A stretch of DNA of 64,000 nucleotides, from assembly GCF_000196735.1 (NCBI RefSeq), contig NC_014551.1, positions 987,001-1,051,000 of the forward strand, written 5' to 3'. Under the pieces are notes generated by a model. The model saw only the letters and a program-made list of their open reading frames with translations. It had not been told where the DNA came from and ran no database searches. This document shows positions 1-64,000 of this stretch, in pieces; positions within the stretch are counted from its first letter, which is position 1; every line of letters begins with the position of its first letter. A program made the translations under genes and the position numbers. This DNA comes from Bacillus amyloliquefaciens DSM 7 = ATCC 23350 (GTDB taxonomy: Bacteria > Bacillota > Bacilli > Bacillales > Bacillaceae).

Positions 1-1
1 C

Positions 2-256
2 AAGTTTTCCGTTGCGAATAACGAAATTAAACTGCGAGGCACATTCGGCTCGCTCCCGGCCGCCGGTACGACGGTAGCGAAATTCACATATAAGCCGACG
101 CAGCTCGTAGATTTCGTTGTACCTACGATCGGGTCTTACGGGACGGCCCGGTTCGCATTTACGACGGACGGCGAATTACGGTTCGATGGGCTTTCCGCAA
201 CCGACTCGGCTAGCGTTACGCGTGTGTCCTTTAATATCGGTATCCCATTATGGTAA
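2..256 (+). CDS. Prophage tail/baseplate protein, C-terminal end (partial)
   Basis: An open frame runs in from the window edge and stops with TAA at 254-256, giving the last 84 residues of a larger protein. The fragment is rich in Thr, Gly, Ala and Phe with short alternating strands and ends in GIPLW, as expected for the beta-rich C-terminus of a phage tail, baseplate or receptor-binding protein. This is inferred from its place just upstream of the XkdX-like gene and lysis genes; no family motif is visible in the fragment. The next gene's ribosome binding site AAAGGAGG begins immediately at its stop codon. Confidence 0.6.
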   Translation, partial: KFSVANNEIKLRGTFGSLPAAGTTVAKFTYKPTQLVDFVVPTIGSYGTARFAFTTDGELRFDGLSATDSASVTRVSFNIGIPLW

Positions 257-270
257 AGGAGGAAATCAGA

Positions 271-540
271 ATGCACGTTTTATACTACGACAAAAATTTC
301 GACTATGCCGGCGAAGAAGATATCGATGTAGAAGTGCTACCGCCGAATAGCACAGATGTGGTCCCCGATCCGTCAATCATATCGCCGCGATTCGATAAGA
401 AAAGAAACGTATGGGTTGAGGCAGCGACGGAGGAATACAAAGAGAGCATTAAGCCCGATCCGCCGGCTCCGAATGAAATCGAGAATCTTCAAAAGCAGAT
501 AGCGGATTTATATTATCTTATCGCGACGGGAGGAAACTAA
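271..540 (+). CDS. Small prophage tail-region protein (XkdW position)
   Basis: An 89-residue acidic protein. An ATG at 250 is possible, but the ATG at 271 is chosen because AAAGGAGG lies at 255-262. It begins MHVLYYDKNF and ends with a short coiled segment (EIENLQKQIADLYYLIA). It sits between the tail protein and the XkdX-like gene, the place held by XkdW-type proteins in PBSX-like phages. I do not recognise a catalytic motif, and the role as a tail-fibre accessory or assembly protein is inferred from position only. Its stop codon TAA (538-540) directly abuts the next ATG, so the two are translationally coupled. Confidence 0.65.
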   Translation: MHVLYYDKNFDYAGEEDIDVEVLPPNSTDVVPDPSIISPRFDKKRNVWVEAATEEYKESIKPDPPAPNEIENLQKQIADLYYLIATGGN

Positions 541-729
541 ATGACTTGGTATCTCCGTATCAAAAATCTTTATGACGCCGGCCTCTGGACGAAAAAGCAA
601 GTTCACGATACTGTCGGAGCTGGCCGGATAACACCGGAAGAATACGAGAAAATCACCGGAGATGTTTACGATCCAAACAAGCCTCCTATCGAAGAGCCTC
701 CGGAAGAAACAGGCGGACAGGAGGCGTAG
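541..729 (+). CDS. XkdX family phage protein
   Basis: A 62-residue protein with the hallmark of the XkdX family: an aromatic N-terminal helix (MTWYLRIKNLYDAGLWTKKQ), then VGAGRITPEEYEKITGD. These proteins are encoded after tail-fibre genes in PBSX and many Bacillus prophages; their exact job is unknown. A Pro/Glu-rich tail (KPPIEEPPEETGG) follows. It starts directly at the stop of the preceding gene, and its own end contains the AGGAGG site of the next gene. Confidence 0.8.
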   Translation: MTWYLRIKNLYDAGLWTKKQVHDTVGAGRITPEEYEKITGDVYDPNKPPIEEPPEETGGQEA

Positions 730-732
730 TTA

Positions 733-942
733 TTGAACGGCGGCGAATTAGACGTACTCAAATATTTTTTAACGCAGGGACCGTTCGCGGTCCTTTTTAC
801 GTGGCTGCTGATTTACGTAATGAAGTCGAACAGGGAGCGTGAATCGCGGCTACAAGATCTACTCGATAAATTTAGCGATAAGTACGACGTCATCATCGAC
901 AAGATCGATAGGCTCGAAGAAAAATTCCGCGGAAGAGAATAA
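733..942 (+). CDS. BhlA/UviB-type holin-like protein
   Basis: A 69-residue protein from a TTG start at 733, with AGGAGG at 719-724. It has one N-terminal membrane segment (about residues 14-30, FAVLFTWLLIYVM) followed by a charged coiled region with the pattern RERESRLQDLLDKFSDKYD typical of the BhlA/UviB family. BhlA of Bacillus phages is a holin-like membrane protein with antibacterial activity. Here it heads the lysis module before the amidase and a second holin-type gene, as in PBSX/SPbeta-like cassettes. Confidence 0.8.
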   Translation: MNGGELDVLKYFLTQGPFAVLFTWLLIYVMKSNRERESRLQDLLDKFSDKYDVIIDKIDRLEEKFRGRE

Positions 943-959
943 TCGAATTAACGCAACAC

Positions 960-992
960 GCCCGTCAGGTGAGAGTCCCGGCGGGCTTTTTT
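960..992 (+). terminator. Intrinsic terminator after the BhlA gene
   Basis: GCCCGTC (960-966) pairs with GGCGGGC (980-986, one G-U pair), followed by a run of six T. It separates the tail/BhlA unit from the endolysin gene. Confidence 0.8.
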
Positions 993-1021
993 AATACCAA
1001 AAACGAAAAGGGGACGATTTA

Positions 1022-1960
1022 ATGGCGATTTTAGTGCGTAAGAATCTAGTGTCTGCGAGTAAGTATTCGATTAAGTGTCCGAATTCAATGGATGCGCAAT
1101 ACATCACATTTCATAATACGGCCAACGATGCTTCAGCGGATGCAGAAATCCGATATATGATCGGAAACAACAACGAAGTGTCTTACCATTTCGCAGTAGA
1201 CGATACGGAGGTCGTTCAGGGCATCCCGACAGACCGTAACGCATGGCATACAGGAGATGGTAGCGGCGCAAATTCCGGAAACCGGACGTCTATTGGCGTG
1301 GAGGTTTGTTACTCGAAATCAGGCGGCGCCAAGTACGAAGCAGCCGAAAAACTGGCGATCAAATTTATTGCGCAATTGCTGAAGGAACGCGGATGGGGAA
1401 TCGATCGTCTGCGCAAACACCAAGACTGGTCCGGCAAATACTGCCCGCACCGTGTGTTAGCGGAAGGCCGTTGGGAAGCCGTAAAAGCGGCAATCGCAGC
1501 GGAACTTAAAGCACTTGGCGGTAAGTCTTCCGTAAACAAGCCAACCAAAACATCCGGGTCGACATACACCGTAAAGAGCGGCGATACTTTGTCCGAAATT
1601 GCGGTGAAAACAGGCGTCAGTATGGCGAAGTTACAAGCATATAATGGGATTAAGAATGCGAATAAGATTACGGTCGGCCAAGTGTTAAAGCTGACGGGGG
1701 CGGCCGGCTCTTCTAAACCGTCATCCAGCGGTAAGAAATACGTTTACCTTCCGGCTTCTGCCGACTCATGGCGCATCTATCCGACCAACAAGGCGCCAGT
1801 CAAAGGGAACGAATGCGGATTATTGCGTCCTAAGAAATTCGGCGGCCTGAAGTACGAGGTTCTCGGTAATCCACAGACCGACGTGTACACGATCAAGACG
1901 GACCAGTTCGGAAAGGTGAATATTTATGCCGCGAAGTCCACAGGCGCAACAGTAAAATAA
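1022..1960 (+). CDS. Phage endolysin: N-acetylmuramoyl-L-alanine amidase with LysM domain
   Basis: A 312-residue endolysin that cuts the amide bond between muramic acid and the stem peptide. Residues about 20-150 form an Amidase_2 domain. Probable zinc ligands are H31 (in FHNT), H133 (KHQDW) and C141 (KYCPHR). Residues 181-225 form one LysM peptidoglycan-binding domain (YTVKSGDTLSEIA...VLKLT). The C-terminal ~75 residues (YVYLPASADSWRIY...) match the tail of XlyA/CwlA-like enzymes. The start ATG at 1022 follows AAAAGGGGACG. The LysM domain and the following holin gene place it in a PBSX/A118-like lysis cassette. Confidence 0.92.
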   Translation: MAILVRKNLVSASKYSIKCPNSMDAQYITFHNTANDASADAEIRYMIGNNNEVSYHFAVDDTEVVQGIPTDRNAWHTGDGSGANSGNRTSIGVEVCYSKSGGAKYEAAEKLAIKFIAQLLKERGWGIDRLRKHQDWSGKYCPHRVLAEGRWEAVKAAIAAELKALGGKSSVNKPTKTSGSTYTVKSGDTLSEIAVKTGVSMAKLQAYNGIKNANKITVGQVLKLTGAAGSSKPSSSGKKYVYLPASADSWRIYPTNKAPVKGNECGLLRPKKFGGLKYEVLGNPQTDVYTIKTDQFGKVNIYAAKSTGATVK

Positions 1961-1981
1961 ACGAAAAGGGAGACGATAATT

Positions 1982-2239
1982 ATGGAAGAAGTATTAATTT
2001 TCGCGACTATCCTCGCGCCTATCTTAACGGCGCTCGTTCAGCTCGTTAAGAAAACGGTTAAGCTGCCGACGAATATTGTGCCGGCTCTCAGTTTCGTCAT
2101 CGGCATCGGATTGGGCGCGATTGCCTATCCGTTTACTGACCTCGACTTGGTGCTGCGTTTGTGGGCCGGCGGCTTTGCGGGTCTAGCAGCGACGGGTCTT
2201 TTCGAAATCGGAACAAAGCGAGAGGGAACTACGAAATAA
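1982..2239 (+). CDS. Phage holin, A118 Hol118-like
   Basis: An 85-residue membrane protein whose pattern resembles Listeria phage A118 holin: a first hydrophobic segment (LIFATILAPILTALVQL), a basic KKT linker, then two further segments (VPALSFVIGIGLGAIA and LWAGGFAGLAATGLF) and a charged tail. Holins make membrane lesions that release the endolysin. The ATG at 1982 follows AAAAGGGAG. It lies 21 bp downstream of the amidase gene, the usual endolysin-holin pairing though in reversed order relative to many phages. Confidence 0.82.
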   Translation: MEEVLIFATILAPILTALVQLVKKTVKLPTNIVPALSFVIGIGLGAIAYPFTDLDLVLRLWAGGFAGLAATGLFEIGTKREGTTK

Positions 2240-2288
2240 AATAACGGAACTTTTTGCGGGCGCTTGCGTATGAATACGTGGGTGTCCG

Positions 2289-2316
2289 TTTACATAACTG
2301 AAAAATAAGTTATCAT
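2289..2316 (+). promoter_or_regulatory. Predicted promoter for the prophage lipoprotein gene
   Basis: TTTACA (2289-2294) and TATCAT (2311-2316) with 16 bp between them, about 25 bp upstream of the lipoprotein start. With the terminator at 2899 it makes that gene a self-contained transcription unit. Confidence 0.5.
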
Positions 2317-2340
2317 TAGAAGAAAAAGGTCGTGATCGTA

Positions 2341-2892
2341 TTGAAGCGGGTTGGGCTACTTTTTTCTGCGTTAATAGCTGCGTTTTTAATCGGTGGGTGT
2401 TCATCTGATTCGCAGCCTCATAACAAAGACAGTACGGCAAAAGCTGAGGAAGTGAGCACAAATGAAAATCTAGGTGAAGATAGTGCTATTTGGGCTTATT
2501 CAGCCGAAATGAATGATAAGGCAAATTACGATGGGCTAGATATTAAAATCGATCGGATTTTGATATCGCCATCAAGCGCCCACATTGCGATAAAAGGATC
2601 GATAGAAAACATCGGGCATTCTTCCTTTGAAGCGTATCCGGCAGCGGAAACAATCAAGCTTAACACCGGAGAGGAATTAGGTCCGGAAGAAGTGATAAAA
2701 GTAGTTGATGACGGCACGAATAAATTAAAGAAGAAGGGCGATCGTCTCGATTTTTTCTACGCTTGGCCTATGTCCAATACAACTCCGAACGAAGTGACAA
2801 GCATAAACCTATCTTGGAATATCTACAAAACGCTTGGAGATGACGCAGTAAACTCAGCTACCTTCACGCGAAATTACATACTAAAACAATAA
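2341..2892 (+). CDS. Prophage-borne lipoprotein (probable lysogenic-conversion gene)
   Basis: A lipoprotein of about 183 residues. A TTG start at 2341 is preferred over GTG 2332 because AAGG at 2326-2329 is well spaced only from the TTG. The N-terminus KRVGLLFSALIAAFLIGGC is a signal peptide with lipobox IGGC. The mature part has a low-complexity linker and then a beta-sandwich-like domain resembling DUF4352/Telobacter-type Ig-like domains; that likeness is weak. It lies outside the lysis cassette, has its own promoter and terminator, and no phage function is evident. I infer a moron expressed in the lysogen. The true ligand or role is unknown. Confidence 0.7.
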   Translation: MKRVGLLFSALIAAFLIGGCSSDSQPHNKDSTAKAEEVSTNENLGEDSAIWAYSAEMNDKANYDGLDIKIDRILISPSSAHIAIKGSIENIGHSSFEAYPAAETIKLNTGEELGPEEVIKVVDDGTNKLKKKGDRLDFFYAWPMSNTTPNEVTSINLSWNIYKTLGDDAVNSATFTRNYILKQ

Positions 2893-2898
2893 CGATAA

Positions 2899-2929
2899 GC
2901 CCCGTCCTTAACCGGATGGGGCATTTTTT
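2899..2929. terminator. Terminator that extends into the yolD-like stop
   Basis: GCCCCGTCC (2899-2907) pairs with GGATGGGGC (2914-2922), followed by ATTTTTTA. The right part of the hairpin encodes the last codons of the minus-strand YolD-like gene ending at 2908. Confidence 0.8.
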
Positions 2930-3243
2930 ACGTTTATGATATCCGCAAACCTCACGAAATTAGTATCGCCTTGTGCGTCCTTCACACGAAATTCCTTCCG
3001 TATGTGATCCACGTAATGAACTGCACCAATTACTTCGCGTATGTATCCGTTGTCGTAAAGCTCAAAAGACAAATCTGCGCCTACTTCCATCGATTGCGCG
3101 ACCGTCACTTCCATATCCTCGATCTGCTGCGCGTCCAGTTGCGGCTTCTCTACTTTAAGCTTGGCCTCAGCCAATCGCTGAAACCCTTCGCGTAATTCCG
3201 GCAAGATAAAACTCGAAGCCCACAGTTTCTTATCGCTAGTCAT
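2908..3243 (-). CDS. YolD-like family protein
   Basis: A 111-residue protein with the YolD-like layout: WASSFILPELREGFQRL near the start, KVEKPQLDAQQIEDME in the middle, then a beta-rich region ending in VRFADIINV. In B. subtilis yolD-type genes precede uvrX-type Y-family polymerase genes in SPbeta and are tied to SOS mutagenesis. No polymerase gene follows here, so it is an orphan. The start at 3243 (ATG) is chosen over an upstream GTG because GGAGG sits 8 bases before it. It is transcribed away from the phage switch region, after the XRE gene. Confidence 0.75.
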   Translation of the reverse strand: MTSDKKLWASSFILPELREGFQRLAEAKLKVEKPQLDAQQIEDMEVTVAQSMEVGADLSFELYDNGYIREVIGAVHYVDHIRKEFRVKDAQGDTNFVRFADIINVKNAPSG

Positions 3244-3302
3244 GCCGAACACCTCCGGCTTTATTATATGCGAATGTGCGTTCGGTTATCAATCGGAAAT
3301 AT

Positions 3303-3509
3303 TTAGTCGCGAATTTCGAATAGCTCGTTCATGTCCGTGATACCTAATCCTTTAGCGACTTTGGCGACATGCTCACGATTTATTGTACTGCGTTGGTTTG
3401 CGCAAAGTTCAGAAATTACATTATTTCTTACGCCGACCTCTTCGGCAAATTTCATTTTCTTTATTCCACGTTTGTCCAAAATTTCCTCAAGCTTTATATA
3501 AAGGCGCAT
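3303..3509 (-). CDS. Cro/CI-type (XRE) prophage regulator
   Basis: A 68-residue single-domain helix-turn-helix protein. The recognition part is FAEEVGVRNNVISELCANQRSTINREHVAKVAKGLG, a standard XRE fold. The start at 3509 has AGGGGTGG upstream; an in-frame GTG three codons earlier overlaps that site and is less likely. It is divergent from the winged-helix gene at 3646, and the 136 bp between them carry three copies of an identical palindromic core. It is therefore the likely repressor or Cro-like partner of this switch. Confidence 0.85.
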   Translation of the reverse strand: MRLYIKLEEILDKRGIKKMKFAEEVGVRNNVISELCANQRSTINREHVAKVAKGLGITDMNELFEIRD

Positions 3510-3549
3510 TTCTTCCACCCCTAATGTTTGATAAGTTAATTCTATCGTG

Positions 3550-3626
3550 ATATCGATATTTTGTAAATAAAATTATTGACATATCGATAATTAGTTAATA
3601 TTATTCAATTAACGATATATCGATAA
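3550..3626. promoter_or_regulatory. Prophage switch: promoter with three ATATCGATA operators
   Basis: TATCGATA occurs at 3551-3558, 3582-3589 and 3618-3625, each preceded by A (the first is the perfect palindrome ATATCGATAT). A strong rightward promoter, TTGACA 3576-3581 and TATTAT 3599-3604 with a 17-bp spacer, has the middle operator inside its spacer and the third at about +10 to +20. This is the layout of a repressor-controlled early promoter; the XRE protein at 3303-3509 is the natural candidate to bind it. Confidence 0.8.
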
Positions 3627-3645
3627 AAGAGAAAGGGGTGCCTAA

Positions 3646-4455
3646 ATGCATTACTTAGCGGACCATCAAACGTTTGACTCAACGTCTGCCCTAAACGCGG
3701 CAGTCTACGAACACATCAAGCGCAATACATACGATCTTAACGACACCGACCGCCAAGCGCTGAAGAAGATCGCCCGGTACGCGGTTAAGTTCAGCGGGGC
3801 GGCGCACCTGAAGGCGGAAACGCTGGCGGAACTCATTGGCAAGTCCGTCAAGACTGCGCGTCGGGCCCTGAATAAATTAGCAACGCTCGGCATCGTTAAG
3901 AAAATCGCAACAACGCGGAAGATAAACGGAGGGAAGGGCGCGAACATAATCGTGATCCTGCCGGTGGATGACCAGTCGACAATGTCCAATCGCGGACAAG
4001 CCGAAAAGCCAACGGAGACAACGGCCGAGGCACCGAAAACGGAAAACGAACCATCGGATTCTATTAAGCGTTCTAAAAACCAAAATAACGTATTAGATAC
4101 GGCGGTAATACCGGCTGATGCGTTAAAAGGTGCGTTACCTAACGAAATCTATACCGCAATGGCTCGCTACTTTGACGCCGAAAAGATTTATAAATACTAC
4201 GGAATTTTACTTCGCGCTAAGGCAAGCGTAGACAGAACGATCAGACTCGAAGATCATGCGGCGCCTTTCGTTGAAGCGTGGCACGCAACGATTATGAAAG
4301 CGAAATCGCACGAAATTAAGCGTTTCGATGATTACCTATACGCTGGGTTTATGAAGGCGGCTTGGACGGTTAAGGCGCGCTTAAATCGTGGCGGATCGCT
4401 TATGGAACGTTTCAGAAAGGCGTTGGAGGGCCAGGGATCTCGTCACAAATTGTGA
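3646..4455 (+). CDS. Prophage winged-helix protein, possible replication or early regulatory protein
   Basis: A 269-residue protein. Residues ~30-110 look like an HTH_36-type winged helix (LKAETLAELIGKSVKTARRA...LGIVKK). A low-complexity hydrophilic linker follows (about 115-150), then a second helical domain (ALPNEIYTAMARYFDAEKIYKYYGILL) and a basic C-terminus. This two-domain form recalls phage replication-initiation or early-control proteins, but I do not recognise the family. The ATG at 3646 follows AAAGGGG and a consensus promoter with operators. No integrase or other early gene is next to it; the next feature is the chromosomal tRNA. Confidence 0.7.
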   Translation: MHYLADHQTFDSTSALNAAVYEHIKRNTYDLNDTDRQALKKIARYAVKFSGAAHLKAETLAELIGKSVKTARRALNKLATLGIVKKIATTRKINGGKGANIIVILPVDDQSTMSNRGQAEKPTETTAEAPKTENEPSDSIKRSKNQNNVLDTAVIPADALKGALPNEIYTAMARYFDAEKIYKYYGILLRAKASVDRTIRLEDHAAPFVEAWHATIMKAKSHEIKRFDDYLYAGFMKAAWTVKARLNRGGSLMERFRKALEGQGSRHKL

Positions 4456-4535
4456 CGACAGTCTGCCGGCACGCACGATTTTTATTCTGCGAAGAGAAAT
4501 AACGTATCCACAGCGGGGAAAACATTGGTATTGCG

Positions 4536-4600
4536 TGGTATAATACTTCGCAAAAAATTTGGTCGTGCGTATTGACACCTACGAAAAACCGTGTTATATT
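4536..4600 (+). promoter_or_regulatory. Tandem promoters upstream of tRNA-Leu in the prophage junction
   Basis: An extended -10 (TGG then TATAAT, 4536-4544) and a near-consensus promoter (TTGACA 4572-4577, 17 bp, TATATT 4595-4600) both point toward the tRNA-Leu gene at 4741. No coding sequence lies between 4456 and 4740, so these probably supply transcription to the tRNA. Confidence 0.6.
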
Positions 4601-4673
4601 TATATTCGTCGATAACGACCCGGTTACATACGATTGACATAGCGCTTAATATGGCGCGCGATAATCGAGTAAC

Positions 4674-4713
4674 AGACGAATCGTACGAATCATAGACGAA
4701 TCGTACGAACCAT
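4674..4713. repeat. Two 20-bp tandem repeats beside the tRNA junction
   Basis: Two 20-bp units at 4674-4693 and 4694-4713 differ at one base and each contains the palindrome TCGTACGA. They lie 28 bp before the tRNA-Leu gene, where arm-type integrase or excisionase sites could be expected. Function is not shown by the sequence. Confidence 0.7.
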
Positions 4714-4740
4714 TAAGGCGAATAAAAGCCCGCATTACAT

Positions 4741-4822
4741 GCCGGTGTGGCGGAATTGGCAGACGCGCACGACTCAAAATCGTGTTCCTTCTGGAGTGCC
4801 GGTTCGACCCCGGCCACCGGTA
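4741..4822 (+). tRNA. tRNA-Leu (anticodon CAA)
   Basis: A full class II tRNA: acceptor GCCGGTG pairs with CACCGGT, anticodon stem CACGA/TCGTG encloses the loop CTCAAAA (anticodon CAA), there is a long variable arm, and the T arm is GCCGG-TTCGACC-CCGGC. CCA is not encoded. In B. subtilis the trnD operon ends with tRNA-Leu genes just before the ygaJ region, so this is probably the last gene of that operon, cut off from it by the prophage. Confidence 0.95.
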
Positions 4823-4826
4823 TACA

Positions 4827-4858
4827 AAGGCTTCTACATAATGTAGAAGCCTTTTTTG
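4827..4858 (+). terminator. Terminator of the tRNA-Leu unit
   Basis: A 13-bp perfect stem, AAGGCTTCTACAT (4827-4839) with ATGTAGAAGCCTT (4841-4853), followed by TTTTG. Confidence 0.9.
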
Positions 4859-4947
4859 TTGTATAAAAACATGATACACCTGCGGATTGTATAAATCCGT
4901 ATTTTTCAAAGATACTAACAAAAAGTTCTTTGAAAGAGGTGTTTTTT

Positions 4948-6520
4948 ATGGAAGGTACTTGGGCTTGCCTTATCCCATTTATTCTGGTCATTCCTATTTC
5001 AATCATTACAAAGCAAGTACAGTCTGTTTGTCGGTTTACTGGTCGGAAGTTATCTTTTACATCCGAGCTTGCTTGGCGGGATTGAGCATATGGTTCATTA
5101 TTTGATCAGCAACATTGTCGTAATCAATAATATTAGAATCATTGTTTTTCTATATTCATTTGCCGGCCTTGTGGGGATTATAAAGTTAACCGGCGGGATA
5201 AAAGGGTTCGTCCATTTGATCAGTAAAAAGGTTAAAACCAAAAAAGGCGCGATGCTGCTTGCATGGCTGTCGACATTTGGCACATTCAGCGAACCGGACT
5301 TTCGCATCGTTACAATTGCGCCGATCATGAAAGCGATAAGCAAGCGTCTGGACCTGTCAAAACAGAAAATTGCGTATGCTATTGAGTTTACGGCAAACCC
5401 GGTCATTGCCTTGATTCCGGTAGCAACGGCATTTGTCGGGTACATGGTTTCCATTATCGGACAGGCCCTCAAAACGTCAGGGATAGATCAGCCGGCTTAC
5501 ACGGTCTATGTGAAAAGTATTCCCTTCAATTTTTTCTCCATTGTGATTATTTTAGTCGGTATTTATTACTGCTTTTTTAAGAAACAAAAAGAGGATGAAA
5601 GCTTGGAAAAAACAGAACGGAACAGACAAATTCCTTCTCGGGAACATAGTAAACATACGGAACCGATTCCGCAGAACAGCGGTGTATTGCTTTCAAAAGG
5701 CTCCGGCTCATTTAACATGGAAACAGGGACGATCCCGGATATTCACGGAGGACATACGGGGATGTTCGAAAAGAGCGGGGATGTACATGCTGACCAGCAG
5801 GAGGAGTTAGATTCGGCGCACCGTGCTTATATTAAGGAAACACCGATTCGGCCGTGGAATTTAATCATTCCAATCGGGCTGTTTTTACTGTTAACACTGT
5901 TTCTCAGCTGGTGGGACGGCCATTCAAAAGCACAAGGGTTTTTGAATGCTTTTATCAAAAGCGATATGCTTGGCGTCATGTTAACCGCTTTATTGGCAGC
6001 GGTTATTGCAGCATTTGCTCTTTTTATGTTTCAGCGTTTTCACGCAAGCGAGCTTGTGACGCATTTTATTAAGGGCGGAAACGAATTGGTAAACGTTATA
6101 ATTATGTTATCGCTGATTTGGGCCGTAACAGCAGTATCTGAGGATCTGGGTTTTTCGAAATATGTTACTTCTCATTTAACGTCATGGATCCCACATATGT
6201 TTATTGCGCCATCTCTTTTCATACTTGGAGCGGTTATATCCTATTTTATCGGATCATCCTGGGGGACTTGGGGGCTTTTAATGCCGCTCGGCGTGACGCT
6301 GGCGGTTCAGTCGCATACCAGCTTATTATTAGCGATTGGGGCCGTTTTTGCCAGCGGAACATTTGGAGCGTTTGCTTCCCCTCTCAGTGATAATACGGTG
6401 ACAACCTGTACGGTTTTGGGGATCGATGTTGTGAAGTATGCCCGTTCGAAGCTTGTTCCGGCGCTTATCGCTGCAGGGATCTCCGTTGTTTTATACGGTG
6501 TCTTTTCATTTTTCAGATAA
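4948..6520 (+). pseudogene. NhaC-type Na+/H+ antiporter, frameshifted near its N-terminus
   Basis: The ATG at 4948, with AAAGAGGTG upstream, opens MEGTWACLIPFILVIPISI, the expected first helix. After Q-V-Q (5014-5022) the frame breaks: the matching continuation LFVGLLVGSYLLHPSLLGG is read in another frame from 5024 and runs on to 6520. Only one base separates the two parts, so about 2 or 5 bases are missing or one is extra. The rest (480+ residues) has about ten membrane segments, the FGTFSEPDFR and SSWGTWGLLMPL motifs, and a long hydrophilic loop at about 175-255. A TTG at 5069 would give a protein lacking the first helix. A sequencing error cannot be excluded. Confidence 0.75.
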
Positions 6521-6535
6521 CAAAGAAATAATTTG

Positions 6536-6568
6536 AAGGCGGCATCCGGAATGGGATAACGCCTTTTT
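6536..6568 (+). terminator. Terminator after the nhaC-like gene
   Basis: AAGGCG-GC-ATCC (6536-6547) pairs with GGAT-AA-CGCCTT (6554-6565), followed by TTT. Confidence 0.65.
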
Positions 6569-6600
6569 AAGTTATACTTGAGAAAAAAGAGGTGAGGACG

Positions 6601-7299
6601 ATGAAGCAGATTATTGCATTGGGCGGCGGGGGGTTTTCCATGGAGCCGGATCATCTTGTGCTGGATCAATATATTTTGGAGCAGTCGGTGAGATCAGAGC
6701 CGAGAGTTTGTTTTTTGCCGACGGCAAGCGGAGATTCGGAGAATTATATCGCCAGGTTTTATCAGGCCTTTCATAAGCTGGAGTGTGAGCCGGATCACTT
6801 GTCGCTGTTTAAACCGCCTCGTTCTGACCTCAGATCTTTTCTCATGAAGAAGGATATTATATATGTCGGCGGCGGCAATACCCGTAATATGCTTGTCTTA
6901 TGGAAAGAGTGGGGGCTTGACCTTATTCTTCGTGAGGCTTGGGAAAGCGGCATCATCTTGGCAGGTCTCAGCGCCGGGGCGATTTGCTGGTTTGAAGAAG
7001 GTGTGACGGATTCAGCGGGAGATTTGAGAGAGCTGCGGGCTTTAGGGTTTTTGCCGGGCAGCTTTTGTCTTCACTATAACGGAGAGGCGGAGCGCAGACC
7101 GGCGTATCACCGTCTGATTTCAGAAAAGAAACTCCGGGAGGGCTATGCCGCTGATGACGGCGCTGCGCTGCATTATAAAGACGGTCAGCTGTTCCAAGCT
7201 GTCTCTTCCTGGAAAACGGCAAAGGGGTATCGGGTTTTTGATACCGAAGAAGGCGTTAGGGAAACAGAGCTTAAGACCGTTTCGTTATCTGAATTTTAA
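6601..7299 (+). CDS. ygaJ: Peptidase E-like serine peptidase (S51)
   Basis: A 232-residue cytosolic protein of the S51 family (aspartyl dipeptidase / cyanophycinase-like). The nucleophile elbow is GLSAGAICW with Ser124; GGGNT near residue 91 and HYNGEAERRPAYH near 160 belong to the conserved active-site region. The ATG at 6601 follows AGAGGTGAGG. The location between the tRNA block and thiC matches ygaJ of B. subtilis. The substrate is unproven; dipeptides with N-terminal Asp are the usual family substrate. Confidence 0.88.
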   Translation: MKQIIALGGGGFSMEPDHLVLDQYILEQSVRSEPRVCFLPTASGDSENYIARFYQAFHKLECEPDHLSLFKPPRSDLRSFLMKKDIIYVGGGNTRNMLVLWKEWGLDLILREAWESGIILAGLSAGAICWFEEGVTDSAGDLRELRALGFLPGSFCLHYNGEAERRPAYHRLISEKKLREGYAADDGAALHYKDGQLFQAVSSWKTAKGYRVFDTEEGVRETELKTVSLSEF

Positions 7300-7354
7300 T
7301 AATATACTTTTTTTTGTATGCAACTTATGTTACGATGAAACCGAAATTCATAGT

Positions 7355-7446
7355 TACTGGGGGTGCCCGTCTGAGCGGGCTGAGAGAGAAGCGGCGGCTT
7401 CTTAACCCTTTGGACCTGATCTGGTTCGTACCAGCGTGGGGAAGTA
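7355..7446 (+). ncRNA. TPP riboswitch (THI box)
   Basis: The conserved THI-box blocks occur in order: GGGGGTGCCC, CTGAGAG, ACCCTTTGGACCTGATCTGG, and TACCAGCGTGGGGAAG. The element senses thiamine pyrophosphate and here controls thiC by premature termination through the hairpin at 7498-7526. Confidence 0.96.
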
Positions 7447-7497
7447 AAGGTTTTATTATTGTTGATGAAACAATAATAGTTTCTTTCTGACTGCAAA

Positions 7498-7527
7498 ACC
7501 GGGTTCTATAGAGAACCCGGTTTTTTG
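7498..7527 (+). terminator. Riboswitch-controlled terminator before thiC
   Basis: ACCGGGTTCT (7498-7507) pairs with AGAACCCGGT (7512-7521), followed by TTTTT. It is about 50 bp upstream of the thiC start and is the expression platform of the TPP riboswitch. Confidence 0.92.
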
Positions 7528-7539
7528 TGCTGGTGCTGA

Positions 7540-9351
<1,812 letters not shown>

Positions 9352-9356
9352 AAAGA

Positions 9357-9393
9357 AAAGATGAAGATGGAGTGTGTCCATCTTCATCTTTTT
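9357..9393. terminator. Bidirectional terminator between thiC and ygaK
   Basis: AAAGATGAAGATGGA (9357-9371) pairs with TCCATCTTCATCTTT (9377-9391), with A and T runs on both sides. It serves the convergent genes thiC and ygaK and slightly overlaps the ygaK stop. Confidence 0.9.
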
Positions 9394-10747
9394 AGAAAAA
9401 CGGTGACCGGCGAAGCGGCGGAATGCTCTGCTCAAAGCGGAATACGTTTTCCGGGTCATACTTCGTTTTGACTTGACGGAGGCGGTCAACATTTCCTCCG
9501 TAATATGTTCGCAGCCAGTTTCTGATGTCTATATCAGGCCAATTCACGTAATCCCCCATCGTTTCTCTTGAAAGAGATGTTCTCAGCCCTTCGATCCAGC
9601 GGACGTTTTGTCTTTCCTCTTCAGGAGAAGTCCAGTTTGTTATATATTCCTGAGCAATGATTGCATTGCGATAGTAGAATGCCGTTTGATCCGGAGCGAT
9701 CCGTCCGGCCGCCCCGCCGAGAGATTGCTGCCAGACACTGGCGTTTTTATTCGGAGCGTGCTGCAAGTAGTATTTTAAAGCAGAAATTGCGCGTGTTGAC
9801 AATGGTTTTTCAATAAAGGATCCTGACCGCTTCATCTTTTGCGGCTCATTGCCTCCCGGGCTGTTAAAAAAGGCTGCCGCTCTAATAAACGGAACTGTCT
9901 TGACCATGCCGCTTGTCGGGTTTCCCGCTTTCATTAACGGAGCCAGCAGTTCTTTCAGCTCATCTTTTGTCCCGATAAATTGGCCGAGCGCTTCTATGCG
10001 GTTGACTTCCTTAGGCCAAAACTGAATTGATGAAGTAAGCCGGTTATCTGTAAAAGGAGCCCAGTTCTGCCACGTATTAAATACTTCATCGAAATCATCC
10101 CAGTCCCAAGTGACAGAAAAAACAGTCACGTACGAAATCGGCACGGCTTTAAACATCATGGAAGTGACAATGCCGAAGTTGCCGCCGCCTCCGCCCTGAG
10201 ACGCCCAAAATAAATCAGAGTGCTTTGCGCGGTTGACTGTGATCAATTTGGCACCCTCTTTTTCGTCTGCTATGATCATCTCGAGCTGGAGGAGACGATC
10301 GCAAGTAAGGCCGGCAGACCTTGTTAAATATCCGATTCCTCCCCCAAGCGTCAGCCCCGTGATTCCCACATTTGCGATGGTTCCCGCAGGAAGAGTCAAG
10401 CCGTACCGCCAGAGTGTCCGGTACACATCTCCCAATTCGGCACCCGCTTCAATCGAGACCAGCCGCTTATCCTTATCTACCCTTATTTTCTTCATTTCAC
10501 TGAGGTCAATGACAAGCCCGTTATTTAACAGGGAAAAATTCTCGTAGCTGTGTCTTCCGCCTCTGATGCGGAAAGGTACGTTATTCTCACGCGCCCATTT
10601 CAGCGCATTGACGGCATCATGTTTGTTTTGGCAAAACACAATGATGTCTGGATATCGTTGCAGGCTTAAGTTGATATTGGTTCTTGCTTCATTATAGTCC
10701 GGATCATCCCTTCTGACGATGCGTCCGGTCAATGTTGTCTTTTCCAT
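9392..10747 (-). CDS. ygaK: FAD-linked oxidase of the BBE-like family
   Basis: A 451-residue PCMH-fold flavoprotein (FAD_binding_4 then a C-terminal BBE domain, YYGGNVDRLRQVKTKYDPENVF). RGGRHSYE gives the His and GLTCDRLL the Cys used for bicovalent FAD attachment in berberine-bridge-type oxidases, so both links are probably present. Such enzymes oxidise sugars or secondary metabolites; the substrate here is unknown. The ATG at 10747 is chosen over an in-frame GTG at 10765. Place and orientation match B. subtilis ygaK. Confidence 0.9.
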   Translation of the reverse strand: MEKTTLTGRIVRRDDPDYNEARTNINLSLQRYPDIIVFCQNKHDAVNALKWARENNVPFRIRGGRHSYENFSLLNNGLVIDLSEMKKIRVDKDKRLVSIEAGAELGDVYRTLWRYGLTLPAGTIANVGITGLTLGGGIGYLTRSAGLTCDRLLQLEMIIADEKEGAKLITVNRAKHSDLFWASQGGGGGNFGIVTSMMFKAVPISYVTVFSVTWDWDDFDEVFNTWQNWAPFTDNRLTSSIQFWPKEVNRIEALGQFIGTKDELKELLAPLMKAGNPTSGMVKTVPFIRAAAFFNSPGGNEPQKMKRSGSFIEKPLSTRAISALKYYLQHAPNKNASVWQQSLGGAAGRIAPDQTAFYYRNAIIAQEYITNWTSPEEERQNVRWIEGLRTSLSRETMGDYVNWPDIDIRNWLRTYYGGNVDRLRQVKTKYDPENVFRFEQSIPPLRRSPFF

Positions 10748-10855
10748 ACTCTCACTCTCTTTCACTCGTAATCTGCTATTTTTTCTAACATATGCGGAAA
10801 AATAAGAGAGTGTATGAGGAAAACCCCCGGGAGGAAACGTTATTTAAAATTATAG

Positions 10856-10885
10856 TTGACAGGTAGGGATTGTATGAATTAACAT
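10856..10885 (+). promoter_or_regulatory. senS-opp promoter with GGGAT element after the -35
   Basis: TTGACA (10856-10861), 18 bp, TAACAT (10880-10885). GGGAT lies at 10866-10870, four bases after the -35. The same arrangement, with GGAAT, is found at the ssu, amidohydrolase and tcyP promoters. Confidence 0.7.
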
Positions 10886-10910
10886 AATCATTACATATTT
10901 CCAAACGATG

Positions 10911-10964
10911 GCTGATCGGATCACCGAAGGCCCTTATCTTGTAAACAGATAAGGGCCTTTTTTG
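10911..10964 (+). promoter_or_regulatory. senS-opp leader: 21-nt hairpin element overlapping an attenuator
   Basis: The element at 10911-10931 reads GCT-GA-TCGG-ATCA-CCGA-A-GGC, a 4-bp inner and 3- to 4-bp outer stem with a GA/A internal loop. Its last GGC is the start of the terminator GGCCCTTATCT (10929-10939) / AGATAAGGGCC (10947-10957) plus seven T. The two folds exclude each other. An attenuator between promoter and senS was described for B. subtilis. The same element precedes the amidohydrolase and ssuB genes here. Confidence 0.75.
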
Positions 10965-11001
10965 CGTAAAAGCCATTGAATGAAAAGCGGAGGGATGAAA
11001 A

Positions 11002-11187
11002 GTGGCGTTACAAAAGGCAACACCAGTGCGCAAAAAGAGTAAAAAGCGAAAAAAGTACAGAAAACACACATTGAATTTCGAACTGCTTGTAGAGAAAAAC
11101 AAACGGGAGATTATGAGGAATCAAGAACAGATGGAGCAGATTTATATAAAGATAGATGAAAAGCATGCGGGGGTCCGATCAAAATGA
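11002..11187 (+). CDS. senS: SenS, small basic regulator-like protein
   Basis: A 61-residue, highly basic protein (KKSKKRKKYRKHTLNFELL, then a charged helical tail). B. subtilis SenS has 65 residues and in high copy raises extracellular enzyme expression; its mechanism is not established. A GTG start at 11002 with GGAGGG upstream is used. The stop overlaps the next ATG as ATGA, so here senS is the first cistron of the opp-type operon, whereas in B. subtilis it is described as monocistronic with an attenuator before it. That arrangement suggests its real partner is the transporter. Confidence 0.85.
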   Translation: MALQKATPVRKKSKKRKKYRKHTLNFELLVEKNKREIMRNQEQMEQIYIKIDEKHAGVRSK

Positions 11188-12911
11188 AGAGGAACACATT
11201 GAAGATAAAAACAACGGGCATCTTACTCGCGTCGTCTGTAGCCTTCATGTTATCAGGGTGCGCGTTAGGAAGTGCCGGAGAAGAAGCATCTTCTGCAACG
11301 GATAAAAAGGAAGAAACACGTATCGCCCATGTCAAAACAAAAGAATTTAAAGCTTCTCATCCTGAGGCGCTTCCCGCAAAGTCGAAAGCCAGAACCGACA
11401 CTTTTGTTGCGGGGATATCCGCGCCGGGCGGGGTATTTCTGCCGTACTTTTATGAAAACGGTTGGGACGGAAATGCGACAGATCCTATTTTTGAACCGTT
11501 AGTCAAACTGGATAAAACGGGGAAGCCCGCACCGGCTCTTGCGGAAAGCTGGAAGATTTCCAAAGATCAGCTTACCTACACGTTCCGCTTAAGAAAAAAC
11601 CTCGTTTTCAGCGACGGTTCGCCGCTGACCGCAAAGGATGTCGCATTCACTTTAACATTGCTGCATGATCCTGCATACGCGGGCTATGAAGATATCACCA
11701 CGGCTTATATTAAAGGCGGTAAGGCTTATAAAGAAGGAAAAGCAAAGACGATAGAGGGCATTCATGTCCTTGATGACAGAACCATTAAAATCACGACCGA
11801 GAAAGTCAGTGCGAAGTCGCTGCTTCTTTTGGGAGGGCAGGTGCTGTCAGAAGCCTACTACGGAAAGAATTACCGATTCGGCAAACTGGATTATTTAAAA
11901 GAGCTTTATGCCAAACCGATCGGAGCGGGACCTTATCAATTTACAGAATACCTTCCGGGACAGGAAATACGCTATCAGGCCAATGAACACTATTATTCCG
12001 GAAAACCGAAAACAGAAAAGCTGATTTATAAAATTATCGATCCGTCAACTTCCCTTCAGCTGTTTGAAACGGGTGACCTTGATTACGCTTCTTTTTCACC
12101 TGATGATGATACGGTTGAGCATTTAAAAAGCCTTGGTTTTGCGAATATCAGCGTATCTGTCGTGAATGATTACGGGCTTGTGTACGTCAATCATAAGCGT
12201 CCGCCTTTCCAAGACAAGAAAGTGTCCCAAGCGCTTATTTACGGGCTTGACCGTCAAAAAATCGTCGATGTCCGCTTTAAACGCTACGGAGAGGTCGCAA
12301 ATGTGCCGGTGTCTCCGGTTTCGTGGGCTTATAACGACAAAGGTGTCAATCCGTACACGTTTAACCCGAAAAAAGCCAAGAAGCTTCTCGATGAAGCAGG
12401 CTGGAAAACGGGAAAAGACGGCGTGCGTGAAAAAAACGGCAAAAAGCTTGAAATCAGCTATTACACCTCTAAAGCGGATGATGATTTCATCCCGATCGCG
12501 AAAGAAAATTATGCGGACATCGGAATCTCATTAAAACCGGAAGTGATGGATTTTAATACAGAGGTAGCGAAAATAAATGATAAACAGTATGATCTTGCCG
12601 CCGTTTCCACATCGCAGATTCTTGATCCGAATGACACGGTGGAAAAGCTGGCTTCCGGCCATCCCAATAATGTGACGGGATATTCCAATCCTAAAGCGGA
12701 CCGGCTGATAGAGGAAGGGGCCGGCACGCTTGATATCAGCAAAAGAAAAGAGATTTATCACCAGCTGTATCGGGAGCTCGGGGAGAATCCGCCTTACATC
12801 CTGATCCATTACCGTCAAAGCGCAAGGGCTGTCAGCGGAAAAATAAAAGGGCTTGAGCCTGACAATTATTCGGGAATCAGTTCAAGTCTCTCAAAGGTCT
12901 CAATTCAATAA
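11184..12911 (+). CDS. Peptide/nickel-type ABC transporter substrate-binding lipoprotein
   Basis: A 575-residue SBP_bac_5 (OppA/DppE-like) protein. The signal peptide ends in lipobox LSGC (Cys26), so it is a membrane-anchored lipoprotein outside the cell. Family blocks include DPIFEPLVKLDKTGKPAPALAE, LVFSDGSPLTAKDV and PIGAGPYQF. It overlaps senS by four bases and is followed by a hairpin and two permease and two ATPase genes. The ligand is an oligopeptide or similar compound; the sulfur-type leader suggests a sulfur-bearing substrate such as glutathione or Cys/Met peptides, which is inference. Confidence 0.9.
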   Translation: MKRNTLKIKTTGILLASSVAFMLSGCALGSAGEEASSATDKKEETRIAHVKTKEFKASHPEALPAKSKARTDTFVAGISAPGGVFLPYFYENGWDGNATDPIFEPLVKLDKTGKPAPALAESWKISKDQLTYTFRLRKNLVFSDGSPLTAKDVAFTLTLLHDPAYAGYEDITTAYIKGGKAYKEGKAKTIEGIHVLDDRTIKITTEKVSAKSLLLLGGQVLSEAYYGKNYRFGKLDYLKELYAKPIGAGPYQFTEYLPGQEIRYQANEHYYSGKPKTEKLIYKIIDPSTSLQLFETGDLDYASFSPDDDTVEHLKSLGFANISVSVVNDYGLVYVNHKRPPFQDKKVSQALIYGLDRQKIVDVRFKRYGEVANVPVSPVSWAYNDKGVNPYTFNPKKAKKLLDEAGWKTGKDGVREKNGKKLEISYYTSKADDDFIPIAKENYADIGISLKPEVMDFNTEVAKINDKQYDLAAVSTSQILDPNDTVEKLASGHPNNVTGYSNPKADRLIEEGAGTLDISKRKEIYHQLYRELGENPPYILIHYRQSARAVSGKIKGLEPDNYSGISSSLSKVSIQ

Positions 12912-12920
12912 AAACAATTA

Positions 12921-12954
12921 GGCAAAATACCCGGTGCATCCTGGGTATTTTGCC
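12921..12954 (+). other. Stable intercistronic hairpin between binding protein and permease genes
   Basis: GGCAAAATACCCGG (12921-12934) pairs with CCTGGGTATTTTGCC (12940-12954). Only CTTTC follows, not a T run. Such hairpins often protect the binding-protein mRNA or cause partial termination, so the lipoprotein is made in excess over the membrane components. Confidence 0.75.
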
Positions 12955-12980
12955 CTTTCAGCGGAAGGGGGAGGCTTTTT

Positions 12981-13937
12981 GTGAAACGGTATGCCGCAGA
13001 ACGATTCATACAAATGCTTGTGATCTTATTCGGTACGTCCTTTATTATTTTTTTCTTATTCGCCATGCTGCCGGGCGATTATATTGATTCGAATGTAAAC
13101 TTGACTCCGGAAAGAGCGAAGGAGCTAAAAGCGCTTTACGGCCTGGATCAGCCGATTTGGCGGCGTTATGTGACGTGGCTCGGCAATGTGTTCAGCGGAG
13201 ATTTGGGGTTTTCTTTGAAGTATCAGGAAAACGTCCTGTCGCTGCTTCAGAAATATGTCTGGAATTCGTTTTTTGTCGCGTTTCTGGCTTTGCTTATCAC
13301 ATGGTCTGCCGCGATGATAACGGGTGTCATATCCGCTGTCAGGAAATACTCATGGTTTGACGGGATCGTAACGTTTCTTGTTTTTGCTTCCATGGCATTC
13401 CCGTCTTTTTTTATCAGCCTTCTGTTTATTAAATGGTTTGGAGTGGATTTAAAAATACTGCCCGTCGGAGGGATGATTGATACCGGAAGCACGAGTTCTG
13501 GTTTTTCTTACGTGCTTGAAGCCGCCAGGCATATGATTCTCCCGGTTGTGATTTTATCTATGCTCGGCATCGGCTCGCTGACAAGATATTTCCGCTCCGG
13601 GATGCTTGATGTGATCAGGCAGGATTATATCAGAACGGCGCGGGCGAAGGGGTTGAAAGAGCGCACTGTCATTTGGAAGCATGCGTTGAAAAATGCGCTC
13701 ATTCCGGCTGTCACCCTGCTTGCTTTTGAACTGCCGGGATTGTTTTCGGGGGCCATCATTATTGAACAGATTTTCGGGTGGCCGGGTGTCGGCCGTATTC
13801 AGCTGGAATCTGTGCATTATCGGGACTACCCGGTTTTGATGGCGTTTACCTTGTTTTTGTCTTGTTTAACGATTGTTGGGAACTTCTTGGCGGATATCGC
13901 TTATGCCGCGATTGATCCGCGAGTCAGGCTGAAATAG
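12981..13937 (+). CDS. Peptide-type ABC transporter permease (OppB/DppB-like)
   Basis: A 318-residue inner-membrane permease with six predicted helices. The N-terminal block (YAAERFIQMLVILFGTSFI) and the EAA-type cytoplasmic loop (DYIRTARAKGLKERTVIWKHALKNALIP) define the DppB family, and EQIFGWPGVGR is also typical. GTG start at 12981 behind GGGGGAGG. It pairs with the permease at 13951 to form the channel of the same importer. Confidence 0.93.
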   Translation: MKRYAAERFIQMLVILFGTSFIIFFLFAMLPGDYIDSNVNLTPERAKELKALYGLDQPIWRRYVTWLGNVFSGDLGFSLKYQENVLSLLQKYVWNSFFVAFLALLITWSAAMITGVISAVRKYSWFDGIVTFLVFASMAFPSFFISLLFIKWFGVDLKILPVGGMIDTGSTSSGFSYVLEAARHMILPVVILSMLGIGSLTRYFRSGMLDVIRQDYIRTARAKGLKERTVIWKHALKNALIPAVTLLAFELPGLFSGAIIIEQIFGWPGVGRIQLESVHYRDYPVLMAFTLFLSCLTIVGNFLADIAYAAIDPRVRLK

Positions 13938-13950
13938 GGGGGATTCACGG

Positions 13951-14856
13951 ATGAAAATACAGAAAGGGACGCCGCCTTCGCTTTGGAAGCAGACGTACCG
14001 CCGCCTGCTGCATCATAAGCTGACGGTCATCAGTCTTCTGTTCTTATGTTTTATGTTTTTATTGTGTTTTATCGGGCCGTCTTTTTCTCCGTACATAACA
14101 GATCGGACGGATATTTCTAATGCCAATCAGCATCCCGGGATTCATCATTGGCTGGGGACCGACCAGTACGGGAGAGATGTGCTGACGAGGCTGATGCTGG
14201 CGGGGCAGATTTCTCTGACCGTGGGGCTTGCTTCAATGGTGCTGTCACTTGTCATCGGCTCTTTGCTCGGAGCAGCGGCCGGATTTTATCGGGGAGCCGC
14301 TGATATGATCATTATGCGCATTGCTGATATGCTCATGTCTATCCCAGGTCTGCCGCTGCTTTTGATTTTAGCTGCGGTGATGTCGGAATGGAAAGTGCCT
14401 TCTGAATACAGAATGTACTTGATTATGATGATGTTAAGTCTGATCGGGTGGCCCAGTCTGGCGCGGCTTGTGCGCGGACAGATTTTGTCGCTGAAGGAGC
14501 AGCCGTTTATGATGGCCGCGGAAGTTCTGGGGCTTAGTGATAGACGAAAAATCCTCTATCATTTGCTTCCCAATACATTGCCGTTATTACTGGTAGCCGC
14601 GACTTTGCATGTGGCGGGAGCGATGCTGAGTGAATCGGCGCTGAGTTTTCTCGGGCTTGGCGTTGCTCCGCCGACTCCTTCCTGGGGAAACATGATGGAA
14701 GCGGCGAATAATTTTATGGATTTTACACTCCGTCCGTGGCTGTGGATTCCCCCGGGAACGGCCATTTTTTTGACCGTTGTGGCGATTCATCTGCTTGGAG
14801 ACGGTTTAAGAGATGCTTTTGATCCTAAAGTAAAACGGCAGGTGAAAGTGAAATGA
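13951..14856 (+). CDS. Peptide-type ABC transporter permease (OppC/DppC-like)
   Basis: A 301-residue permease. It has the OppC N-terminal domain with HWLGTDQYGRDVLTRLMLAG, a transmembrane core and FLGLGVAPPTPSWGNMM. The EAA loop is less canonical (KEQPFMMAAEVLGLSDRRKIL). It starts 14 bp after the first permease with GGGGGG upstream and its stop overlaps the next gene's ATG. Confidence 0.93.
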   Translation: MKIQKGTPPSLWKQTYRRLLHHKLTVISLLFLCFMFLLCFIGPSFSPYITDRTDISNANQHPGIHHWLGTDQYGRDVLTRLMLAGQISLTVGLASMVLSLVIGSLLGAAAGFYRGAADMIIMRIADMLMSIPGLPLLLILAAVMSEWKVPSEYRMYLIMMMLSLIGWPSLARLVRGQILSLKEQPFMMAAEVLGLSDRRKILYHLLPNTLPLLLVAATLHVAGAMLSESALSFLGLGVAPPTPSWGNMMEAANNFMDFTLRPWLWIPPGTAIFLTVVAIHLLGDGLRDAFDPKVKRQVKVK

Positions 14857-15839
14857 AAAAACCGCTTTTAGAAGTGAGGCATTTGGAAACGGCTTTTTAT
14901 ACAGAGGAAGGCACAGTAAAGGCCGTGGATGATGTCAGCTTTACGATTCATGAGGAGGAAACGGTTTGTATTGTAGGGGAATCCGGCTGCGGGAAAAGCA
15001 TGGCGTCATTGTCCATTATGCAGCTTATTCCCGAGACGGGGAGAATCGAACGGGGAGCGGTGCATTTTTCCGGAAGAAACCTGTTGGAGCTGAAACCAAA
15101 AGAAATGCAGAAAATCCGCGGCTGCGAAATCGGTATGATTTTTCAGGAGCCGATGACCTCTTTGAATCCGGTGTTTACGATCGGTGAGCAGCTGACTGAA
15201 CCTATACGCGAACATTTATTGCTGAGTAAGAAAGAGGCGTGGCGGAAGGCAGTCGAACTGATCACGTTAGTCGAAATCCCTCATGCTGAGCAGGTCATGC
15301 ACCGATATCCCCATGAGCTGAGCGGCGGTATGCTGCAGCGCATTATGACGGCTGTCGCGCTCAGCTGCGATCCGAAACTGATCATTGCAGATGAGCCGAC
15401 GACGGCGCTTGACGTAACCATTCAGGCGCAGATATTGGATTTATTGCGGGATGTGAAAAAGCAATTTCACACGTCTATTTTATTCATTACCCATGACCTT
15501 GGCGTGGTTGCCGAAATGGCTGATTATGTGATTGTCATGTATGCGGGAAAAATTGTGGAGGAAGGACCGGTTGCGGAGATGTTTTCCGATCCGAAGCATC
15601 CGTATACGAAAGGGCTGCTCGCGGCAAAACCGGTCATCGGTCAACGAAGGGAGACGCTGTACACCATCCCGGGGCAGGTCCCTGAGCTTGCGGATCTGTC
15701 CGGATCATCTTGTTATTTTGCGGAGCGATGTGAACACAGCACGGAAATATGCCGGAGATCGAGCCCGCATTTTACTGAATTTGGGAAAGGACATCAGGCG
15801 GCGTGCTGGCTTTACAGAGAGGAGAAAGCAGATGAGTGA
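14853..15839 (+). CDS. Peptide-type ABC transporter ATPase (OppD/DppD-like)
   Basis: A 328-residue ATPase. Walker A GESGCGKS, Q-loop IFQEPMTSLNP, signature LSGGMLQR and Walker B LIIADEPTTALD are intact, and the C-terminal oligopeptide-transporter extension has the CYFAERC...C cysteine cluster. Start ATG at 14853 overlaps the permease stop (ATGA); its own end overlaps the next ATPase, so the genes are translationally coupled. Confidence 0.95.
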   Translation: MKKPLLEVRHLETAFYTEEGTVKAVDDVSFTIHEEETVCIVGESGCGKSMASLSIMQLIPETGRIERGAVHFSGRNLLELKPKEMQKIRGCEIGMIFQEPMTSLNPVFTIGEQLTEPIREHLLLSKKEAWRKAVELITLVEIPHAEQVMHRYPHELSGGMLQRIMTAVALSCDPKLIIADEPTTALDVTIQAQILDLLRDVKKQFHTSILFITHDLGVVAEMADYVIVMYAGKIVEEGPVAEMFSDPKHPYTKGLLAAKPVIGQRRETLYTIPGQVPELADLSGSSCYFAERCEHSTEICRRSSPHFTEFGKGHQAACWLYREEKADE

Positions 15840-16797
15840 TGTGTTGCTGGAGGTCAAGGGACTGAAAAAATATTATGAGGAACAAGGGGGAATGAGAAAG
15901 ACTCATAAAAAACCCGTAAAAGCGGTCGACGGCGTCAGTTTTACGATAGGAAAGGGAGAAGTGTTCGGCCTGGCGGGAGAATCGGGCAGCGGTAAGTCAT
16001 CAATCGGAAAAACGATTTTAAGGCTTCATGAGAAAACAGGGGGAGAAGTGTTTTTTCAGGGACGTGATGTGTTCCAGATGAATCGGCGCGAGCTGAAAAC
16101 ATTCAGATCGGAAGCACAGTTCATTTTCCAAGACCCCTTCAGTTCTTTAAACCCGCGGCGCCGGATCGGAGAAGCCATCGGCGAAGCGATGATCGAGCAT
16201 CAGTTGGCGGTGAAGCGGAACGCGCGTGATAAAGCGGCGGAGGTTCTTGAAGCCTGCGGTCTTTCCGCAAACTTGATCGACCGTTATCCGCACGAATTTT
16301 CCGGAGGGCAGCGGCAGCGGATCGTGATTGCTAGAGCGATGGCGCTTGAGCCGCAATTTATCATTATGGATGAACCCGTGGCGGCGCTGGATGTGTCCAT
16401 TCAGGCGCAGATGATCAATTTGTTCAGCAGCCTTCAAAAACAGCACGGGCTGTCATATTTGTTCATTTCCCACGATTTAAGCGTGGTGGAGCACTTATGT
16501 ACAAAGGTCGCCATTATGTATTTAGGGACGATTGTGGAATACGCATCAAAGGAAGAGCTTTTTTCAAGACCGCTTCACCCTTATACAATAGCACTGTTAT
16601 CAGCCGTGCCTGTTCCTGATCCCGGAGCAAAAAGGGAGCGGGTGATGTTAAAGGGCGATATTCCGAGCCCCGCTGATCCGCCCTCAGGCTGTAAATTCCG
16701 AACGAGGTGTCCGGCCGCCAAGAAGATATGTGCCGAAAAAAGTCCGCCGCTTTCCGAGAAAGGGCTTCATCATTTTGCGGCATGCCACTTTGTGTAA
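15832..16797 (+). CDS. Peptide-type ABC transporter ATPase (OppF/DppF-like)
   Basis: A 321-residue ATPase with Walker A GESGSGKS, Q-loop IFQDPFSSLNPR, signature FSGGQRQR, Walker B FIIMDEPVAALD and the C-terminal Cys-rich block (CKFRTRCPAAKKIC). The ATG at 15832 is chosen because it overlaps the previous stop and has GGAGAAAG upstream; longer in-frame extensions into the preceding gene are not credible. It closes the senS-opp operon and faces katA. Confidence 0.94.
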   Translation: MSDVLLEVKGLKKYYEEQGGMRKTHKKPVKAVDGVSFTIGKGEVFGLAGESGSGKSSIGKTILRLHEKTGGEVFFQGRDVFQMNRRELKTFRSEAQFIFQDPFSSLNPRRRIGEAIGEAMIEHQLAVKRNARDKAAEVLEACGLSANLIDRYPHEFSGGQRQRIVIARAMALEPQFIIMDEPVAALDVSIQAQMINLFSSLQKQHGLSYLFISHDLSVVEHLCTKVAIMYLGTIVEYASKEELFSRPLHPYTIALLSAVPVPDPGAKRERVMLKGDIPSPADPPSGCKFRTRCPAAKKICAEKSPPLSEKGLHHFAACHFV

Positions 16798-16834
16798 TTG
16801 AGAAAAAACGGGTTTTGTTGATAATAAACAGGAA

Positions 16835-16863
16835 AAACCTGCCGGACAGACCGGCAGGTTTCT
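16835..16863. terminator. Terminator between the opp operon and katA
   Basis: AAACCTGCCGG (16835-16845) pairs with CCGGCAGGTTT (16851-16861). A-rich on the left and T-rich on the right, it can serve both convergent units. Confidence 0.85.
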
Positions 16864-16868
16864 TGATG

Positions 16869-18314
16869 TTATTTTGGTAAGGGCAGTCCGAGTCCTTCGG
16901 CAACGCGTCTGCCGTATTCAGGATCAGCCTTGTAGAAGTGGCCGATTTGGCGCAGCTTAATTTCTTCTTTTTCCACAGGTTCCATCGCACTGACGATATT
17001 GGCGACAAGGCGTGCGCGTTCCTCCTCGCTCATCAGGCGGTACAGGTCGCCGGCTTGTGTGTAATGATCATGATGATCATAGCTTACACTGTCTGCCAAA
17101 CCTGATACAGGGTATGCCGCCTGTTTATCCTCAGGTGATTCTTTCGGTCCTCCGAAGCTGTTAGGCTCATAATAGACGGAGCGGCCGCCGTTATCGTCAA
17201 AACGCATTTGTCCGTCACGCTGATAGTTTTTCACTTCATTGCGGGAACGGTTGATCGGCAGCGCCTGATGGTTTGCGCCGACACGGTAGCGATGTGCGTC
17301 ATGATATGCGAACAATCGGCCTTGAAGCATTTTGTCAGGTGAGACGTCGATGCCCGGGACTAATGTTCCGGGAGAGAATGTCGCCTGTTCTACTTCAGCA
17401 AAGTAATTTTCCGGATTGCGGTCCAGAACCATGCGGCCGACTTCAATTAGCGGATAGTCTTTTTGAGACCATACTTTTGTGACATCAAACGGATCAAAGC
17501 GGTATGTGTTTGCGTCTTCTAACGGCATGATTTGAACATATAATTTCCATGCGGGGAAATCGCCGTTTTCAATCGCATTGAATAAATCTTCCGTATGGTA
17601 ATCAGGATTTTCGCCCGCGAGTTTTGCGGCTGTATTGACATCAAGGTTTTTCACGCCTTGTTCTGTTTTAAAGTGATATTTAATCCAGACGCCTTCGCCT
17701 TTATCATTTGTCCATTTAAATGTATGGCTTCCGAATCCGTGCATATGGCGAAGGGTTGCCGGAATGCCCCGGTCTGACATCAGAATGGTTACCTGGTGCA
17801 GTGATTCCGGTGACAGAGACCAGAAATCCCAAACGGCCGTCGGGTTTTTCAGATGTGTTCTCGGATCTCTTTTTTGTGTATGGATAAAGTCAGGGAACTT
17901 GATGGCATCACGGATGAAGAATACTGGCGTATTGTTTCCGACGATGTCGTAGTTTCCGTCTTCTGTATAAAACTTAACGGCAAATCCGCGCGGGTCGCGC
18001 ACTGTGTCACTAGAGCCCAGTTCGCCTGCAACGGTTGAGAAACGGATAAAGAGCGGTGTGCGTTTACCGACTTCTGACAGAAATGCGGCTTTCGTATATT
18101 TTGTCACGTCATTTGTGACTTCAAAATAACCGTGTGCCCCCGCGCCTTTTGCGTGAACGACACGCTCTGGAACGCGTTCTCTGTTAAAGTGCGCCAATTT
18201 CTCAAGCAGATGGACGTCTTGTATTAAAGTGGGGCCGCGATCGCCGGCCGTTATTGAGTTTTGGTTATCTCCCACAGGAGCGCCCCAGCTGGTTGTTAAT
18301 TTATTTGAACTCAT
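16869..18314 (-). CDS. katA: Vegetative catalase KatA
   Basis: A 481-residue clade-3 haem catalase that breaks down hydrogen peroxide. Visible motifs: the region with the catalytic His ([20 protein letters not shown]), [10 protein letters not shown], the Asn-bearing block ending [16 protein letters not shown], and the haem-ligand Tyr motif [14 protein letters not shown]. Start ATG at 18314 has AGAGGTG upstream. A perfect PerR box lies just upstream of its promoter, which fits peroxide induction as in B. subtilis. It sits between the opp operon and the amidohydrolase gene. Confidence 0.97.
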
Positions 18315-18342
18315 GTGATCACCTCTTTAGATTTATAAAAAT

Positions 18343-18392
18343 ATAATATCACCTATCAATAAAAAGTCAATATTATTTTATAATGATTATAA
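18343..18392 (-). promoter_or_regulatory. katA promoter and PerR box
   Basis: Reading on the minus strand, the -35 TTGACT (18365-18370) and -10 TATTAT (18343-18348) are 16 bp apart. TTATAATGATTATAA at 18378-18392 is a perfect match to the PerR consensus (TTATAATNATTATAA), just upstream of the -35. Confidence 0.9.
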
Positions 18393-18442
18393 AATAATTA
18401 TTTGTATTATCGAAATAAGGAATTTGAGTTTTGAAAGCTTGC

Positions 18443-18471
18443 TTGACTGACAGGAATAATAGGTTTAAGAT
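18443..18471 (+). promoter_or_regulatory. Amidohydrolase promoter with GGAAT element
   Basis: TTGACT (18443-18448), 17 bp, TAAGAT (18466-18471). GGAATAAT at 18453-18460 starts four bases after the -35, exactly as at the ssu promoter. Confidence 0.65.
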
Positions 18472-18488
18472 GAGAAAAAATAGCAACC

Positions 18489-18540
18489 GCTGACTTGGAC
18501 ACAAGAGGCTCTTATTCTTCATGGGATAAGGGCCTTTTTT
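18489..18540 (+). promoter_or_regulatory. Amidohydrolase leader: 21-nt hairpin element overlapping an attenuator
   Basis: Element 18489-18509 reads GCT-GA-CTTG-GACA-CAAG-A-GGC. Compared with the senS leader, the inner stem has changed from TCGG/CCGA to CTTG/CAAG with all four pairs kept. The final GGC opens the terminator GGCTCTTAT (18507-18515) / ATAAGGGCC (18526-18534) followed by six T. Confidence 0.72.
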
Positions 18541-18572
18541 CATTGTCAGGCGGTAAGGGAGGCGGCGATTGT

Positions 18573-19508
18573 ATGCTTTTCCGGCAGCATTTTAAACCTG
18601 TCGATATTCACGGTCATCTGCCGTACAGCCTTTATTTCGGCAAAAACGATAAAACATTTTCCGATTATAACCAAGAGCGTTCAGACAGAATGAATCTTAC
18701 CTGGGATTTTCCTGATCCGCGTGATGCTGATGGCGATGACGGAGAAACCCCTTTGATGACAAAGTGGGAGAATGAATTAAATAAGTACGGCATCGATGTG
18801 CTGAATTTTTTAACAGCGGAGAGCAATGACCGGATGGCGGCGTTTATTCAAGCCAATCCCGCGAAATTTACCGGATTTGCATATCACCCTTTGGAGCGGG
18901 AGGATGCGTATGAAGAGCTGAAAAGAGCGGTTGAAGAGCTCGGTTTGAGAGGGTATAAACTGTTCGGTCCGCTGACAGACATCGATTTTCATGATCCTTC
19001 GCTGAAAAAGCTTTGGACGTATTTGGCTGATAAAAGGCTGCCTGTACTCATTCACTTCGGGCTTTTAGGAAGGGCCGGGGGCATTGTCAGCCACCGCAAC
19101 ATCAATCCGCTCTCCATCTATCGCGTCGCGAGAGAGTATGCTGATATCCCGTTCATCATTCCGCATTTCGGCGCCGGATATTATCAGGAACTGCTTCAGC
19201 TGTGCTGGAGCTGCCCGAATGTGTATATTGACACGTCCGGTTCAAACCAGTGGATGAGGTGGATGCCGTATCCGCTTGATTTGGAAATTCTGTTTCGGAA
19301 GACATCCGAATTAATCGGTGCTGAACGCATCATCTTCGGGACGGATTCAAACGGTTTTCCGCGGGGATATGTATACAGATATCTTCAGGAGCAAGTCAGG
19401 ACCTGCCGGGAAATCAATATGCGGGAAGAAGATATAGAAAAAATTTTCGGAAACAATGCGCGAACATTATTGAAAATCGCCCGGCCGCAAAAGGAAGTAA
19501 ATACGTGA
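18573..19508 (+). CDS. Amidohydrolase_2 family metal-dependent hydrolase
   Basis: A 311-residue TIM-barrel protein. The N-terminal metal motif is DIHGHL (HxH), followed by IHFG near the middle, IPHFGAGY, and GTDSNGFPRG near the end: the set expected for the PF04909 family (ACMSD/4-oxalomesaconate hydratase-like enzymes). The ATG at 18573 is used, with GGGAGG upstream; an upstream in-frame start would lie inside the attenuator. It is a single-gene unit with the same promoter element and leader as ssuBACD and senS-opp, which suggests a role in using an organosulfur or related compound. The substrate is not known. Confidence 0.85.
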   Translation: MLFRQHFKPVDIHGHLPYSLYFGKNDKTFSDYNQERSDRMNLTWDFPDPRDADGDDGETPLMTKWENELNKYGIDVLNFLTAESNDRMAAFIQANPAKFTGFAYHPLEREDAYEELKRAVEELGLRGYKLFGPLTDIDFHDPSLKKLWTYLADKRLPVLIHFGLLGRAGGIVSHRNINPLSIYRVAREYADIPFIIPHFGAGYYQELLQLCWSCPNVYIDTSGSNQWMRWMPYPLDLEILFRKTSELIGAERIIFGTDSNGFPRGYVYRYLQEQVRTCREINMREEDIEKIFGNNARTLLKIARPQKEVNT

Positions 19509-19573
19509 TACAGCTGATGCGCTCTTTGGCAGGTAAATGCCGGAGAGCGTATTTTAATTCATACAAAAAACAG

Positions 19574-19603
19574 TTGACAAGTCGGAATAATTTGAATTAA
19601 CAT
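19574..19603 (+). promoter_or_regulatory. ssu operon promoter with GGAAT element
   Basis: TTGACA (19574-19579), 18 bp, TAACAT (19598-19603), the same hexamers and spacing as the senS promoter. GGAATAAT at 19584-19591 begins four bases after the -35. In B. subtilis this operon is repressed when sulfate or cysteine is plentiful. Confidence 0.75.
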
Positions 19604-19631
19604 GATATTCAAATTTAAAAACAAACGGGCA

Positions 19632-19690
19632 GCCGATCGGACCGCCGAAGGCTCCCATCTCTACAAGCAATTGGAGATGGGAGCCTTTTT
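19632..19690 (+). promoter_or_regulatory. ssu leader: 21-nt hairpin element overlapping an attenuator
   Basis: Element 19632-19652 reads GCC-GA-TCGG-ACCG-CCGA-A-GGC. The outer stem can grow through A19631-T19653 and GGG (19627-19629) with CCC. It shares GGC with the terminator GGCTCCCATCTC (19650-19661) / GAGATGGGAGCC (19674-19685) plus five T. ssuB starts 40 bp later. Confidence 0.75.
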
Positions 19691-19729
19691 GTTTTTCGAG
19701 CGATGCGGCAGAAAAAGAGGGGAAGACAG

Positions 19730-20497
19730 ATGGCTGTAACCATCAGCATACAAGAAAAAGCATTTGAGCATGAAGGCCGGAAAACACCGGTGCTGAATGA
19801 TATTGAACTGTCAATTGCATCGGGAGAATTTTTGACTGTGATCGGGCCGAGCGGATGCGGCAAAAGCACGCTTTTAAAATTGATTGCCGGGCTTGATACC
19901 GATTATGAAGGCTCTGTCACAATAAACGGCCGCGATGTGTCGGGACCGGGCATCCGGCAGGGATTTATCTTTCAGGAGCATCGGCTGTTTCCCTGGCTGA
20001 CGGTAAAACAAAACATTGCTGCCGACCTCAATATCAACGACCCGGCCGTTCGTCAAAAAGTGGATGATCTGATTGAGGTTGTCAGGCTGCAGGGAGCGGA
20101 GAACGCTTATCCGCGCGAACTATCCGGCGGCATGTCGCAGCGGGTCGCCATCGCCAGAGCCCTGTTGCGTGAGCCGGAGGTGCTGCTTTTAGATGAACCG
20201 TTCGGAGCGCTTGACGCCTTTACGAGAAAACATTTGCAGGATGTGCTGCTTGATATATGGCGCGAGAAAAAAACGACGATGATTCTGGTCACGCATGATA
20301 TTGATGAATCCGTTTATTTAGGCGATAAGCTGGCGATTCTCAAGGCAAAGCCCGGCCGGCTGCACAGTCTGATGCCGATTCAGCTTCCGCATCCGCGCAA
20401 TCGTACGTCAGCTGATTTTCAGGACGTCAGGCAGAAGGTGCTTTCTGAGTTTGAGAAAACGGAAGACCTCCGGTTTGCGGATGGATCTGGAATATAG
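19730..20497 (+). CDS. ssuB: Aliphatic sulfonate ABC transporter ATPase SsuB
   Basis: A 255-residue ATPase of the nitrate/sulfonate/taurine class. Walker [10 protein letters not shown], signature LSGGMSQR and Walker [16 protein letters not shown] are intact. ATG 19730 follows AGAGGGG; an earlier in-frame ATG at 19703 has no ribosome site. It heads ssuBACD, which imports alkanesulfonates and releases sulfite from them during sulfur limitation. Confidence 0.97.
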
Positions 20498-20512
20498 AAG
20501 GGACGAAGCGAA

Positions 20513-21502
20513 GTGAAAAAAACCATTATTCTTTTAGCCGCAGCAGTCATGATGTTAACCGGATGCAGTGCCCACGGAGCGGGAGGGAGCGGGAAAACGG
20601 TGAAAGAAATCCGGATCGGCATCCAGCAGAGTTTAAGCCCGCTTCTCATTGCAAAGGAAAAGGGCTGGTTTGAAGAGGCCTTCAAAAAAGACGGAATAAA
20701 GGTAAAATGGGTCGAATTCCAAAGCGGTCCCCCGCAATTCGAAGGTCTTGCCGCCGATAAGCTTGATTTTTCTCAGGTCGGCAACTCACCGGTCATTTCC
20801 GGTCAAGCGGCAGGAATTGATTTTAAAGAGATCGGGCTGTCTCAGGACGGGTTAAAAGCAAACGGCATTCTTGTAAACAAAGACAGCGGGATTCAGAGCC
20901 TGCAAGAATTAAAGGGGAAAAAAATCGCCGTAGCCAAAGGCAGCAGCGGCTTTGATTTTCTCTATAAAGCGTTGGATAAAGCCGGACTTTCCGCCGATGA
21001 CGTCACCATCATCCAGCTTCAGCCTGATGAGGCGGTTTCCGCTTTCGAAAACAAATCAGTTGATGCGTGGTCCATTTGGGAACCGTATTTGTCGATTGAG
21101 ACGCTGCAGCACGGCGCGGAAATGTTGGCGAACGGAGAAAGCACAGATTTATATTCTCCCGGTTTCACGTTAGTCAGAACGGGATTTTCCAAAGAGCACC
21201 CGGATGGGGTTGTCCGTTTTCTGAAAGTGTTCAATAAGGCAGTTACATGGCAAAAGGAACATAAAGATGAAGATGTCTCCTTATATGCGAAAATCAAAAA
21301 TCTTGATCCATCAGTCGTAAGAAACGTGCTCAACAATACTGAGCCTCTCAATGAACCGATCAATGATGATATAGTCAAAGCCCAGCAGGAAACCGCGGAT
21401 TTTCAATATCAGACAAAGGCGATTCAAAAGAAAATTGATGTAAAGGACGTTGTCGACAATTCATTTATCCAAAAGGCGCTTAAAACGGGGGGCGGTAAAT
21501 AA
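20513..21502 (+). CDS. ssuA: Aliphatic sulfonate-binding lipoprotein SsuA
   Basis: A 329-residue periplasmic-binding-type lipoprotein. The signal peptide MKKTIILLAAAVMMLTGC carries lipobox LTGC. The SsuA/THI5-like fold is shown by IRIGIQQSLSPLLIAKEKG, QVGNSPVISGQAAG and AVAKGSSGFDFLYKAL. GTG start at 20513. Its TAA shares one base with the ssuC ATG. Confidence 0.96.
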   Translation: MKKTIILLAAAVMMLTGCSAHGAGGSGKTVKEIRIGIQQSLSPLLIAKEKGWFEEAFKKDGIKVKWVEFQSGPPQFEGLAADKLDFSQVGNSPVISGQAAGIDFKEIGLSQDGLKANGILVNKDSGIQSLQELKGKKIAVAKGSSGFDFLYKALDKAGLSADDVTIIQLQPDEAVSAFENKSVDAWSIWEPYLSIETLQHGAEMLANGESTDLYSPGFTLVRTGFSKEHPDGVVRFLKVFNKAVTWQKEHKDEDVSLYAKIKNLDPSVVRNVLNNTEPLNEPINDDIVKAQQETADFQYQTKAIQKKIDVKDVVDNSFIQKALKTGGGK

Positions 21503-22335
21503 TGAAAGCAGAAGCATCAACGGCTGCCGGCGCAATAAGCCAATCAGAAAAGAAAGCTCCGGCAAAGCCCCGGCGGTATTCATATCAATGGATGAAAGGG
21601 GTTGTACTCCCGGCTGCGGTCATCGCAGTATGGCAGTTTATCGCAAGTCTGGGCATCGTCTCAGCCACGGTGCTCCCGTCACCTGTCATCATTTTGCAGA
21701 CTTTTCAGGAACTTCTTCTGTCAGGAGAGCTTTGGGGTCATTTAGAGATCAGCTTATACCGGGCGGCTGCCGGATTTCTGCTTGGTGCTGGCCTCGGACT
21801 TGTTTTCGGGCTGCTGGTCGGTTTCTCAAAACGGACGGAAGCCTATCTTGATCCGTCTCTGCAAATGCTCAGAACTGTTCCGCACTTGGCTGTGACTCCG
21901 CTGTTTATTTTGTGGTTCGGATTTGATGAGACTTCAAAAATTCTGCTGATCGCATTGGGGGCTTTTTTCCCCGTGTATATTAATACGTTTCTCGGCATCC
22001 GCGGTGTGGACGCGAAGCTGTTTGATGTCGCAAGGGTGCTGGAATTTAACTGGTATCAGCAGATGACGAAATTGATTCTTCCGGCTTCCCTGCCGAATAT
22101 ACTGCTCGGCATCAGGCTCTCTCTCGGTATTGCGTGGCTCGGTCTTGTGGTGGCGGAACTTATGGGATCGAGTGAGGGCGTCGGCTATATGATTATGGAT
22201 GCGAGACAATTTTCACAGACAAATAAGGTGTTTGTCGGCATTATCATTTTTGCGGCTGTCGGCAAGCTGACAGATGCGCTGGTCAGAATGCTCGAACGGA
22301 AACTCTTAAAATGGCGGAACAGTTATGAAGGATAA
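21502..22335 (+). CDS. ssuC: Aliphatic sulfonate ABC transporter permease SsuC
   Basis: A 277-residue permease with about six helices. The EAA-type loop is [20 protein letters not shown] and the C-terminal block [23 protein letters not shown] is typical of SsuC/TauC. A hydrophilic 30-residue N-terminus precedes the first helix. It overlaps ssuA by one base (TAATG). Confidence 0.96.
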
Positions 22336-22358
22336 CCGATAAAAAAGGAGAGATTCAT

Positions 22359-23489
22359 ATGGAAATTCTTTGGTTTATTCCGACGCATGGAGACGGCCGG
22401 TATTTAGGGACGCAAACGGGAGGTAGAACGGCGGATCATCTTTATTTTAAGCAAGTGGCGCAGGCGGCAGACAGACTCGGATATACGGGGGTTCTTTTGC
22501 CGACGGGGAGGTCATGTGAAGACCCGTGGCTGACGGCTGCGGCTTTAGCGGGAGAAACGAGGGATTTAAAATTTTTAGTGGCGGTCCGCCCGGGATTGAT
22601 GCAGCCATCTGTCGCCGCGAGAATGGCGTCGACAATGGACCGGCTCTCAGACGGCCGTTTGCTCGTAAATGTCGTAGCGGGCGGAGACCCTTATGAACTG
22701 GCGGGAGACGGCATGTTTATCAGTCACGATGAACGTTATAAGGCGACTGAAGAATTTTTGACCGTCTGGCGCGGACTCATGCGGGGCGAAACGGTGACAT
22801 ATGAAGGGGACCATATTAAAGTGGAAAACAGCAATCTGCTGTTTTCGCCAAAACAGACACCGCATCCCCCATTATATTTCGGCGGTTCATCACAAGCGGG
22901 AATTGAGGCTGCGGTGAAACATACAGATGTGTATTTAACATGGGGGGAGCCGCCGGAGCAGGTAAAAGAAAAGATTGAAACCGTTAAAAAACAGGCCGCC
23001 AAAGAAGGAAGGACGATGCGTTTTGGCATCAGGCTTCACGTGATTGTCCGGGAGACAGAAGAAGAGGCATGGGAAGCAGCTGAACGATTAATCAGCCATT
23101 TAGACGAAGAGACGATTGCGAAAGCGCAGGCTGCGCTGCGACGCGCTGATTCTTCAGGACAAAAACGGATGGCCGATCTTCATAACGGTGACCGGACGAA
23201 GCTTGAGATCAGCCCGAATCTCTGGGCCGGCATCGGGCTGGTCAGAGGCGGAGCGGGCACGGCGCTTGTCGGTGACCCGCAGACCGTCGCTGATCGTATT
23301 TTAGAGTATCAGGCACTCGGCATTGAGTCGTTCATCTTTTCTGGCTACCCGCATCTGGAAGAAGCTTATTATCTGGCTGAGCTTGTTTTTCCGCTTCTGC
23401 CGTTTCAGAATGAGCGGACTAAAAAACTTGAGCACCGACTGGGCGAAGCAATGGGCAACGACCATTTTGCAAAGCGACGGTCTGAATAA
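22359..23489 (+). CDS. ssuD: FMNH2-dependent alkanesulfonate monooxygenase SsuD
   Basis: A 376-residue luciferase-fold enzyme that splits alkanesulfonates into aldehyde and sulfite. It begins [18 protein letters not shown] and has the flavin-site blocks [32 protein letters not shown] and [12 protein letters not shown] 22359 follows AAAAGGAGAG. Enzyme of the ssu operon; needs an FMN reductase encoded elsewhere. Confidence 0.97.
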
Positions 23490-23496
23490 ACAAATG

Positions 23497-23543
23497 CCTC
23501 TTTTTTCTGATAATGTTACAATCATCAAAAAGAGGTGTTTTTT
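23497..23543 (+). other. Hairpin covering the RBS after ssuD
   Basis: CCTCTTTTT (23497-23505) can pair with AAAAAGAGG (23527-23535), followed by TGTTTTTT. It looks like an ssu terminator but also contains the AGAGGTG ribosome site of the next gene, so it may act as a terminator, a translation lock, or both. Confidence 0.5.
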
Positions 23544-23544
23544 G

Positions 23545-24126
23545 GTGAAGGTATTCAATTGGGCGGCAGCGTGCTGTCTGCTGGCAGGATTAACGGCATG
23601 CGGACATTCCAATGGCATGCAGATAAAAGAAGCTGATTTATCAAAGACAGAGAAATACAGAATGGAAATTGCCTCGTCAGAAAGCGGAGCGGCAGTAGTG
23701 ACAGGTGTCACAAAAGACTTGGCGGCCGCACAGATGTATATTGAACATTACCAAAACGGAAAACTGACGGATAAAGCAGGGCCGATTCAATCAGATTACA
23801 GCGGCGATGCGAATAAACCAAAAGAATTGCAATTCATCTGTTACACGGACCGAGAAGACAAAGGGAAACAGGAAAAAGACAAGGTTCGTTTCGGTATCGC
23901 CGATGATAGCGGGAAAGTCTCGGCAGACGCTGTTTTTACCCGGAATCAGGGAGATGACAGAGCGTCCGTGTTTATTTCCTCTGCCGAGTCAGTGACTTAT
24001 GGGGAACCAGTATTGATTGGCGCGAGTGTGAAGAATTCAGGAGAGCACGTCAAAATGTCACGAGATAAGAAGATGCTGATCAGCCATTCTGACGCATTAC
24101 TCTATTATGTGAAGCTGAACAAGTAG
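23545..24126 (+). CDS. Small lipoprotein after the ssu operon
   Basis: A lipoprotein of 193 residues from GTG 23545, with AGAGGTG upstream. The signal VKVFNWAAACCLLAGLTAC gives lipobox LTAC. The mature domain is charged and beta-rich, with no catalytic motif I recognise (for example ...AAAQMYIEHYQNGKLTD...). It lies in the place of B. subtilis ygaN/O but I cannot confirm the name. Cotranscription with ssu depends on whether the preceding hairpin ends transcription. Confidence 0.75.
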   Translation: MKVFNWAAACCLLAGLTACGHSNGMQIKEADLSKTEKYRMEIASSESGAAVVTGVTKDLAAAQMYIEHYQNGKLTDKAGPIQSDYSGDANKPKELQFICYTDREDKGKQEKDKVRFGIADDSGKVSADAVFTRNQGDDRASVFISSAESVTYGEPVLIGASVKNSGEHVKMSRDKKMLISHSDALLYYVKLNK

Positions 24127-24191
24127 GCTTCGCGGAGGCCCGTCTTCTTTATGCCGGAAGCTTGCTTTATAAACATACAGATGATACTATT

Positions 24192-24212
24192 AAAGCGATA
24201 TAATTACGATTT
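24192..24212 (+). promoter_or_regulatory. Zur box before rpsN2
   Basis: The 21-bp sequence AAAGCGATA-T-A-ATTACGATTT matches the Zur consensus (AAATCGTAATNATTACGATTT) with a few changes in the left half. It lies 18 bp before the gene, where bound Zur would block transcription under zinc sufficiency. Confidence 0.75.
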
Positions 24213-24229
24213 GTAAAAGGAGTGCTGAA

Positions 24230-24499
24230 ATGGCTAAAAGATCAAAAGCGGTCAAAGAACTCAAGCGGCAGAAGCTTGTTGAACAATATGCGGACATCAG
24301 AAGAGAATTAAAGGCAAAAGGAGACTGGGAAGCGTTGAGCAAACTGCCGCGTGATTCTGCTCCGGCCAGGCTTCATAACCGCTGTGCGGTGACGGGTCGG
24401 CCCCGCGGATATATGAGGAAATTTAAATTGTCCAGAATTGCATTCAGGGAGCTGGCCCATAAAGGCCGGATTCCCGGGGTGAAAAAAGCGAGCTGGTAA
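24230..24499 (+). CDS. rpsN2: Zinc-independent 30S ribosomal protein S14 paralogue
   Basis: An 89-residue S14 of the C-minus type: [27 protein letters not shown] has the S14 signature but only one cysteine, so no zinc ribbon. B. subtilis uses this paralogue (YhzA/RpsN2) to replace the zinc-binding S14 when zinc is scarce. The Zur box upstream fits. ATG 24230 follows AAAAGGAG. A terminator shared with the minus-strand gene follows. Confidence 0.96.
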
Positions 24500-24503
24500 T
24501 ATA

Positions 24504-24540
24504 AAAAACTCCGGGTCTGTTACGAACCGGAGTTTTTGCC
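24504..24540. terminator. Terminator after rpsN2, shared with the membrane gene
   Basis: AAAAACTCCGG (24504-24514) pairs with CCGGAGTTTTT (24527-24537). The right arm encodes the last residues of the minus-strand gene that stops at 24520. Confidence 0.88.
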
Positions 24541-24987
24541 ATGCCTATGAAAAGTGAAAACATAAGCCAAATGCTGAATCATCATCAGTATGAAAATCAA
24601 AAGAATCGGAAAAAAGGGAAGATGCGGCTGAATAAGCGGATAAAACAAAAGCAGAACGGCTGCGGCCGGTAATGAGAAGTAAACGGCGATATACGAGGAA
24701 CGGCATGCTTTTGCCGTCATCATCCGTTCTCTCTCATCCTGCTCTTCAAATTCGTCGGGCACAAGCCTGTGCTGTTTGCCGTTCCGTTTTTTCTTTTCAG
24801 CATAGATATACAGTGCGGCACAAACGGAAAACAGCAGAAACGGAGTGATATTCAGCTCAAATGAACCGCTCCCTTCCGTTTGGAAAAACTGAGCGATCTG
24901 CGGTATTGCTTCCATAAAAGAAATCAGCGTCCAGCAGGACAATCCGTAGAGAGCAAGGTGAAAACACGCTTTGCTTTTTAAACTCAT
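24520..24987 (-). CDS. Four-helix membrane protein paired with an XRE regulator
   Basis: A 155-residue protein with four predicted membrane helices in two pairs, divided by a charged cytoplasmic stretch LVPDEFEEQDERERMM. That DExxxQDERE stretch is typical of small membrane proteins co-encoded with XRE repressors (DUF2178/DUF3796-like); the role is unknown. Its start overlaps the stop of the XRE gene upstream. Probably the counterpart of B. subtilis ygaO, from locus order only. Confidence 0.75.
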   Translation of the reverse strand: MSLKSKACFHLALYGLSCWTLISFMEAIPQIAQFFQTEGSGSFELNITPFLLFSVCAALYIYAEKKKRNGKQHRLVPDEFEEQDERERMMTAKACRSSYIAVYFSLPAAAVLLLFYPLIQPHLPFFPILLIFILMMIQHLAYVFTFHRHGKNSGS

Positions 24988-25190
24988 TTTTTCTCCTCCT
25001 CCAGCCAGAATACTTCCTCCATCGTCAGGGAGAAAGCCCGGCAGATGTTAAGCGCCAATAAGAGTGAAGGCACATAATCTCCTTTTTCAATCGCTGCAAT
25101 CGTCTGTCTGGTGGCTCCGGCTTCTTTTCCGAGCGTTTCCTGAGAATAGCCGTATCTGGCTCTCAGCTCTTTTACTTTATTTTTCATCAT
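24984..25190 (-). CDS. XRE-family transcriptional regulator
   Basis: A 68-residue helix-turn-helix protein: VKELRARYGYSQETLGKEAG then ATRQTIAAIEKGDYVPSLLL. This short class usually regulates its own operon with a membrane partner. ATG 25190 has GAGGT seven bases upstream. Overlaps the membrane gene by four bases. Likely B. subtilis ygzD by position. The AT-rich gap 25191-25308 to the tRNA promoter should contain its promoter; I see no clear operator. Confidence 0.85.
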   Translation of the reverse strand: MMKNKVKELRARYGYSQETLGKEAGATRQTIAAIEKGDYVPSLLLALNICRAFSLTMEEVFWLEEEKK

Positions 25191-25308
25191 CAGACGTACC
25201 TCAAGTTTTCTTCTTTTTCATATTGTATGAGATTCTTAACAAAATGTAAACTCAACTTAACATGTGGACAAAAAAAGAATTTTTTTCGACAAATTTTTTA
25301 ACATTCCC

Positions 25309-25337
25309 TTGACGAAAAATAAATAAACATGTAACAT
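25309..25337 (+). promoter_or_regulatory. tRNA-Gly promoter
   Basis: TTGACG (25309-25314), 17 bp, TAACAT (25332-25337), 38 bp before the tRNA. Confidence 0.75.
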
Positions 25338-25375
25338 TAGAAACATCAAATCGGTACTGAAAAAATAATTTTGAT

Positions 25376-25449
25376 GCGGGTGTAGTTTAGTGGTAAAACC
25401 TCAGCCTTCCAAGCTGATGTCGTGAGTTCGATTCTCATCACCCGCTCCA
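25376..25449 (+). tRNA. tRNA-Gly (anticodon TCC)
   Basis: Acceptor GCGGGTG pairs with CACCCGC; anticodon stem TCAGC/GCTGA encloses CTTCCAA (anticodon TCC); the T arm is present and CCA is encoded. A single tRNA unit with its own promoter and terminator. Confidence 0.96.
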
Positions 25450-25462
25450 TACATACGTTATT

Positions 25463-25509
25463 AACGCAGTGTTTCGTTTCTCTGATAAACGAAGTATTGC
25501 GTTTTTTTA
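25463..25509 (+). terminator. Terminator after tRNA-Gly
   Basis: A long stem, AACGCAGTGTTTCGTT with AACGAAGTATTGCGTT, closed by an eight- to ten-base loop and followed by TTTTTTT. Confidence 0.85.
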
Positions 25510-25539
25510 TGTGAAAAAAGACACGAAAGGCGTGTCTTT

Positions 25540-26163
25540 TTATGAAAGCCAAGAGACGGTATGGGTGCCTCCGTGAATTTGTTCAAACATATTGGTTAAG
25601 GATGATAACAGCTCTTCGGCCGCTTCGGCGTGAAACGAAGGCGGGAAAAAGATCAGCTGCAGCATTTTTTTCGTATCGGACGTAACGGGGCGGGTATTGA
25701 TATGTCCGGTAAGGCTGCCGAAAACGCCGTCCGGGCCGGAGAAGGCCAGTACGTCTTCTTTTTCTCCGATCGTAATGGAAATCGGTTCATCGATGTCTGG
25801 GGCATCATACGCCATGATGGGCAATGAATATTTCAAGGAGAAAAAAAGTATGGTATCATGGGCTGAATTCACACTTTCGACGAATCGTTCCCGGGAAATA
25901 TCGCCGAGCATAAGTTCCATCGGCGTTTTTTGTCCAGAAAAGGCGGGGCTGAGCTGTTCCATTATACGCGCCCATTCTTTCACAAAAGGCTGTTCATCTA
26001 TGCCGCCGTCTGCATAATCAAAGTAAAGCGATTCTTGAAATAAACGGAGGCGGCCTTTCAGCATTTGCGGGGCGGGCCCGACTTCGATCTGTTCATATAA
26101 TACGGCTGCCGCTTTGATCCCCGGCACCCGTTCAGCAATAAGAGGATCTAAACTGATGTTCAA
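25540..26163 (-). CDS. B3/B4 tRNA-binding domain-like protein
   Basis: A 207-residue cytosolic protein. The opening pattern MNISLDPLIAERVPGIKAA and the middle (DEPISITIGEKEDVLAFSGPDG) resemble free-standing B3/B4 domains of phenylalanyl-tRNA synthetase beta chain, which can act in editing or binding of tRNA or amino acids. The likeness is by eye, so the call is tentative. TTG start at 26163 with GGAG upstream. Divergent from queG, with a 76-bp gap to GTG/ATG of that gene. Confidence 0.65.
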   Translation of the reverse strand: MNISLDPLIAERVPGIKAAAVLYEQIEVGPAPQMLKGRLRLFQESLYFDYADGGIDEQPFVKEWARIMEQLSPAFSGQKTPMELMLGDISRERFVESVNSAHDTILFFSLKYSLPIMAYDAPDIDEPISITIGEKEDVLAFSGPDGVFGSLTGHINTRPVTSDTKKMLQLIFFPPSFHAEAAEELLSSLTNMFEQIHGGTHTVSWLS

Positions 26164-26247
26164 TTGTGTTCACTCCATTCCGGGATGATAAAACTCTATT
26201 ATACCCGGGCTGGAGCCTGATCACAAAGAAAGGAGGCTGTGCAAAAA

Positions 26248-27408
26248 ATGAATATCCATAAACTGAAAGAGGAATTAATCGAATACGCCAAAAGCATCGG
26301 AGTCGACAAAATCGGGTTTACGACGGCTGATACATTCGACAGTCTGAGGGACCGGCTGATTCTTCAGGAATCACTCGGCTATTTATCCGGCTTTGAAGAA
26401 CCGGATATTGAAAAACGGGTCACACCGTCTTTGCTTCTGCCGAAAGCCAAATCGATCGTCGCCATCGCCCTTGCCTATCCTTCCAAAATGAAAGATGCGC
26501 CAAGGAGCACGAGGGACGGCCGGCGCGGCATTTTTTGCAGAGCTTCCTGGGGAAAGGATTATCATGACGTTCTGCGGGAAAAGCTTGATCTGCTGGAGAA
26601 TTTTCTTCAAAGCAAACATGAAGATATCCGCACCAAGTCAATGGTGGATACAGGAGAATTGTCCGACAGGGCCGTGGCTGAACGGGCGGGAATCGGCTTC
26701 AGCGCCAAAAACTGCATGATCACCACACCTGAATACGGCTCTTACGTATATCTGGCTGAGATGATCACAAATCTGCCTTTTGAACCGGATGTGCCGATTG
26801 AAGATATGTGCGGCTCATGCACGAAATGTTTAGACGCATGCCCGACCGGCGCACTCGTCAATCCCGGACAGCTTAACGCCCAGCGCTGTATTTCATTCCT
26901 TACCCAGACAAAGGGATTTTTGCCGGATGAGTTCCGCACGAAAATCGGAAACCGTCTGTATGGCTGTGACACGTGCCAGACGGTCTGTCCGATTAATAAA
27001 GGGAAAGATTTTCATCTTCATCCGCAGATGGAGCCCGACCCGGAAATCGCAAAGCCGCTGTTAAAGCCGCTTTTGACCATAAGCAACCGTGAATTCAAAG
27101 AAAAATTCGGACATGTATCAGGCTCATGGCGCGGCAAGAAGCCGATTCAGCGGAATGCCATTTTGGCATTGGCCCATTTCAAAGATGCATCGTCTCTTCC
27201 TGAATTAACGGCCTTGATGCACCAAGACCCGCGCCCTGTCATCAGGGGAACGGCCGCTTGGGCCATCGGGAAAATCGGTGATCAGGAATATGCAGCGGAA
27301 TTAGAAAAAGCGCTTTATAAAGAGCAGGATGAGGAAGCCATACAGGAAATTAAAAAGGGACTGGAACTGCTATCGGTTTCTGATAAGACTAAAACCGGCC
27401 AGTCCTGA
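26248..27408 (+). CDS. queG: Epoxyqueuosine reductase QueG
   Basis: A 386-residue cobalamin- and iron-sulfur-dependent enzyme for the last step of queuosine synthesis in tRNA. The 4Fe-4S motifs CGSCTKCLDACP and CDTCQTVCP are clear; the C-terminus holds HEAT-like repeats (RPVIRGTAAWAIGKIG). ATG 26248 has AAAGGAGG upstream; a GTG at 26239 is too close to that site. Known as yhbA in B. subtilis, first gene of the yhb set. Confidence 0.95.
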   Translation: MNIHKLKEELIEYAKSIGVDKIGFTTADTFDSLRDRLILQESLGYLSGFEEPDIEKRVTPSLLLPKAKSIVAIALAYPSKMKDAPRSTRDGRRGIFCRASWGKDYHDVLREKLDLLENFLQSKHEDIRTKSMVDTGELSDRAVAERAGIGFSAKNCMITTPEYGSYVYLAEMITNLPFEPDVPIEDMCGSCTKCLDACPTGALVNPGQLNAQRCISFLTQTKGFLPDEFRTKIGNRLYGCDTCQTVCPINKGKDFHLHPQMEPDPEIAKPLLKPLLTISNREFKEKFGHVSGSWRGKKPIQRNAILALAHFKDASSLPELTALMHQDPRPVIRGTAAWAIGKIGDQEYAAELEKALYKEQDEEAIQEIKKGLELLSVSDKTKTGQS

Positions 27409-27484
27409 CATATGTATAGAGAAAAAGCACTTGGCCGGAGTTCAAGTGTTTTTTCTTTATAAAAAAGTATGGTGGGTGGAGCGC

Positions 27485-28396
27485 TTGAAGCATATTATTG
27501 AAGATTTAGCGGAGGCCCGGCTTCATTATTTAGTCAACGGAACCGAGATGAGGCAGAATGGACCGGCCGGCGATCTTGAAGCCCTGACGAGAAAAAAAGA
27601 GCTGCTTGAAAAACGGAAAGTTGACATCGTTAAAGCGAAGGCGAAAGCCGTCATTGTCAACAGCAGTCTTGAGGACGACGGCACGTTATGCGTATTGTAC
27701 ACGATTCATTTCGAATATTTGTGCAAGGAGCAGGACGGACATCTTTATTTAGAAGAGCAGATTGAGGAACGGACTGCATTTCTCTATGATCAGCTGCTGA
27801 TTAAAGATCGGGAAGTAAAGAAAAAACCGGCTGGATTTTCTGACGGAAACAGCGTAATCGAATATGAGCGGAGTGAACGGGAAGATTTCGGGAGGGCATT
27901 TCAATACGACCGTCTGGCTGCCGTTCAGTACGCGGAAAAGTTTTGGAATAAACGAAACCCCGCTTATAAAAATTTCAGCGACAATTGCACAAATTTTATT
28001 TCGCAATGTTTGCATGCCGGAAAAGCGCCGATGCGCGGGCATCCGAACAGAGGCTCAGGCTGGTGGATGAAGCAAAGTTCATGGAGCTACAGCTGGACGG
28101 TCGCGCATTCCATGAAGATGTATCTGGCTCAATCAAAGGCCGGTCTTCGCGCGGTGCAGGTGTCAAGCGCCGAAGAACTGATGCCCGGGGATGTGATTTG
28201 CTATGATTTTGAAGGAGACGGCCGTTTTAATCATACGACGATTGTCGTCGCAAAAGATAAAAGCAATATGCCGCTTGTCAATGCCCAAACGTATGACAGC
28301 AGAATGAGATATTGGTCATATGAGGATTCAACGGCGTATACTCCTTCCATCAGATATGCGTTTTTTCATATTACGGATGATACGACAAAAGAGTAA
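27485..28396 (+). CDS. yhbB: Putative amidase-domain protein YhbB
   Basis: A protein of 303 residues from TTG 27485 (GGTGGGTGGAG upstream). The C-terminal half is an Amidase_6 domain: AAVQYAEKFWNKRNP, the likely catalytic Cys in DNCTNFISQCL, and the His region DGRFNHTTIVV. These NlpC/P60-like domains are thought to act on peptide amides, but no substrate is known. No signal peptide is present. It lies between queG and trmL, as in B. subtilis. Confidence 0.85.
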   Translation: MKHIIEDLAEARLHYLVNGTEMRQNGPAGDLEALTRKKELLEKRKVDIVKAKAKAVIVNSSLEDDGTLCVLYTIHFEYLCKEQDGHLYLEEQIEERTAFLYDQLLIKDREVKKKPAGFSDGNSVIEYERSEREDFGRAFQYDRLAAVQYAEKFWNKRNPAYKNFSDNCTNFISQCLHAGKAPMRGHPNRGSGWWMKQSSWSYSWTVAHSMKMYLAQSKAGLRAVQVSSAEELMPGDVICYDFEGDGRFNHTTIVVAKDKSNMPLVNAQTYDSRMRYWSYEDSTAYTPSIRYAFFHITDDTTKE

Positions 28397-28441
28397 TTAA
28401 TGATATAATGGTGGGCGGAATAAAAAACAGAGGTGAACATC

Positions 28442-28915
28442 GTGGCATTACATGTCGTTTTATATCAACCCGAAATCCCGGCCAATACGGGAAATATCGC
28501 ACGTACTTGTGCGGCAACAGACACAACGCTTCATTTGATCCGCCCGCTCGGATTCTCAACCGATGATAAAATGCTGAAGCGCGCCGGACTCGATTACTGG
28601 GAGTTCGTCAACGTCGTATATCATGATTCATTGGACGAATTATTTGAGGCATATGAGAACGGAAAGTTTTTCTTCATTACAAAATTCGGGCAAAAGCCGC
28701 ATACATCGTTTGACTACTCAAATACGGAGGAAGATGTTTTCTTCGTATTCGGCAGAGAAACGAGCGGACTTCCGAAAGAATTGATCGAAAACAATATGGA
28801 CCGCTGCCTGCGTCTTCCGATGACCGAGCATGTGAGATCATTAAACCTGTCCAACACTGCCGCGATTCTTGTCTATGAAGCGCTGCGCCAGCAAAATTAC
28901 AGAGATTTGACCTGA
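28442..28915 (+). CDS. trmL: tRNA (cytidine/uridine-34-2'-O)-methyltransferase TrmL
   Basis: A 157-residue SPOUT methyltransferase acting on the wobble base of tRNA-Leu. Motifs: [19 protein letters not shown] (motif 1), FGRETSGLP (motif 2) and [19 protein letters not shown] (motif 3, knot). GTG 28442 has GAGGTGA upstream. Formerly called cspR in B. subtilis. Confidence 0.95.
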
Positions 28916-28918
28916 GAA

Positions 28919-28949
28919 AAAACCGCCCGGATACGGGGCGGTTTTTTTA
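28919..28949 (+). terminator. Terminator after trmL
   Basis: AAACCGCCC with GGGCGGTTT around a short loop, then TTTT. Confidence 0.88.
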
Positions 28950-29040
28950 TGTAGCCGTGGTTCATGACATTTTTATATTTATAGGCTTAACAAACGTAAC
29001 AGTGTTATGTTACAATGTTTTCATCAAAGGAGCTGGATTT

Positions 29041-29673
29041 ATGGAGGAACAACTGATTTCTAAAAAAGAATTACTTGAAGAAACATCAATCTCATACGGA
29101 CAGCTGTACCGCTGGAAGCGGAAAAATTTAATTCCTGAGGAATGGTTTATCCGAAAATCAACGTTTACAGGCCAGGAAACATTTTTTCCGAGAGCGGAAA
29201 TATTAAAACGTATCTCAAAAATACAGAAAATGAAAGAAAATCTGTCTTTGGATGAAATGAGGGAAATGCTGTCTCCGCAAATGGCTGATGTCAACATAAC
29301 GTTTGCGGAGCTGCTTCAAAAAGGGCTGATTTCAAAGGCCGCGCTGCAAGTTTACGGAGAAGGCGGCGTGACATTTACAGCTCGCGCGCTGCTGTCTTTA
29401 TATGTGCTTGAAGGGCTTTTGCAGTCAGGCAATATCAATCTTGACGAAGGGAAAATGGCGGCGGAGGTGCTGAAAGTGTATGAGGATTCCGAGCTGAAAG
29501 CAAATACGGAGCTCGTCATGCTCCGAAAACTCGGCGTAACGACGTGCTTCATCTCAGACGCTGAACATATTCTGTTTGAACCATCTGTCAAAGTGGTTGA
29601 ACGGGTGGCGCTTGCTGCGGCATCAGAAGAATTAAAAACGAAATGGATGCAGGAGGACCATCAATGGACGTAA
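29041..29673 (+). CDS. yhbD: YhbD, MerR-like helix-turn-helix protein (DUF4004)
   Basis: A 210-residue protein. The N-terminus ([24 protein letters not shown]) is a MerR-like recognition helix region; the rest is a helical domain of unknown ligand. ATG 29041 has AAAGGAG upstream. Its last ten bases overlap the first bactofilin gene, so the three genes yhbD-yhbE-yhbF form an operon. In B. subtilis the following two genes affect flagellar motility. Confidence 0.85.
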
Positions 29674-30377
29674 CAGATAAATTAGTCATCAACGGTTCAG
29701 GAAGTTCAAAAGGAGGCCGTTTTCATACGGTGGAGATCAACGGAAGCGGCACGGTCTCGGGTGATGTCGAGTGCACGAGCCTTCTGTTTAACGGCAGCGG
29801 AAAAACAGACGGGAATGTCAAGACGCAAACGCTGACGATCAGCGGTTCGGGGAAAATTTCCGGCAGCGCTGAAGCCGAATCTATCCGTATCAACGGAACG
29901 GGTGTCATTAAAGGTGATGTCAAAACGGAGCGGTTGAACGTCGCGGGATTTTCATCTTTCGGCGGCGGTGTGAAAGCTGATGATATCTTCATATCCGGGA
30001 AAGTCGGAATCGAAGGCGATTGTGAGACAGAGACGTTCCGTTCGGAAGGCAAATGCAAGATCGGCGGCCTGCTGAATGCCGATGAAGTCAGTATGAAGCT
30101 GGCGGCGGGTGAGAGCCATGTGAAGGAAATCGGCTGCCGCCATTTGAAGGTGATGAGCAGAAAAAGCGTGCTTACGCGTTTTAAACTGATGCCGGCTCCG
30201 GTGCTGACCGCAGAGCTGATTGAAGGTGACATCATTGACTTGGCGGACACAAACGCGCAGACAGTACGCGGGAAAACTGTGCGGATCGGCGCGGGATGCA
30301 TCATTGAGACGGTGGAATACAGCGGCGATTTTACATGTGATCCTTCCGCTTCAGTAAACAAAGTCGTGAAAATATAG
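29664..30377 (+). CDS. yhbE: Bactofilin (BacE-like), YhbE
   Basis: A 237-residue polymer-forming cytoskeletal protein. It is built of repeated beta-helix rungs with GSG-type turns ([37 protein letters not shown]). B. subtilis YhbE (BacE) forms dynamic membrane-near assemblies needed for flagellar assembly. ATG 29664 has AGGAGG upstream. It is the first of two tandem bactofilins. Confidence 0.92.
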
Positions 30378-30388
30378 GAGGAGCTGCA

Positions 30389-31099
30389 GTGGAAACAACA
30401 AAAAAATTGAGTCATTTAAAAATGTACGGAGCCGGACACGCGGCCGGAGGCTCCTACCAGAATGTAAGCATTAAAGGCGAAGGGACTGTCGGCGAAGGAC
30501 TTCGAAGCGAACGCTGCCGGATATTCGGTACAGGGCGTTTTCTCGGAGATGCCGAAACCAATCGGCTGAAAATTTTCGGAGAGCATGAGGTTGAAGGAGA
30601 TTTATCGGCTCGTTCCGCAAATGTGATCGGCACGCTGAAAATTGGCGGCTCTATGCGTTTCACCCGAATGAGGCTGAAAGGACTTGCTGACATTTCCGGC
30701 AGTGCTGCGGGAGAGCAGTGCCATATAAAAGGCAGTCTCACCGTCAGCGGGGATTGCGAGACGGAGCAGCTTCATGTAACCGGCTGTATCAATGTGGCGG
30801 GATTGTTAAACGCGGGAGACGTAAACATCCATTTGCGTTATGACCAAAGCAAAGTCAAAGAAATCGGCGGCACATCGATTACCGTCAGACGGAAACCCGG
30901 TCTTCTTAAACGGAAAGCGGGAATGCTTTCTGCTGAATTGATTGAAGGAGACACGGTTTACCTCGAATATACGAAAGCGGACATCGTCAGAGGGAAGCAT
31001 GTGGAAATCGGCCCGGGGTGCAAAATCGGAAAAATCGAGTATCGAACAAGCTGTAAAACACATGAGAAATCAACTGTCCAAGAACACATTCAAATATGA
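30389..31099 (+). CDS. yhbF: Bactofilin (BacF-like), YhbF
   Basis: A 236-residue paralogue of YhbE, with the same right-handed beta-helix rungs (VSIKGEGTVGEGL, RIFGTGRFLGDA) and a matching C-terminal half (VKEIGGTSITVRRKPGL). GTG 30389 follows AGGAGG. The pair likely copolymerises. Confidence 0.92.
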   Translation: METTKKLSHLKMYGAGHAAGGSYQNVSIKGEGTVGEGLRSERCRIFGTGRFLGDAETNRLKIFGEHEVEGDLSARSANVIGTLKIGGSMRFTRMRLKGLADISGSAAGEQCHIKGSLTVSGDCETEQLHVTGCINVAGLLNAGDVNIHLRYDQSKVKEIGGTSITVRRKPGLLKRKAGMLSAELIEGDTVYLEYTKADIVRGKHVEIGPGCKIGKIEYRTSCKTHEKSTVQEHIQI

Positions 31100-31120
31100 A
31101 ACATTGTTATGTTGTACAGG

Positions 31121-31152
31121 AAAGGGTGCTCTTCATAAGGAGCACCCTTTTT
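31121..31152 (+). terminator. Terminator after yhbF
   Basis: AAAGGGTGCTC (31121-31131) pairs with GAGCACCCTTT (31140-31150) followed by TT. Confidence 0.85.
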
Positions 31153-31156
31153 GCCG

Positions 31157-31249
31157 TTATTCGTTTTCAGGCTTGCTGTCGTAACCCGCCGTAAAAATGG
31201 ATACTAAAAAAGTGAGAATGACCCCCAGTAAAATGATCGTTTTCATCAT
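31157..31249 (-). CDS. 30-residue single-span membrane protein
   Basis: A short frame, start ATG at 31249, with a very strong ribosome site (GAGGAGGAGAA) right before it. The product is MMKTIILLGVILTFLVSIF followed by a short acidic tail ending KPENE, i.e. one membrane helix and a hydrophilic C-terminus. It is divergent from prkA and convergent to yhbF, ending at yhbF's terminator. No family is recognised; the strength of the RBS and the good membrane helix argue it is translated. Confidence 0.65.
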   Translation of the reverse strand: MMKTIILLGVILTFLVSIFTAGYDSKPENE

Positions 31250-31398
31250 TTCTCCTCCTCTTTGCTTTTCCATTTGCTGTCCGAGTCTGGATGAAACTGT
31301 ATTTCTTTCATTATGAACGGTGCACCGGACCCTTGTCAATGACCGCCTTAAAACGCCTTTATTTTTAAGAAACGAAAAGCATGTATTTCACATCACCG

Positions 31399-31406
31399 CA
31401 TAGATT
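31399..31406 (+). promoter_or_regulatory. Possible sigma-E -10 element before prkA
   Basis: CATAGATT fits the sigma-E -10 pattern CATAnnnT, about 50 bp before prkA, a gene known to be controlled by sigma-E. The -35 is not clear. Confidence 0.35.
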
Positions 31407-31457
31407 GTAACAAAGTACCTTATTTCTAGTGCATTAACCATGATAGAGGAGGTTCTT

Positions 31458-33353
31458 ATGGATATATTAAAGAAAATTGAAAAGTACAGAGAGGAAGAGC
31501 AGCGTCTCAAATGGGAAGGGACGTTCGCTGATTATTTGGAGATCATAAAAGAAAATCCATTGGTCGCACAGTCTGCTCATTCTCGCGTTTTTAATATGAT
31601 AAAAGACAGCGGAATCGAGGAGAATGACGGTAAAAAGACATACAGCTTTTTCTCGCGGGAGCTGTTCGGCCTTGAAGAATCTCTGGAACGGCTCGTGGAG
31701 GAATACTTTCACCCGGCTGCCAAGCGGCTCGATGTAAGAAAACGGATTTTGCTATTAATGGGACCCGTCAGCGGCGGGAAATCAACCCTTGTCACCATGC
31801 TGAAAAAAGGGCTTGAAGCCTACTCATTGACAGACAACGGCGCAGTTTACGCCATCAAAGGCTGCCCGATGCATGAAGATCCTCTCCATCTCATTCCCCA
31901 TCATCTGCGCGAAGACTTCTACAGAGAATACGGGATCAGAATTGAGGGCAGCCTGTCTCCGCTTAATGTCATGCGGCTTGAAGAAGATTACGGCGGCAGA
32001 ATTGAAGATGTAAAGGTTGAACGCATTTTCTTCTCTGAGGATAAGCGTACCGGAATCGGAACCTTCAGTCCGTCCGACCCGAAATCACAGGATATTGCCG
32101 ACTTGACGGGGAGCATTGATTTTTCAACGATTGCCGAATACGGCTCGGAATCAGATCCACGCGCCTATCGGTTTGACGGGGAATTAAATAAAGCAAACCG
32201 CGGAATGATGGAGTTTCAGGAAATGCTGAAATGCGATGAAAAATTTCTGTGGCACCTTCTGTCACTCACGCAGGAAGGGAATTTCAAAGCCGGGCGGTTT
32301 GCGCTCATCTCAGCTGACGAATTGATTGTTGCGCATACGAACGAAACGGAGTACCGCTCGTTTATTGCCAATAAAAAAAATGAAGCCCTTCATTCCAGAA
32401 TCATCGTGATGCCTGTCCCTTATAATTTAAAGGTGTCCGAGGAAGAACGGATTTATGAAAAAATGATTTCTGAAAGTGATGTTTCTGACGTTCACATCGC
32501 CCCCCATACATTAAAAGTGGCTGCGATGTTTTCTATTTTAACCCGGCTGAAGGAACCGAACCGGTCTGATATTGATCTTGTCAAAAAAATGAGGCTCTAT
32601 GACGGGGAAAGCGTTGAAGGTTACAATTCTGTTGATCTGGAGGATATGAAGAAGGAATTCCATGATGAAGGAATGAGCGGAATCGATCCGCGCTATGTCA
32701 TCAACCGCATTTCCTCAACAATTATCAGAAAAAATATGGAATCCATCAATTCGCTTGACGTGCTGCGTTCCTTAAAAGAAGGACTTGACCAGCATCCTTC
32801 CATCTCTGCCGAGGACAAAGAGCGGTATATGAATTTTATTTCCGCCGCCCGGAAAGAGTACGATGACATTGCCAAAAAAGAAGTGCAGAAGGCGTTTGTC
32901 TATTCATATGAAGAATCCGCTAAAACACTCATGGATAATTATCTAGATAATGTGGAAGCGTACTGCAACAAAAATAAGCTCCGCGATCCGCTGACGGGAG
33001 AAGAAATGAATCCTGACGAAAAGCTGATGAGATCCATTGAAGAGCAGATCGGCATTTCAGAAAACGCGAAAAAAGCGTTCCGAGAAGAAATTTTAATCCG
33101 CATATCGGCCTATGCAAGAAAAGGAAAACGCTTCGACTACAATTCACATGAAAGACTCCGGGAAGCGATTCAGAAAAAGCTGTTCGCCGACTTAAAAGAT
33201 GTGGTGAAAATTACGACTTCAACCAAAACGCCGGATGAGCAGCAGCTTAAAAAGGTCAATGAGGTAGTGGCGCGGTTAATAGATGAACACGGCTATAATT
33301 CGACAAGCGCAAATGAACTGCTGAAGTATGTCGGAAGCTTGTTAAACCGCTGA
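31458..33353 (+). CDS. prkA: PrkA, AAA+ protein with kinase-like C-terminus
   Basis: A 631-residue protein with an N-terminal AAA+ PrkA domain (Walker A GPVSGGKST at about residue 107) and a C-terminal PrkA domain. It was described as a serine kinase and acts early in sporulation (affects Hpr and sigma-K). ATG 31458 is chosen for AGAGGAGG just upstream. It precedes yhbH; the two usually travel together (with ycgB/spoVR family elsewhere). Confidence 0.96.
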   Translation: MDILKKIEKYREEEQRLKWEGTFADYLEIIKENPLVAQSAHSRVFNMIKDSGIEENDGKKTYSFFSRELFGLEESLERLVEEYFHPAAKRLDVRKRILLLMGPVSGGKSTLVTMLKKGLEAYSLTDNGAVYAIKGCPMHEDPLHLIPHHLREDFYREYGIRIEGSLSPLNVMRLEEDYGGRIEDVKVERIFFSEDKRTGIGTFSPSDPKSQDIADLTGSIDFSTIAEYGSESDPRAYRFDGELNKANRGMMEFQEMLKCDEKFLWHLLSLTQEGNFKAGRFALISADELIVAHTNETEYRSFIANKKNEALHSRIIVMPVPYNLKVSEEERIYEKMISESDVSDVHIAPHTLKVAAMFSILTRLKEPNRSDIDLVKKMRLYDGESVEGYNSVDLEDMKKEFHDEGMSGIDPRYVINRISSTIIRKNMESINSLDVLRSLKEGLDQHPSISAEDKERYMNFISAARKEYDDIAKKEVQKAFVYSYEESAKTLMDNYLDNVEAYCNKNKLRDPLTGEEMNPDEKLMRSIEEQIGISENAKKAFREEILIRISAYARKGKRFDYNSHERLREAIQKKLFADLKDVVKITTSTKTPDEQQLKKVNEVVARLIDEHGYNSTSANELLKYVGSLLNR

Positions 33354-33369
33354 TGCTTGATTCATGAAA

Positions 33370-33398
33370 GGCCCGTCCGTATAAGGACGGGTTCTTTT
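33370..33398 (+). terminator. Terminator after prkA
   Basis: GCCCGTCC with GGACGGGT(T), short loop, then CTTTT. Confidence 0.75.
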
Positions 33399-33435
33399 GT
33401 CTGTTTTTCGCAATTGTTTGTCAATTGGAAAGTCC

Positions 33436-33472
33436 GTCCGGCATAAGATAAGAATAAATCTTTTCGCCGGAC
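33436..33472 (+). other. Hairpin in the prkA-yhbH gap
   Basis: GTCCGGC (33436-33442) pairs perfectly with GCCGGAC (33466-33472); inside, AAGAT can pair with ATCTT. No T run follows. It may be an mRNA 5' structure or regulator site of yhbH. Confidence 0.5.
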
Positions 33473-33541
33473 TTGTTTCATAAACAGGAACAAGCCGGAA
33501 TACACATGTAAAACGACCATAACGGTTAAGGAGGGGAATTC

Positions 33542-34720
33542 ATGTCCCGTAATGACAGCGGAAATTTTTTGATTTCAGAGGAAGACTGGTCCCTCCATCG
33601 CAAAGGCTTTGACGACCAGCAGCGCCACCAAAAGAAAGTACAGGAAGCGATAAAAAACAACCTTCCGGACCTTGTCACTGAGGAAAGCATTATTATGTCC
33701 AACGGAAAGGATGTCGTGAAAATCCCGATTCGTTCGCATGATGAATATAAAATCCGTTATAACTATGATAAAAACAAACATGTCGGCCAAGGTGACGGTG
33801 ACAGCGAAGTCGGCGATGTCGTCGCAAGAGACGGCGCAGATAAAAAGCAGGGGGCCGGAAAAGGCCAGGGAGCCGGCGATCAGGCAGGCGAGGATTATTA
33901 TGAAGCGGAAGTTTCATTGATGGATCTGGAAGAAGCGCTGTTTCAGGAATTAGAACTGCCGAATCTGCAGCAAAAAGAAAGGGACAATATCGTCCATACC
34001 GATATCGAGTTCAATGATATCCGGAAAACCGGACTGACAGGGAATATTGATAAGAAAAGGACGATGCTGTCGGCCTATAAACGAAACGCCATGTCAGGCA
34101 AGCCGTCGTTTTACCCGATTTATCCGGAAGATTTGAAATACAAAACATGGAATGATGTGACGAAGCCGGAATCGAAAGCTGTCGTATTAGCCATGATGGA
34201 TACAAGCGGTTCGATGGGCGTATGGGAAAAATATATGGCGAGGAGCTTCTTTTTTTGGATGACACGATTTTTACGGACAAAGTATGAAACGGTTGATATC
34301 GAATTTATCGCCCATCATACGGAAGCGAAGGTTGTGTCTGAAGAAGATTTCTTTTCAAAAGGCGAGAGCGGCGGAACCATCTGCTCCTCCGTATACCGGA
34401 AGTCTCTTGAATTAATTGATGAAAAATATGATCCCGCGCGCTACAACATCTACCCGTTCCATTTCTCAGACGGAGATAATTTAACATCGGATAATGCGAG
34501 GTGCGTAAAGCTTGTCAATGACATCATGAAAAAATCGAATCTGTTCTGCTACGGTGAGGTCAATCAATATAACAGGCATTCCACACTCATGTCCGCCTAT
34601 AAAAATGTCAAAGATGATAAATTTAAATATTACATCCTGAAGCAGAAATCAGACGTATTTCAAGCGCTGAAAAGCTTTTTTCAAAAAGAAGAAGCGGGTG
34701 TAAGCAAAGCATCGTATTAA
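33542..34720 (+). CDS. yhbH: YhbH, sporulation protein with VWA-type domain (DUF444)
   Basis: A 392-residue protein of the YeaH/YhbH family. The VWA-like part carries a MIDAS motif [10 protein letters not shown] near residue 225. A Gly/Lys/Gln-rich linker occurs near residues 95-120 ([16 protein letters not shown]). Mutants in B. subtilis have sporulation defects. ATG 33542 has AAGGAGGGG upstream. Paired with prkA. Confidence 0.95.
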
Positions 34721-34722
34721 AC

Positions 34723-34775
34723 AAAAAGCCGAGTGAAGAATCGTGCGGCTGCGATTCTTCCTCTCGGCTTTTTTT
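34723..34775 (+). terminator. Terminator after yhbH
   Basis: A long stem, AAAAAGCCGAG with CTCGGCTTTTT, extended inward by GAAGAATCG with CGATTCTTC. Confidence 0.9.
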
Positions 34776-34907
34776 AATTAAAAATAAAGAGAAAAAGCGG
34801 CATAAAAAAAATCCTTAAAAAATGAAACTTTTCTCTTTACAAACCTTCTTACATTTATTAATATTTTATCTTGTGAACTATTATTAAGGGAATGAGGTGA
34901 AAATACG

Positions 34908-35372
34908 GTGATTGAATCAGAGCTCGCTTTGCTCAGTTTTGAACAGCTGTTTGATACTTCCAGATCGATTTACAAAAAGCAGAAAATGATTCTGGAGACA
35001 GTTCTGGAACCTTATGATATTACAGTCCTGCAGTATCTGCTGATGTTCAAAATACATAAGAGCAAAAGCACGCAGCTTTCAAGGCTGGCTTTGTCGCTTG
35101 ATCTGAAACCGGCGTCTGTCACGAGAATGACCGATATTCTGTATAAGCGCCGCTTAATGGATCGGAGCGACTATCACGACGACCGGCGTGTTGTTATGAT
35201 TCAGTTAACCGAAGAGGGGGAAGAACTTCTACAGAAAGCTGCTGTTCAATATGCCGAAAAAGCGGCGATCTTATACCAGCAGCTCAATACCGCTGACCTG
35301 CAGTACCTGCGCAAGCTTGCCGAAAGTTTAACGAAGCTTGCAAACGGCTGTGCAGTGAAAAACGGTAAATAA
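34908..35372 (+). CDS. yhbI: MarR-family regulator YhbI
   Basis: A 154-residue winged-helix regulator: LSRLALSLDLKPASVTRMTDILYKRRLMDR then the wing DDRRVVMIQLTEEG. It leads the efflux operon yhbIJ-yhcABC and likely represses it. GTG 34908 behind GAGGTG. The AT-rich 130 bp before it (34776-34907) should hold the promoter. Confidence 0.92.
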   Translation: MIESELALLSFEQLFDTSRSIYKKQKMILETVLEPYDITVLQYLLMFKIHKSKSTQLSRLALSLDLKPASVTRMTDILYKRRLMDRSDYHDDRRVVMIQLTEEGEELLQKAAVQYAEKAAILYQQLNTADLQYLRKLAESLTKLANGCAVKNGK

Positions 35373-35441
35373 AAAAATCCCCACATATTTTTATCATCAT
35401 TCCACAAAATGATAGAGGAAGAAACGAAAGGAGAAAACAAA

Positions 35442-36074
35442 ATGAACAGAGGACGTTTAATTCTGACCAACATTATCGGTTTGATTGTTGTTCTTGCAAT
35501 TATAGGCGGAGGTGCTTACTACTATTATCAAAGCACACACTATGTAAAAACCGATGAAGCGAAAGTTGCCGGCGACATGGCTGCTATCACAGCTCCTGCT
35601 GCGGGTAAAGTAACTGACTGGAACCTTGACGAGGGGAAAGAAGTAAGTAAAAACGACGTTGTTGCAAAAATCAAAGGACAGCAAAATGCTGACGTAAAAG
35701 CCATCATGGATGGAACAATCGTGAAAAACCAAGTGAAAAACGGCCAAATGGTGCAAGCCGGTACGACAATTGCCCAGGAAATTGACATGAAACACCTTTA
35801 CATCACTGCGAACATTAAAGAAACAGACATTAAAGACATTGAAGTAGGAAACAAAGTAGATGTCGTTGTTGACGGAGACCCGAATACAACATTTGACGGA
35901 ACTGTAGAAGAAATCGGTTATGCGACAACTTCAACTTTTGATATGCTGCCTTCTTCAAACTCAAGCGGCAACTACACAAAAGTAACGCAAAAAGTTCCTG
36001 TTAAAATTTCACTTAGCAACCCATCTGACAAGGTGCTTCCTGGTATGAACGCATCTGTAAAAATCTCTGAATAA
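35442..36074 (+). CDS. yhbJ: HlyD/EmrA-type membrane-fusion protein YhbJ
   Basis: A protein of 210 residues with one N-terminal membrane anchor (LTNIIGLIVVLAIIGGGAYYYY) and a biotinyl-lipoyl-like barrel (TDEAKVAGDMAAITAPAAGK). It is the adaptor for the DHA2 pump YhcA encoded next. ATG 35442 has AAAGGAG upstream; the frame extends upstream without another good site. Confidence 0.93.
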   Translation: MNRGRLILTNIIGLIVVLAIIGGGAYYYYQSTHYVKTDEAKVAGDMAAITAPAAGKVTDWNLDEGKEVSKNDVVAKIKGQQNADVKAIMDGTIVKNQVKNGQMVQAGTTIAQEIDMKHLYITANIKETDIKDIEVGNKVDVVVDGDPNTTFDGTVEEIGYATTSTFDMLPSSNSSGNYTKVTQKVPVKISLSNPSDKVLPGMNASVKISE

Positions 36075-36114
36075 TACAGATCAGTCATCAAACCATGAAG
36101 GGAGGTTGTCTTAG

Positions 36115-37710
36115 GTGGCTAAATCAGATAATCAAGTAAAAAGTCCTAAAACATTGCTTATTGTGCTTATGGCCGGGTTATTCCTGGCGATCTTGAACCA
36201 AACGCTTCTTAACGTGGCGATGCCGCACTTAATGACCGAGTTCGGTGTGAGTGCGACGACGATTCAGTGGCTGACGACCGGGTACATGCTGGTCAACGGC
36301 GTTTTGATTCCGTTATCGGCCTTCTTAATTACCCGGTTCGGGCAGAGAAGCCTCTTTCTCGTAGCCATGTTCTGTTTTACAGCGGGAACGTTAGTCTGCG
36401 GTATCGCGCCTAACTTCTCAACCATGCTGATCGGCCGGTTAATTCAGGCGGTCGGCGGCGGTATCCTGCAGCCGCTTGTCATGACAACCATTCTGCTTAT
36501 CTTCCCGCCTGAAAGCAGGGGGAAAGGAATGGGGATTTTCGGTCTTGCGATGATGTTTGCTCCTGCGGTCGGACCGACTCTTTCCGGCTGGATCATTGAG
36601 CATTACACATGGCGCATTATGTTCTACGGCCTTGTTCCGATCGGGGCGATCGTTATTATCGTAGCGTTCTTCCTCTTTAAGAACTTGGTGGAACCGCAAA
36701 AAATCAAACTCGACAGCTTGGGTGCGATCCTATCCATTGTCGGATTTGCTTCATTGCTTTACGGAGTCAGTGAAGCGGGCAGTGACGGCTGGGGAGATCC
36801 GATCGTTCTGTCTACTGTCATTGTCGGTATCATCGCGATTGCCGCGTTTGTCATTCAGCAATTGCGCTCTGAAAAACCGATGCTCGACTTCCGGGTATTT
36901 AAATATGATATTTTCTCACTTTCCAGTGTGATTAACATCATTATTACCATTGCGCTTTACACAGGAATGTTCCTGCTTCCGATTTACCTGCAGAACTTAG
37001 TCGGCTTTACGGCGCTGCAATCGGGTCTCTTGCTATTGCCGGGCGCGATTGTCATGCTGATCATGTCGCCGATTTCCGGTATTCTGTTTGACAAAATCGG
37101 TCCGAGACCGCTTGCGATCATCGGGCTGGTCATCACGGTCGCAACGACATTCCAGTATACAAAATTGACAATTGACACACCTTATACGCATATCATGCTT
37201 GTCTATGCCATCCGCGCATTCGGTATGTCACTGTTAATGATGCCTGTTATGACAGCCGGAATGAACCAGCTTCCGGCACGATTGAACAGCCACGGCACGG
37301 CGATGAGCAACACGCTCCGCCAGATCAGCGGTTCAATCGGAACAAGTTTGATCACAACTATTTATACGAACCGCACGACTATGCATTATTCGCAGATTGC
37401 GGATAAAACGAGCACGGCTGATCCAAACTTCATGCAGTCGTTCCAAAGCGCGGTTTCGAATTTAATGGTCAACATGAACATGTCGCTTGATGCGGCGAAA
37501 CAAACCGTTTATTCATATCTCTACAAAACAGCTTCACTTAATTCCAATGTTATGGGGATTAATGACGCGTTTATGTGGGCGACGATTTTCGCTGTTATCG
37601 GCGTTGTCCTGAGCCTGTTCTTGCGTGACGTACGGAAAGACAAACAGCGGGCGAAGAAAAAAGAGGAGCTGTCATTGCTTCCGGCCCCTAAAGAAGTGAA
37701 GGAATCTTAA
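36115..37710 (+). CDS. yhcA: DHA2-family MFS efflux transporter YhcA
   Basis: A 531-residue transporter with 14 predicted membrane helices (EmrB/QacA class). It has GRLIQAVGGGILQPLVMTTI and SGWIIEHYTWRIMFY. GTG 36115 follows AAGGGAGG. With YhbJ as adaptor and YhbI as regulator it forms a proton-driven multidrug export system. Confidence 0.95.
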   Translation: MAKSDNQVKSPKTLLIVLMAGLFLAILNQTLLNVAMPHLMTEFGVSATTIQWLTTGYMLVNGVLIPLSAFLITRFGQRSLFLVAMFCFTAGTLVCGIAPNFSTMLIGRLIQAVGGGILQPLVMTTILLIFPPESRGKGMGIFGLAMMFAPAVGPTLSGWIIEHYTWRIMFYGLVPIGAIVIIVAFFLFKNLVEPQKIKLDSLGAILSIVGFASLLYGVSEAGSDGWGDPIVLSTVIVGIIAIAAFVIQQLRSEKPMLDFRVFKYDIFSLSSVINIIITIALYTGMFLLPIYLQNLVGFTALQSGLLLLPGAIVMLIMSPISGILFDKIGPRPLAIIGLVITVATTFQYTKLTIDTPYTHIMLVYAIRAFGMSLLMMPVMTAGMNQLPARLNSHGTAMSNTLRQISGSIGTSLITTIYTNRTTMHYSQIADKTSTADPNFMQSFQSAVSNLMVNMNMSLDAAKQTVYSYLYKTASLNSNVMGINDAFMWATIFAVIGVVLSLFLRDVRKDKQRAKKKEELSLLPAPKEVKES

Positions 37711-37734
37711 TCATCTGAATGGGAGGTTTCCTGA

Positions 37735-38268
37735 ATGAAAATTTACGTAGTGTACGATAGTGAAGGCGAACACACAAAACACCTTGCCGAAGCCATTGCG
37801 GAAGGAGCAAGAGAAAACGCTGAGGCTGAGGTTCTGATTGACCATGTCGATCAAGCCGACATCCGCAAGCTGAAAGATATGGATGCCATTATCTGGGGAT
37901 GCCCAGGACACTTTGGCACTATCAGTTCAGGCTTAAAAGCGTGGATCGACAAACTCGGCTACCTGTGGGCTGAAGGCGAGCTGATTGATAAAGTCGGCGC
38001 TGTATTCTGCACGACGGCGACAACGCACGGCGGATTAGAAATGACAATGCACAATCTGATTACTCCGATGTTTCACCAAGGCATGATTGTTGTCGGCCTT
38101 CCCGGAAACGTCCCTGAAAACGCTCTGTACGGCTCTTACTACGGCGCAGGCGTCACATGCCCGGTTGACAGCGATGTGCTGATGACGGAAGAAGGCCTTC
38201 AATTAGGCCGAGCGCTTGGCCGACGTGTCAGCCAGGTTACAGGTAATTTAACAGCCGGACGACAGTAA
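37735..38268 (+). CDS. yhcB: Flavodoxin-like / WrbA-like NAD(P)H quinone reductase YhcB
   Basis: A 177-residue flavodoxin-fold protein: [21 protein letters not shown] forms the FMN phosphate loop; [19 protein letters not shown] and [10 protein letters not shown] match WrbA-like oxidoreductases. It lies inside the efflux operon and may deal with quinones or electrophiles. Confidence 0.92.
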
Positions 38269-38280
38269 GGAGAGGGTTAT

Positions 38281-38652
38281 ATGGCCATTATTATAGCGGT
38301 TATTGCTGCTGTCATTGTAATTGCACTTCTTATCACATTCAATGTCCGCAGCACTGCTGCAGGACAGAATGTCAGAGAAGAAACCAGAGAAGCGATCGGC
38401 ACTGCAGCCGAACAGCCGGAAAAGCATGATCCGGCCGAGGAACGCTCGGCCGAGCATGTTCCCGTCGTTGTAAAATCTGAAGCTCCCCGTGAGAAAAAGA
38501 ATACAATGGGCGATGATGTGTACCGTCAGGCGCTTCAGAAGTTTAAGACTTCTGACACGGATCAGGAAACAAATGATCCCGAAAGCGGCGGCAAAATGCA
38601 GGATAGCAGCTATCGTGATGCGCTGCTCTCCTTAAAAAACAAAAAGAAGTAA
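38281..38652 (+). CDS. yhcC: YhcC, membrane-anchored small protein
   Basis: A 123-residue protein with one N-terminal membrane helix (MAIIIAVIAAVIVIALLITF) and an acidic, low-complexity cytoplasmic tail that repeats a short motif (DDVYRQALQKFK and SSYRDALLSLK). Function unknown. It ends the yhbIJ-yhcABC operon. Confidence 0.85.
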   Translation: MAIIIAVIAAVIVIALLITFNVRSTAAGQNVREETREAIGTAAEQPEKHDPAEERSAEHVPVVVKSEAPREKKNTMGDDVYRQALQKFKTSDTDQETNDPESGGKMQDSSYRDALLSLKNKKK

Positions 38653-38657
38653 CGGAA

Positions 38658-38694
38658 AAGGCAAATCTGCGTAAGAGCGGATTTGCCTTTTTTT
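38658..38694 (+). terminator. Terminator after yhcC
   Basis: AAAGGCAAATC with GATTTGCCTTT, followed by TTTT. Confidence 0.88.
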
Positions 38695-38704
38695 ATTGAA
38701 GATA

Positions 38705-38747
38705 TTGTCATTCACTATGATCTAGTGTACTATGTTACTCATACACT
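38705..38747 (+). promoter_or_regulatory. yhcE-yhcI promoter with GntR operator
   Basis: TTGTCA (38705-38710), 17 bp, TACTAT (38728-38733). The -10 is embedded in an inverted repeat AGTGTA (38724-38729) N12 TACACT (38742-38747), of the type bound by YtrA-family GntR regulators. YhcF, encoded in this operon, is the likely ligand-controlled repressor. Confidence 0.72.
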
Positions 38748-38770
38748 GGATTCGAATGGAGAGAAAAAGA

Positions 38771-39538
38771 ATGACATCGTTTTTAGGTTTGCTGAAAAAA
38801 GATGCGAAGGTTTCATGGGTCTGGCTCGCAGTTTGGCTTTGCGTCATGATTTGCTGGGCGCTTACAGCCCACATAATCGCTGCCCGGCAGAAAGAACCGC
38901 TCGTCATTTTCGGCTTTTTTGCGGCAATGGGGTTTTTTCAATTTCTTGTGGCGCCGCTTTTTATGTACTATCACCTCCATAAGGAAGGGAAAAATCAGCT
39001 GTGGCTTTACAATCCGAATGGCGGGTTTTATCTGCTGGCTTCCAAGCTAACGGCCTCACTGCTGTATCAGTTTATCGGACAGCTGGCGCTGACCGGCTAC
39101 GGCATTTGGATGTACCGGATGCTTTCTGCAAAAGGAGCCCTTGAACAGCCCGTTCCCCTTGCCGGCACAATGACCGGACTGAATGCTTATCTGCTGATCA
39201 GTTCAGCGTACTTATCAGTGATCGTAGCCGTATTTTGGACTGTTTTTCACTCGTTAAAACATTTTCCCGTCCTCCGTTGGGTGATCTGCATCGTGCTTGC
39301 CGCAGTATGGTCTTATATTGACGATAAAATCATGACGCCTTTCACTTCATCTCAGCATCATTTATGGCCGGTAAAAGTGTATGCGGATTTTGATTTTCAC
39401 TATACAAAATTGGCCGGCTGGAAGATGGAACTGACGGCCGTCCACTTCTCGCTTTTCAGCTTCCTTGCCGTGATCGTGTTTTCGGCGGTTTGTCTCGCGC
39501 TGGCCTCTATGCTGCTGAATCGCAAGGTTGAGGTGTAA
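38771..39538 (+). CDS. yhcE: YhcE, ABC-operon membrane protein
   Basis: A 255-residue integral membrane protein with six predicted helices. No enzyme motif. It probably is a permease-type subunit working with the ABC ATPases YhcG/YhcH. ATG 38771 follows GGAGAG. It starts the GntR-ABC operon, which is organised like the antibiotic-responsive ytr operon. The small gene yhcD found in B. subtilis is absent here. Confidence 0.85.
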   Translation: MTSFLGLLKKDAKVSWVWLAVWLCVMICWALTAHIIAARQKEPLVIFGFFAAMGFFQFLVAPLFMYYHLHKEGKNQLWLYNPNGGFYLLASKLTASLLYQFIGQLALTGYGIWMYRMLSAKGALEQPVPLAGTMTGLNAYLLISSAYLSVIVAVFWTVFHSLKHFPVLRWVICIVLAAVWSYIDDKIMTPFTSSQHHLWPVKVYADFDFHYTKLAGWKMELTAVHFSLFSFLAVIVFSAVCLALASMLLNRKVEV

Positions 39539-39540
39539 TG

Positions 39541-39918
39541 ATGGAGCATGAATTTCAGTCATCTAAGCCGATTTATCTGCAGATTGCCGACCGTGTATAT
39601 TACCGGCTGATCCGAAGTGAGCTTTCGCCGGGAGACAAATTGCCGTCCGTCAGAGAGATGGCCTTACAGATGAAAGTGAATCCGAATACGATACAAAGAA
39701 CATACAGTGAAATGGAAAGGCTGGGGATCGTGGAAACGAAAAGAGGACAGGGAACCTTTATATCAGAAAGACCTGATCTGAAAGCAGAGCTGAAAGACCG
39801 GCTGACAAAAGACGTATTCAAACGCTTTATTCAGGAAATGGCGGAGCTGGGGCTATCTGCTCAAGAAATGCTCGACGGGATCAAACAATATGCGGAGGAA
39901 GCAAACGATGAATCTTGA
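39541..39918 (+). CDS. yhcF: GntR-family (YtrA subfamily) regulator YhcF
   Basis: A 125-residue winged-helix regulator: [47 protein letters not shown], and a short C-terminal coiled dimer part. The length is typical of the YtrA group, which lacks a large ligand domain. Start at the second ATG (39541) with GAGGTG spaced 7; the first ATG at 39538 overlaps the yhcE stop. Likely autorepresses the operon. Confidence 0.94.
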
Positions 39919-40624
39919 TTTTGAACACGTCACAAAAAAATACGGCCGCAGGCTCGCGGTCAGCGATGTCTCATTTTCATTGTCTCCGGGTAAGATCTAC
40001 GGAATATTAGGGCCGAACGGAAGCGGTAAATCCACAACGCTGAAAATGCTTGCCGGGCTTGCGTTCCCGACCGCGGGCACAGTCCGGATCGGAGGCCGTG
40101 CCGTAAGCCGGAACATGCTTTTTCGTACGGCTTATTTAACCGAACATGATATGTTTTTCGCCCGGACGACTGTCGGTGATATGCTCGCATTTTATCATTC
40201 ACAGTTCCCGGATTTTCAGCTGGAAAAAGCACACGGCCTATTATCGGAAATGAATCTCTCAGCGGAGCAGAAGATAAAAGAACTGTCCAAAGGCAGCCGG
40301 GGCAGGCTGAAAATCGTCCTGGCCCTGTCGAGAAGAGCATCCGTTATTCTGCTGGATGAGCCGTTTTCCGGCCTGGATCCGGCGGTCAGGGAATCGATTG
40401 TCAACAGTCTCGTATCTTATATTGATTTTGACAGTCAGATCGTAGTCATCGCCACACATGAGATCGATGAGATTGAGACGCTGTTAGACGAAGTGATGGT
40501 GTTCAGAAAAGGGAAAATCGCTGAACAGCGCGAGGTCGAAGAAATTCGCGAACAGGAAGGAATGTCCGTGCTTCAATGGTATAAAAGCGTCATGCAGAAG
40601 CACGAAAAAGAAGGGGGATTCTAA
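39908..40624 (+). CDS. yhcG: ABC transporter ATPase YhcG
   Basis: A 238-residue ATPase: Walker [10 protein letters not shown], Walker [14 protein letters not shown]-loop VIATHEI. The signature reads LSKGSRGR in place of LSGGQ, as often seen in this exporter/resistance class. ATG 39908 overlaps the yhcF end, with GGAGGAAG upstream. Confidence 0.93.
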
Positions 40625-41542
40625 TTGGAAACGGTATTGGAACTGCAACAGGTAAAGAAAACGATAAAAGGACGAACGATTATTCATGATCTGAGCTTTT
40701 CCGTCCAAGCGGGCGAAGTATTTGGGTTTTTAGGGCCGAACGGAGCGGGAAAAACCACTACGATCAGAATGATGGTCGGATTAATGAAACTGTCTCATGG
40801 AGACATCGTAATCTGCGGAGAATCCATTACGAAAAACTATTCAAAAGCGGTCAGGCACATCGGAGCCATCGTGGAAAACCCGGAACTGTACAAATTCCTG
40901 AGCGGTTATAAAAACTTACAGCAGTACGCAAGGATGGTAAAAGGCGTTACGAAAGAAAAAATAGATGAGGTCATCGAGCTCGTCGGATTACAGGACAGAA
41001 TACATGACAAAGTAAAAACCTATTCTCTTGGGATGAGACAGCGCCTCGGCCTTGCCCAAAGCCTGCTGCATAATCCTAAGGTTCTGATTCTGGATGAACC
41101 GACAAACGGCCTTGATCCCGCAGGCATCAGGGAAATCAGGGACCACCTGAAAAAGCTGACACGTGAAAAAGGGATGGCGGTCATCGTCTCAAGCCATCTG
41201 CTGTCAGAAATGGAGTTAATGTGCGATCGAATCGGCATTCTGCAAAAGGGGGAGCTTGTCGATATACAAAAGGTAAGGGATGAAGGAAAAGAGGATAAAG
41301 ATACATACTTCTTCCATATTGAACAAAGAGAAGAGGCACTTGCCGTCCTGACTCAATTTGACTGTGTGAAGAAGACAAACGGCTTTGAGATCAAGCTGTC
41401 AAAACAGGAAGTGCCTGATGTGATTTCACTTCTCGTCCGTGAAAATGTCCGCTTATATGAAGTGAAAATCGTCACAAAATCTTTAGAAGACCGTTTCTTG
41501 GAAATTACCGGGGGAACGAAAGAGGAGGTTCAATATGTTTAA
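40625..41542 (+). CDS. yhcH: ABC transporter ATPase YhcH
   Basis: A 305-residue ATPase of the bacitracin/lantibiotic-resistance class: Walker A GPNGAGKT, signature YSLGMRQR, Walker B VLILDEPTNGLD, H-loop VIVSSHLL, then a C-terminal alpha/beta domain. TTG start at 40625 directly after the yhcG stop, GGGGG upstream. Probably pairs with YhcI. Confidence 0.94.
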   Translation: METVLELQQVKKTIKGRTIIHDLSFSVQAGEVFGFLGPNGAGKTTTIRMMVGLMKLSHGDIVICGESITKNYSKAVRHIGAIVENPELYKFLSGYKNLQQYARMVKGVTKEKIDEVIELVGLQDRIHDKVKTYSLGMRQRLGLAQSLLHNPKVLILDEPTNGLDPAGIREIRDHLKKLTREKGMAVIVSSHLLSEMELMCDRIGILQKGELVDIQKVRDEGKEDKDTYFFHIEQREEALAVLTQFDCVKKTNGFEIKLSKQEVPDVISLLVRENVRLYEVKIVTKSLEDRFLEITGGTKEEVQYV

Positions 41543-42482
41543 CCTGATCTATAATGAATGGATTAAAATTTTCAGCCGTGTCGGCACGTGGGCAATGATT
41601 GTGATTTTAGGCGTTGCGATGATAGGCTTTGCGCTTCTGTCAAACCACTTTACTTCCAATGAAGCCAATCCGAATTGGAAACAAGAGCTCCAGGCTGAAA
41701 ACAAAGAAATGAAACAGCAGATGAAGGAAACCGGAAATCAGACTCTCATTGATAATCTGAAACAGAATATCGCGATAAATGAATATCGCATTGATCATAA
41801 TATCCCGAAAGATACAGGGTACACAGTATGGTCATACGTAGCTGATTCTGCGATGATGACTGTTTTGACCGGCTTGTTTACGATCATCATTGCCGCAGGC
41901 ATCGTGGCGAATGAGTTCAACTGGGGGACGATCAAGCTTCTGGCCATCCGCCCGCTCAGCCGTTTTCAGATTTTGCTTTCTAAATATATGACGGTGCTGC
42001 TGTTCGGGCTGCTTATGCTTGTAATTTTATTTGCCGGCTCCGCTCTGTTGGGATTACTCTTTTTCGGCACAAGCGGCGACACAGCCGCTAATGTTCATCT
42101 CGTATACAAAGACGGACAAGTTTTTGAGCAAAATATCATCGCATTTCTGGCGAAAACATACGTATATGAATCTGTCTCGGCCTTTATGCTTGCGACGATG
42201 GCGTTTATGCTGTCTGCAGTATTCCGGAACAGTTCGTTAGCGGTCGGATTCTCTATTTTTCTATTGGTTATGGGAAGCACGGCGACTGTATTTCTCGCTG
42301 CGAAATTTGAATGGGCAAAATATATTTTATTTGCCAATACGGATTTATCGCAATATATGAACGGGACTCCTTTAGTAGAGGGCATGACGATGACATTTTC
42401 GGTTGTGATGCTTGTGATTTACTTCATCATTTTTATGGCGCTCGCATTCGGCGTCTTCTTAAAACGGGATATTGCTACCTGA
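41535..42482 (+). CDS. yhcI: ABC-2 type permease YhcI
   Basis: A 315-residue permease with six helices and a large extracellular loop (about residues 35-90, charged, coiled). Its topology is of the BcrB/LanF-like ABC-2 class. It overlaps the yhcH end by eight bases. Confidence 0.92.
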   Translation: MFNLIYNEWIKIFSRVGTWAMIVILGVAMIGFALLSNHFTSNEANPNWKQELQAENKEMKQQMKETGNQTLIDNLKQNIAINEYRIDHNIPKDTGYTVWSYVADSAMMTVLTGLFTIIIAAGIVANEFNWGTIKLLAIRPLSRFQILLSKYMTVLLFGLLMLVILFAGSALLGLLFFGTSGDTAANVHLVYKDGQVFEQNIIAFLAKTYVYESVSAFMLATMAFMLSAVFRNSSLAVGFSIFLLVMGSTATVFLAAKFEWAKYILFANTDLSQYMNGTPLVEGMTMTFSVVMLVIYFIIFMALAFGVFLKRDIAT

Positions 42483-42485
42483 TAT

Positions 42486-42521
42486 AAAAAGCTGTTTTGC
42501 CTTTGTCAAAACAGCTTTTAA
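42486..42521 (+). terminator. Terminator after yhcI
   Basis: AAAAAGCTGTTTTG (42486-42499) pairs with CAAAACAGCTTTTA (42507-42520). Confidence 0.85.
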
Positions 42522-42524
42522 ATT

Positions 42525-42560
42525 AAAAAAACCTGCCGGCGTACACCGGCAGGTTTTTTA
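42525..42560 (-). terminator. Terminator for cspB
   Basis: AAAAACCTGCCGG pairs with CCGGCAGGTTTTT. On the minus strand it follows the cspB stop at 42567. Confidence 0.88.
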
Positions 42561-42566
42561 AGACAT

Positions 42567-43050
<484 letters not shown>

Positions 43051-43079
43051 TTGACAACCCTTTTTTAAATCGGTATTGT
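43051..43079 (+). promoter_or_regulatory. yhcJ promoter
   Basis: TTGACA (43051-43056), 17 bp, TATTGT (43074-43079). TTAACATAATCAT just downstream (43079-43091) is identical to a 13-base stretch around the senS -10. Confidence 0.55.
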
Positions 43080-43147
43080 TAACATAATCATAGCCCGAAT
43101 GCATGGTGCAGCTTTTGCACATAACAATAGATAGGGAGTAGGTTATC

Positions 43148-43972
43148 TTGAACCTGCGGCTTATAAACAGTCTGTTTCTCTTCATCGTGATCATGTCACT
43201 TACTTCATGCCATTCCCCCGCGGGGAATCGGACAATTACTATCGGAATCAATGAATCTGATCAAATGATCTGGGATTTTGTCGCAAAAAAAGCAAGAGAG
43301 AAAGGGTTGAATCTTTCATTGGCAGCGTTTTCGGATTATGCGGAGGCTGATTTGGCACTTGCCGGCGGAGATCTCGATGCCAATGCGTTTCAAACCGTTT
43401 CTTATTTTAAATCCCTGCCGCCTAATGTGAAAAATAAGCTGGCTCCTTTAGGAACGACATATGCGGCGTCGATCGGGGTGCAGTATAAACAGCTGGAGGA
43501 TATACCGGACGGCGCGGTCATTGCCGTGCCTGACGAAGCGGCGGCCTTCGACAGAGCGCTCTTTCTCATGCAGGAGGCCGGACTGATTACATTGAAAAAA
43601 GGATTCAACGGGACGGGTTCAGCAGATATGATCAAGGACAACCCGAAACATCTGATCTTAAAAACGGAAACAAAAAAGAACGCATTTCAAGCGGCGGAAC
43701 ATGCTGACGCAGCAGTTCTCAGTCAAAGTGACGCGAAAAAAGCAGGATTTCATGCGGAGAAGGACGCATTGATCCGATCGGCGCAGATGAAGGAAGCGTA
43801 TCTCCATCTGATCGCCGTCAGAGCTGAAGATAAAGATGATGAGCGGATGCGAACACTCCTGTCTTTGTATCAATCAGATGATACCGCGGCGTTTATTGAA
43901 AAAGAATATCAGGGCAGCCTGGTTCCTGTTTTCCTGCCGGGCAGCAGCGTTCTCACTGAAAAGAAAGAATGA
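43148..43972 (+). CDS. yhcJ: NlpA/MetQ-type lipoprotein YhcJ
   Basis: A 274-residue lipoprotein. Signal peptide NLRLINSLFLFIVIMSLTSC with lipobox LTSC, then the NlpA binding-protein fold (GGDLDANAFQTVSYF, LAPLGTTYAASIGVQYKQL, IAVPDEAAAFDRAL). MetQ relatives bind methionine; ligand here unknown. TTG start at 43148 with AGGGAGTAGG upstream. No transporter genes are adjacent. Confidence 0.88.
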   Translation: MNLRLINSLFLFIVIMSLTSCHSPAGNRTITIGINESDQMIWDFVAKKAREKGLNLSLAAFSDYAEADLALAGGDLDANAFQTVSYFKSLPPNVKNKLAPLGTTYAASIGVQYKQLEDIPDGAVIAVPDEAAAFDRALFLMQEAGLITLKKGFNGTGSADMIKDNPKHLILKTETKKNAFQAAEHADAAVLSQSDAKKAGFHAEKDALIRSAQMKEAYLHLIAVRAEDKDDERMRTLLSLYQSDDTAAFIEKEYQGSLVPVFLPGSSVLTEKKE

Positions 43973-44002
43973 TTCCCCTTGCGGCGGTCATTCTTTTTTT
44001 TC
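43958..44002. terminator. Terminator formed by the ends of yhcJ and dgcK
   Basis: GAAAAGAAAGAATGA (43958-43972) pairs with TCATTCTTTTTTTTC (43988-44002). Both stop codons are in the stem, so one hairpin ends both convergent genes. Confidence 0.85.
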
Positions 44003-45070
44003 AGTGCTGCATACTTGGTTGCGTCCCGATGTTTTTGCTTTGTACAGCAGCCGGTCTGCGATCAGAGGCAATGTCTGCGGATCCGCCGTATTTGTCGGAT
44101 AATGCGCGATGCCGAGGGAAACGGTCACGGGAATTGTATCTCCGCTCGTTAAAAGAATCGGGTTCCCGTCAATAGCCTGTCTGATTTCTTCTGCGAGGTG
44201 AAGCCCTTTTTTATATGTGCAATTCGGTATAAGCACGGCAAATTCTTCGCCGCCGATCCGGGCTGACGGATCAGAGCCGCTGATTAAGAACCTCAGCCGC
44301 GCCCCCAGTTCCTTCAGCACTTGATCGCCTTCATAATGGCCGTATTGATCATTGATCTGTTTAAAGTGATCAATATCAAAATAAATAAGCGCGAGCTGAG
44401 ATGAGGCGGATTGAGACGCCCGGTCGTAAAGAACGCGCGAGACTTCCTCAAATTTTCTCTTGTTAAAAATTCCCGTCAGAAAATCATAATTCGCTTGAAA
44501 CTTGTATTGCTTGAATAAAAGGCGGGCGTCGGCTTCGTGTTTGATGATATACAGTGACAGCATTCCGCCCACGGTGGAAATGAGCCAATAATAAACGAGG
44601 GCCCCGGCAGGCTGCTGTTCAGGCATAAGTAACAGCATCGTCAAGGTGAAAATAACGTTTGAGAAAAGCAGCATAACGAACGCCTTTTTGCGATCCGGCT
44701 TTTTTCCTCTGAGGACGGCCACAGAAAGAATCGCAATCATCCCGACTGCGACGATGGAAAAAATGGCGCTGGCATTGAAATTGATCAGTATCCGGCCTGC
44801 GACGATAATCATAAAGGCAGCTGCCGTAGACACCCAGCCTCCGTAAAGAGCGGCAATAATAATGGGGATATTTCTGAGATCAATGATGGAATCGGAGTAA
44901 GAAAAGCCGAAAGCAATCAGAAAAACCCCTAAAAGCCCGCAGGCCGTCCCCTTCAGTAATTGAAACATCGGACGGTCTTCTTTATGCGAAAGCGACTCTT
45001 TAAAAAGAAGGGTGAAGAGATAATTAAATGTGATTAAAATCGTCAAATTAAGAAACAGTTCCTTCAGCAT
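43988..45070 (-). CDS. dgcK: Diguanylate cyclase DgcK (YhcK)
   Basis: A 360-residue membrane enzyme making c-di-GMP. The N-terminal ~170 residues form six helices of the 5TM-5TMR_LYT type; the C-terminal GGDEF domain has the active motif ARIGGEEF and the LIYFDIDHFKQINDQYGH block. The inhibitory I-site RxxD is replaced by SGSD, so product inhibition is probably lost. ATG 45070 has AAGGGTGA upstream. In B. subtilis DgcK is one of three active cyclases. Confidence 0.94.
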   Translation of the reverse strand: MLKELFLNLTILITFNYLFTLLFKESLSHKEDRPMFQLLKGTACGLLGVFLIAFGFSYSDSIIDLRNIPIIIAALYGGWVSTAAAFMIIVAGRILINFNASAIFSIVAVGMIAILSVAVLRGKKPDRKKAFVMLLFSNVIFTLTMLLLMPEQQPAGALVYYWLISTVGGMLSLYIIKHEADARLLFKQYKFQANYDFLTGIFNKRKFEEVSRVLYDRASQSASSQLALIYFDIDHFKQINDQYGHYEGDQVLKELGARLRFLISGSDPSARIGGEEFAVLIPNCTYKKGLHLAEEIRQAIDGNPILLTSGDTIPVTVSLGIAHYPTNTADPQTLPLIADRLLYKAKTSGRNQVCSTEKKE

Positions 45071-45156
45071 AACAATCACCCTTATATAAGTTACTAAAGA
45101 AAGGGTGGAAAGAAAAGAGAAAAGTCTATAAAAATACATATATTGTCAATTCTTAC

Positions 45157-45185
45157 TTGACCGATCGGAATTGATATAATATAGT
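45157..45185 (+). promoter_or_regulatory. tcyP promoter with GGAAT element
   Basis: TTGACC (45157-45162), 17 bp, TATAGT (45180-45185). GGAATT at 45167-45172 starts four bases after the -35, as at the ssu, amidohydrolase and senS promoters. tcyP is a known CymR target in B. subtilis. Confidence 0.7.
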
Positions 45186-45221
45186 GTTAAAGGATAATGA
45201 ACAAGGGAGTGTTTACCTGTT

Positions 45222-46613
45222 TTGGAGAATTTATTTGTTGTCTTACATGTTTTCATAATGCTTTTGCTTATAGCAGGTCTGTTTGTGATGCAAAAAAAAC
45301 ACGTTTCCTTTTCTAAACGTGTCTTTACCGCGCTCGGATTAGGCATTGTATTCGGTTTTGCACTGCAATTGATTTACGGGCCGGCTTCACATATCGTTAC
45401 ACAAACGGCCGATTGGTTTAATATCGCCGGCGGCGGTTATGTCAAATTGCTTCAGATGATCGTCATGCCGCTCGTCTTTATTTCCATTCTCGGCGCATTT
45501 ACGAAACTGAAGCTGACCCATAACATCGGAAAAATCAGCGGCCTGATCATCGGAATTTTAATCGCCACGACAGCAATTGCCGCGGCAGTCGGAATTGTTT
45601 CGGCGCTTTCCTTTGATCTGAAGGCCGTTCATATCGACCAAGGGAGCACTGAGTTATCAAGAGGACAGGAGCTGCAGCAAAAATCTGAGGATATGACGGC
45701 CAAAACGCTGCCTCAGCAAATCGTTGAACTTCTGCCGGCGAATCCGTTTCTTGATTTCACGGGGGGAAGACCGACTTCCACCATCGGAGTCGTTATTTTC
45801 GCCGCTTTTCTCGGCATCGCTTTCCTCGGAGTGAAACGGAAGCAGCCGGAGCACGCTGCGACATTCAGCGGAATTGTCGATGCGGTTTACGCGATTATTA
45901 TGCGAGTCGTTACATTAATTTTAAGGCTGACGCCTTACGGGGTATTGGCGATTATGACAAAAACGATCGCGACAAGCGACATCGACAGCATTGTGAAATT
46001 GGGCATGTTTGTTATCGCTTCATACGCCGCGCTTATCGTCATGTTTATCATTCACTTGCTGCTGATTACGTTCAGCGGTTTAAATCCGGTCACATATGTG
46101 AAAAAAGCATTTCCGGTCATGGTGTTTGCCTTTACGTCCCGTTCTAGCGCAGGGGCTTTGCCGCTCAATATTAAAACACAAAAAAGCATGGGCGTACCGG
46201 AAGGAATTGCGAACTTCGCAGGTTCATTCGGCTTATCGATCGGACAAAACGGCTGTGCCGGCATTTACCCGGCGATGCTTGCGATGATGATTGCGCCGAC
46301 GGTGGGGCAAAATCCGTTTGAACCGGGATTTATCATTTCCGTCATCGCGATAGTGGCAATCAGTTCCTTCGGTGTAGCAGGCGTAGGAGGCGGCGCGACA
46401 TTTGCGGCTCTTCTCGTCTTATCCGCTTTAAACATGCCTGTTGCGCTTGCCGGTCTGCTCATTTCAATTGAGCCGTTAATTGACATGGGGCGCACCGCCT
46501 TAAATGTCAGCGGCAGCATGACTGCGGGACTGTTAACAAGTAAAATGACGAAGGAAACCGATACCTCGGTTTATAATGATTCTTCCATCGTCATTGAAGC
46601 TGAAGAAGCTTAA
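45222..46613 (+). CDS. tcyP: L-cystine uptake protein TcyP
   Basis: A 463-residue dicarboxylate/amino-acid:cation symporter with eight helices and two re-entrant hairpins. Typical blocks: LLQMIVMPLVFISILGAF, FTSRSSAGALPLNIK, SIGQNGCAGIYPAML and GVGGGATFAALLVLS. Imports cystine under sulfur limitation. TTG 45222 with AAGGGAG upstream. Known also as yhcL. Confidence 0.96.
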   Translation: MENLFVVLHVFIMLLLIAGLFVMQKKHVSFSKRVFTALGLGIVFGFALQLIYGPASHIVTQTADWFNIAGGGYVKLLQMIVMPLVFISILGAFTKLKLTHNIGKISGLIIGILIATTAIAAAVGIVSALSFDLKAVHIDQGSTELSRGQELQQKSEDMTAKTLPQQIVELLPANPFLDFTGGRPTSTIGVVIFAAFLGIAFLGVKRKQPEHAATFSGIVDAVYAIIMRVVTLILRLTPYGVLAIMTKTIATSDIDSIVKLGMFVIASYAALIVMFIIHLLLITFSGLNPVTYVKKAFPVMVFAFTSRSSAGALPLNIKTQKSMGVPEGIANFAGSFGLSIGQNGCAGIYPAMLAMMIAPTVGQNPFEPGFIISVIAIVAISSFGVAGVGGGATFAALLVLSALNMPVALAGLLISIEPLIDMGRTALNVSGSMTAGLLTSKMTKETDTSVYNDSSIVIEAEEA

Positions 46614-46693
46614 CTAAAGCCTGCCATTGGCACATAAGTTTTTTGTCAGCCACACTGCATGGCTGGTCTCATAAAAATAAAATTCTCGACCTT

Positions 46694-46732
46694 AAAAAGC
46701 CTTAACTTCACCCGGAAGTTAAGGCTTTTTTT
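46694..46732 (+). terminator. Terminator after tcyP
   Basis: AAAAAGCCTTAACTT (46694-46708) pairs with AAGTTAAGGCTTTTT (46716-46730). Confidence 0.9.
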
Positions 46733-46805
46733 AGTGAGAAGAAAGACGTTTGCCGCTGCATTAATTGTCTGTTCCCCAGACTATCAGTGTCTCCCTCAGT
46801 ATTAA

Positions 46806-47240
46806 TCACTAGGTTTTGAGCCAAATGCTATCAATGTAATTCCGTCATTAGCGACATTTACAGTTGATTTATGTGATCCGGACGAAAAGAGACCTCAAGA
46901 AGAATTGGCACTAGCCAATTACCTGAAAGATTTGGTAGAGTCTGAAAGCGCATCTATTACATCTGAACAATTAGTCCGTTTTAATCCCGTGGTATTTGAT
47001 AAAAATATCGTTGAATTGATTGAGCGGGCTGCAAATAAACGAGGGCTGGAATCGAAACGGATGACCTCCGGAGCCGGGCACGATGCACAAATGATGGCCC
47101 GCATCTGTCCAACGGCTATGATTTTTGTCCCAAGTGTAGAGGGGATCAGCCATAACCCTGAAGAGTACACGAAAGATCATGACCTTGCAGCGGGTGCCCA
47201 TGTATTGTTAGATGTCGTTTGTAATCTATCGTCTGACTAA
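46806..47240 (+). pseudogene. C-terminal remnant of a Zn-dependent carbamoylase/hydantoinase (M20)
   Basis: From 46806 (after an in-frame stop at 46803) the frame reads the C-terminal third of an M20 family N-carbamoyl-amino-acid or allantoate amidohydrolase: PNAINVIPSLATFTVDLCDPD (dimer domain end), MTSGAGHDAQMMAR (metal-ligand His), and MIFVPSVEGISHNPEEYT. About 145 of the usual ~410 residues remain; the N-terminal catalytic half is missing and 46614-46805 carries only the tcyP terminator. B. subtilis has no gene at this place. Confidence 0.85.
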
Positions 47241-47368
47241 TATCAAAATCAATTTATAGCTTGGGATGATGGATGGAGCCTTACGGTTAAACAAGATGCC
47301 TGTTGTGACAATTGTTAACGAATGAAGGATTTTTTAGCTCACCGAGTCCAAAACCGGCGGGATTAAAG

Positions 47369-47409
47369 AACCCACGAATCCTTACTAGACAAGGATTCGT
47401 GGGTTTTTT
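47369..47409. terminator. Strong bidirectional terminator
   Basis: AACCCACGAATCCTT (47369-47383) pairs perfectly with AAGGATTCGTGGGTT (47391-47405), T run after. It ends both the remnant and the minus-strand gene stopping at 47409. Confidence 0.93.
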
Positions 47410-47915
47410 TACTGATTTCCGGGTTCGATTTCTTCCAGCATATTCATCACGGTGCTGTCATTTAAAACATTTACCGCGCTTTCTTCAAAGTGAATCGGCT
47501 CCGTATAGTGAGGCTTTGCCGAAGTTTCTTTTCTGCGGTCTGTCTGTCCGTCTGTATGCCTCCGGCTGTGTTCATGAGACGAAGATGATGCGCCGGAGTG
47601 ATTGCGGGAAGTCTGCTCATGCTGCTGGCGGCCGGATTCCCCGCCGAAAGCCTGTTTGATCAGCTCGGCAGGCTGCATGGAGCCGGTTTGTGAGTGCCGG
47701 GCTTTGTCTGTATGCTGCTGGCGGCCGGATTCCCCGCCGAAAGCCTGTTTAATCAGCTCAGCAGGCTGCATGGAATGAGCGCCATCCTTATGCTGCATTT
47801 GTCCTGAAACCATTCCGGTGATTTTGCGGCGGATTTCCGGTGATAAAGCTGCGATCAAAAGTGATGATCCGATCAGCAGCGCTGTCGGGCTGATGCCTTT
47901 TTTTTGTCTGAACAA
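47409..47915 (-). CDS. yhcM: YhcM-like protein with a 31-residue tandem repeat
   Basis: A 168-residue protein, TTG start at 47915 with GAGGAGGGA upstream. It has one N-terminal hydrophobic segment (PTALLIGSSLLIAALSP), then two copies of MQPAELIKQAFGGESGRQQH, encoded by a 93-bp direct repeat, then a Ser/His-rich hydrophilic tail and a C-terminal amphipathic part. No enzyme motif. Place before yhcN suggests yhcM; divergent from yhcN. Confidence 0.78.
   Translation of the reverse strand: MFRQKKGISPTALLIGSSLLIAALSPEIRRKITGMVSGQMQHKDGAHSMQPAELIKQAFGGESGRQQHTDKARHSQTGSMQPAELIKQAFGGESGRQQHEQTSRNHSGASSSSHEHSRRHTDGQTDRRKETSAKPHYTEPIHFEESAVNVLNDSTVMNMLEEIEPGNQ
47619..47774. repeat. 93-bp direct repeat in yhcM
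   Basis: A ~63-bp nearly identical stretch starts at 47619 and again at 47712 (period 93 bp); only a few bases differ. It encodes the duplicated 20-residue motif of the protein. Confidence 0.85.
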
Positions 47916-48058
47916 GTTAAATCCCTCCTCATTCAATTGATTACGCTTATCTTTTCCTTTCCTTCTGAAATTTATCCAAGCCGCATAAAGCAAACGGCGT
48001 GCATAAATCCCGCCGAATAGAAAAACCTATACGTAAAGTGAGAAAGGAGGAATTCAAC

Positions 48059-48550
48059 ATGATAAAAAAACAAGCAGTTATTTCTGCCCTTCTTCTGCCG
48101 ATGCTGATTACCGCAGGGTGCAGCATGGGGAACCAGGGAGAAGGAAAACGAAATGACAACCGTACCCAGAATGTAAATTACCGCAACACGCCTACTGATC
48201 ATAATAACAACCGTAACCTGAGAGTAGCTGATAAAGCCGCAGACAAGGTGACTGATCTGAAAGAAGTTAAAAATGCAACTGTGATCGTTGCCGGAAACAG
48301 CGCTTTTGTTGCCGTTGTTTTGACAAATGGGCAAAAAGGCGCCAGTGCCAACCATTTAAAACAAAAGATTACCGATAAAGTGAAATCAGCCGATAAACAT
48401 GTCCGGACAGTATATGTATCAGCAAACCCGGATTTCGTTGAACGTATGCAAGGCTACGTAAAACGAATCAAAAACGGCCACCCTGTATCCGGTCTGTTTG
48501 ATGAATTCGGTCAAATGGTGCAGCGTGTATTCCCAAATCCCAATAAATAA
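48059..48550 (+). CDS. yhcN: YhcN, YhcN/YlaJ-type sporulation lipoprotein
   Basis: A 163-residue lipoprotein. Signal KKQAVISALLLPMLITAGC with lipobox ITAGC. The conserved YhcN/YlaJ domain spans VADKAADKVTDLKEVKNATV and the C-terminal VSANPDFVERMQGY. These proteins are in the inner spore membrane region and affect germination or outgrowth. ATG 48059 has AAAGGAGG upstream. Confidence 0.93.
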   Translation: MIKKQAVISALLLPMLITAGCSMGNQGEGKRNDNRTQNVNYRNTPTDHNNNRNLRVADKAADKVTDLKEVKNATVIVAGNSAFVAVVLTNGQKGASANHLKQKITDKVKSADKHVRTVYVSANPDFVERMQGYVKRIKNGHPVSGLFDEFGQMVQRVFPNPNK

Positions 48551-48560
48551 ATGAATTTGA

Positions 48561-48589
48561 AAAAGCCGCATTCTGCTGCGGCTTTTTTA
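48561..48589 (+). terminator. Terminator after yhcN
   Basis: AAAAGCCGCA pairs with TGCGGCTTTT, followed by TT. Confidence 0.85.
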
Positions 48590-48672
48590 TTTTATCTGCC
48601 GTCACGTCCCAACGCTCAGGCGCATAAGGTAAAGAATGAGATGAAAATTGAAGGATCGGGGAGGGAGCTTGT

Positions 48673-49575
48673 TTGCGTGACAGCATGGGGAAACGGGCGG
48701 TATTCACTCTGATCCTGTGCGGAGTCCTTGTCATATTGGCTGTCAGTTCAGCCGTTTCAGTAAGTATGATGTACGTCCTGTCAGGCCAAAACAGCCGCTC
48801 TGTTCCGACGAAGGAACAAGTGACTGAACACATGAATAAAGAAATTTACAAACATACAGCGATTTACTATACGGCGGATGAAAAGCCGCTCTTGGATCTG
48901 ACCAAGCTTACGCTAGACTACGCAAAGCGTATCAGCCAAATCATTGTCGGTTATAAAGGAACAGCGCCCCTTGAACTCATTTTCTTTTCGGATGAAGCTG
49001 AAATTGAGCAATATTCAGGGTTAAAAAATGTAGTCGGTTTTTATTCAGAGCAGGAGCAGATGATAGGACTGTTGCCTGAAGAGAAAAAACAGCTTTTGAA
49101 AAAAGATGAGCTGGCTGTTTTTATGTATAAGCAATTGATTATACATGAATATACGCACTATGCGTTTCATCAAAAAACACGTCAAATGGGGACGGCTACG
49201 TCTGTATTTCCGCTTTGGTTTCATGAGGGGCTGAGCGAGTGGGTCGCGCATTATGATGTAGTCATTGATCCGATTACATTTTCCGTCGTGCCGTTTGATC
49301 AATTAACGACCGACCGAAAATGGCAGAAATCGCGTATGGAATATGAGACGGATGTGTATTTGCAAAGCTTTTATATGATAAAGGATTTAACCGATACATT
49401 CGGAGAAGGCATTATTTTAACCATTATTAACAAAACAGCCGAAACACAGGATTTTGAAAAAGGCTTTGAAGCGGCTACAAAAGAAAGCCTGAAACGCTTT
49501 GAACATGATTTCACAAAAGCATATGAAAAAAAGAAAACGGCATTGGAGAGACAGGTATCCAACGCCGTTTCTTAA
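48673..49575 (+). CDS. Membrane-anchored HExxH metallopeptidase-like protein
   Basis: A 300-residue protein with an N-terminal membrane anchor (FTLILCGVLVILAVSSAVSVSMM) and an extracellular peptidase MA-like domain. Zinc motif HEYTHYAFH at about residue 159, with the downstream Glu in LWFHEGLSEWV. TTG start 48673 after GGGAGGGAG. In the place of yhcO/yhcP of B. subtilis, but I do not assign a name. Substrate unknown. The stop is directly next to yhcQ's stop. Confidence 0.8.
   Translation: MRDSMGKRAVFTLILCGVLVILAVSSAVSVSMMYVLSGQNSRSVPTKEQVTEHMNKEIYKHTAIYYTADEKPLLDLTKLTLDYAKRISQIIVGYKGTAPLELIFFSDEAEIEQYSGLKNVVGFYSEQEQMIGLLPEEKKQLLKKDELAVFMYKQLIIHEYTHYAFHQKTRQMGTATSVFPLWFHEGLSEWVAHYDVVIDPITFSVVPFDQLTTDRKWQKSRMEYETDVYLQSFYMIKDLTDTFGEGIILTIINKTAETQDFEKGFEAATKESLKRFEHDFTKAYEKKKTALERQVSNAVS
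49535..49573 (+). terminator. Terminator inside the end of the peptidase gene
   Basis: AAACGGCATTGGA (49535-49547) pairs with TCCAACGCCGTTT (49558-49570), followed by CTT. It lies wholly inside the coding sequence. Confidence 0.7.
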
Positions 49576-50244
49576 TCAATGCAGGTTTTGCTGCTGCTGT
49601 CCCGTTTGGCCTTTAGTCGGAGGCATCTGCGGCTGCCCCTGCGCCGGCGCAAAGGAATTCAGCATGGTCTGCATATCTTGTGCATTGAGCTGAGGAACCT
49701 GATAATAACCGTGTTTGTTTTGGTATAAGAAGATTTCATAAGCCATTTCAACGTATTGCTGAATTTGAGCGGAGAGCACTCTTCTTGTCACAGGATTGGT
49801 CATTTCAAGCGAGCTCATCGTCAAGAGAGAAGCTTGTGCTTTAATCAGGCCGAGCATATGGCCGCTTATCCCAAGATCTTTGACATCACTTAATGATTGA
49901 TTCGGTTTTTTCGGCTGTGTCGGTTTTATACCGTACACGGCTTGGTTCTGTTCCTTCATCATATATGTTGAAGTTTCCTGAGAAGGCTTTTGACCGGTCT
50001 TAAAGCATTCTGCCGTCAGATTATAGAGTCCGAGAATGAATTGGTACTGGCGATCAAGGATATCGGCCAGCTGCTGATCCTGTATAAATTGTCTGAGCAT
50101 CATAAATTGATCCAAAACGCCGACTGTTCCGGCCAGTACTTCATGCATATCGAAAAGCTCATGTCCTCCGTGATTCACTTGCGGTGAACCCGGCATCCCC
50201 TGATTTACTGGCGACTGCTGCTGCTGATTCTGCTGCTGTTCCAC
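49576..50244 (-). CDS. yhcQ: Spore coat CotF-like protein YhcQ
   Basis: A 222-residue protein with a CotF-like four-helix (ferritin-like) domain (about residues 30-190: MHEVLAGTVGVLDQFMML...), flanked by Gln/Pro/Met-rich ends. Spore-associated in B. subtilis. GTG 50244 with AAGGAGGAA upstream. Confidence 0.92.
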   Translation of the reverse strand: MEQQQNQQQQSPVNQGMPGSPQVNHGGHELFDMHEVLAGTVGVLDQFMMLRQFIQDQQLADILDRQYQFILGLYNLTAECFKTGQKPSQETSTYMMKEQNQAVYGIKPTQPKKPNQSLSDVKDLGISGHMLGLIKAQASLLTMSSLEMTNPVTRRVLSAQIQQYVEMAYEIFLYQNKHGYYQVPQLNAQDMQTMLNSFAPAQGQPQMPPTKGQTGQQQQNLH

Positions 50245-50430
50245 TGGTTGTATTCCTCCTTCATGTCAAATCAGATGTGAAGAAAGCCGATCCGTTATAC
50301 ATCAAGACCTAATTCGTTACATGGTGATTATTTACTATTTTGCGCCAGCGAAGACAATCTTTACAAAAAAGTGATGTGATTTTTAAGAAAATAAGCTAAC
50401 GTATTTCTTAGAAGACAAGGGGGGAAATGT

Positions 50431-52494
50431 ATGAAGAAAAAAAGGTGTATGCGTCAGTGGTTCTGTCTGCTGGCGGTTTGTTTTATGATTTTCAGCGTAA
50501 AAGATGCGGAAGCAGTCGGACAAGCCGGTCCTCTGAATGAATCTGGAACGGATAAGGCAGATAAAGAACAGCGGACAGAAGACCCCGGCCGTGTCCCGCT
50601 CAGAATCATCAGCATGAATGATCTGCACGGAAAAATTGATCAGCAATATGAGCTGGACCTTAACGGAGACGGTAAACCGGACGGCACCTTCGGCCGGATG
50701 GACTACGCTGCGGCGTATATTAAAAAGGCGAAAGCCGAGAAAGAAAACGCCCTCGTGGTGCATGCGGGCGATATGATCGGGGGCAGTTCCCCTGTGTCAG
50801 CCCTTTTTCAAGATGAACCGACAGTTGAACTGATGGAAGACATCGGTTTTGATGTCGGAACTGTCGGCAACCATGAATTCGATGAAGGAACAAATGAGCT
50901 GATGCGGATCATCAATGGAGGAGATCATCCGGACGGTAAGGGGACAAGCGGTTATGACGGCCAAAATTTCCCGCTCGTTTGCGCCAACTGTAAACTGAAA
51001 TCAGGAGAGTCCTTTCTGCCGCCGTATGAAATCAAATACGTTTCCGGAATTCCGGTCGCTTTTATCGGGGTTGTAACAAGATCGGCAGCAGGCATGGTCA
51101 TTCCGGACGGAATCAAAAATATCACGTTTACCGATGAGGTAAAGGCCGTAAATGAAGCCGCCGCCGACCTGAAGAAGAAAGGAATTAAAGCAATCGCAGT
51201 GCTTGCCCATATGTCTGCTGAACAAAATGGCACAGCGATCACGGGAGAATCCGCAAAGCTGGCCGACGGGACAGACTCGGAGATTGACGTGATTTTCGCC
51301 GCGCACAATCACAAAGTCGTAAACGGGGAAGTCAACGGGAAGCTGATCGTGCAGGCATTTGAATATGGAAAAGCAATCGGAATCGCCGATCTCGAACTTG
51401 ATAAAAAGTCGAAGGATATCGTAAAAAAATCAGCGGAAATCCAATACATCGATCAAAGTAAAATTAAGCCTGACCCGGCAGCGGCAAGCATATTAAGCAA
51501 ATATGAAGAGAAAGTGAAACCGATTGTCAGCGAAGTGGTCGGGGAAGCGGCCCATGAAATAACGGGCGGCTATTCAAATGACGGGGACACGGCACTCGGA
51601 AATCTGATTGCCGACGGTATGAAAGCGAAGATGAAATCCGATTTTGCGCTAATGAATGGCGGCGGCATCCGGGACGGCATAAAAAAAGGGCCGATCACAT
51701 GGGGAGATCTTTATAATATACAGCCGTTCGGCAATGTACTGACGAAGCTTGAAATCAAAGGGAAAGATCTGCGAGACATCATCAATGCGCAAATTTCCCC
51801 GGCTTACGGCCCGGATTACAGCATCAGCGGATTTTCTTATACATGGAACCCGGAAACCGGAAAAGCGGTTGATATGAAAATGGCGGACGGGACAGACATA
51901 CAGCCCGAAAAGGTATATACATTAACAGTCAATGATTTTATGGCAAACGCAGCCGGGGCAAAATACGGCCCAATCGGGAAACTTGGGAAACATCCGGTGA
52001 CGGGGCCGGAGGATTTGGAAGCGACAGTAGACTATGTCAAAAGCTTTTCAGCTCCGATTACTTATCAAGCGGAGGGCCGCATCCGCACGGCATCAGGAAC
52101 CGAATCACCTGATGACACCGGAAACCCGCCGGGGAGAGAGGAAACACCCGGAGGCAGCAAACCTGATAACGGAGAAAAACCCGATCCGGCGGAAAAACCA
52201 GCTAAAGAAGATAAACCTGCTGGGGCAGAACAGCCTGATCACACCAAAAAACCTGAACGTCCTGTCATAGAAGAAACAGCTTCAGACACCGTGCAACCAA
52301 TTCCTGAAACCCACGCTGAGCCGGCTCCAAATCTGGAACAAAGCACAAAACAGACTGAAAGCGGCACACAAAAAGGCCGCCCATTGCCTGATACTTCAGC
52401 GGGCAGCCATCAGACGGCGCTGGCCGGCATGCTGATTACGGGCGCCGGCGTATTTTGGCTGTACAGAATGAAAAGGAGAACCCGCACACCATGA
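50431..52494 (+). CDS. yhcR: YhcR, wall-anchored 5'-nucleotidase (short form)
   Basis: A 687-residue surface enzyme. An N-terminal signal peptide is followed by a metallophosphoesterase domain (ISMNDLHGKID, HAGDMIGG, GNHEFDEG, AAHNHK) and a 5-nucleotidase C-terminal domain (NGGGIRDGIKKGPITWGDLY, IQPFGN). A Pro/Glu/Lys-rich wall linker follows (about 550-650), then sorting signal LPDTS, a hydrophobic helix and RMKRRTR. The partner sortase is yhcS next door. B. subtilis YhcR is about 1200 residues with an extra N-terminal nuclease (OB-fold/TNase-like) part that is missing here. Confidence 0.93.
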   Translation: MKKKRCMRQWFCLLAVCFMIFSVKDAEAVGQAGPLNESGTDKADKEQRTEDPGRVPLRIISMNDLHGKIDQQYELDLNGDGKPDGTFGRMDYAAAYIKKAKAEKENALVVHAGDMIGGSSPVSALFQDEPTVELMEDIGFDVGTVGNHEFDEGTNELMRIINGGDHPDGKGTSGYDGQNFPLVCANCKLKSGESFLPPYEIKYVSGIPVAFIGVVTRSAAGMVIPDGIKNITFTDEVKAVNEAAADLKKKGIKAIAVLAHMSAEQNGTAITGESAKLADGTDSEIDVIFAAHNHKVVNGEVNGKLIVQAFEYGKAIGIADLELDKKSKDIVKKSAEIQYIDQSKIKPDPAAASILSKYEEKVKPIVSEVVGEAAHEITGGYSNDGDTALGNLIADGMKAKMKSDFALMNGGGIRDGIKKGPITWGDLYNIQPFGNVLTKLEIKGKDLRDIINAQISPAYGPDYSISGFSYTWNPETGKAVDMKMADGTDIQPEKVYTLTVNDFMANAAGAKYGPIGKLGKHPVTGPEDLEATVDYVKSFSAPITYQAEGRIRTASGTESPDDTGNPPGREETPGGSKPDNGEKPDPAEKPAKEDKPAGAEQPDHTKKPERPVIEETASDTVQPIPETHAEPAPNLEQSTKQTESGTQKGRPLPDTSAGSHQTALAGMLITGAGVFWLYRMKRRTRTP

Positions 52495-53087
52495 ACAAGC
52501 TGAAACACATTCCGCTTCTTGTCATCATCATCGGTGTCATTATCACATGTTATGGAAGCTGGAAGATCGTCGATTCACATATGAAAACAAACCAATCGCT
52601 TGAGGAAGCAAAAAAAGCGGCTGAACCCGTTCTGGCAAAGAAAGAAACGAATAGAGCCGCTTTGGCGCAGCGCAAAAAAGAATTTCACCCCAAAACAGGT
52701 GAAGCAAGCGGTATTTTAGAAATCCCTAAAATCGACGCTGACCTCCCGATTGTGGAAGGGACTGACGCAGATGATTTAGCAAAAGGCGTTGGACATTACA
52801 AAGACAGCTATTATCCGGATGAACACGGCCAAATTGTATTATCCGGCCACAGGGACACGGTGTTCCGCCGGACCGGCGAACTGAAAAAAGGAGACAGACT
52901 GAACGTGATTCTGTCTTACGGCACGTTTTCTTATAAAATCAGGCATACAAAAATCGTCAGCCGGGATGATACGTCCGTCATCACCCTTCAGCACGAGCGG
53001 GAGGAACTGATCCTGACCACTTGCTACCCGTTTTCTTATATCGGAAATGCGCCGAAACGATACATTATATATGCCGACCCGGTTTAA
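52491..53087 (+). CDS. yhcS: Class D sortase YhcS
   Basis: A 198-residue sortase that anchors YhcR (LPDTS signal) to the wall. N-terminal membrane helix LKHIPLLVIIIGVIITCYG; catalytic His in LSGHRDTVF, Cys in ILTTCYP, Arg in PKRYIIY. Overlaps yhcR by four bases (ATGA). Confidence 0.96.
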   Translation: MNKLKHIPLLVIIIGVIITCYGSWKIVDSHMKTNQSLEEAKKAAEPVLAKKETNRAALAQRKKEFHPKTGEASGILEIPKIDADLPIVEGTDADDLAKGVGHYKDSYYPDEHGQIVLSGHRDTVFRRTGELKKGDRLNVILSYGTFSYKIRHTKIVSRDDTSVITLQHEREELILTTCYPFSYIGNAPKRYIIYADPV

Positions 53088-53992
53088 GAGAAATACGTTT
53101 CGGCAAAGTGTGCCAGATCAGCCGGCATCGGCGCTTCGGCAACAATTTCTTCTCCGGAGATCGGATGGACGACACTGACCTTTTTTGCGTGAAGCGCCTG
53201 TCTGTGAAACAGCGCCCGGCTTCCGCCGTACAGCTCATCTCCCGCTAACGGATGGCCGATGCTTGCCATATGCACCCTGATTTGATGTGTTCTTCCGGTT
53301 TCCAATTCAAGCTCAACCAGTGAAAGCTGTGCGCCGGGATGATAGCCTTTCACTTTGTAATGGGTGACGGCGGCTTGTCCGCCGGGTGAGACGCGCCTTC
53401 TGACGGAATGTGACCTGTCACGGCCGATCGGAGAATCAACCGTGCCTTTTTTCGGCTTCACTTTCCCCTCCGCCGCGGCGATATAGGTGCGTTTTAATGT
53501 TTTGGTTTCGAGCTGACGGTCAAGGATTGCATGAGCCAGCCGATGTTTAGCGAAAACGACCGCACCTGACGTGTCCCGGTCAAGACGGTGAACGTGGCGC
53601 ACTTTCGCCTGTTCGCCATTGATTTGAAAATGATAAGCGATCAGGTTGCTGAGGGTTCCGGTCTGACCCTCTTCATTCGGATGAGTCGGCATCCCCGCCG
53701 GCTTATTTGCAATCAGCATATGACTGTCCTCAAATAAAATTTCCGCTTCTCCATATTCCGGAACCACCGTAGAGTCCGTTTTTTCCTGAAGATCAATGAA
53801 TAGGCGGTCTCCGGTTTTCAGTATGATGTTGTTTTTGGGAGATGTTCGATTTACTTGAATGCTTTCTTGGTTCATCCATTCAGTTATCACGGGTTTTGAC
53901 GCCTGAAATTCTGATTTCAGGACAGAAAACAGCCATTGTCCGGCGTGTTTTTCCGTAATCAGAAGCTCCAGCCCGCGGTCATTTTGTTTCAT
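53084..53992 (-). CDS. yhcT: RluD-like pseudouridine synthase YhcT
   Basis: A 302-residue RluA-family RNA pseudouridine synthase: N-terminal S4-like part, catalytic motif HRLDRDTSGAVVFAK with Asp, and LVELELETGRTHQIRVH. Convergent with yhcS and sharing TTAA for both stop codons. Confidence 0.94.
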   Translation of the reverse strand: MKQNDRGLELLITEKHAGQWLFSVLKSEFQASKPVITEWMNQESIQVNRTSPKNNIILKTGDRLFIDLQEKTDSTVVPEYGEAEILFEDSHMLIANKPAGMPTHPNEEGQTGTLSNLIAYHFQINGEQAKVRHVHRLDRDTSGAVVFAKHRLAHAILDRQLETKTLKRTYIAAAEGKVKPKKGTVDSPIGRDRSHSVRRRVSPGGQAAVTHYKVKGYHPGAQLSLVELELETGRTHQIRVHMASIGHPLAGDELYGGSRALFHRQALHAKKVSVVHPISGEEIVAEAPMPADLAHFAETYFS

Positions 53993-54101
53993 ATCATAAA
54001 GCTCCTTTTCAAGCGGAAAGCGGCTGTTTCAATAGGAAACACTTACCTTAGCTTTCGCGTTTTTTTCTATGCTATTCTTGATAAAGATTAAGGATATTCA
54101 C

Positions 54102-54497
54102 ATGGCAAGAAAGGTGATTGATGTGAGAATTGTGAACGCAGCGACTGACGGACAAGAAAGCGTAATACAAGAGCTTTCCTCTGAATTGTTCCAAAATGTC
54201 TTTCCTCTTTATTTCCCCGAACTGGAAATTCAGCGCTTTAAAAAAAGGGGCGTATTATCTTTACAAAACCAACTTTACCAAGGAACTTTAAAGGAAGCGT
54301 TTCAAATTATGGCTTGTCTGCAAACGGTACATAGCATGCTGTCAAAGCAGCACCGGGTATATGATGCGAAAGAACGGGCGCTGTTTAATAAAAATTGCGC
54401 TTTGCTGAATGATTGCGGGATGAATTTTCCGTTTACTTATGATGATTTTCAGACAGGGGCCGGATCAGAAGCCTGCGGTTACAGAAGGCTGATCTGA
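54102..54497 (+). CDS. yhcU: YhcU, conserved small protein
   Basis: A 131-residue cytosolic protein from ATG 54102 (AAGGA upstream); a GTG at 54123 with AAAGGTG is the alternative. Mostly helical (IQELSSELFQNVFPLYFPE...AFQIMACLQTVHSML), no recognisable motif. Function unknown; conserved at this locus in B. subtilis relatives. Confidence 0.8.
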   Translation: MARKVIDVRIVNAATDGQESVIQELSSELFQNVFPLYFPELEIQRFKKRGVLSLQNQLYQGTLKEAFQIMACLQTVHSMLSKQHRVYDAKERALFNKNCALLNDCGMNFPFTYDDFQTGAGSEACGYRRLI

Positions 54498-54503
54498 CGG
54501 ATG

Positions 54504-54533
54504 AAAAGAGCCTTTTTACAGGCTCTTTTTTTG
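54504..54533 (+). terminator. Terminator after yhcU
   Basis: AAAAGAGCC pairs with GGCTCTTTT, T run after. Confidence 0.85.
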
Positions 54534-54628
54534 CTTCTTTGACATGATACCACAATTTCTTTCCTCTAACTCCCTTTATAATGAGACAAACCCCCGAGCA
54601 TAATAAATGTCGAAAGGGGTGCTTTACA

Positions 54629-55051
54629 ATGAGTTCAATCAAACAATCAATGACTACCCACGTAGCTACCGTTTCTCCTAACCAAACGATTCAGGAAGCG
54701 GCTGCGCTGATGCATCAGCATAATGTCGGAGCGATTCCCGTCGTTGACGGAGGAGAGTTAAAAGGAATGCTGACAGACCGTGATATCGCATTGAGAACAA
54801 CGGCTCAAGGCCGTGACGGCCAAACACCTGTTTCACACGTGATGTCTTCTAAAGTGGTATCCGGAAATCCGGAGATGAGTCTTGAAGAGGCGTCACAGCT
54901 GATGGCCCAACACCAAATCCGCCGCCTTCCCATTGTCGATCAAAATCATCTGGTCGGGATCGTTGCGCTTGGAGACTTAGCGGTCGATCAGCGTTCAAAT
55001 GAGTCTGCGGGAGCAGCTCTTTCTAATATTTCCAGCCAAAACACACAGTAA
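54629..55051 (+). CDS. yhcV: CBS-domain protein YhcV
   Basis: A 140-residue protein made of a tandem CBS pair (Bateman module): TVSPNQTIQEAAALMHQHNVGAIPVVD...GMLTDRDIALR and its repeat MAQHQIRRLPIVDQN...GIVALGDLA. Such modules bind adenine nucleotides. ATG 54629 has AAAGGGGTG upstream. Confidence 0.93.
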   Translation: MSSIKQSMTTHVATVSPNQTIQEAAALMHQHNVGAIPVVDGGELKGMLTDRDIALRTTAQGRDGQTPVSHVMSSKVVSGNPEMSLEEASQLMAQHQIRRLPIVDQNHLVGIVALGDLAVDQRSNESAGAALSNISSQNTQ

Positions 55052-55057
55052 CGGATG

Positions 55058-55090
55058 AAGAGAGCTTGCACTGAATGCAGGCTCTTCTTT
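55058..55090 (+). terminator. Terminator after yhcV
   Basis: GAAGAGAGCTTGCA pairs with TGCAGGCTCTTC (bulged), then TTT. Confidence 0.75.
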
Positions 55091-55179
55091 CCGTCCGAAT
55101 GTTACTTTTTGAACGCGAAAGACATTCAAGGTATAGTGTATACATAAGTCAGTACGATTAGCTAAAGGAGCTGTAAACA

Positions 55180-55869
55180 GTGATAAAAGCATTAATCTTT
55201 GATTTTGACGGGTTAATTTTAGATACAGAAACCCACGAATATGAAGTGCTGCAGGAAATGTTTGAAGAACACGGATCGACATTGCCTTTATCCGTCTGGG
55301 GAAAGGTGATCGGAACGGCTGCGGGGTTTAAGCCGTTCGCCTATTTAGAGGAGCAGCTGGGAAGAAAGCTTGATCATGACGAACTGACGGCGATCAGGCG
55401 CGCGCGCTTCGAACAGCGGATGAAGACGGAAACGGCGCGTCCCGGGGTTGAGGCTTATTTAGCCGCGGCAAAAGAATTAGGATTGAAGGTGGGGCTCGCT
55501 TCAAGCTCAGATTTCAAATGGGTATCGGGCCATCTGAAGGAATTAGGTCTGTTTGATGAATTTGAAGTGATTCAGACCGCTGACGACGTAGAGGAAGTGA
55601 AACCGAATCCGGAGCTTTATCTGAAAGCGGCGGAACATTTAGGCGTTGAACCGTCTGAATGCCTTGCCTTTGAGGATTCCGTCAACGGCTCAATCGCCGC
55701 CAAACGCGCCGGCATGAAATGTGTCATCGTGCCGAATAAGGTAACGGGCGCTCTGTTGTTTGAAGAGTACGATCACAGACTGGAATCAATGGCGGAAATG
55801 GAACTTGAATTACTTTTACAGCGATTGAACAATCAAAACGAACCGGCAGGGGGAAACAGCATTGTCTGA
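55180..55869 (+). CDS. yhcW: HAD hydrolase YhcW (beta-phosphoglucomutase-like)
   Basis: A 229-residue HAD phosphatase: motif I DFDGLILDTE, motif II LASSSD, motif III Lys in VKPNPELYLKAA, motif IV CLAFEDSVNGS. Subfamily of PgmB/GPH-like enzymes; substrate unknown (small sugar phosphates likely). GTG 55180, AAAGGAG upstream. Overlaps yhcX. Confidence 0.94.
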   Translation: MIKALIFDFDGLILDTETHEYEVLQEMFEEHGSTLPLSVWGKVIGTAAGFKPFAYLEEQLGRKLDHDELTAIRRARFEQRMKTETARPGVEAYLAAAKELGLKVGLASSSDFKWVSGHLKELGLFDEFEVIQTADDVEEVKPNPELYLKAAEHLGVEPSECLAFEDSVNGSIAAKRAGMKCVIVPNKVTGALLFEEYDHRLESMAEMELELLLQRLNNQNEPAGGNSIV

Positions 55870-57400
55870 GAAACTTGATCTGACCCGTTTTGAAAAGAAA
55901 ATGGTCATACGGAATATGGAAGAAAAAGATATCAACAAAATTATTGAGCTGCAAAAAGATTGTTTCCCGGGGATGGAGCCTTGGGAGCCTGAGCATTTAA
56001 TCAGCCACCTCGCGCATTTTCCGGAAGGTCAGTTTTGCGCGGAGTATGAAGGGGAAATTATCGGTTCATGCTCCAGCCTGATCATCAATTTCGATGAATA
56101 TGATGACCGCCACACATGGCAGGACATTACAGACGATGGTTATATCACGAACCACAACCCGGACGGGCTGAACTTGTACGGGATTGAAGTGATGGTCCAT
56201 CCGGCATACAGACGGATGAAGATCGGACATCGGCTGTATGAAGCGAGAAAAGATCTGGCGAGACGATTGAATCTGAAAAGCATCATTATCGGCGGACGGA
56301 TTCCGAATTACCATAAGTATGCGGAAGAAATGACGGCGAGAGCCTATGTTGAACAGGTGACGCGCCATCAGATTTATGATCCGGTGCTTTCCTTCCAGCT
56401 GATGAACGGATTTACGCTTATGCGGATCAATCCGAATTATCTTCCGGATGACACCGCGTCCATTAAATATGCGACATTAATGGAATGGAACAATGTCGAT
56501 TACCTGCCGCAGTCGAAGCGCTATTACAAATCGGCATTTCCGGTGCGCATTTGCGTCATTCAATATGAAATGAAAAAGATTTATTCCTTCGAGGAATTTG
56601 CCAATCAAGTTGAATATTATGTGGACGTGGCTTCCGATGCGCGATCTGATTTCGCGGTGTTCCCAGAGATTTTCACGACGCAGCTGATGTCTTTCCTTGA
56701 GGAGCGTTCTCCGAGTCTGGCTATTCAGAGGATTACCGAATATACCGAGGACTATATCAGCCTCTTTACAGACCTCGCGGTGAAATACAATGTCAACATT
56801 ATCGGCGGTTCCCACTTTGTTGAAGAAGAGGGGAAAATTTATAACATCGCCTACTTATTCAGACGTGACGGCACGATTGAAAAACAATATAAGCTTCACA
56901 TTACGCCGAATGAACGGAAATGGTGGGGCATCAGCGCCGGAGACAGGGTGCGCGTATTTGATACGGACTGCGGAAAGATCGCCATTCAGATCTGCTACGA
57001 TATCGAGTTTCCGGAGCTTGCGAGAATTGCCGCGGATCAAGGGGCGAAAATTATCTTTACGCCGTTCTGTACTGAAGACCGCCAAGGCTACTTGCGCGTA
57101 AGGTACTGCTCTCAGGCGAGGGCGGTTGAAAATCAGATTTACACCGTCATCTCAGGCACGGTCGGAAACCTGCCGCAAACAGAAAATATGGATATTCAGT
57201 ACGCGCAGTCAGCCATTTTTGCTCCGTCTGATTTTGAATTCGCCAGAGACGGAATCGTCGGTGAAACGAATCCGAATATCGAAATGGTCGTTATCGGGGA
57301 CGTCGACCTTGAAATTTTAAGAAGGCAGCGTGAAAACGGAACCGTGCGCCAGCTGAAAGACCGGCGCAAAGACATTTACCGGATTACGCATCTTAAATAA
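55862..57400 (+). CDS. yhcX: GNAT-nitrilase fusion protein YhcX
   Basis: A 512-residue fusion. The N-terminal ~190 residues are a GNAT acetyltransferase (YGIEVMVHPAYRRMKIGHRLYEA is the acetyl-CoA loop). The rest is a nitrilase-superfamily amidohydrolase with E in FAVFPEIFT, K in LHITPNERKWWG and C in IAIQICYDIEFPEL. The pairing suggests acyl transfer and hydrolysis on one compound; substrate unknown. TTG 55862 behind AGGGGGAA. Confidence 0.94.
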   Translation: MSEKLDLTRFEKKMVIRNMEEKDINKIIELQKDCFPGMEPWEPEHLISHLAHFPEGQFCAEYEGEIIGSCSSLIINFDEYDDRHTWQDITDDGYITNHNPDGLNLYGIEVMVHPAYRRMKIGHRLYEARKDLARRLNLKSIIIGGRIPNYHKYAEEMTARAYVEQVTRHQIYDPVLSFQLMNGFTLMRINPNYLPDDTASIKYATLMEWNNVDYLPQSKRYYKSAFPVRICVIQYEMKKIYSFEEFANQVEYYVDVASDARSDFAVFPEIFTTQLMSFLEERSPSLAIQRITEYTEDYISLFTDLAVKYNVNIIGGSHFVEEEGKIYNIAYLFRRDGTIEKQYKLHITPNERKWWGISAGDRVRVFDTDCGKIAIQICYDIEFPELARIAADQGAKIIFTPFCTEDRQGYLRVRYCSQARAVENQIYTVISGTVGNLPQTENMDIQYAQSAIFAPSDFEFARDGIVGETNPNIEMVVIGDVDLEILRRQRENGTVRQLKDRRKDIYRITHLK

Positions 57401-57403
57401 AGA

Positions 57404-57434
57404 AAGCCCGCTCCGCTTAGGGGCGGGTTTTTTT
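57404..57434 (+). terminator. Terminator after yhcX
   Basis: CCCGCTCC (57407-57414) with GGGGCGGG (57420-57427), then seven T. Confidence 0.85.
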
Positions 57435-57444
57435 ATAAAAACAC

Positions 57445-57512
57445 TTGCACCGTACCCCGTTTCGGGATATGCTCTTGTAGCCCTTTCGCTTTCTGGGAGA
57501 AAGCGTTTTTTA
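57445..57512 (+). promoter_or_regulatory. Possible promoter-attenuator before yhxA
   Basis: TTGCAC (57445-57450), 17 bp, TATGCT (57468-57473); then a hairpin CGCTTTCT (57487-57494) / AGAAAGCG (57498-57505) with TTTTTTAT. The region up to yhxA (57650) has no other gene. It could be an attenuator or yield a tiny RNA. Confidence 0.45.
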
Positions 57513-57649
57513 TTTGCCGCCGCTTTGTTGACTCGCCCGCGCTGCGCCTTTATATTCTTATTAAGAGGAAAACTTCACCAAGAAAATCGGCGTCAGAAGC
57601 CGTGCAGCTTTCGATACAGTGCAATGATATTGAAAGGGAGATGAGCGGT

Positions 57650-58993
57650 GTGGAACATGTACAAAAAAATCAGTCACTCAAACAAAAGGATAAAGAGCTG
57701 ATTTGGCACGCGATGAAAGGGGCGGAGCCGGATGACAGCATAATCGTCCAAAAAGGGGAAGGCGCCTGGGTTACGGATATTGACGGCAGGCGGTATTTGG
57801 ACGGCATGTCAGGACTGTGGTGCGTCAATATCGGATACGGGAGAAAGGAACTTGCCGATGCGGCCTACAGCCAATTGAAAGAGCTTCCTTATTATCCGCT
57901 GACCCAAAGCCATAAACCCGCGATTGAACTTGCGGAAAAACTGAATGAATGGCTCGGCGGCGATTATGTAATCTTCTTTTCCAACAGCGGATCGGAAGCA
58001 AATGAAACCGCGTTCAAAATTGCCCGCCAATACCACATTGAAAACGGCGATCACAGCCGCTTCAAATTCATCTCCCGATACAGAGGCTATCACGGCAATA
58101 CGATGGGGGCGCTCGTCGCTACCGGCCAGGCGCAGAGAAAATATAAATATGAGCCGCTCTCACAAGGATTTTTGCATGCAGCGCCGCCTGATCTCTATCG
58201 GAATCCCGCCGATGCTGACACTTTGGAAAGCGCACATGAAATCGACCGGATCATGACGTGGGAGTTAAGCGAAACGATTGCCGGTGTTATTATGGAACCG
58301 ATTATTACAGGCGGTGGGATACTGATGCCTCCGGACGGGTATATGGCGAAGGTAGAGGAAATTTGCCGCCGCCACGGCGCGCTGCTGATCAGTGATGAAG
58401 TCATTTGCGGTTTCGGCCGCACGGGAGAGCCGTTCGGATTTCAGCATTACGGCGTCTCGCCGGACATCGTCACAATGGCAAAAGGCATCACGAGCGCTTA
58501 CCTGCCGCTGTCGGCGACGGCAGTGAAACGGGAGATTTTTGAGAAATACTCGGGCGGTGAGCCGTACGGCCGCTTCCGGCACGTGAATACATTCGGAGGC
58601 AATCCGGCAGCCTGCGCTCTCGCTTTGAAAAACCTGCAATTGATGGAGGACGAAAATCTGATCGCCCGTTCCCGGGAGCTTGGGGAAAGGCTGCTCCGGG
58701 AGCTTCAGCCGCTCAGAGAACATCCCGCGGTCGGAGATATACGCGGAAAGGGCCTTCTCACAGGCATCGAGCTTGTAAAGGACAAAATCACCAGGGAACC
58801 CGCTGATGCCGCCGCTGTGCAGCACGTCATCACCTCGTGTAAGAAAAAAGGCCTGCTTGTCGGGAAAAATGGCGATACTGTTGCGGGATATAATAATGTC
58901 ATTCAGCTGTCACCGCCTTTTTGCCTGACTGACGAAGAGCTTTCTTTCATCATTTCGACCGTCAAGGAAAGCGTGCTGAGCATTGATTTTTAA
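57650..58993 (+). CDS. yhxA: Class III PLP-dependent aminotransferase YhxA
   Basis: A 447-residue omega-aminotransferase-like enzyme: FSNSGSEANETAFKIARQY, YRGYHGNTMGA, LISDEVICGFGRTG, and the PLP Lys in VTMAKGITSAYLPL. GTG 57650 is chosen for GGGAG at a good distance; a nearby ATG (57641) abuts that site. Amino donor and acceptor unknown. Located before glpP as in B. subtilis. Confidence 0.93.
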   Translation: MEHVQKNQSLKQKDKELIWHAMKGAEPDDSIIVQKGEGAWVTDIDGRRYLDGMSGLWCVNIGYGRKELADAAYSQLKELPYYPLTQSHKPAIELAEKLNEWLGGDYVIFFSNSGSEANETAFKIARQYHIENGDHSRFKFISRYRGYHGNTMGALVATGQAQRKYKYEPLSQGFLHAAPPDLYRNPADADTLESAHEIDRIMTWELSETIAGVIMEPIITGGGILMPPDGYMAKVEEICRRHGALLISDEVICGFGRTGEPFGFQHYGVSPDIVTMAKGITSAYLPLSATAVKREIFEKYSGGEPYGRFRHVNTFGGNPAACALALKNLQLMEDENLIARSRELGERLLRELQPLREHPAVGDIRGKGLLTGIELVKDKITREPADAAAVQHVITSCKKKGLLVGKNGDTVAGYNNVIQLSPPFCLTDEELSFIISTVKESVLSIDF

Positions 58994-59009
58994 TGTAAAG
59001 GAGTAAAAC

Positions 59010-59585
59010 ATGAGTTTTCACAACCAGCAGATTTTACCGGCTATCCGGAACATGAAGCAATTCGATGCATTTTTAGAAAGTCTGTTCTTATACGGCGTCA
59101 TTTTAGATATTCACCTCGGTCAATTAAAAGGTGTCGTGAATGAAGCGAAAAAACACGGAAAACACCTGATGATTCACGTCGATTTAATTCACGGCATTAA
59201 ACATGATGAATACGGTGCGGAGTTCATTTGTCAGGACATCCGGCCTGCCGGCATCATTTCAACGAGATCCGCGGTCATCGCCAAAGCGAAACAAAAGAAA
59301 ATATATGCGATCCAGCGTCTGTTTCTCTTGGATACAAGCGCCGTGGAAAAGAGTATGGAATTCGTCGGTAAGCATAAGCCCGACTTTATCGAGGTTCTCC
59401 CGGGCATCGTTCCGACTTTAATCCGGGAAATTAAAGAGATGACGGGGATACCGATTTTTGCCGGCGGCTTTATCCGCACGGAGCAGGACGTTGAAAACGC
59501 CCTGCAGGCAGGGGCTACGGCCGTGACGACTTCAGACACCGATTTATGGGCTAAATATGAACATTCTATGACAAAAAAAGATTGA
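59010..59585 (+). CDS. glpP: Glycerol-3-phosphate-responsive antiterminator GlpP
   Basis: A 191-residue TIM-barrel-like RNA-binding protein that with glycerol-3-phosphate prevents termination in the glpFK and glpD leaders. Typical stretches: [63 protein letters not shown] 59010 follows AAAGGAG. The glpFK promoter begins within its last codons. Confidence 0.96.
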
Positions 59586-59610
59586 CACCGCTTACACCCG
59601 TTGTTACAAT
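59582..59610 (+). promoter_or_regulatory. glpFK promoter with CcpA (cre) site
   Basis: TTGACA (59582-59587), 17 bp, TACAAT (59605-59610). TGACACCGCTTACA (59583-59596) fits the cre consensus TGWNANCGNTNWCA completely and covers the -35, so CcpA would block the promoter on glucose. Confidence 0.9.
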
Positions 59611-59647
59611 AGACCTAGGTTAATACTATGTGATGGAGACCCGGAGA

Positions 59648-59707
59648 CCCACAACAGCTCTTTACGAAAGGCAATAAAGCGTAAAGCGGTTTGTTGTGGG
59701 TTTTTTA
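59648..59707 (+). terminator. GlpP-controlled leader terminator of glpFK
   Basis: CCCACAACA (59648-59656) pairs with TGTTGTGGG (59692-59700), inner CTTTACG with CGTAAAG, followed by TTTTTT. The known target of GlpP antitermination. Confidence 0.92.
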
Positions 59708-59758
59708 TTCTCTATAACTCTGTCAAACCTGCTATTTTGTCATTTAGGAGGAATGATG

Positions 59759-62093
<2,335 letters not shown>

Positions 62094-62106
62094 GATAAAA
62101 TTGTGG

Positions 62107-62202
62107 TATACTGAAAACAAGTTAATAGGAACGGTCCTGAGATGAGGAGAGACCACAGCACCAAAGTGATGACAGCGCTTTGGCTGTTGTGGTCTCTTTT
62201 TC
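62107..62202 (+). promoter_or_regulatory. glpD promoter and GlpP-type antitermination leader
   Basis: Extended -10 TGGTATACT (-10 at 62107-62112; -35 poor). AGAGACCACAGCA (62148-62160) pairs with the region ending GTTGTGGTCTCT (62197), followed by TTTTC. The stem base matches the glpFK leader in kind, as needed for GlpP. Confidence 0.88.
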
Positions 62203-62230
62203 TATACCGTGACAACAAGGAGGAAACGTA

Positions 62231-63898
62231 ATGATGAATCACCAATTTTCAAGTTTGGAACGGGATCATATGCTGGAAGACATGACTAAAAAAACATACG
62301 ATCTGTTTATTATAGGCGGAGGTATTACAGGTGCCGGTACGGCGCTTGACGCTGCTTCAAGAGGAATGAAAGTCGCTTTGAGCGAAATGCAGGATTTTGC
62401 GGCTGGCACATCAAGCCGATCTACAAAGCTTGTCCACGGCGGCTTGCGTTATCTGAAACAATTTGAAGTCAAAATGGTCGCTGAAGTCGGTAAGGAACGT
62501 GCCATTGTATATGAAAACGGCCCGCACGTGACGACGCCGGAATGGATGCTGCTTCCGTTCCATAAAGGAGGCACATTCGGTTCATTCTCTACTTCCATCG
62601 GTCTGCGTGTGTATGACTATTTAGCAGGGGTGAAAAAAGCAGAGCGCAGAAGCATGCTGTCTGCAAAAGAAACACTGCAGAAAGAGCCGCTTGTCAAAAA
62701 AGACGGCTTAAAAGGCGGAGGCTACTATGTAGAGTACCGGACGGACGATGCGAGACTGACGATTGAAGTCATGAAAGAAGCCGTTAAATTCGGTGCAGAG
62801 CCTGTCAACTATTCTAAAGTGAAAGAGTTGCTGTATGAAAAAGGAAAAGTTGTCGGCGTTTTAGTTGAAGATTTGCTGTCAGGCAAGGAATACAAAATTT
62901 ATGCCAAAAAAATCGTCAATGCGACAGGTCCGTGGGTTGACCAGCTGAGAGAAAAAGACCACAGCAAAAACGGTAAGCATCTCCAGCATACAAAAGGGGT
63001 CCATCTTGTATTCGACCAATCCGTATTCCCGCTTAAGCAGGCAGTGTACTTTGACACGCCGGACGGCCGGATGGTGTTCGCCATTCCGCGTGAAGGAAAA
63101 ACATATGTAGGTACGACAGATACGGTTTACAAACAAAAACTTGAGCATCCGCGCATGACTGTGCAGGATCGTGATTATGTCGTCAGCTCTATCAATTATA
63201 TGTTCCCGGAACTGAATATTACGGCTGACGATATTGAATCAAGCTGGGCCGGCCTCAGACCGCTCATTCACGAAGAAGGAAAAGATCCGTCTGAGATCTC
63301 CCGTAAAGATGAAATCTGGACATCTCAATCCGGCCTGATTACAATCGCCGGAGGAAAACTGACGGGTTATAGAAAAATGGCTGAGCACATTGTCGATCTT
63401 GTCCGCGACCGTTTAAAAGAAGAAGGCGGCCAGGACTTCGGCGGCTGTAAAACGAAGACGATGCCGATTTCCGGAGGACATGTCGGCGGCTCTAAAAACT
63501 TCGAGTCATTTGTGGAAGCAAAGACAAAAGACGGCTTGAAAATCGGTTTATCACAGGAAACTGCTAAGCAGTTAGCCATCAGATACGGCTCTAACGTTGA
63601 TAATGTCTTCAACCGCATTGAAGGTCTGAAAGACGAAGCGGCAAAACGCCAGATCCCGGTTCACATTTTGGCGGAAGCGGCTTACAGCATTGAAGAAGAG
63701 ATGGCTGCGACACCTGCTGATTTCTTCGTCCGCAGAACGGGCAGACTGTTCTTCGACATCAAATGGGTGAAAACGTATAAAACGGCTGTGATTGATTACA
63801 TGAGCGACCGATTCCAATGGGATGATGAAACGAAAGCGAAACACACCGAGTGGTTAAACACGCTGCTGCATGATGCGGTTGTTCCGCTCGAACAATAA
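62231..63898 (+). CDS. glpD: Aerobic glycerol-3-phosphate dehydrogenase GlpD
   Basis: A 555-residue FAD-dependent membrane-bound dehydrogenase feeding electrons to menaquinone. FAD motif [18 protein letters not shown], then [22 protein letters not shown] and [12 protein letters not shown] 62231 has AAGGAGG upstream. Confidence 0.98.
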
Positions 63899-63903
63899 TA
63901 ATC

Positions 63904-63940
63904 GGAGGGCTGTGCCGAAAAGGCATAAGCCCTTCTTTTT
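63904..63940 (+). terminator. Terminator after glpD
   Basis: AGGGCT-G-TGCC pairs with GGCA-TA-AGCCCT, then TCTTTTT. The remaining 60 bp to the window edge hold no gene I can support. Confidence 0.85.
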
Positions 63941-64000
63941 ACATAAAGCGTTGAGTTAAGTTATCAAGTGACACGGACAGCCGCTTCATATTAAAATATG

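Follow-up and report, generated by a model that had tools for sequence, protein, structure and literature searches.

The window, by which is meant the whole stretch of 64,000 nucleotides that was analysed, contains three neighbouring operons, carrying senS and a set of opp-like genes, an amidohydrolase gene, and the ssu genes, and each begins with a leader in which a promoter-like sequence is followed by a 21-nucleotide hairpin and an intrinsic terminator (Table 1). The opp-like genes behind senS extend to position 16797. A sequence comparison indicated that the GGTAGGGATTGTATGAATTAA of the first promoter resembles the upstream regions of ssu and of yezD, a gene that is considered below.

Table 1. 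Features of the three leaders and of the genes that follow them
Feature	Position	Strand	Basis
Leader 1 promoter-like TTGACA-18-TAACAT with GGTAGGGATTGTATGAATTAA	10856..10885	+	sequence
Candidate antiterminator hairpin, copy 1, GCTGATCGGATCACCGAAGGC, senS-opp leader	10911..10931	+	sequence, fold, covariance model
Leader 1 intrinsic terminator; the hairpin's GGC opens its left arm	10929..10963	+	sequence, fold
senS, small basic protein of 61 aa, Pfam FbpB family PF13040	11002..11187	+	profile match
Oligopeptide-type ABC substrate-binding protein (SBP_bac_5), first opp-like gene	11184..12911	+	profile match
Leader 2 promoter-like TTGACT-17-TAAGAT	18443..18471	+	sequence
Candidate antiterminator hairpin, copy 2, GCTGACTTGGACACAAGAGGC, CTTG/CAAG stem	18489..18509	+	sequence, fold, covariance model
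Leader 2 intrinsic terminator	18507..18540	+	sequence, fold
Amidohydrolase (Amidohydro_2)	18573..19508	+	profile match
Leader 3 promoter-like TTGACA-18-TAACAT with CGGAATAATTTGAATTAA	19574..19603	+	sequence
Candidate antiterminator hairpin, copy 3, GCCGATCGGACCGCCGAAGGC, ssu leader	19632..19652	+	sequence, fold, covariance model
Leader 3 intrinsic terminator	19650..19690	+	sequence, fold
ssuB, ABC ATPase (ABC_tran); named ssuB from its position	19730..20497	+	
ssuA, NMT1-type substrate-binding protein	20513..21502	+	
ssuC, ABC permease (BPD_transp_1)	21502..22335	+	
ssuD, luciferase-like monooxygenase	22359..23489	+	

Examination of the sequence bore out the initial annotation's placement of the three hairpins, its statement that three inner pairs are exchanged between copies 1 and 2 (T-A to C-G, C-G to T-A and G-C to T-A), which are unlike at 8 of 21 bases, and its observation that in all three leaders the terminator's left arm starts with the same GGC that ends the hairpin. 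Its claim that the outermost pair varies between G-C and A-T proved to be misplaced: within the 21-mer that pair is G-C in every copy, and the variation sits one position further out, where copy 2 is unpaired. The terminator stems comprise 11, 12 and 14 pairs in leaders 1 to 3, each followed by a T run, and forcing the hairpin in place of the terminator cost 8.7, 7.4 and 3.5 kcal/mol, respectively (the 5' ends of the folded leaders being guesses from promoter position), so that the terminator is the predicted default fold. The architecture of a hairpin overlapping a terminator, with any letters in the internal loop, occurs 14 times in the window, and three of these carry GA and A there; 20 dinucleotide shuffles of the window gave means of 4.2 such elements overall and 0.05 with GA/A (at most one).

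Distribution, covariation and gene context of the hairpin

The initial annotation had described the element in these three operons and had proposed both a covariance-model search and a comparison with Rfam; the three operons stood, and the element turned out to be widespread in the Bacilli and in other Bacillota, rather than local to them. The covariance model matched 65 of 80 genomes at the level of the family, 133 of 397 at that of the order, 110 of 299 in the class and 22 of 249 in the phylum. Weak matches that fell within coding sequence or on terminators of the plain kind (L104, L106, L113-L119 and L126-L128 among them) were judged false, as was the match in genome G611. Of the 77 distinct loci with the best model scores, 76 had a terminator-overlapping hairpin, as compared with 29 of 385 random positions in those loci. 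An exact-pattern scan of named genomes returned at least 119 loci, and among the matches listed the overlap with a terminator was found at 37 of 40 in Bacilli and at 0 of 79 elsewhere.

A script that demanded GA and A in the internal loop collected 233 hairpins with an overlapping terminator, and removal by eye of six off-consensus matches left 227, of which 103 are distinct. Their consensus is mostly GCY-GA-YNNG-WNNR-CNNR-A-GGC, in which a GA/A internal loop and a small loop are always four pairs apart; GA and A are invariant across all 103, these being letters required by the script. Six of the seven pairs are altered on both sides in homologues, 99.7% of the cells in the alignment of distinct hairpins are paired, and 122 cells display a change on both sides, giving a covariation score of 0.601, as compared with 0.064-0.217 for slid pairings and 0.304 for a shuffled control. 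Conservation is limited to positions 1-21, and none was found from -45 to -1 in 203 contexts. A promoter was recognised for 107 of the 233 scripted hairpins, and 63 of these promoters end 20-30 nucleotides upstream of the hairpin. The Rfam scan gave no family at gathering score for the three leaders, and their weak matches fell far below it. Four matches at gathering score were recorded in the window, all of them outside the leaders.

Of 226 hairpins with a downstream open reading frame, 199 have one that belongs to 21 gene clusters, which mostly represent sulfur metabolism, and the homologous hairpins lie mostly upstream of genes for sulfate, sulfonate and taurine, of cysH/sat and cysK-like genes, and of MetQN genes. 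In some genomes CymR-like Rrf2 genes are located behind the hairpin (a cluster of five hairpins). These analyses establish the element, its covariation, its overlap with a terminator and its gene context; the covariation, the lack of an Rfam match in the leaders and the sulfur-gene context together support the earlier reading of a ligand- or protein-sensing antitermination element tied to sulfur supply.

Candidate partners and competing explanations

An association between the hairpin and the small protein YezD was also established: YezD was present in 71 of 75 hairpin-positive genomes and in 15 of 85 hairpin-negative ones (Fisher p 5e-25, uncorrected for relatedness, with G027 and G037, which gave weak model matches, scored as negative). 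In nine of nine hairpin-negative genomes with an intact yezD, a hairpin missed by the model lies near that gene, eight of them with a five-nucleotide loop (found by script) and one with a four-nucleotide loop (found by eye). Among the best 12 of 53 loci fetched by means of YezD, all 12 have a hairpin within 500 nucleotides, which in 11 of them follows yezD on the strand of that gene. The loci examined include 72 distinct yezD genes: 46, at loci mostly fetched via the hairpin, are upstream of a hairpin-terminator, and 39 of those end within -5 to 30 nucleotides of it; 10 sit downstream of a hairpin. No hairpin was found within 900 nucleotides, in the stretches examined, for 19 of the 72, which include the genes of the window's own genome, of the B. 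subtilis-like G035 and of G001.

Joint absence of hairpin and YezD may stem from a genome's lack of sulfate or sulfonate uptake. Genome G036 alone argues against this explanation, since it has full-length matches to cysH-cysP-sat, YezD is absent, and the covariance model found no hairpin there (a hairpin with a five-nucleotide loop elsewhere in that genome is possible); CysH was not found in the stretches examined of genome G039. The model reports a hairpin in three genomes that have no YezD (G472, G527 and G103), the hairpin of G527 being the only one of these inspected; a fourth such genome is G611, with the match judged false above. In G022 the hairpins are kept and yezD is interrupted by a stop.

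YezD is mostly 45-70 residues long and matched PF10055 (DUF2292) in a profile search, and the YezD of a hairpin operon matched NCBIfam OscA at 27.9 bits (E 1.7e-6), below the equivalog cut-off of 85 bits, which marks a distant relationship. Its predicted fold is a helix and a beta hairpin (pLDDT 82), for which a structure comparison found no convincing relative. A plasmid search gave 11 records with YezD, exclusively from Priestia, Niallia and Paenibacillus. In the literature searched, outside of which subscription journals mostly lay, we found neither a published function for YezD nor a description of the 21-nucleotide hairpin.

Two other small protein families were rejected as general partners. 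SenS is very basic and is located behind its own hairpin, which had given it some appeal. Among 53 hairpin genomes at the class level, however, 50 lack the SenS/FbpB family (PF13040), and senS is a regulated gene, not the general partner of the hairpin; the rejection concerns a general role, not one within the order, as the family is present in 24 of 24 genus- and order-level genomes (G000 and 23 hairpin genomes without FbpA). FbpA (PF13076) occurs in just 4 of the 53, and at the order level in 98 of 133 hairpin genomes versus 143 of 264 others (p 0.0002).

The explanation that we favour, and regard as reasonably probable, is that the hairpin is a protein-dependent antiterminator of a sulfur-starvation regulon of the Bacillota, with YezD as the most likely factor, and that it probably switches off the built-in terminator when sulfur is scarce. 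By default the nascent leader would fold as the terminator, taking up the last three bases of the hairpin, and transcription would stop; under sulfur scarcity a trans-acting factor, most likely YezD, would hold the 21-nucleotide hairpin and so deprive the terminator of its base beside the T run, and the resulting readthrough would allow expression of the cys genes and of genes for uptake of sulfate, sulfonate, taurine and methionine, in a regulon that would extend across the Bacilli into other Bacillota. The upstream region of Bacillus yezD resembles the ssu promoter, and both may thus be derepressed together, perhaps via CymR.

YezD, which is the best candidate by its genomic association and would on this account bind RNA, could instead be an effector regulated along with the other genes, which seems to be the case for SenS and the FbpA-like proteins, and another partner (CymR, an Rrf2 protein or an RNA-binding protein) could act on the hairpin. 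SenS/FbpB and FbpA lie behind the hairpin and are nonetheless not general partners, so membership of the regulon is no proof of partnership; in some genomes CymR-like Rrf2 genes also lie behind it, and the 10 yezD genes placed after a hairpin are positioned like regulated genes. However, YezD follows the hairpin far better than do the two other small proteins, and its gene more often precedes the hairpin-terminator, usually at close range, which together make another partner rather unlikely. We judge it less probable still that the hairpin is a minimal riboswitch, stabilised through its GA/A internal loop by a metabolite whose level increases in sulfur starvation, such as O-acetylserine. The constancy of those letters in the 103 distinct hairpins (as the script required), the occurrence of the hairpin where the SenS and FbpA families are absent, and the few hairpin genomes without YezD would fit such a switch; against it, all conserved information falls within 21 nucleotides and the flanks are unconserved, a length that to our knowledge is smaller than any known natural aptamer, and sites bound by proteins typically combine, as seen here, a constant distance from internal loop to terminal loop with freedom in the sequence of the latter. 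A last possibility is that the upstream hairpin is decorative and the leaders unregulated, as terminators occur commonly and here form the stable default fold, but the wide conservation, the covariation, the sulfur-gene context and the terminator overlap seen at all but one of 77 loci (and at none of the 79 control loci among the matches listed) make that explanation highly improbable.

Relation to known regulatory systems

If the favoured explanation is correct, it accounts for termination-level control of sulfur assimilation in a large bacterial class, and it places what was observed long ago for the ssu leader within an entire regulon: in 2001 van der Ploeg et al. reportedly found the B. 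subtilis ssu operon to be regulated at both initiation and termination, and we know of no description, in work on that leader, of the shared hairpin, the regulon or a trans-acting factor. The hairpin would also serve as a portable RNA switch of very small size. Leaders of the S-box (SAM) and T-box types likewise control genes of sulfur or amino-acid metabolism at termination, but they are large aptamers, whereas the element described here is 21 nucleotides long and matched no Rfam family in the leaders of the window.

In architecture the element resembles the RAT sites of LicT, SacY and GlcT, small hairpins of about 29 nucleotides with unpaired bases, which overlap an intrinsic terminator at its 5' base and turn expression on when bound; the hairpin reported here shares that overlap and differs in its length of 21 nucleotides, its sequence and loops, its sulfur genes and its lack of an Rfam match. 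In the hut operon, the gene for the small RNA-binding protein HutP precedes a terminator and then the enzymes, and yezD often lies directly before a hairpin-terminator in the same manner. HutP is larger than YezD and binds NAG repeats, whereas the target of YezD would be a structured hairpin.

For B. methanolicus, one study lists ssu and metNPQ genes as preceded by a SAM element together with a PyrR site (PMC4342826). In Pseudomonas, according to the consulted portions of two reports, oscA precedes the gene for a sulfate-binding protein in one unit, its inactivation renders P. corrugata chromate-sensitive, and a title cited there ties OscA to the sulphur starvation response; an RNA role is unmentioned in those portions (PMC2996968, PMC3596284). 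A role for YezD in antitermination would provide the first function for an uncharacterised protein family linked to sulfur starvation. On an evenly balanced judgement, DUF2292 (YezD/OscA) may represent an unrecognised family of RNA-binding antiterminators that forms, with the hairpin, a sulfur-starvation switch in the Bacillota, and the OscA of Proteobacteria may act likewise.

The hairpin, its terminator and its covariation

On comparative grounds, the 21-nt hairpin is very probably an antiterminator of a sulfur regulon. All three copies described in the initial annotation were present in the window sequence at the positions claimed, each with the common plan proposed for them (outer stem of three pairs, GA opposite A, inner stem of four pairs, loop of four bases), and in each the final three bases indeed also opened the left arm of a terminator with 11 to 14 pairs and a T run. 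The GA/A plan with its terminator occurred three times in the window, against a mean of 0.05 in 20 dinucleotide shuffles. When the three leaders were folded from guessed 5' ends, the terminator was the default structure, and forcing the hairpin cost 8.7, 7.4 and 3.5 kcal/mol. A known Rfam family, named beforehand as contrary evidence, was sought, and Rfam 15 contained none for the window hairpins.

Features located in the window
Feature	Position	Basis or remark
Hairpin copy 1 (senS-opp leader)	10911-10931	sequence
Hairpin copy 2 (amidohydrolase leader)	18489-18509	sequence
Hairpin copy 3 (ssu leader)	19632-19652	sequence
TPP riboswitch	7349-7459	upstream of the following ORF
ORF, thiC-like	7579-9351	by eye
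cspA thermoregulator match	42526-42870 (-)	marginally above Rfam cut-off (79.5 vs 78 bits)

Hairpins with an overlapping terminator were collected by script from retrieved loci (L061-L287) and the window (n=233); removal of six by eye left 227, with 103 distinct sequences. The expected covariation was evident among the latter: both sides had changed in six of seven pairs, 99.7% of cells were paired, and the covariation score was 0.601, whereas shuffles scored 0.304 and slid pairings no higher than 0.217. Because the model and script themselves require pairing and the GA/A, the two-sided changes and the slid control weigh most. In nearly all, the four loop positions were, in order, A/T, A/C/T, unrestricted and A/G. 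Column 20 was not G in 15 of the 227, and both its partners had changed along with it, so that the terminator co-varies, within a set from which hairpins with fewer than two of the three terminator pairs had been excluded. The conserved part was confined to positions 1-21, the preceding 45 bases being only A-rich (203 contexts).

The top-scoring model matches included 77 distinct loci, and at 76 of these a terminator started within the hairpin's 3' arm; by the same criterion, 29 of 385 random positions in those loci had one. An exact-pattern scan of named genomes gave at least 119 loci, sorted by record title; among the matches listed, the terminator was present in 37 of 40 from Bacilli (all but L308, L340 and L403) and in 0 of 79 from elsewhere, a control imperfectly matched because many of the latter are GC-rich and T-run terminators are rare there. 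The matches listed included Bacillus velezensis, B. mojavensis, B. pumilus, Priestia, Niallia, Neobacillus, Brevibacillus, Paenibacillus, Alicyclobacillus and Aneurinibacillus.

Distribution and genes behind the hairpin

A search of 44 genomes of the genus yielded, beyond the window's own, 26 loci with a close SsuA relative (at least 69% identity; L032-L057), and the hairpin was found in all 26; the script recognized its terminator at 23 of them, and reading by eye added L047, L048 and L051. A first covariance model, built on 8 copies and run on 44 genomes of the genus, located additional strong sites; 40 stretches were retrieved, and in the 36 inspected the real sites preceded sulfate transporter genes, a taurine-dioxygenase-like gene, MetQN-like genes, an FbpA-like gene with yezD next after it, and an oxidoreductase accompanied by a ferredoxin. 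Sites that were weak and lay inside coding sequence were discarded as false. The covariance search of relatives that had been proposed was carried further with a second model (13 varied copies), which matched 65 of 80 genomes at family level (E 0.05), 133 of 397 at order level (E 0.01), 110 of 299 at class level (E 0.003) and 22 of 249 at phylum level (E 0.001; the own genome, 3 class genomes counted before and 18 outside the class), tallies into which some false matches (G611, G037) entered and from which five-base-loop hairpins are missing.

Sixteen loci from outside the class were read (L407-L410, L413-L419, L421-L425). Nine passed the scripted terminator test (L408-L410, L413, L416, L417, L421, L424, L425), L409 with its T run far off; in L414, L419 and L422 a downstream arm, itself followed by a T run, is complementary to 7 or 8 bases in the 3' half of the hairpin, a deeper overlap of a type that the script leaves unscored. 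By eye, most were followed by cysK-like, ATP-sulfurylase-like, ABC-transporter or other sulfur-type genes, and L409, L410 and L421 by none. The hairpin of L413, from a distant Bacillota genome, lies upstream of a nitrogenase-like protein (by eye), which we take to be perhaps a methylthio-alkane reductase of sulfur salvage.

An ORF followed 226 hairpins, and at 199 it fell into one of 21 clusters, 14 named by family searches of representatives, six by eye only and one (L151) without a Pfam match. The suspected sulfur link held, sulfur-metabolism families being prominent among the 14: sulfonate- and sulfate-binding proteins, TauE/SafE and sulfate permeases, dimethylsulfone monooxygenase, FMN reductase, PAPS reductase, ATP sulfurylase, threonine synthase, taurine dioxygenase (below cut-off), a CymR-like Rrf2 regulator (below the CymR cut-off), FbpA, FbpB (below the NCBIfam cut-off; SenS matches Pfam) and an OscA-like/DUF2292 protein. 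CymR-like Rrf2 genes stood behind the hairpin in several genomes (L190, L193, L159, L248), and the repressor may therefore itself be antitermination-controlled. FbpA-like small basic proteins lay immediately 3' of their own hairpins (L166, L179, L200); the Fur-controlled FbpA/B/C set may have a sulfur equivalent. Proteins of one family, roughly 100-125 aa long (motif by eye LPDL-FF--C-QQY-INRG--NTID-WFY) and forming a cluster of 8 hairpins, were found beside yezD or behind the hairpin (L239, L151, L177, L438, L455); one member, that of L151, matched no Pfam family. Tandem hairpin-terminator units preceded a single operon at L134, L138, L144, L185, L192, L194, L195 and L456, with different stems in some, suggesting a steeper switch.

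A recognizable promoter was present at 107 of the 233 hairpins, and 63 of these ended 20-30 nt before the hairpin, often leaving little space for a larger aptamer. Of the 233 hairpins, 83 had a GGAAT-type box in the preceding 110 nt, compared with 27 of 233 when the upstream stretches were shuffled; the DNA before yezD in L438 and L439 looks similar. A PMC3519770 legend includes ssuB among B. cereus promoters aligned for a CymR motif. CymR may control yezD.

YezD as candidate partner

The first suspect was SenS, a small basic protein (PF13040) encoded behind hairpin copy 1; its family was found in 24 of 24 genus and order genomes versus 3 of 53 class-level hairpin genomes, which rules it out as a general partner, as does a count of 4 of 53 for FbpA.

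The best-supported mechanism has YezD, a small DUF2292 protein, as the probable partner. A profile search covering 43 hairpin genomes (G000, G035 and 41 from the class) and 37 others detected DUF2292 in 40 and 2 of them, respectively; Bacillus subtilis, the named control, was matched. At genus and order level it was matched in 31 of 32 hairpin genomes versus 13 of 48 others. Among the 31, the copy in G019 was decayed and that in G022 carried one stop. Eight of the 13 matched genomes without a model hairpin had an intact yezD. Five-base-loop hairpins missed by the model lay directly 3' of yezD in G005, G029, G110 and G131, where cysH comes next, directly 3' of yezD also in G027, G037 and G102, and 174 nt past yezD in G089; in G489 a four-base-loop hairpin with a weak T run (by eye) follows yezD. 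Thus 0 of 9 intact exceptions were left. Marginal or fragmentary matches occurred in G464, G106, G017, G020, G021 and G028. In a group of related genomes of the genus (G017, G019, G020, G021, G022, G028), hairpins, their operons and yezD seem to decay jointly, through fragments and stops, possibly a natural co-loss.

Hairpin and YezD might both merely track sulfate assimilation, yet G036 has full-length cysH, cysP and sat matches (96-97%) with no YezD and, at the second model's threshold, no hairpin; this is a single case, and that model is blind to five-base-loop hairpins. Physical linkage also bears on YezD as partner. A hairpin lay within 900 nt of 53 of 72 distinct yezD genes in the collected loci, a count biased because most loci were retrieved for the hairpin; 46 were downstream, 10 upstream and 3 both, and, counted from the yezD stop, 39 of the 46 (which include the off-consensus L292) began at -5 to 30 nt. 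At loci retrieved via YezD (best 12 of 53, five from one species group), the hairpin lay within 500 nt in 12 of 12, downstream on the same strand in 11. No adjacent hairpin was found at yezD in the window's genome (L438), G035 (L439) or G001 (L457).

YezD is mostly 45-70 aa long, and G, Q, K and R residues are invariant across 44 sequences; that of the window's genome is predicted to form a helix and a beta hairpin (pLDDT 82), for which structure comparison found no solved relative. In passages of PMC6385201, B. subtilis yezD is listed as an unknown gene whose expression rises in deep starvation, and its deletion left viability there unreduced. Passages of PMC2996968 and PMC3596284 present OscA of Pseudomonas as small and without an assigned function, its gene forming one unit with that of a sulfate-binding protein; a YezD from one hairpin operon matches the OscA model weakly.
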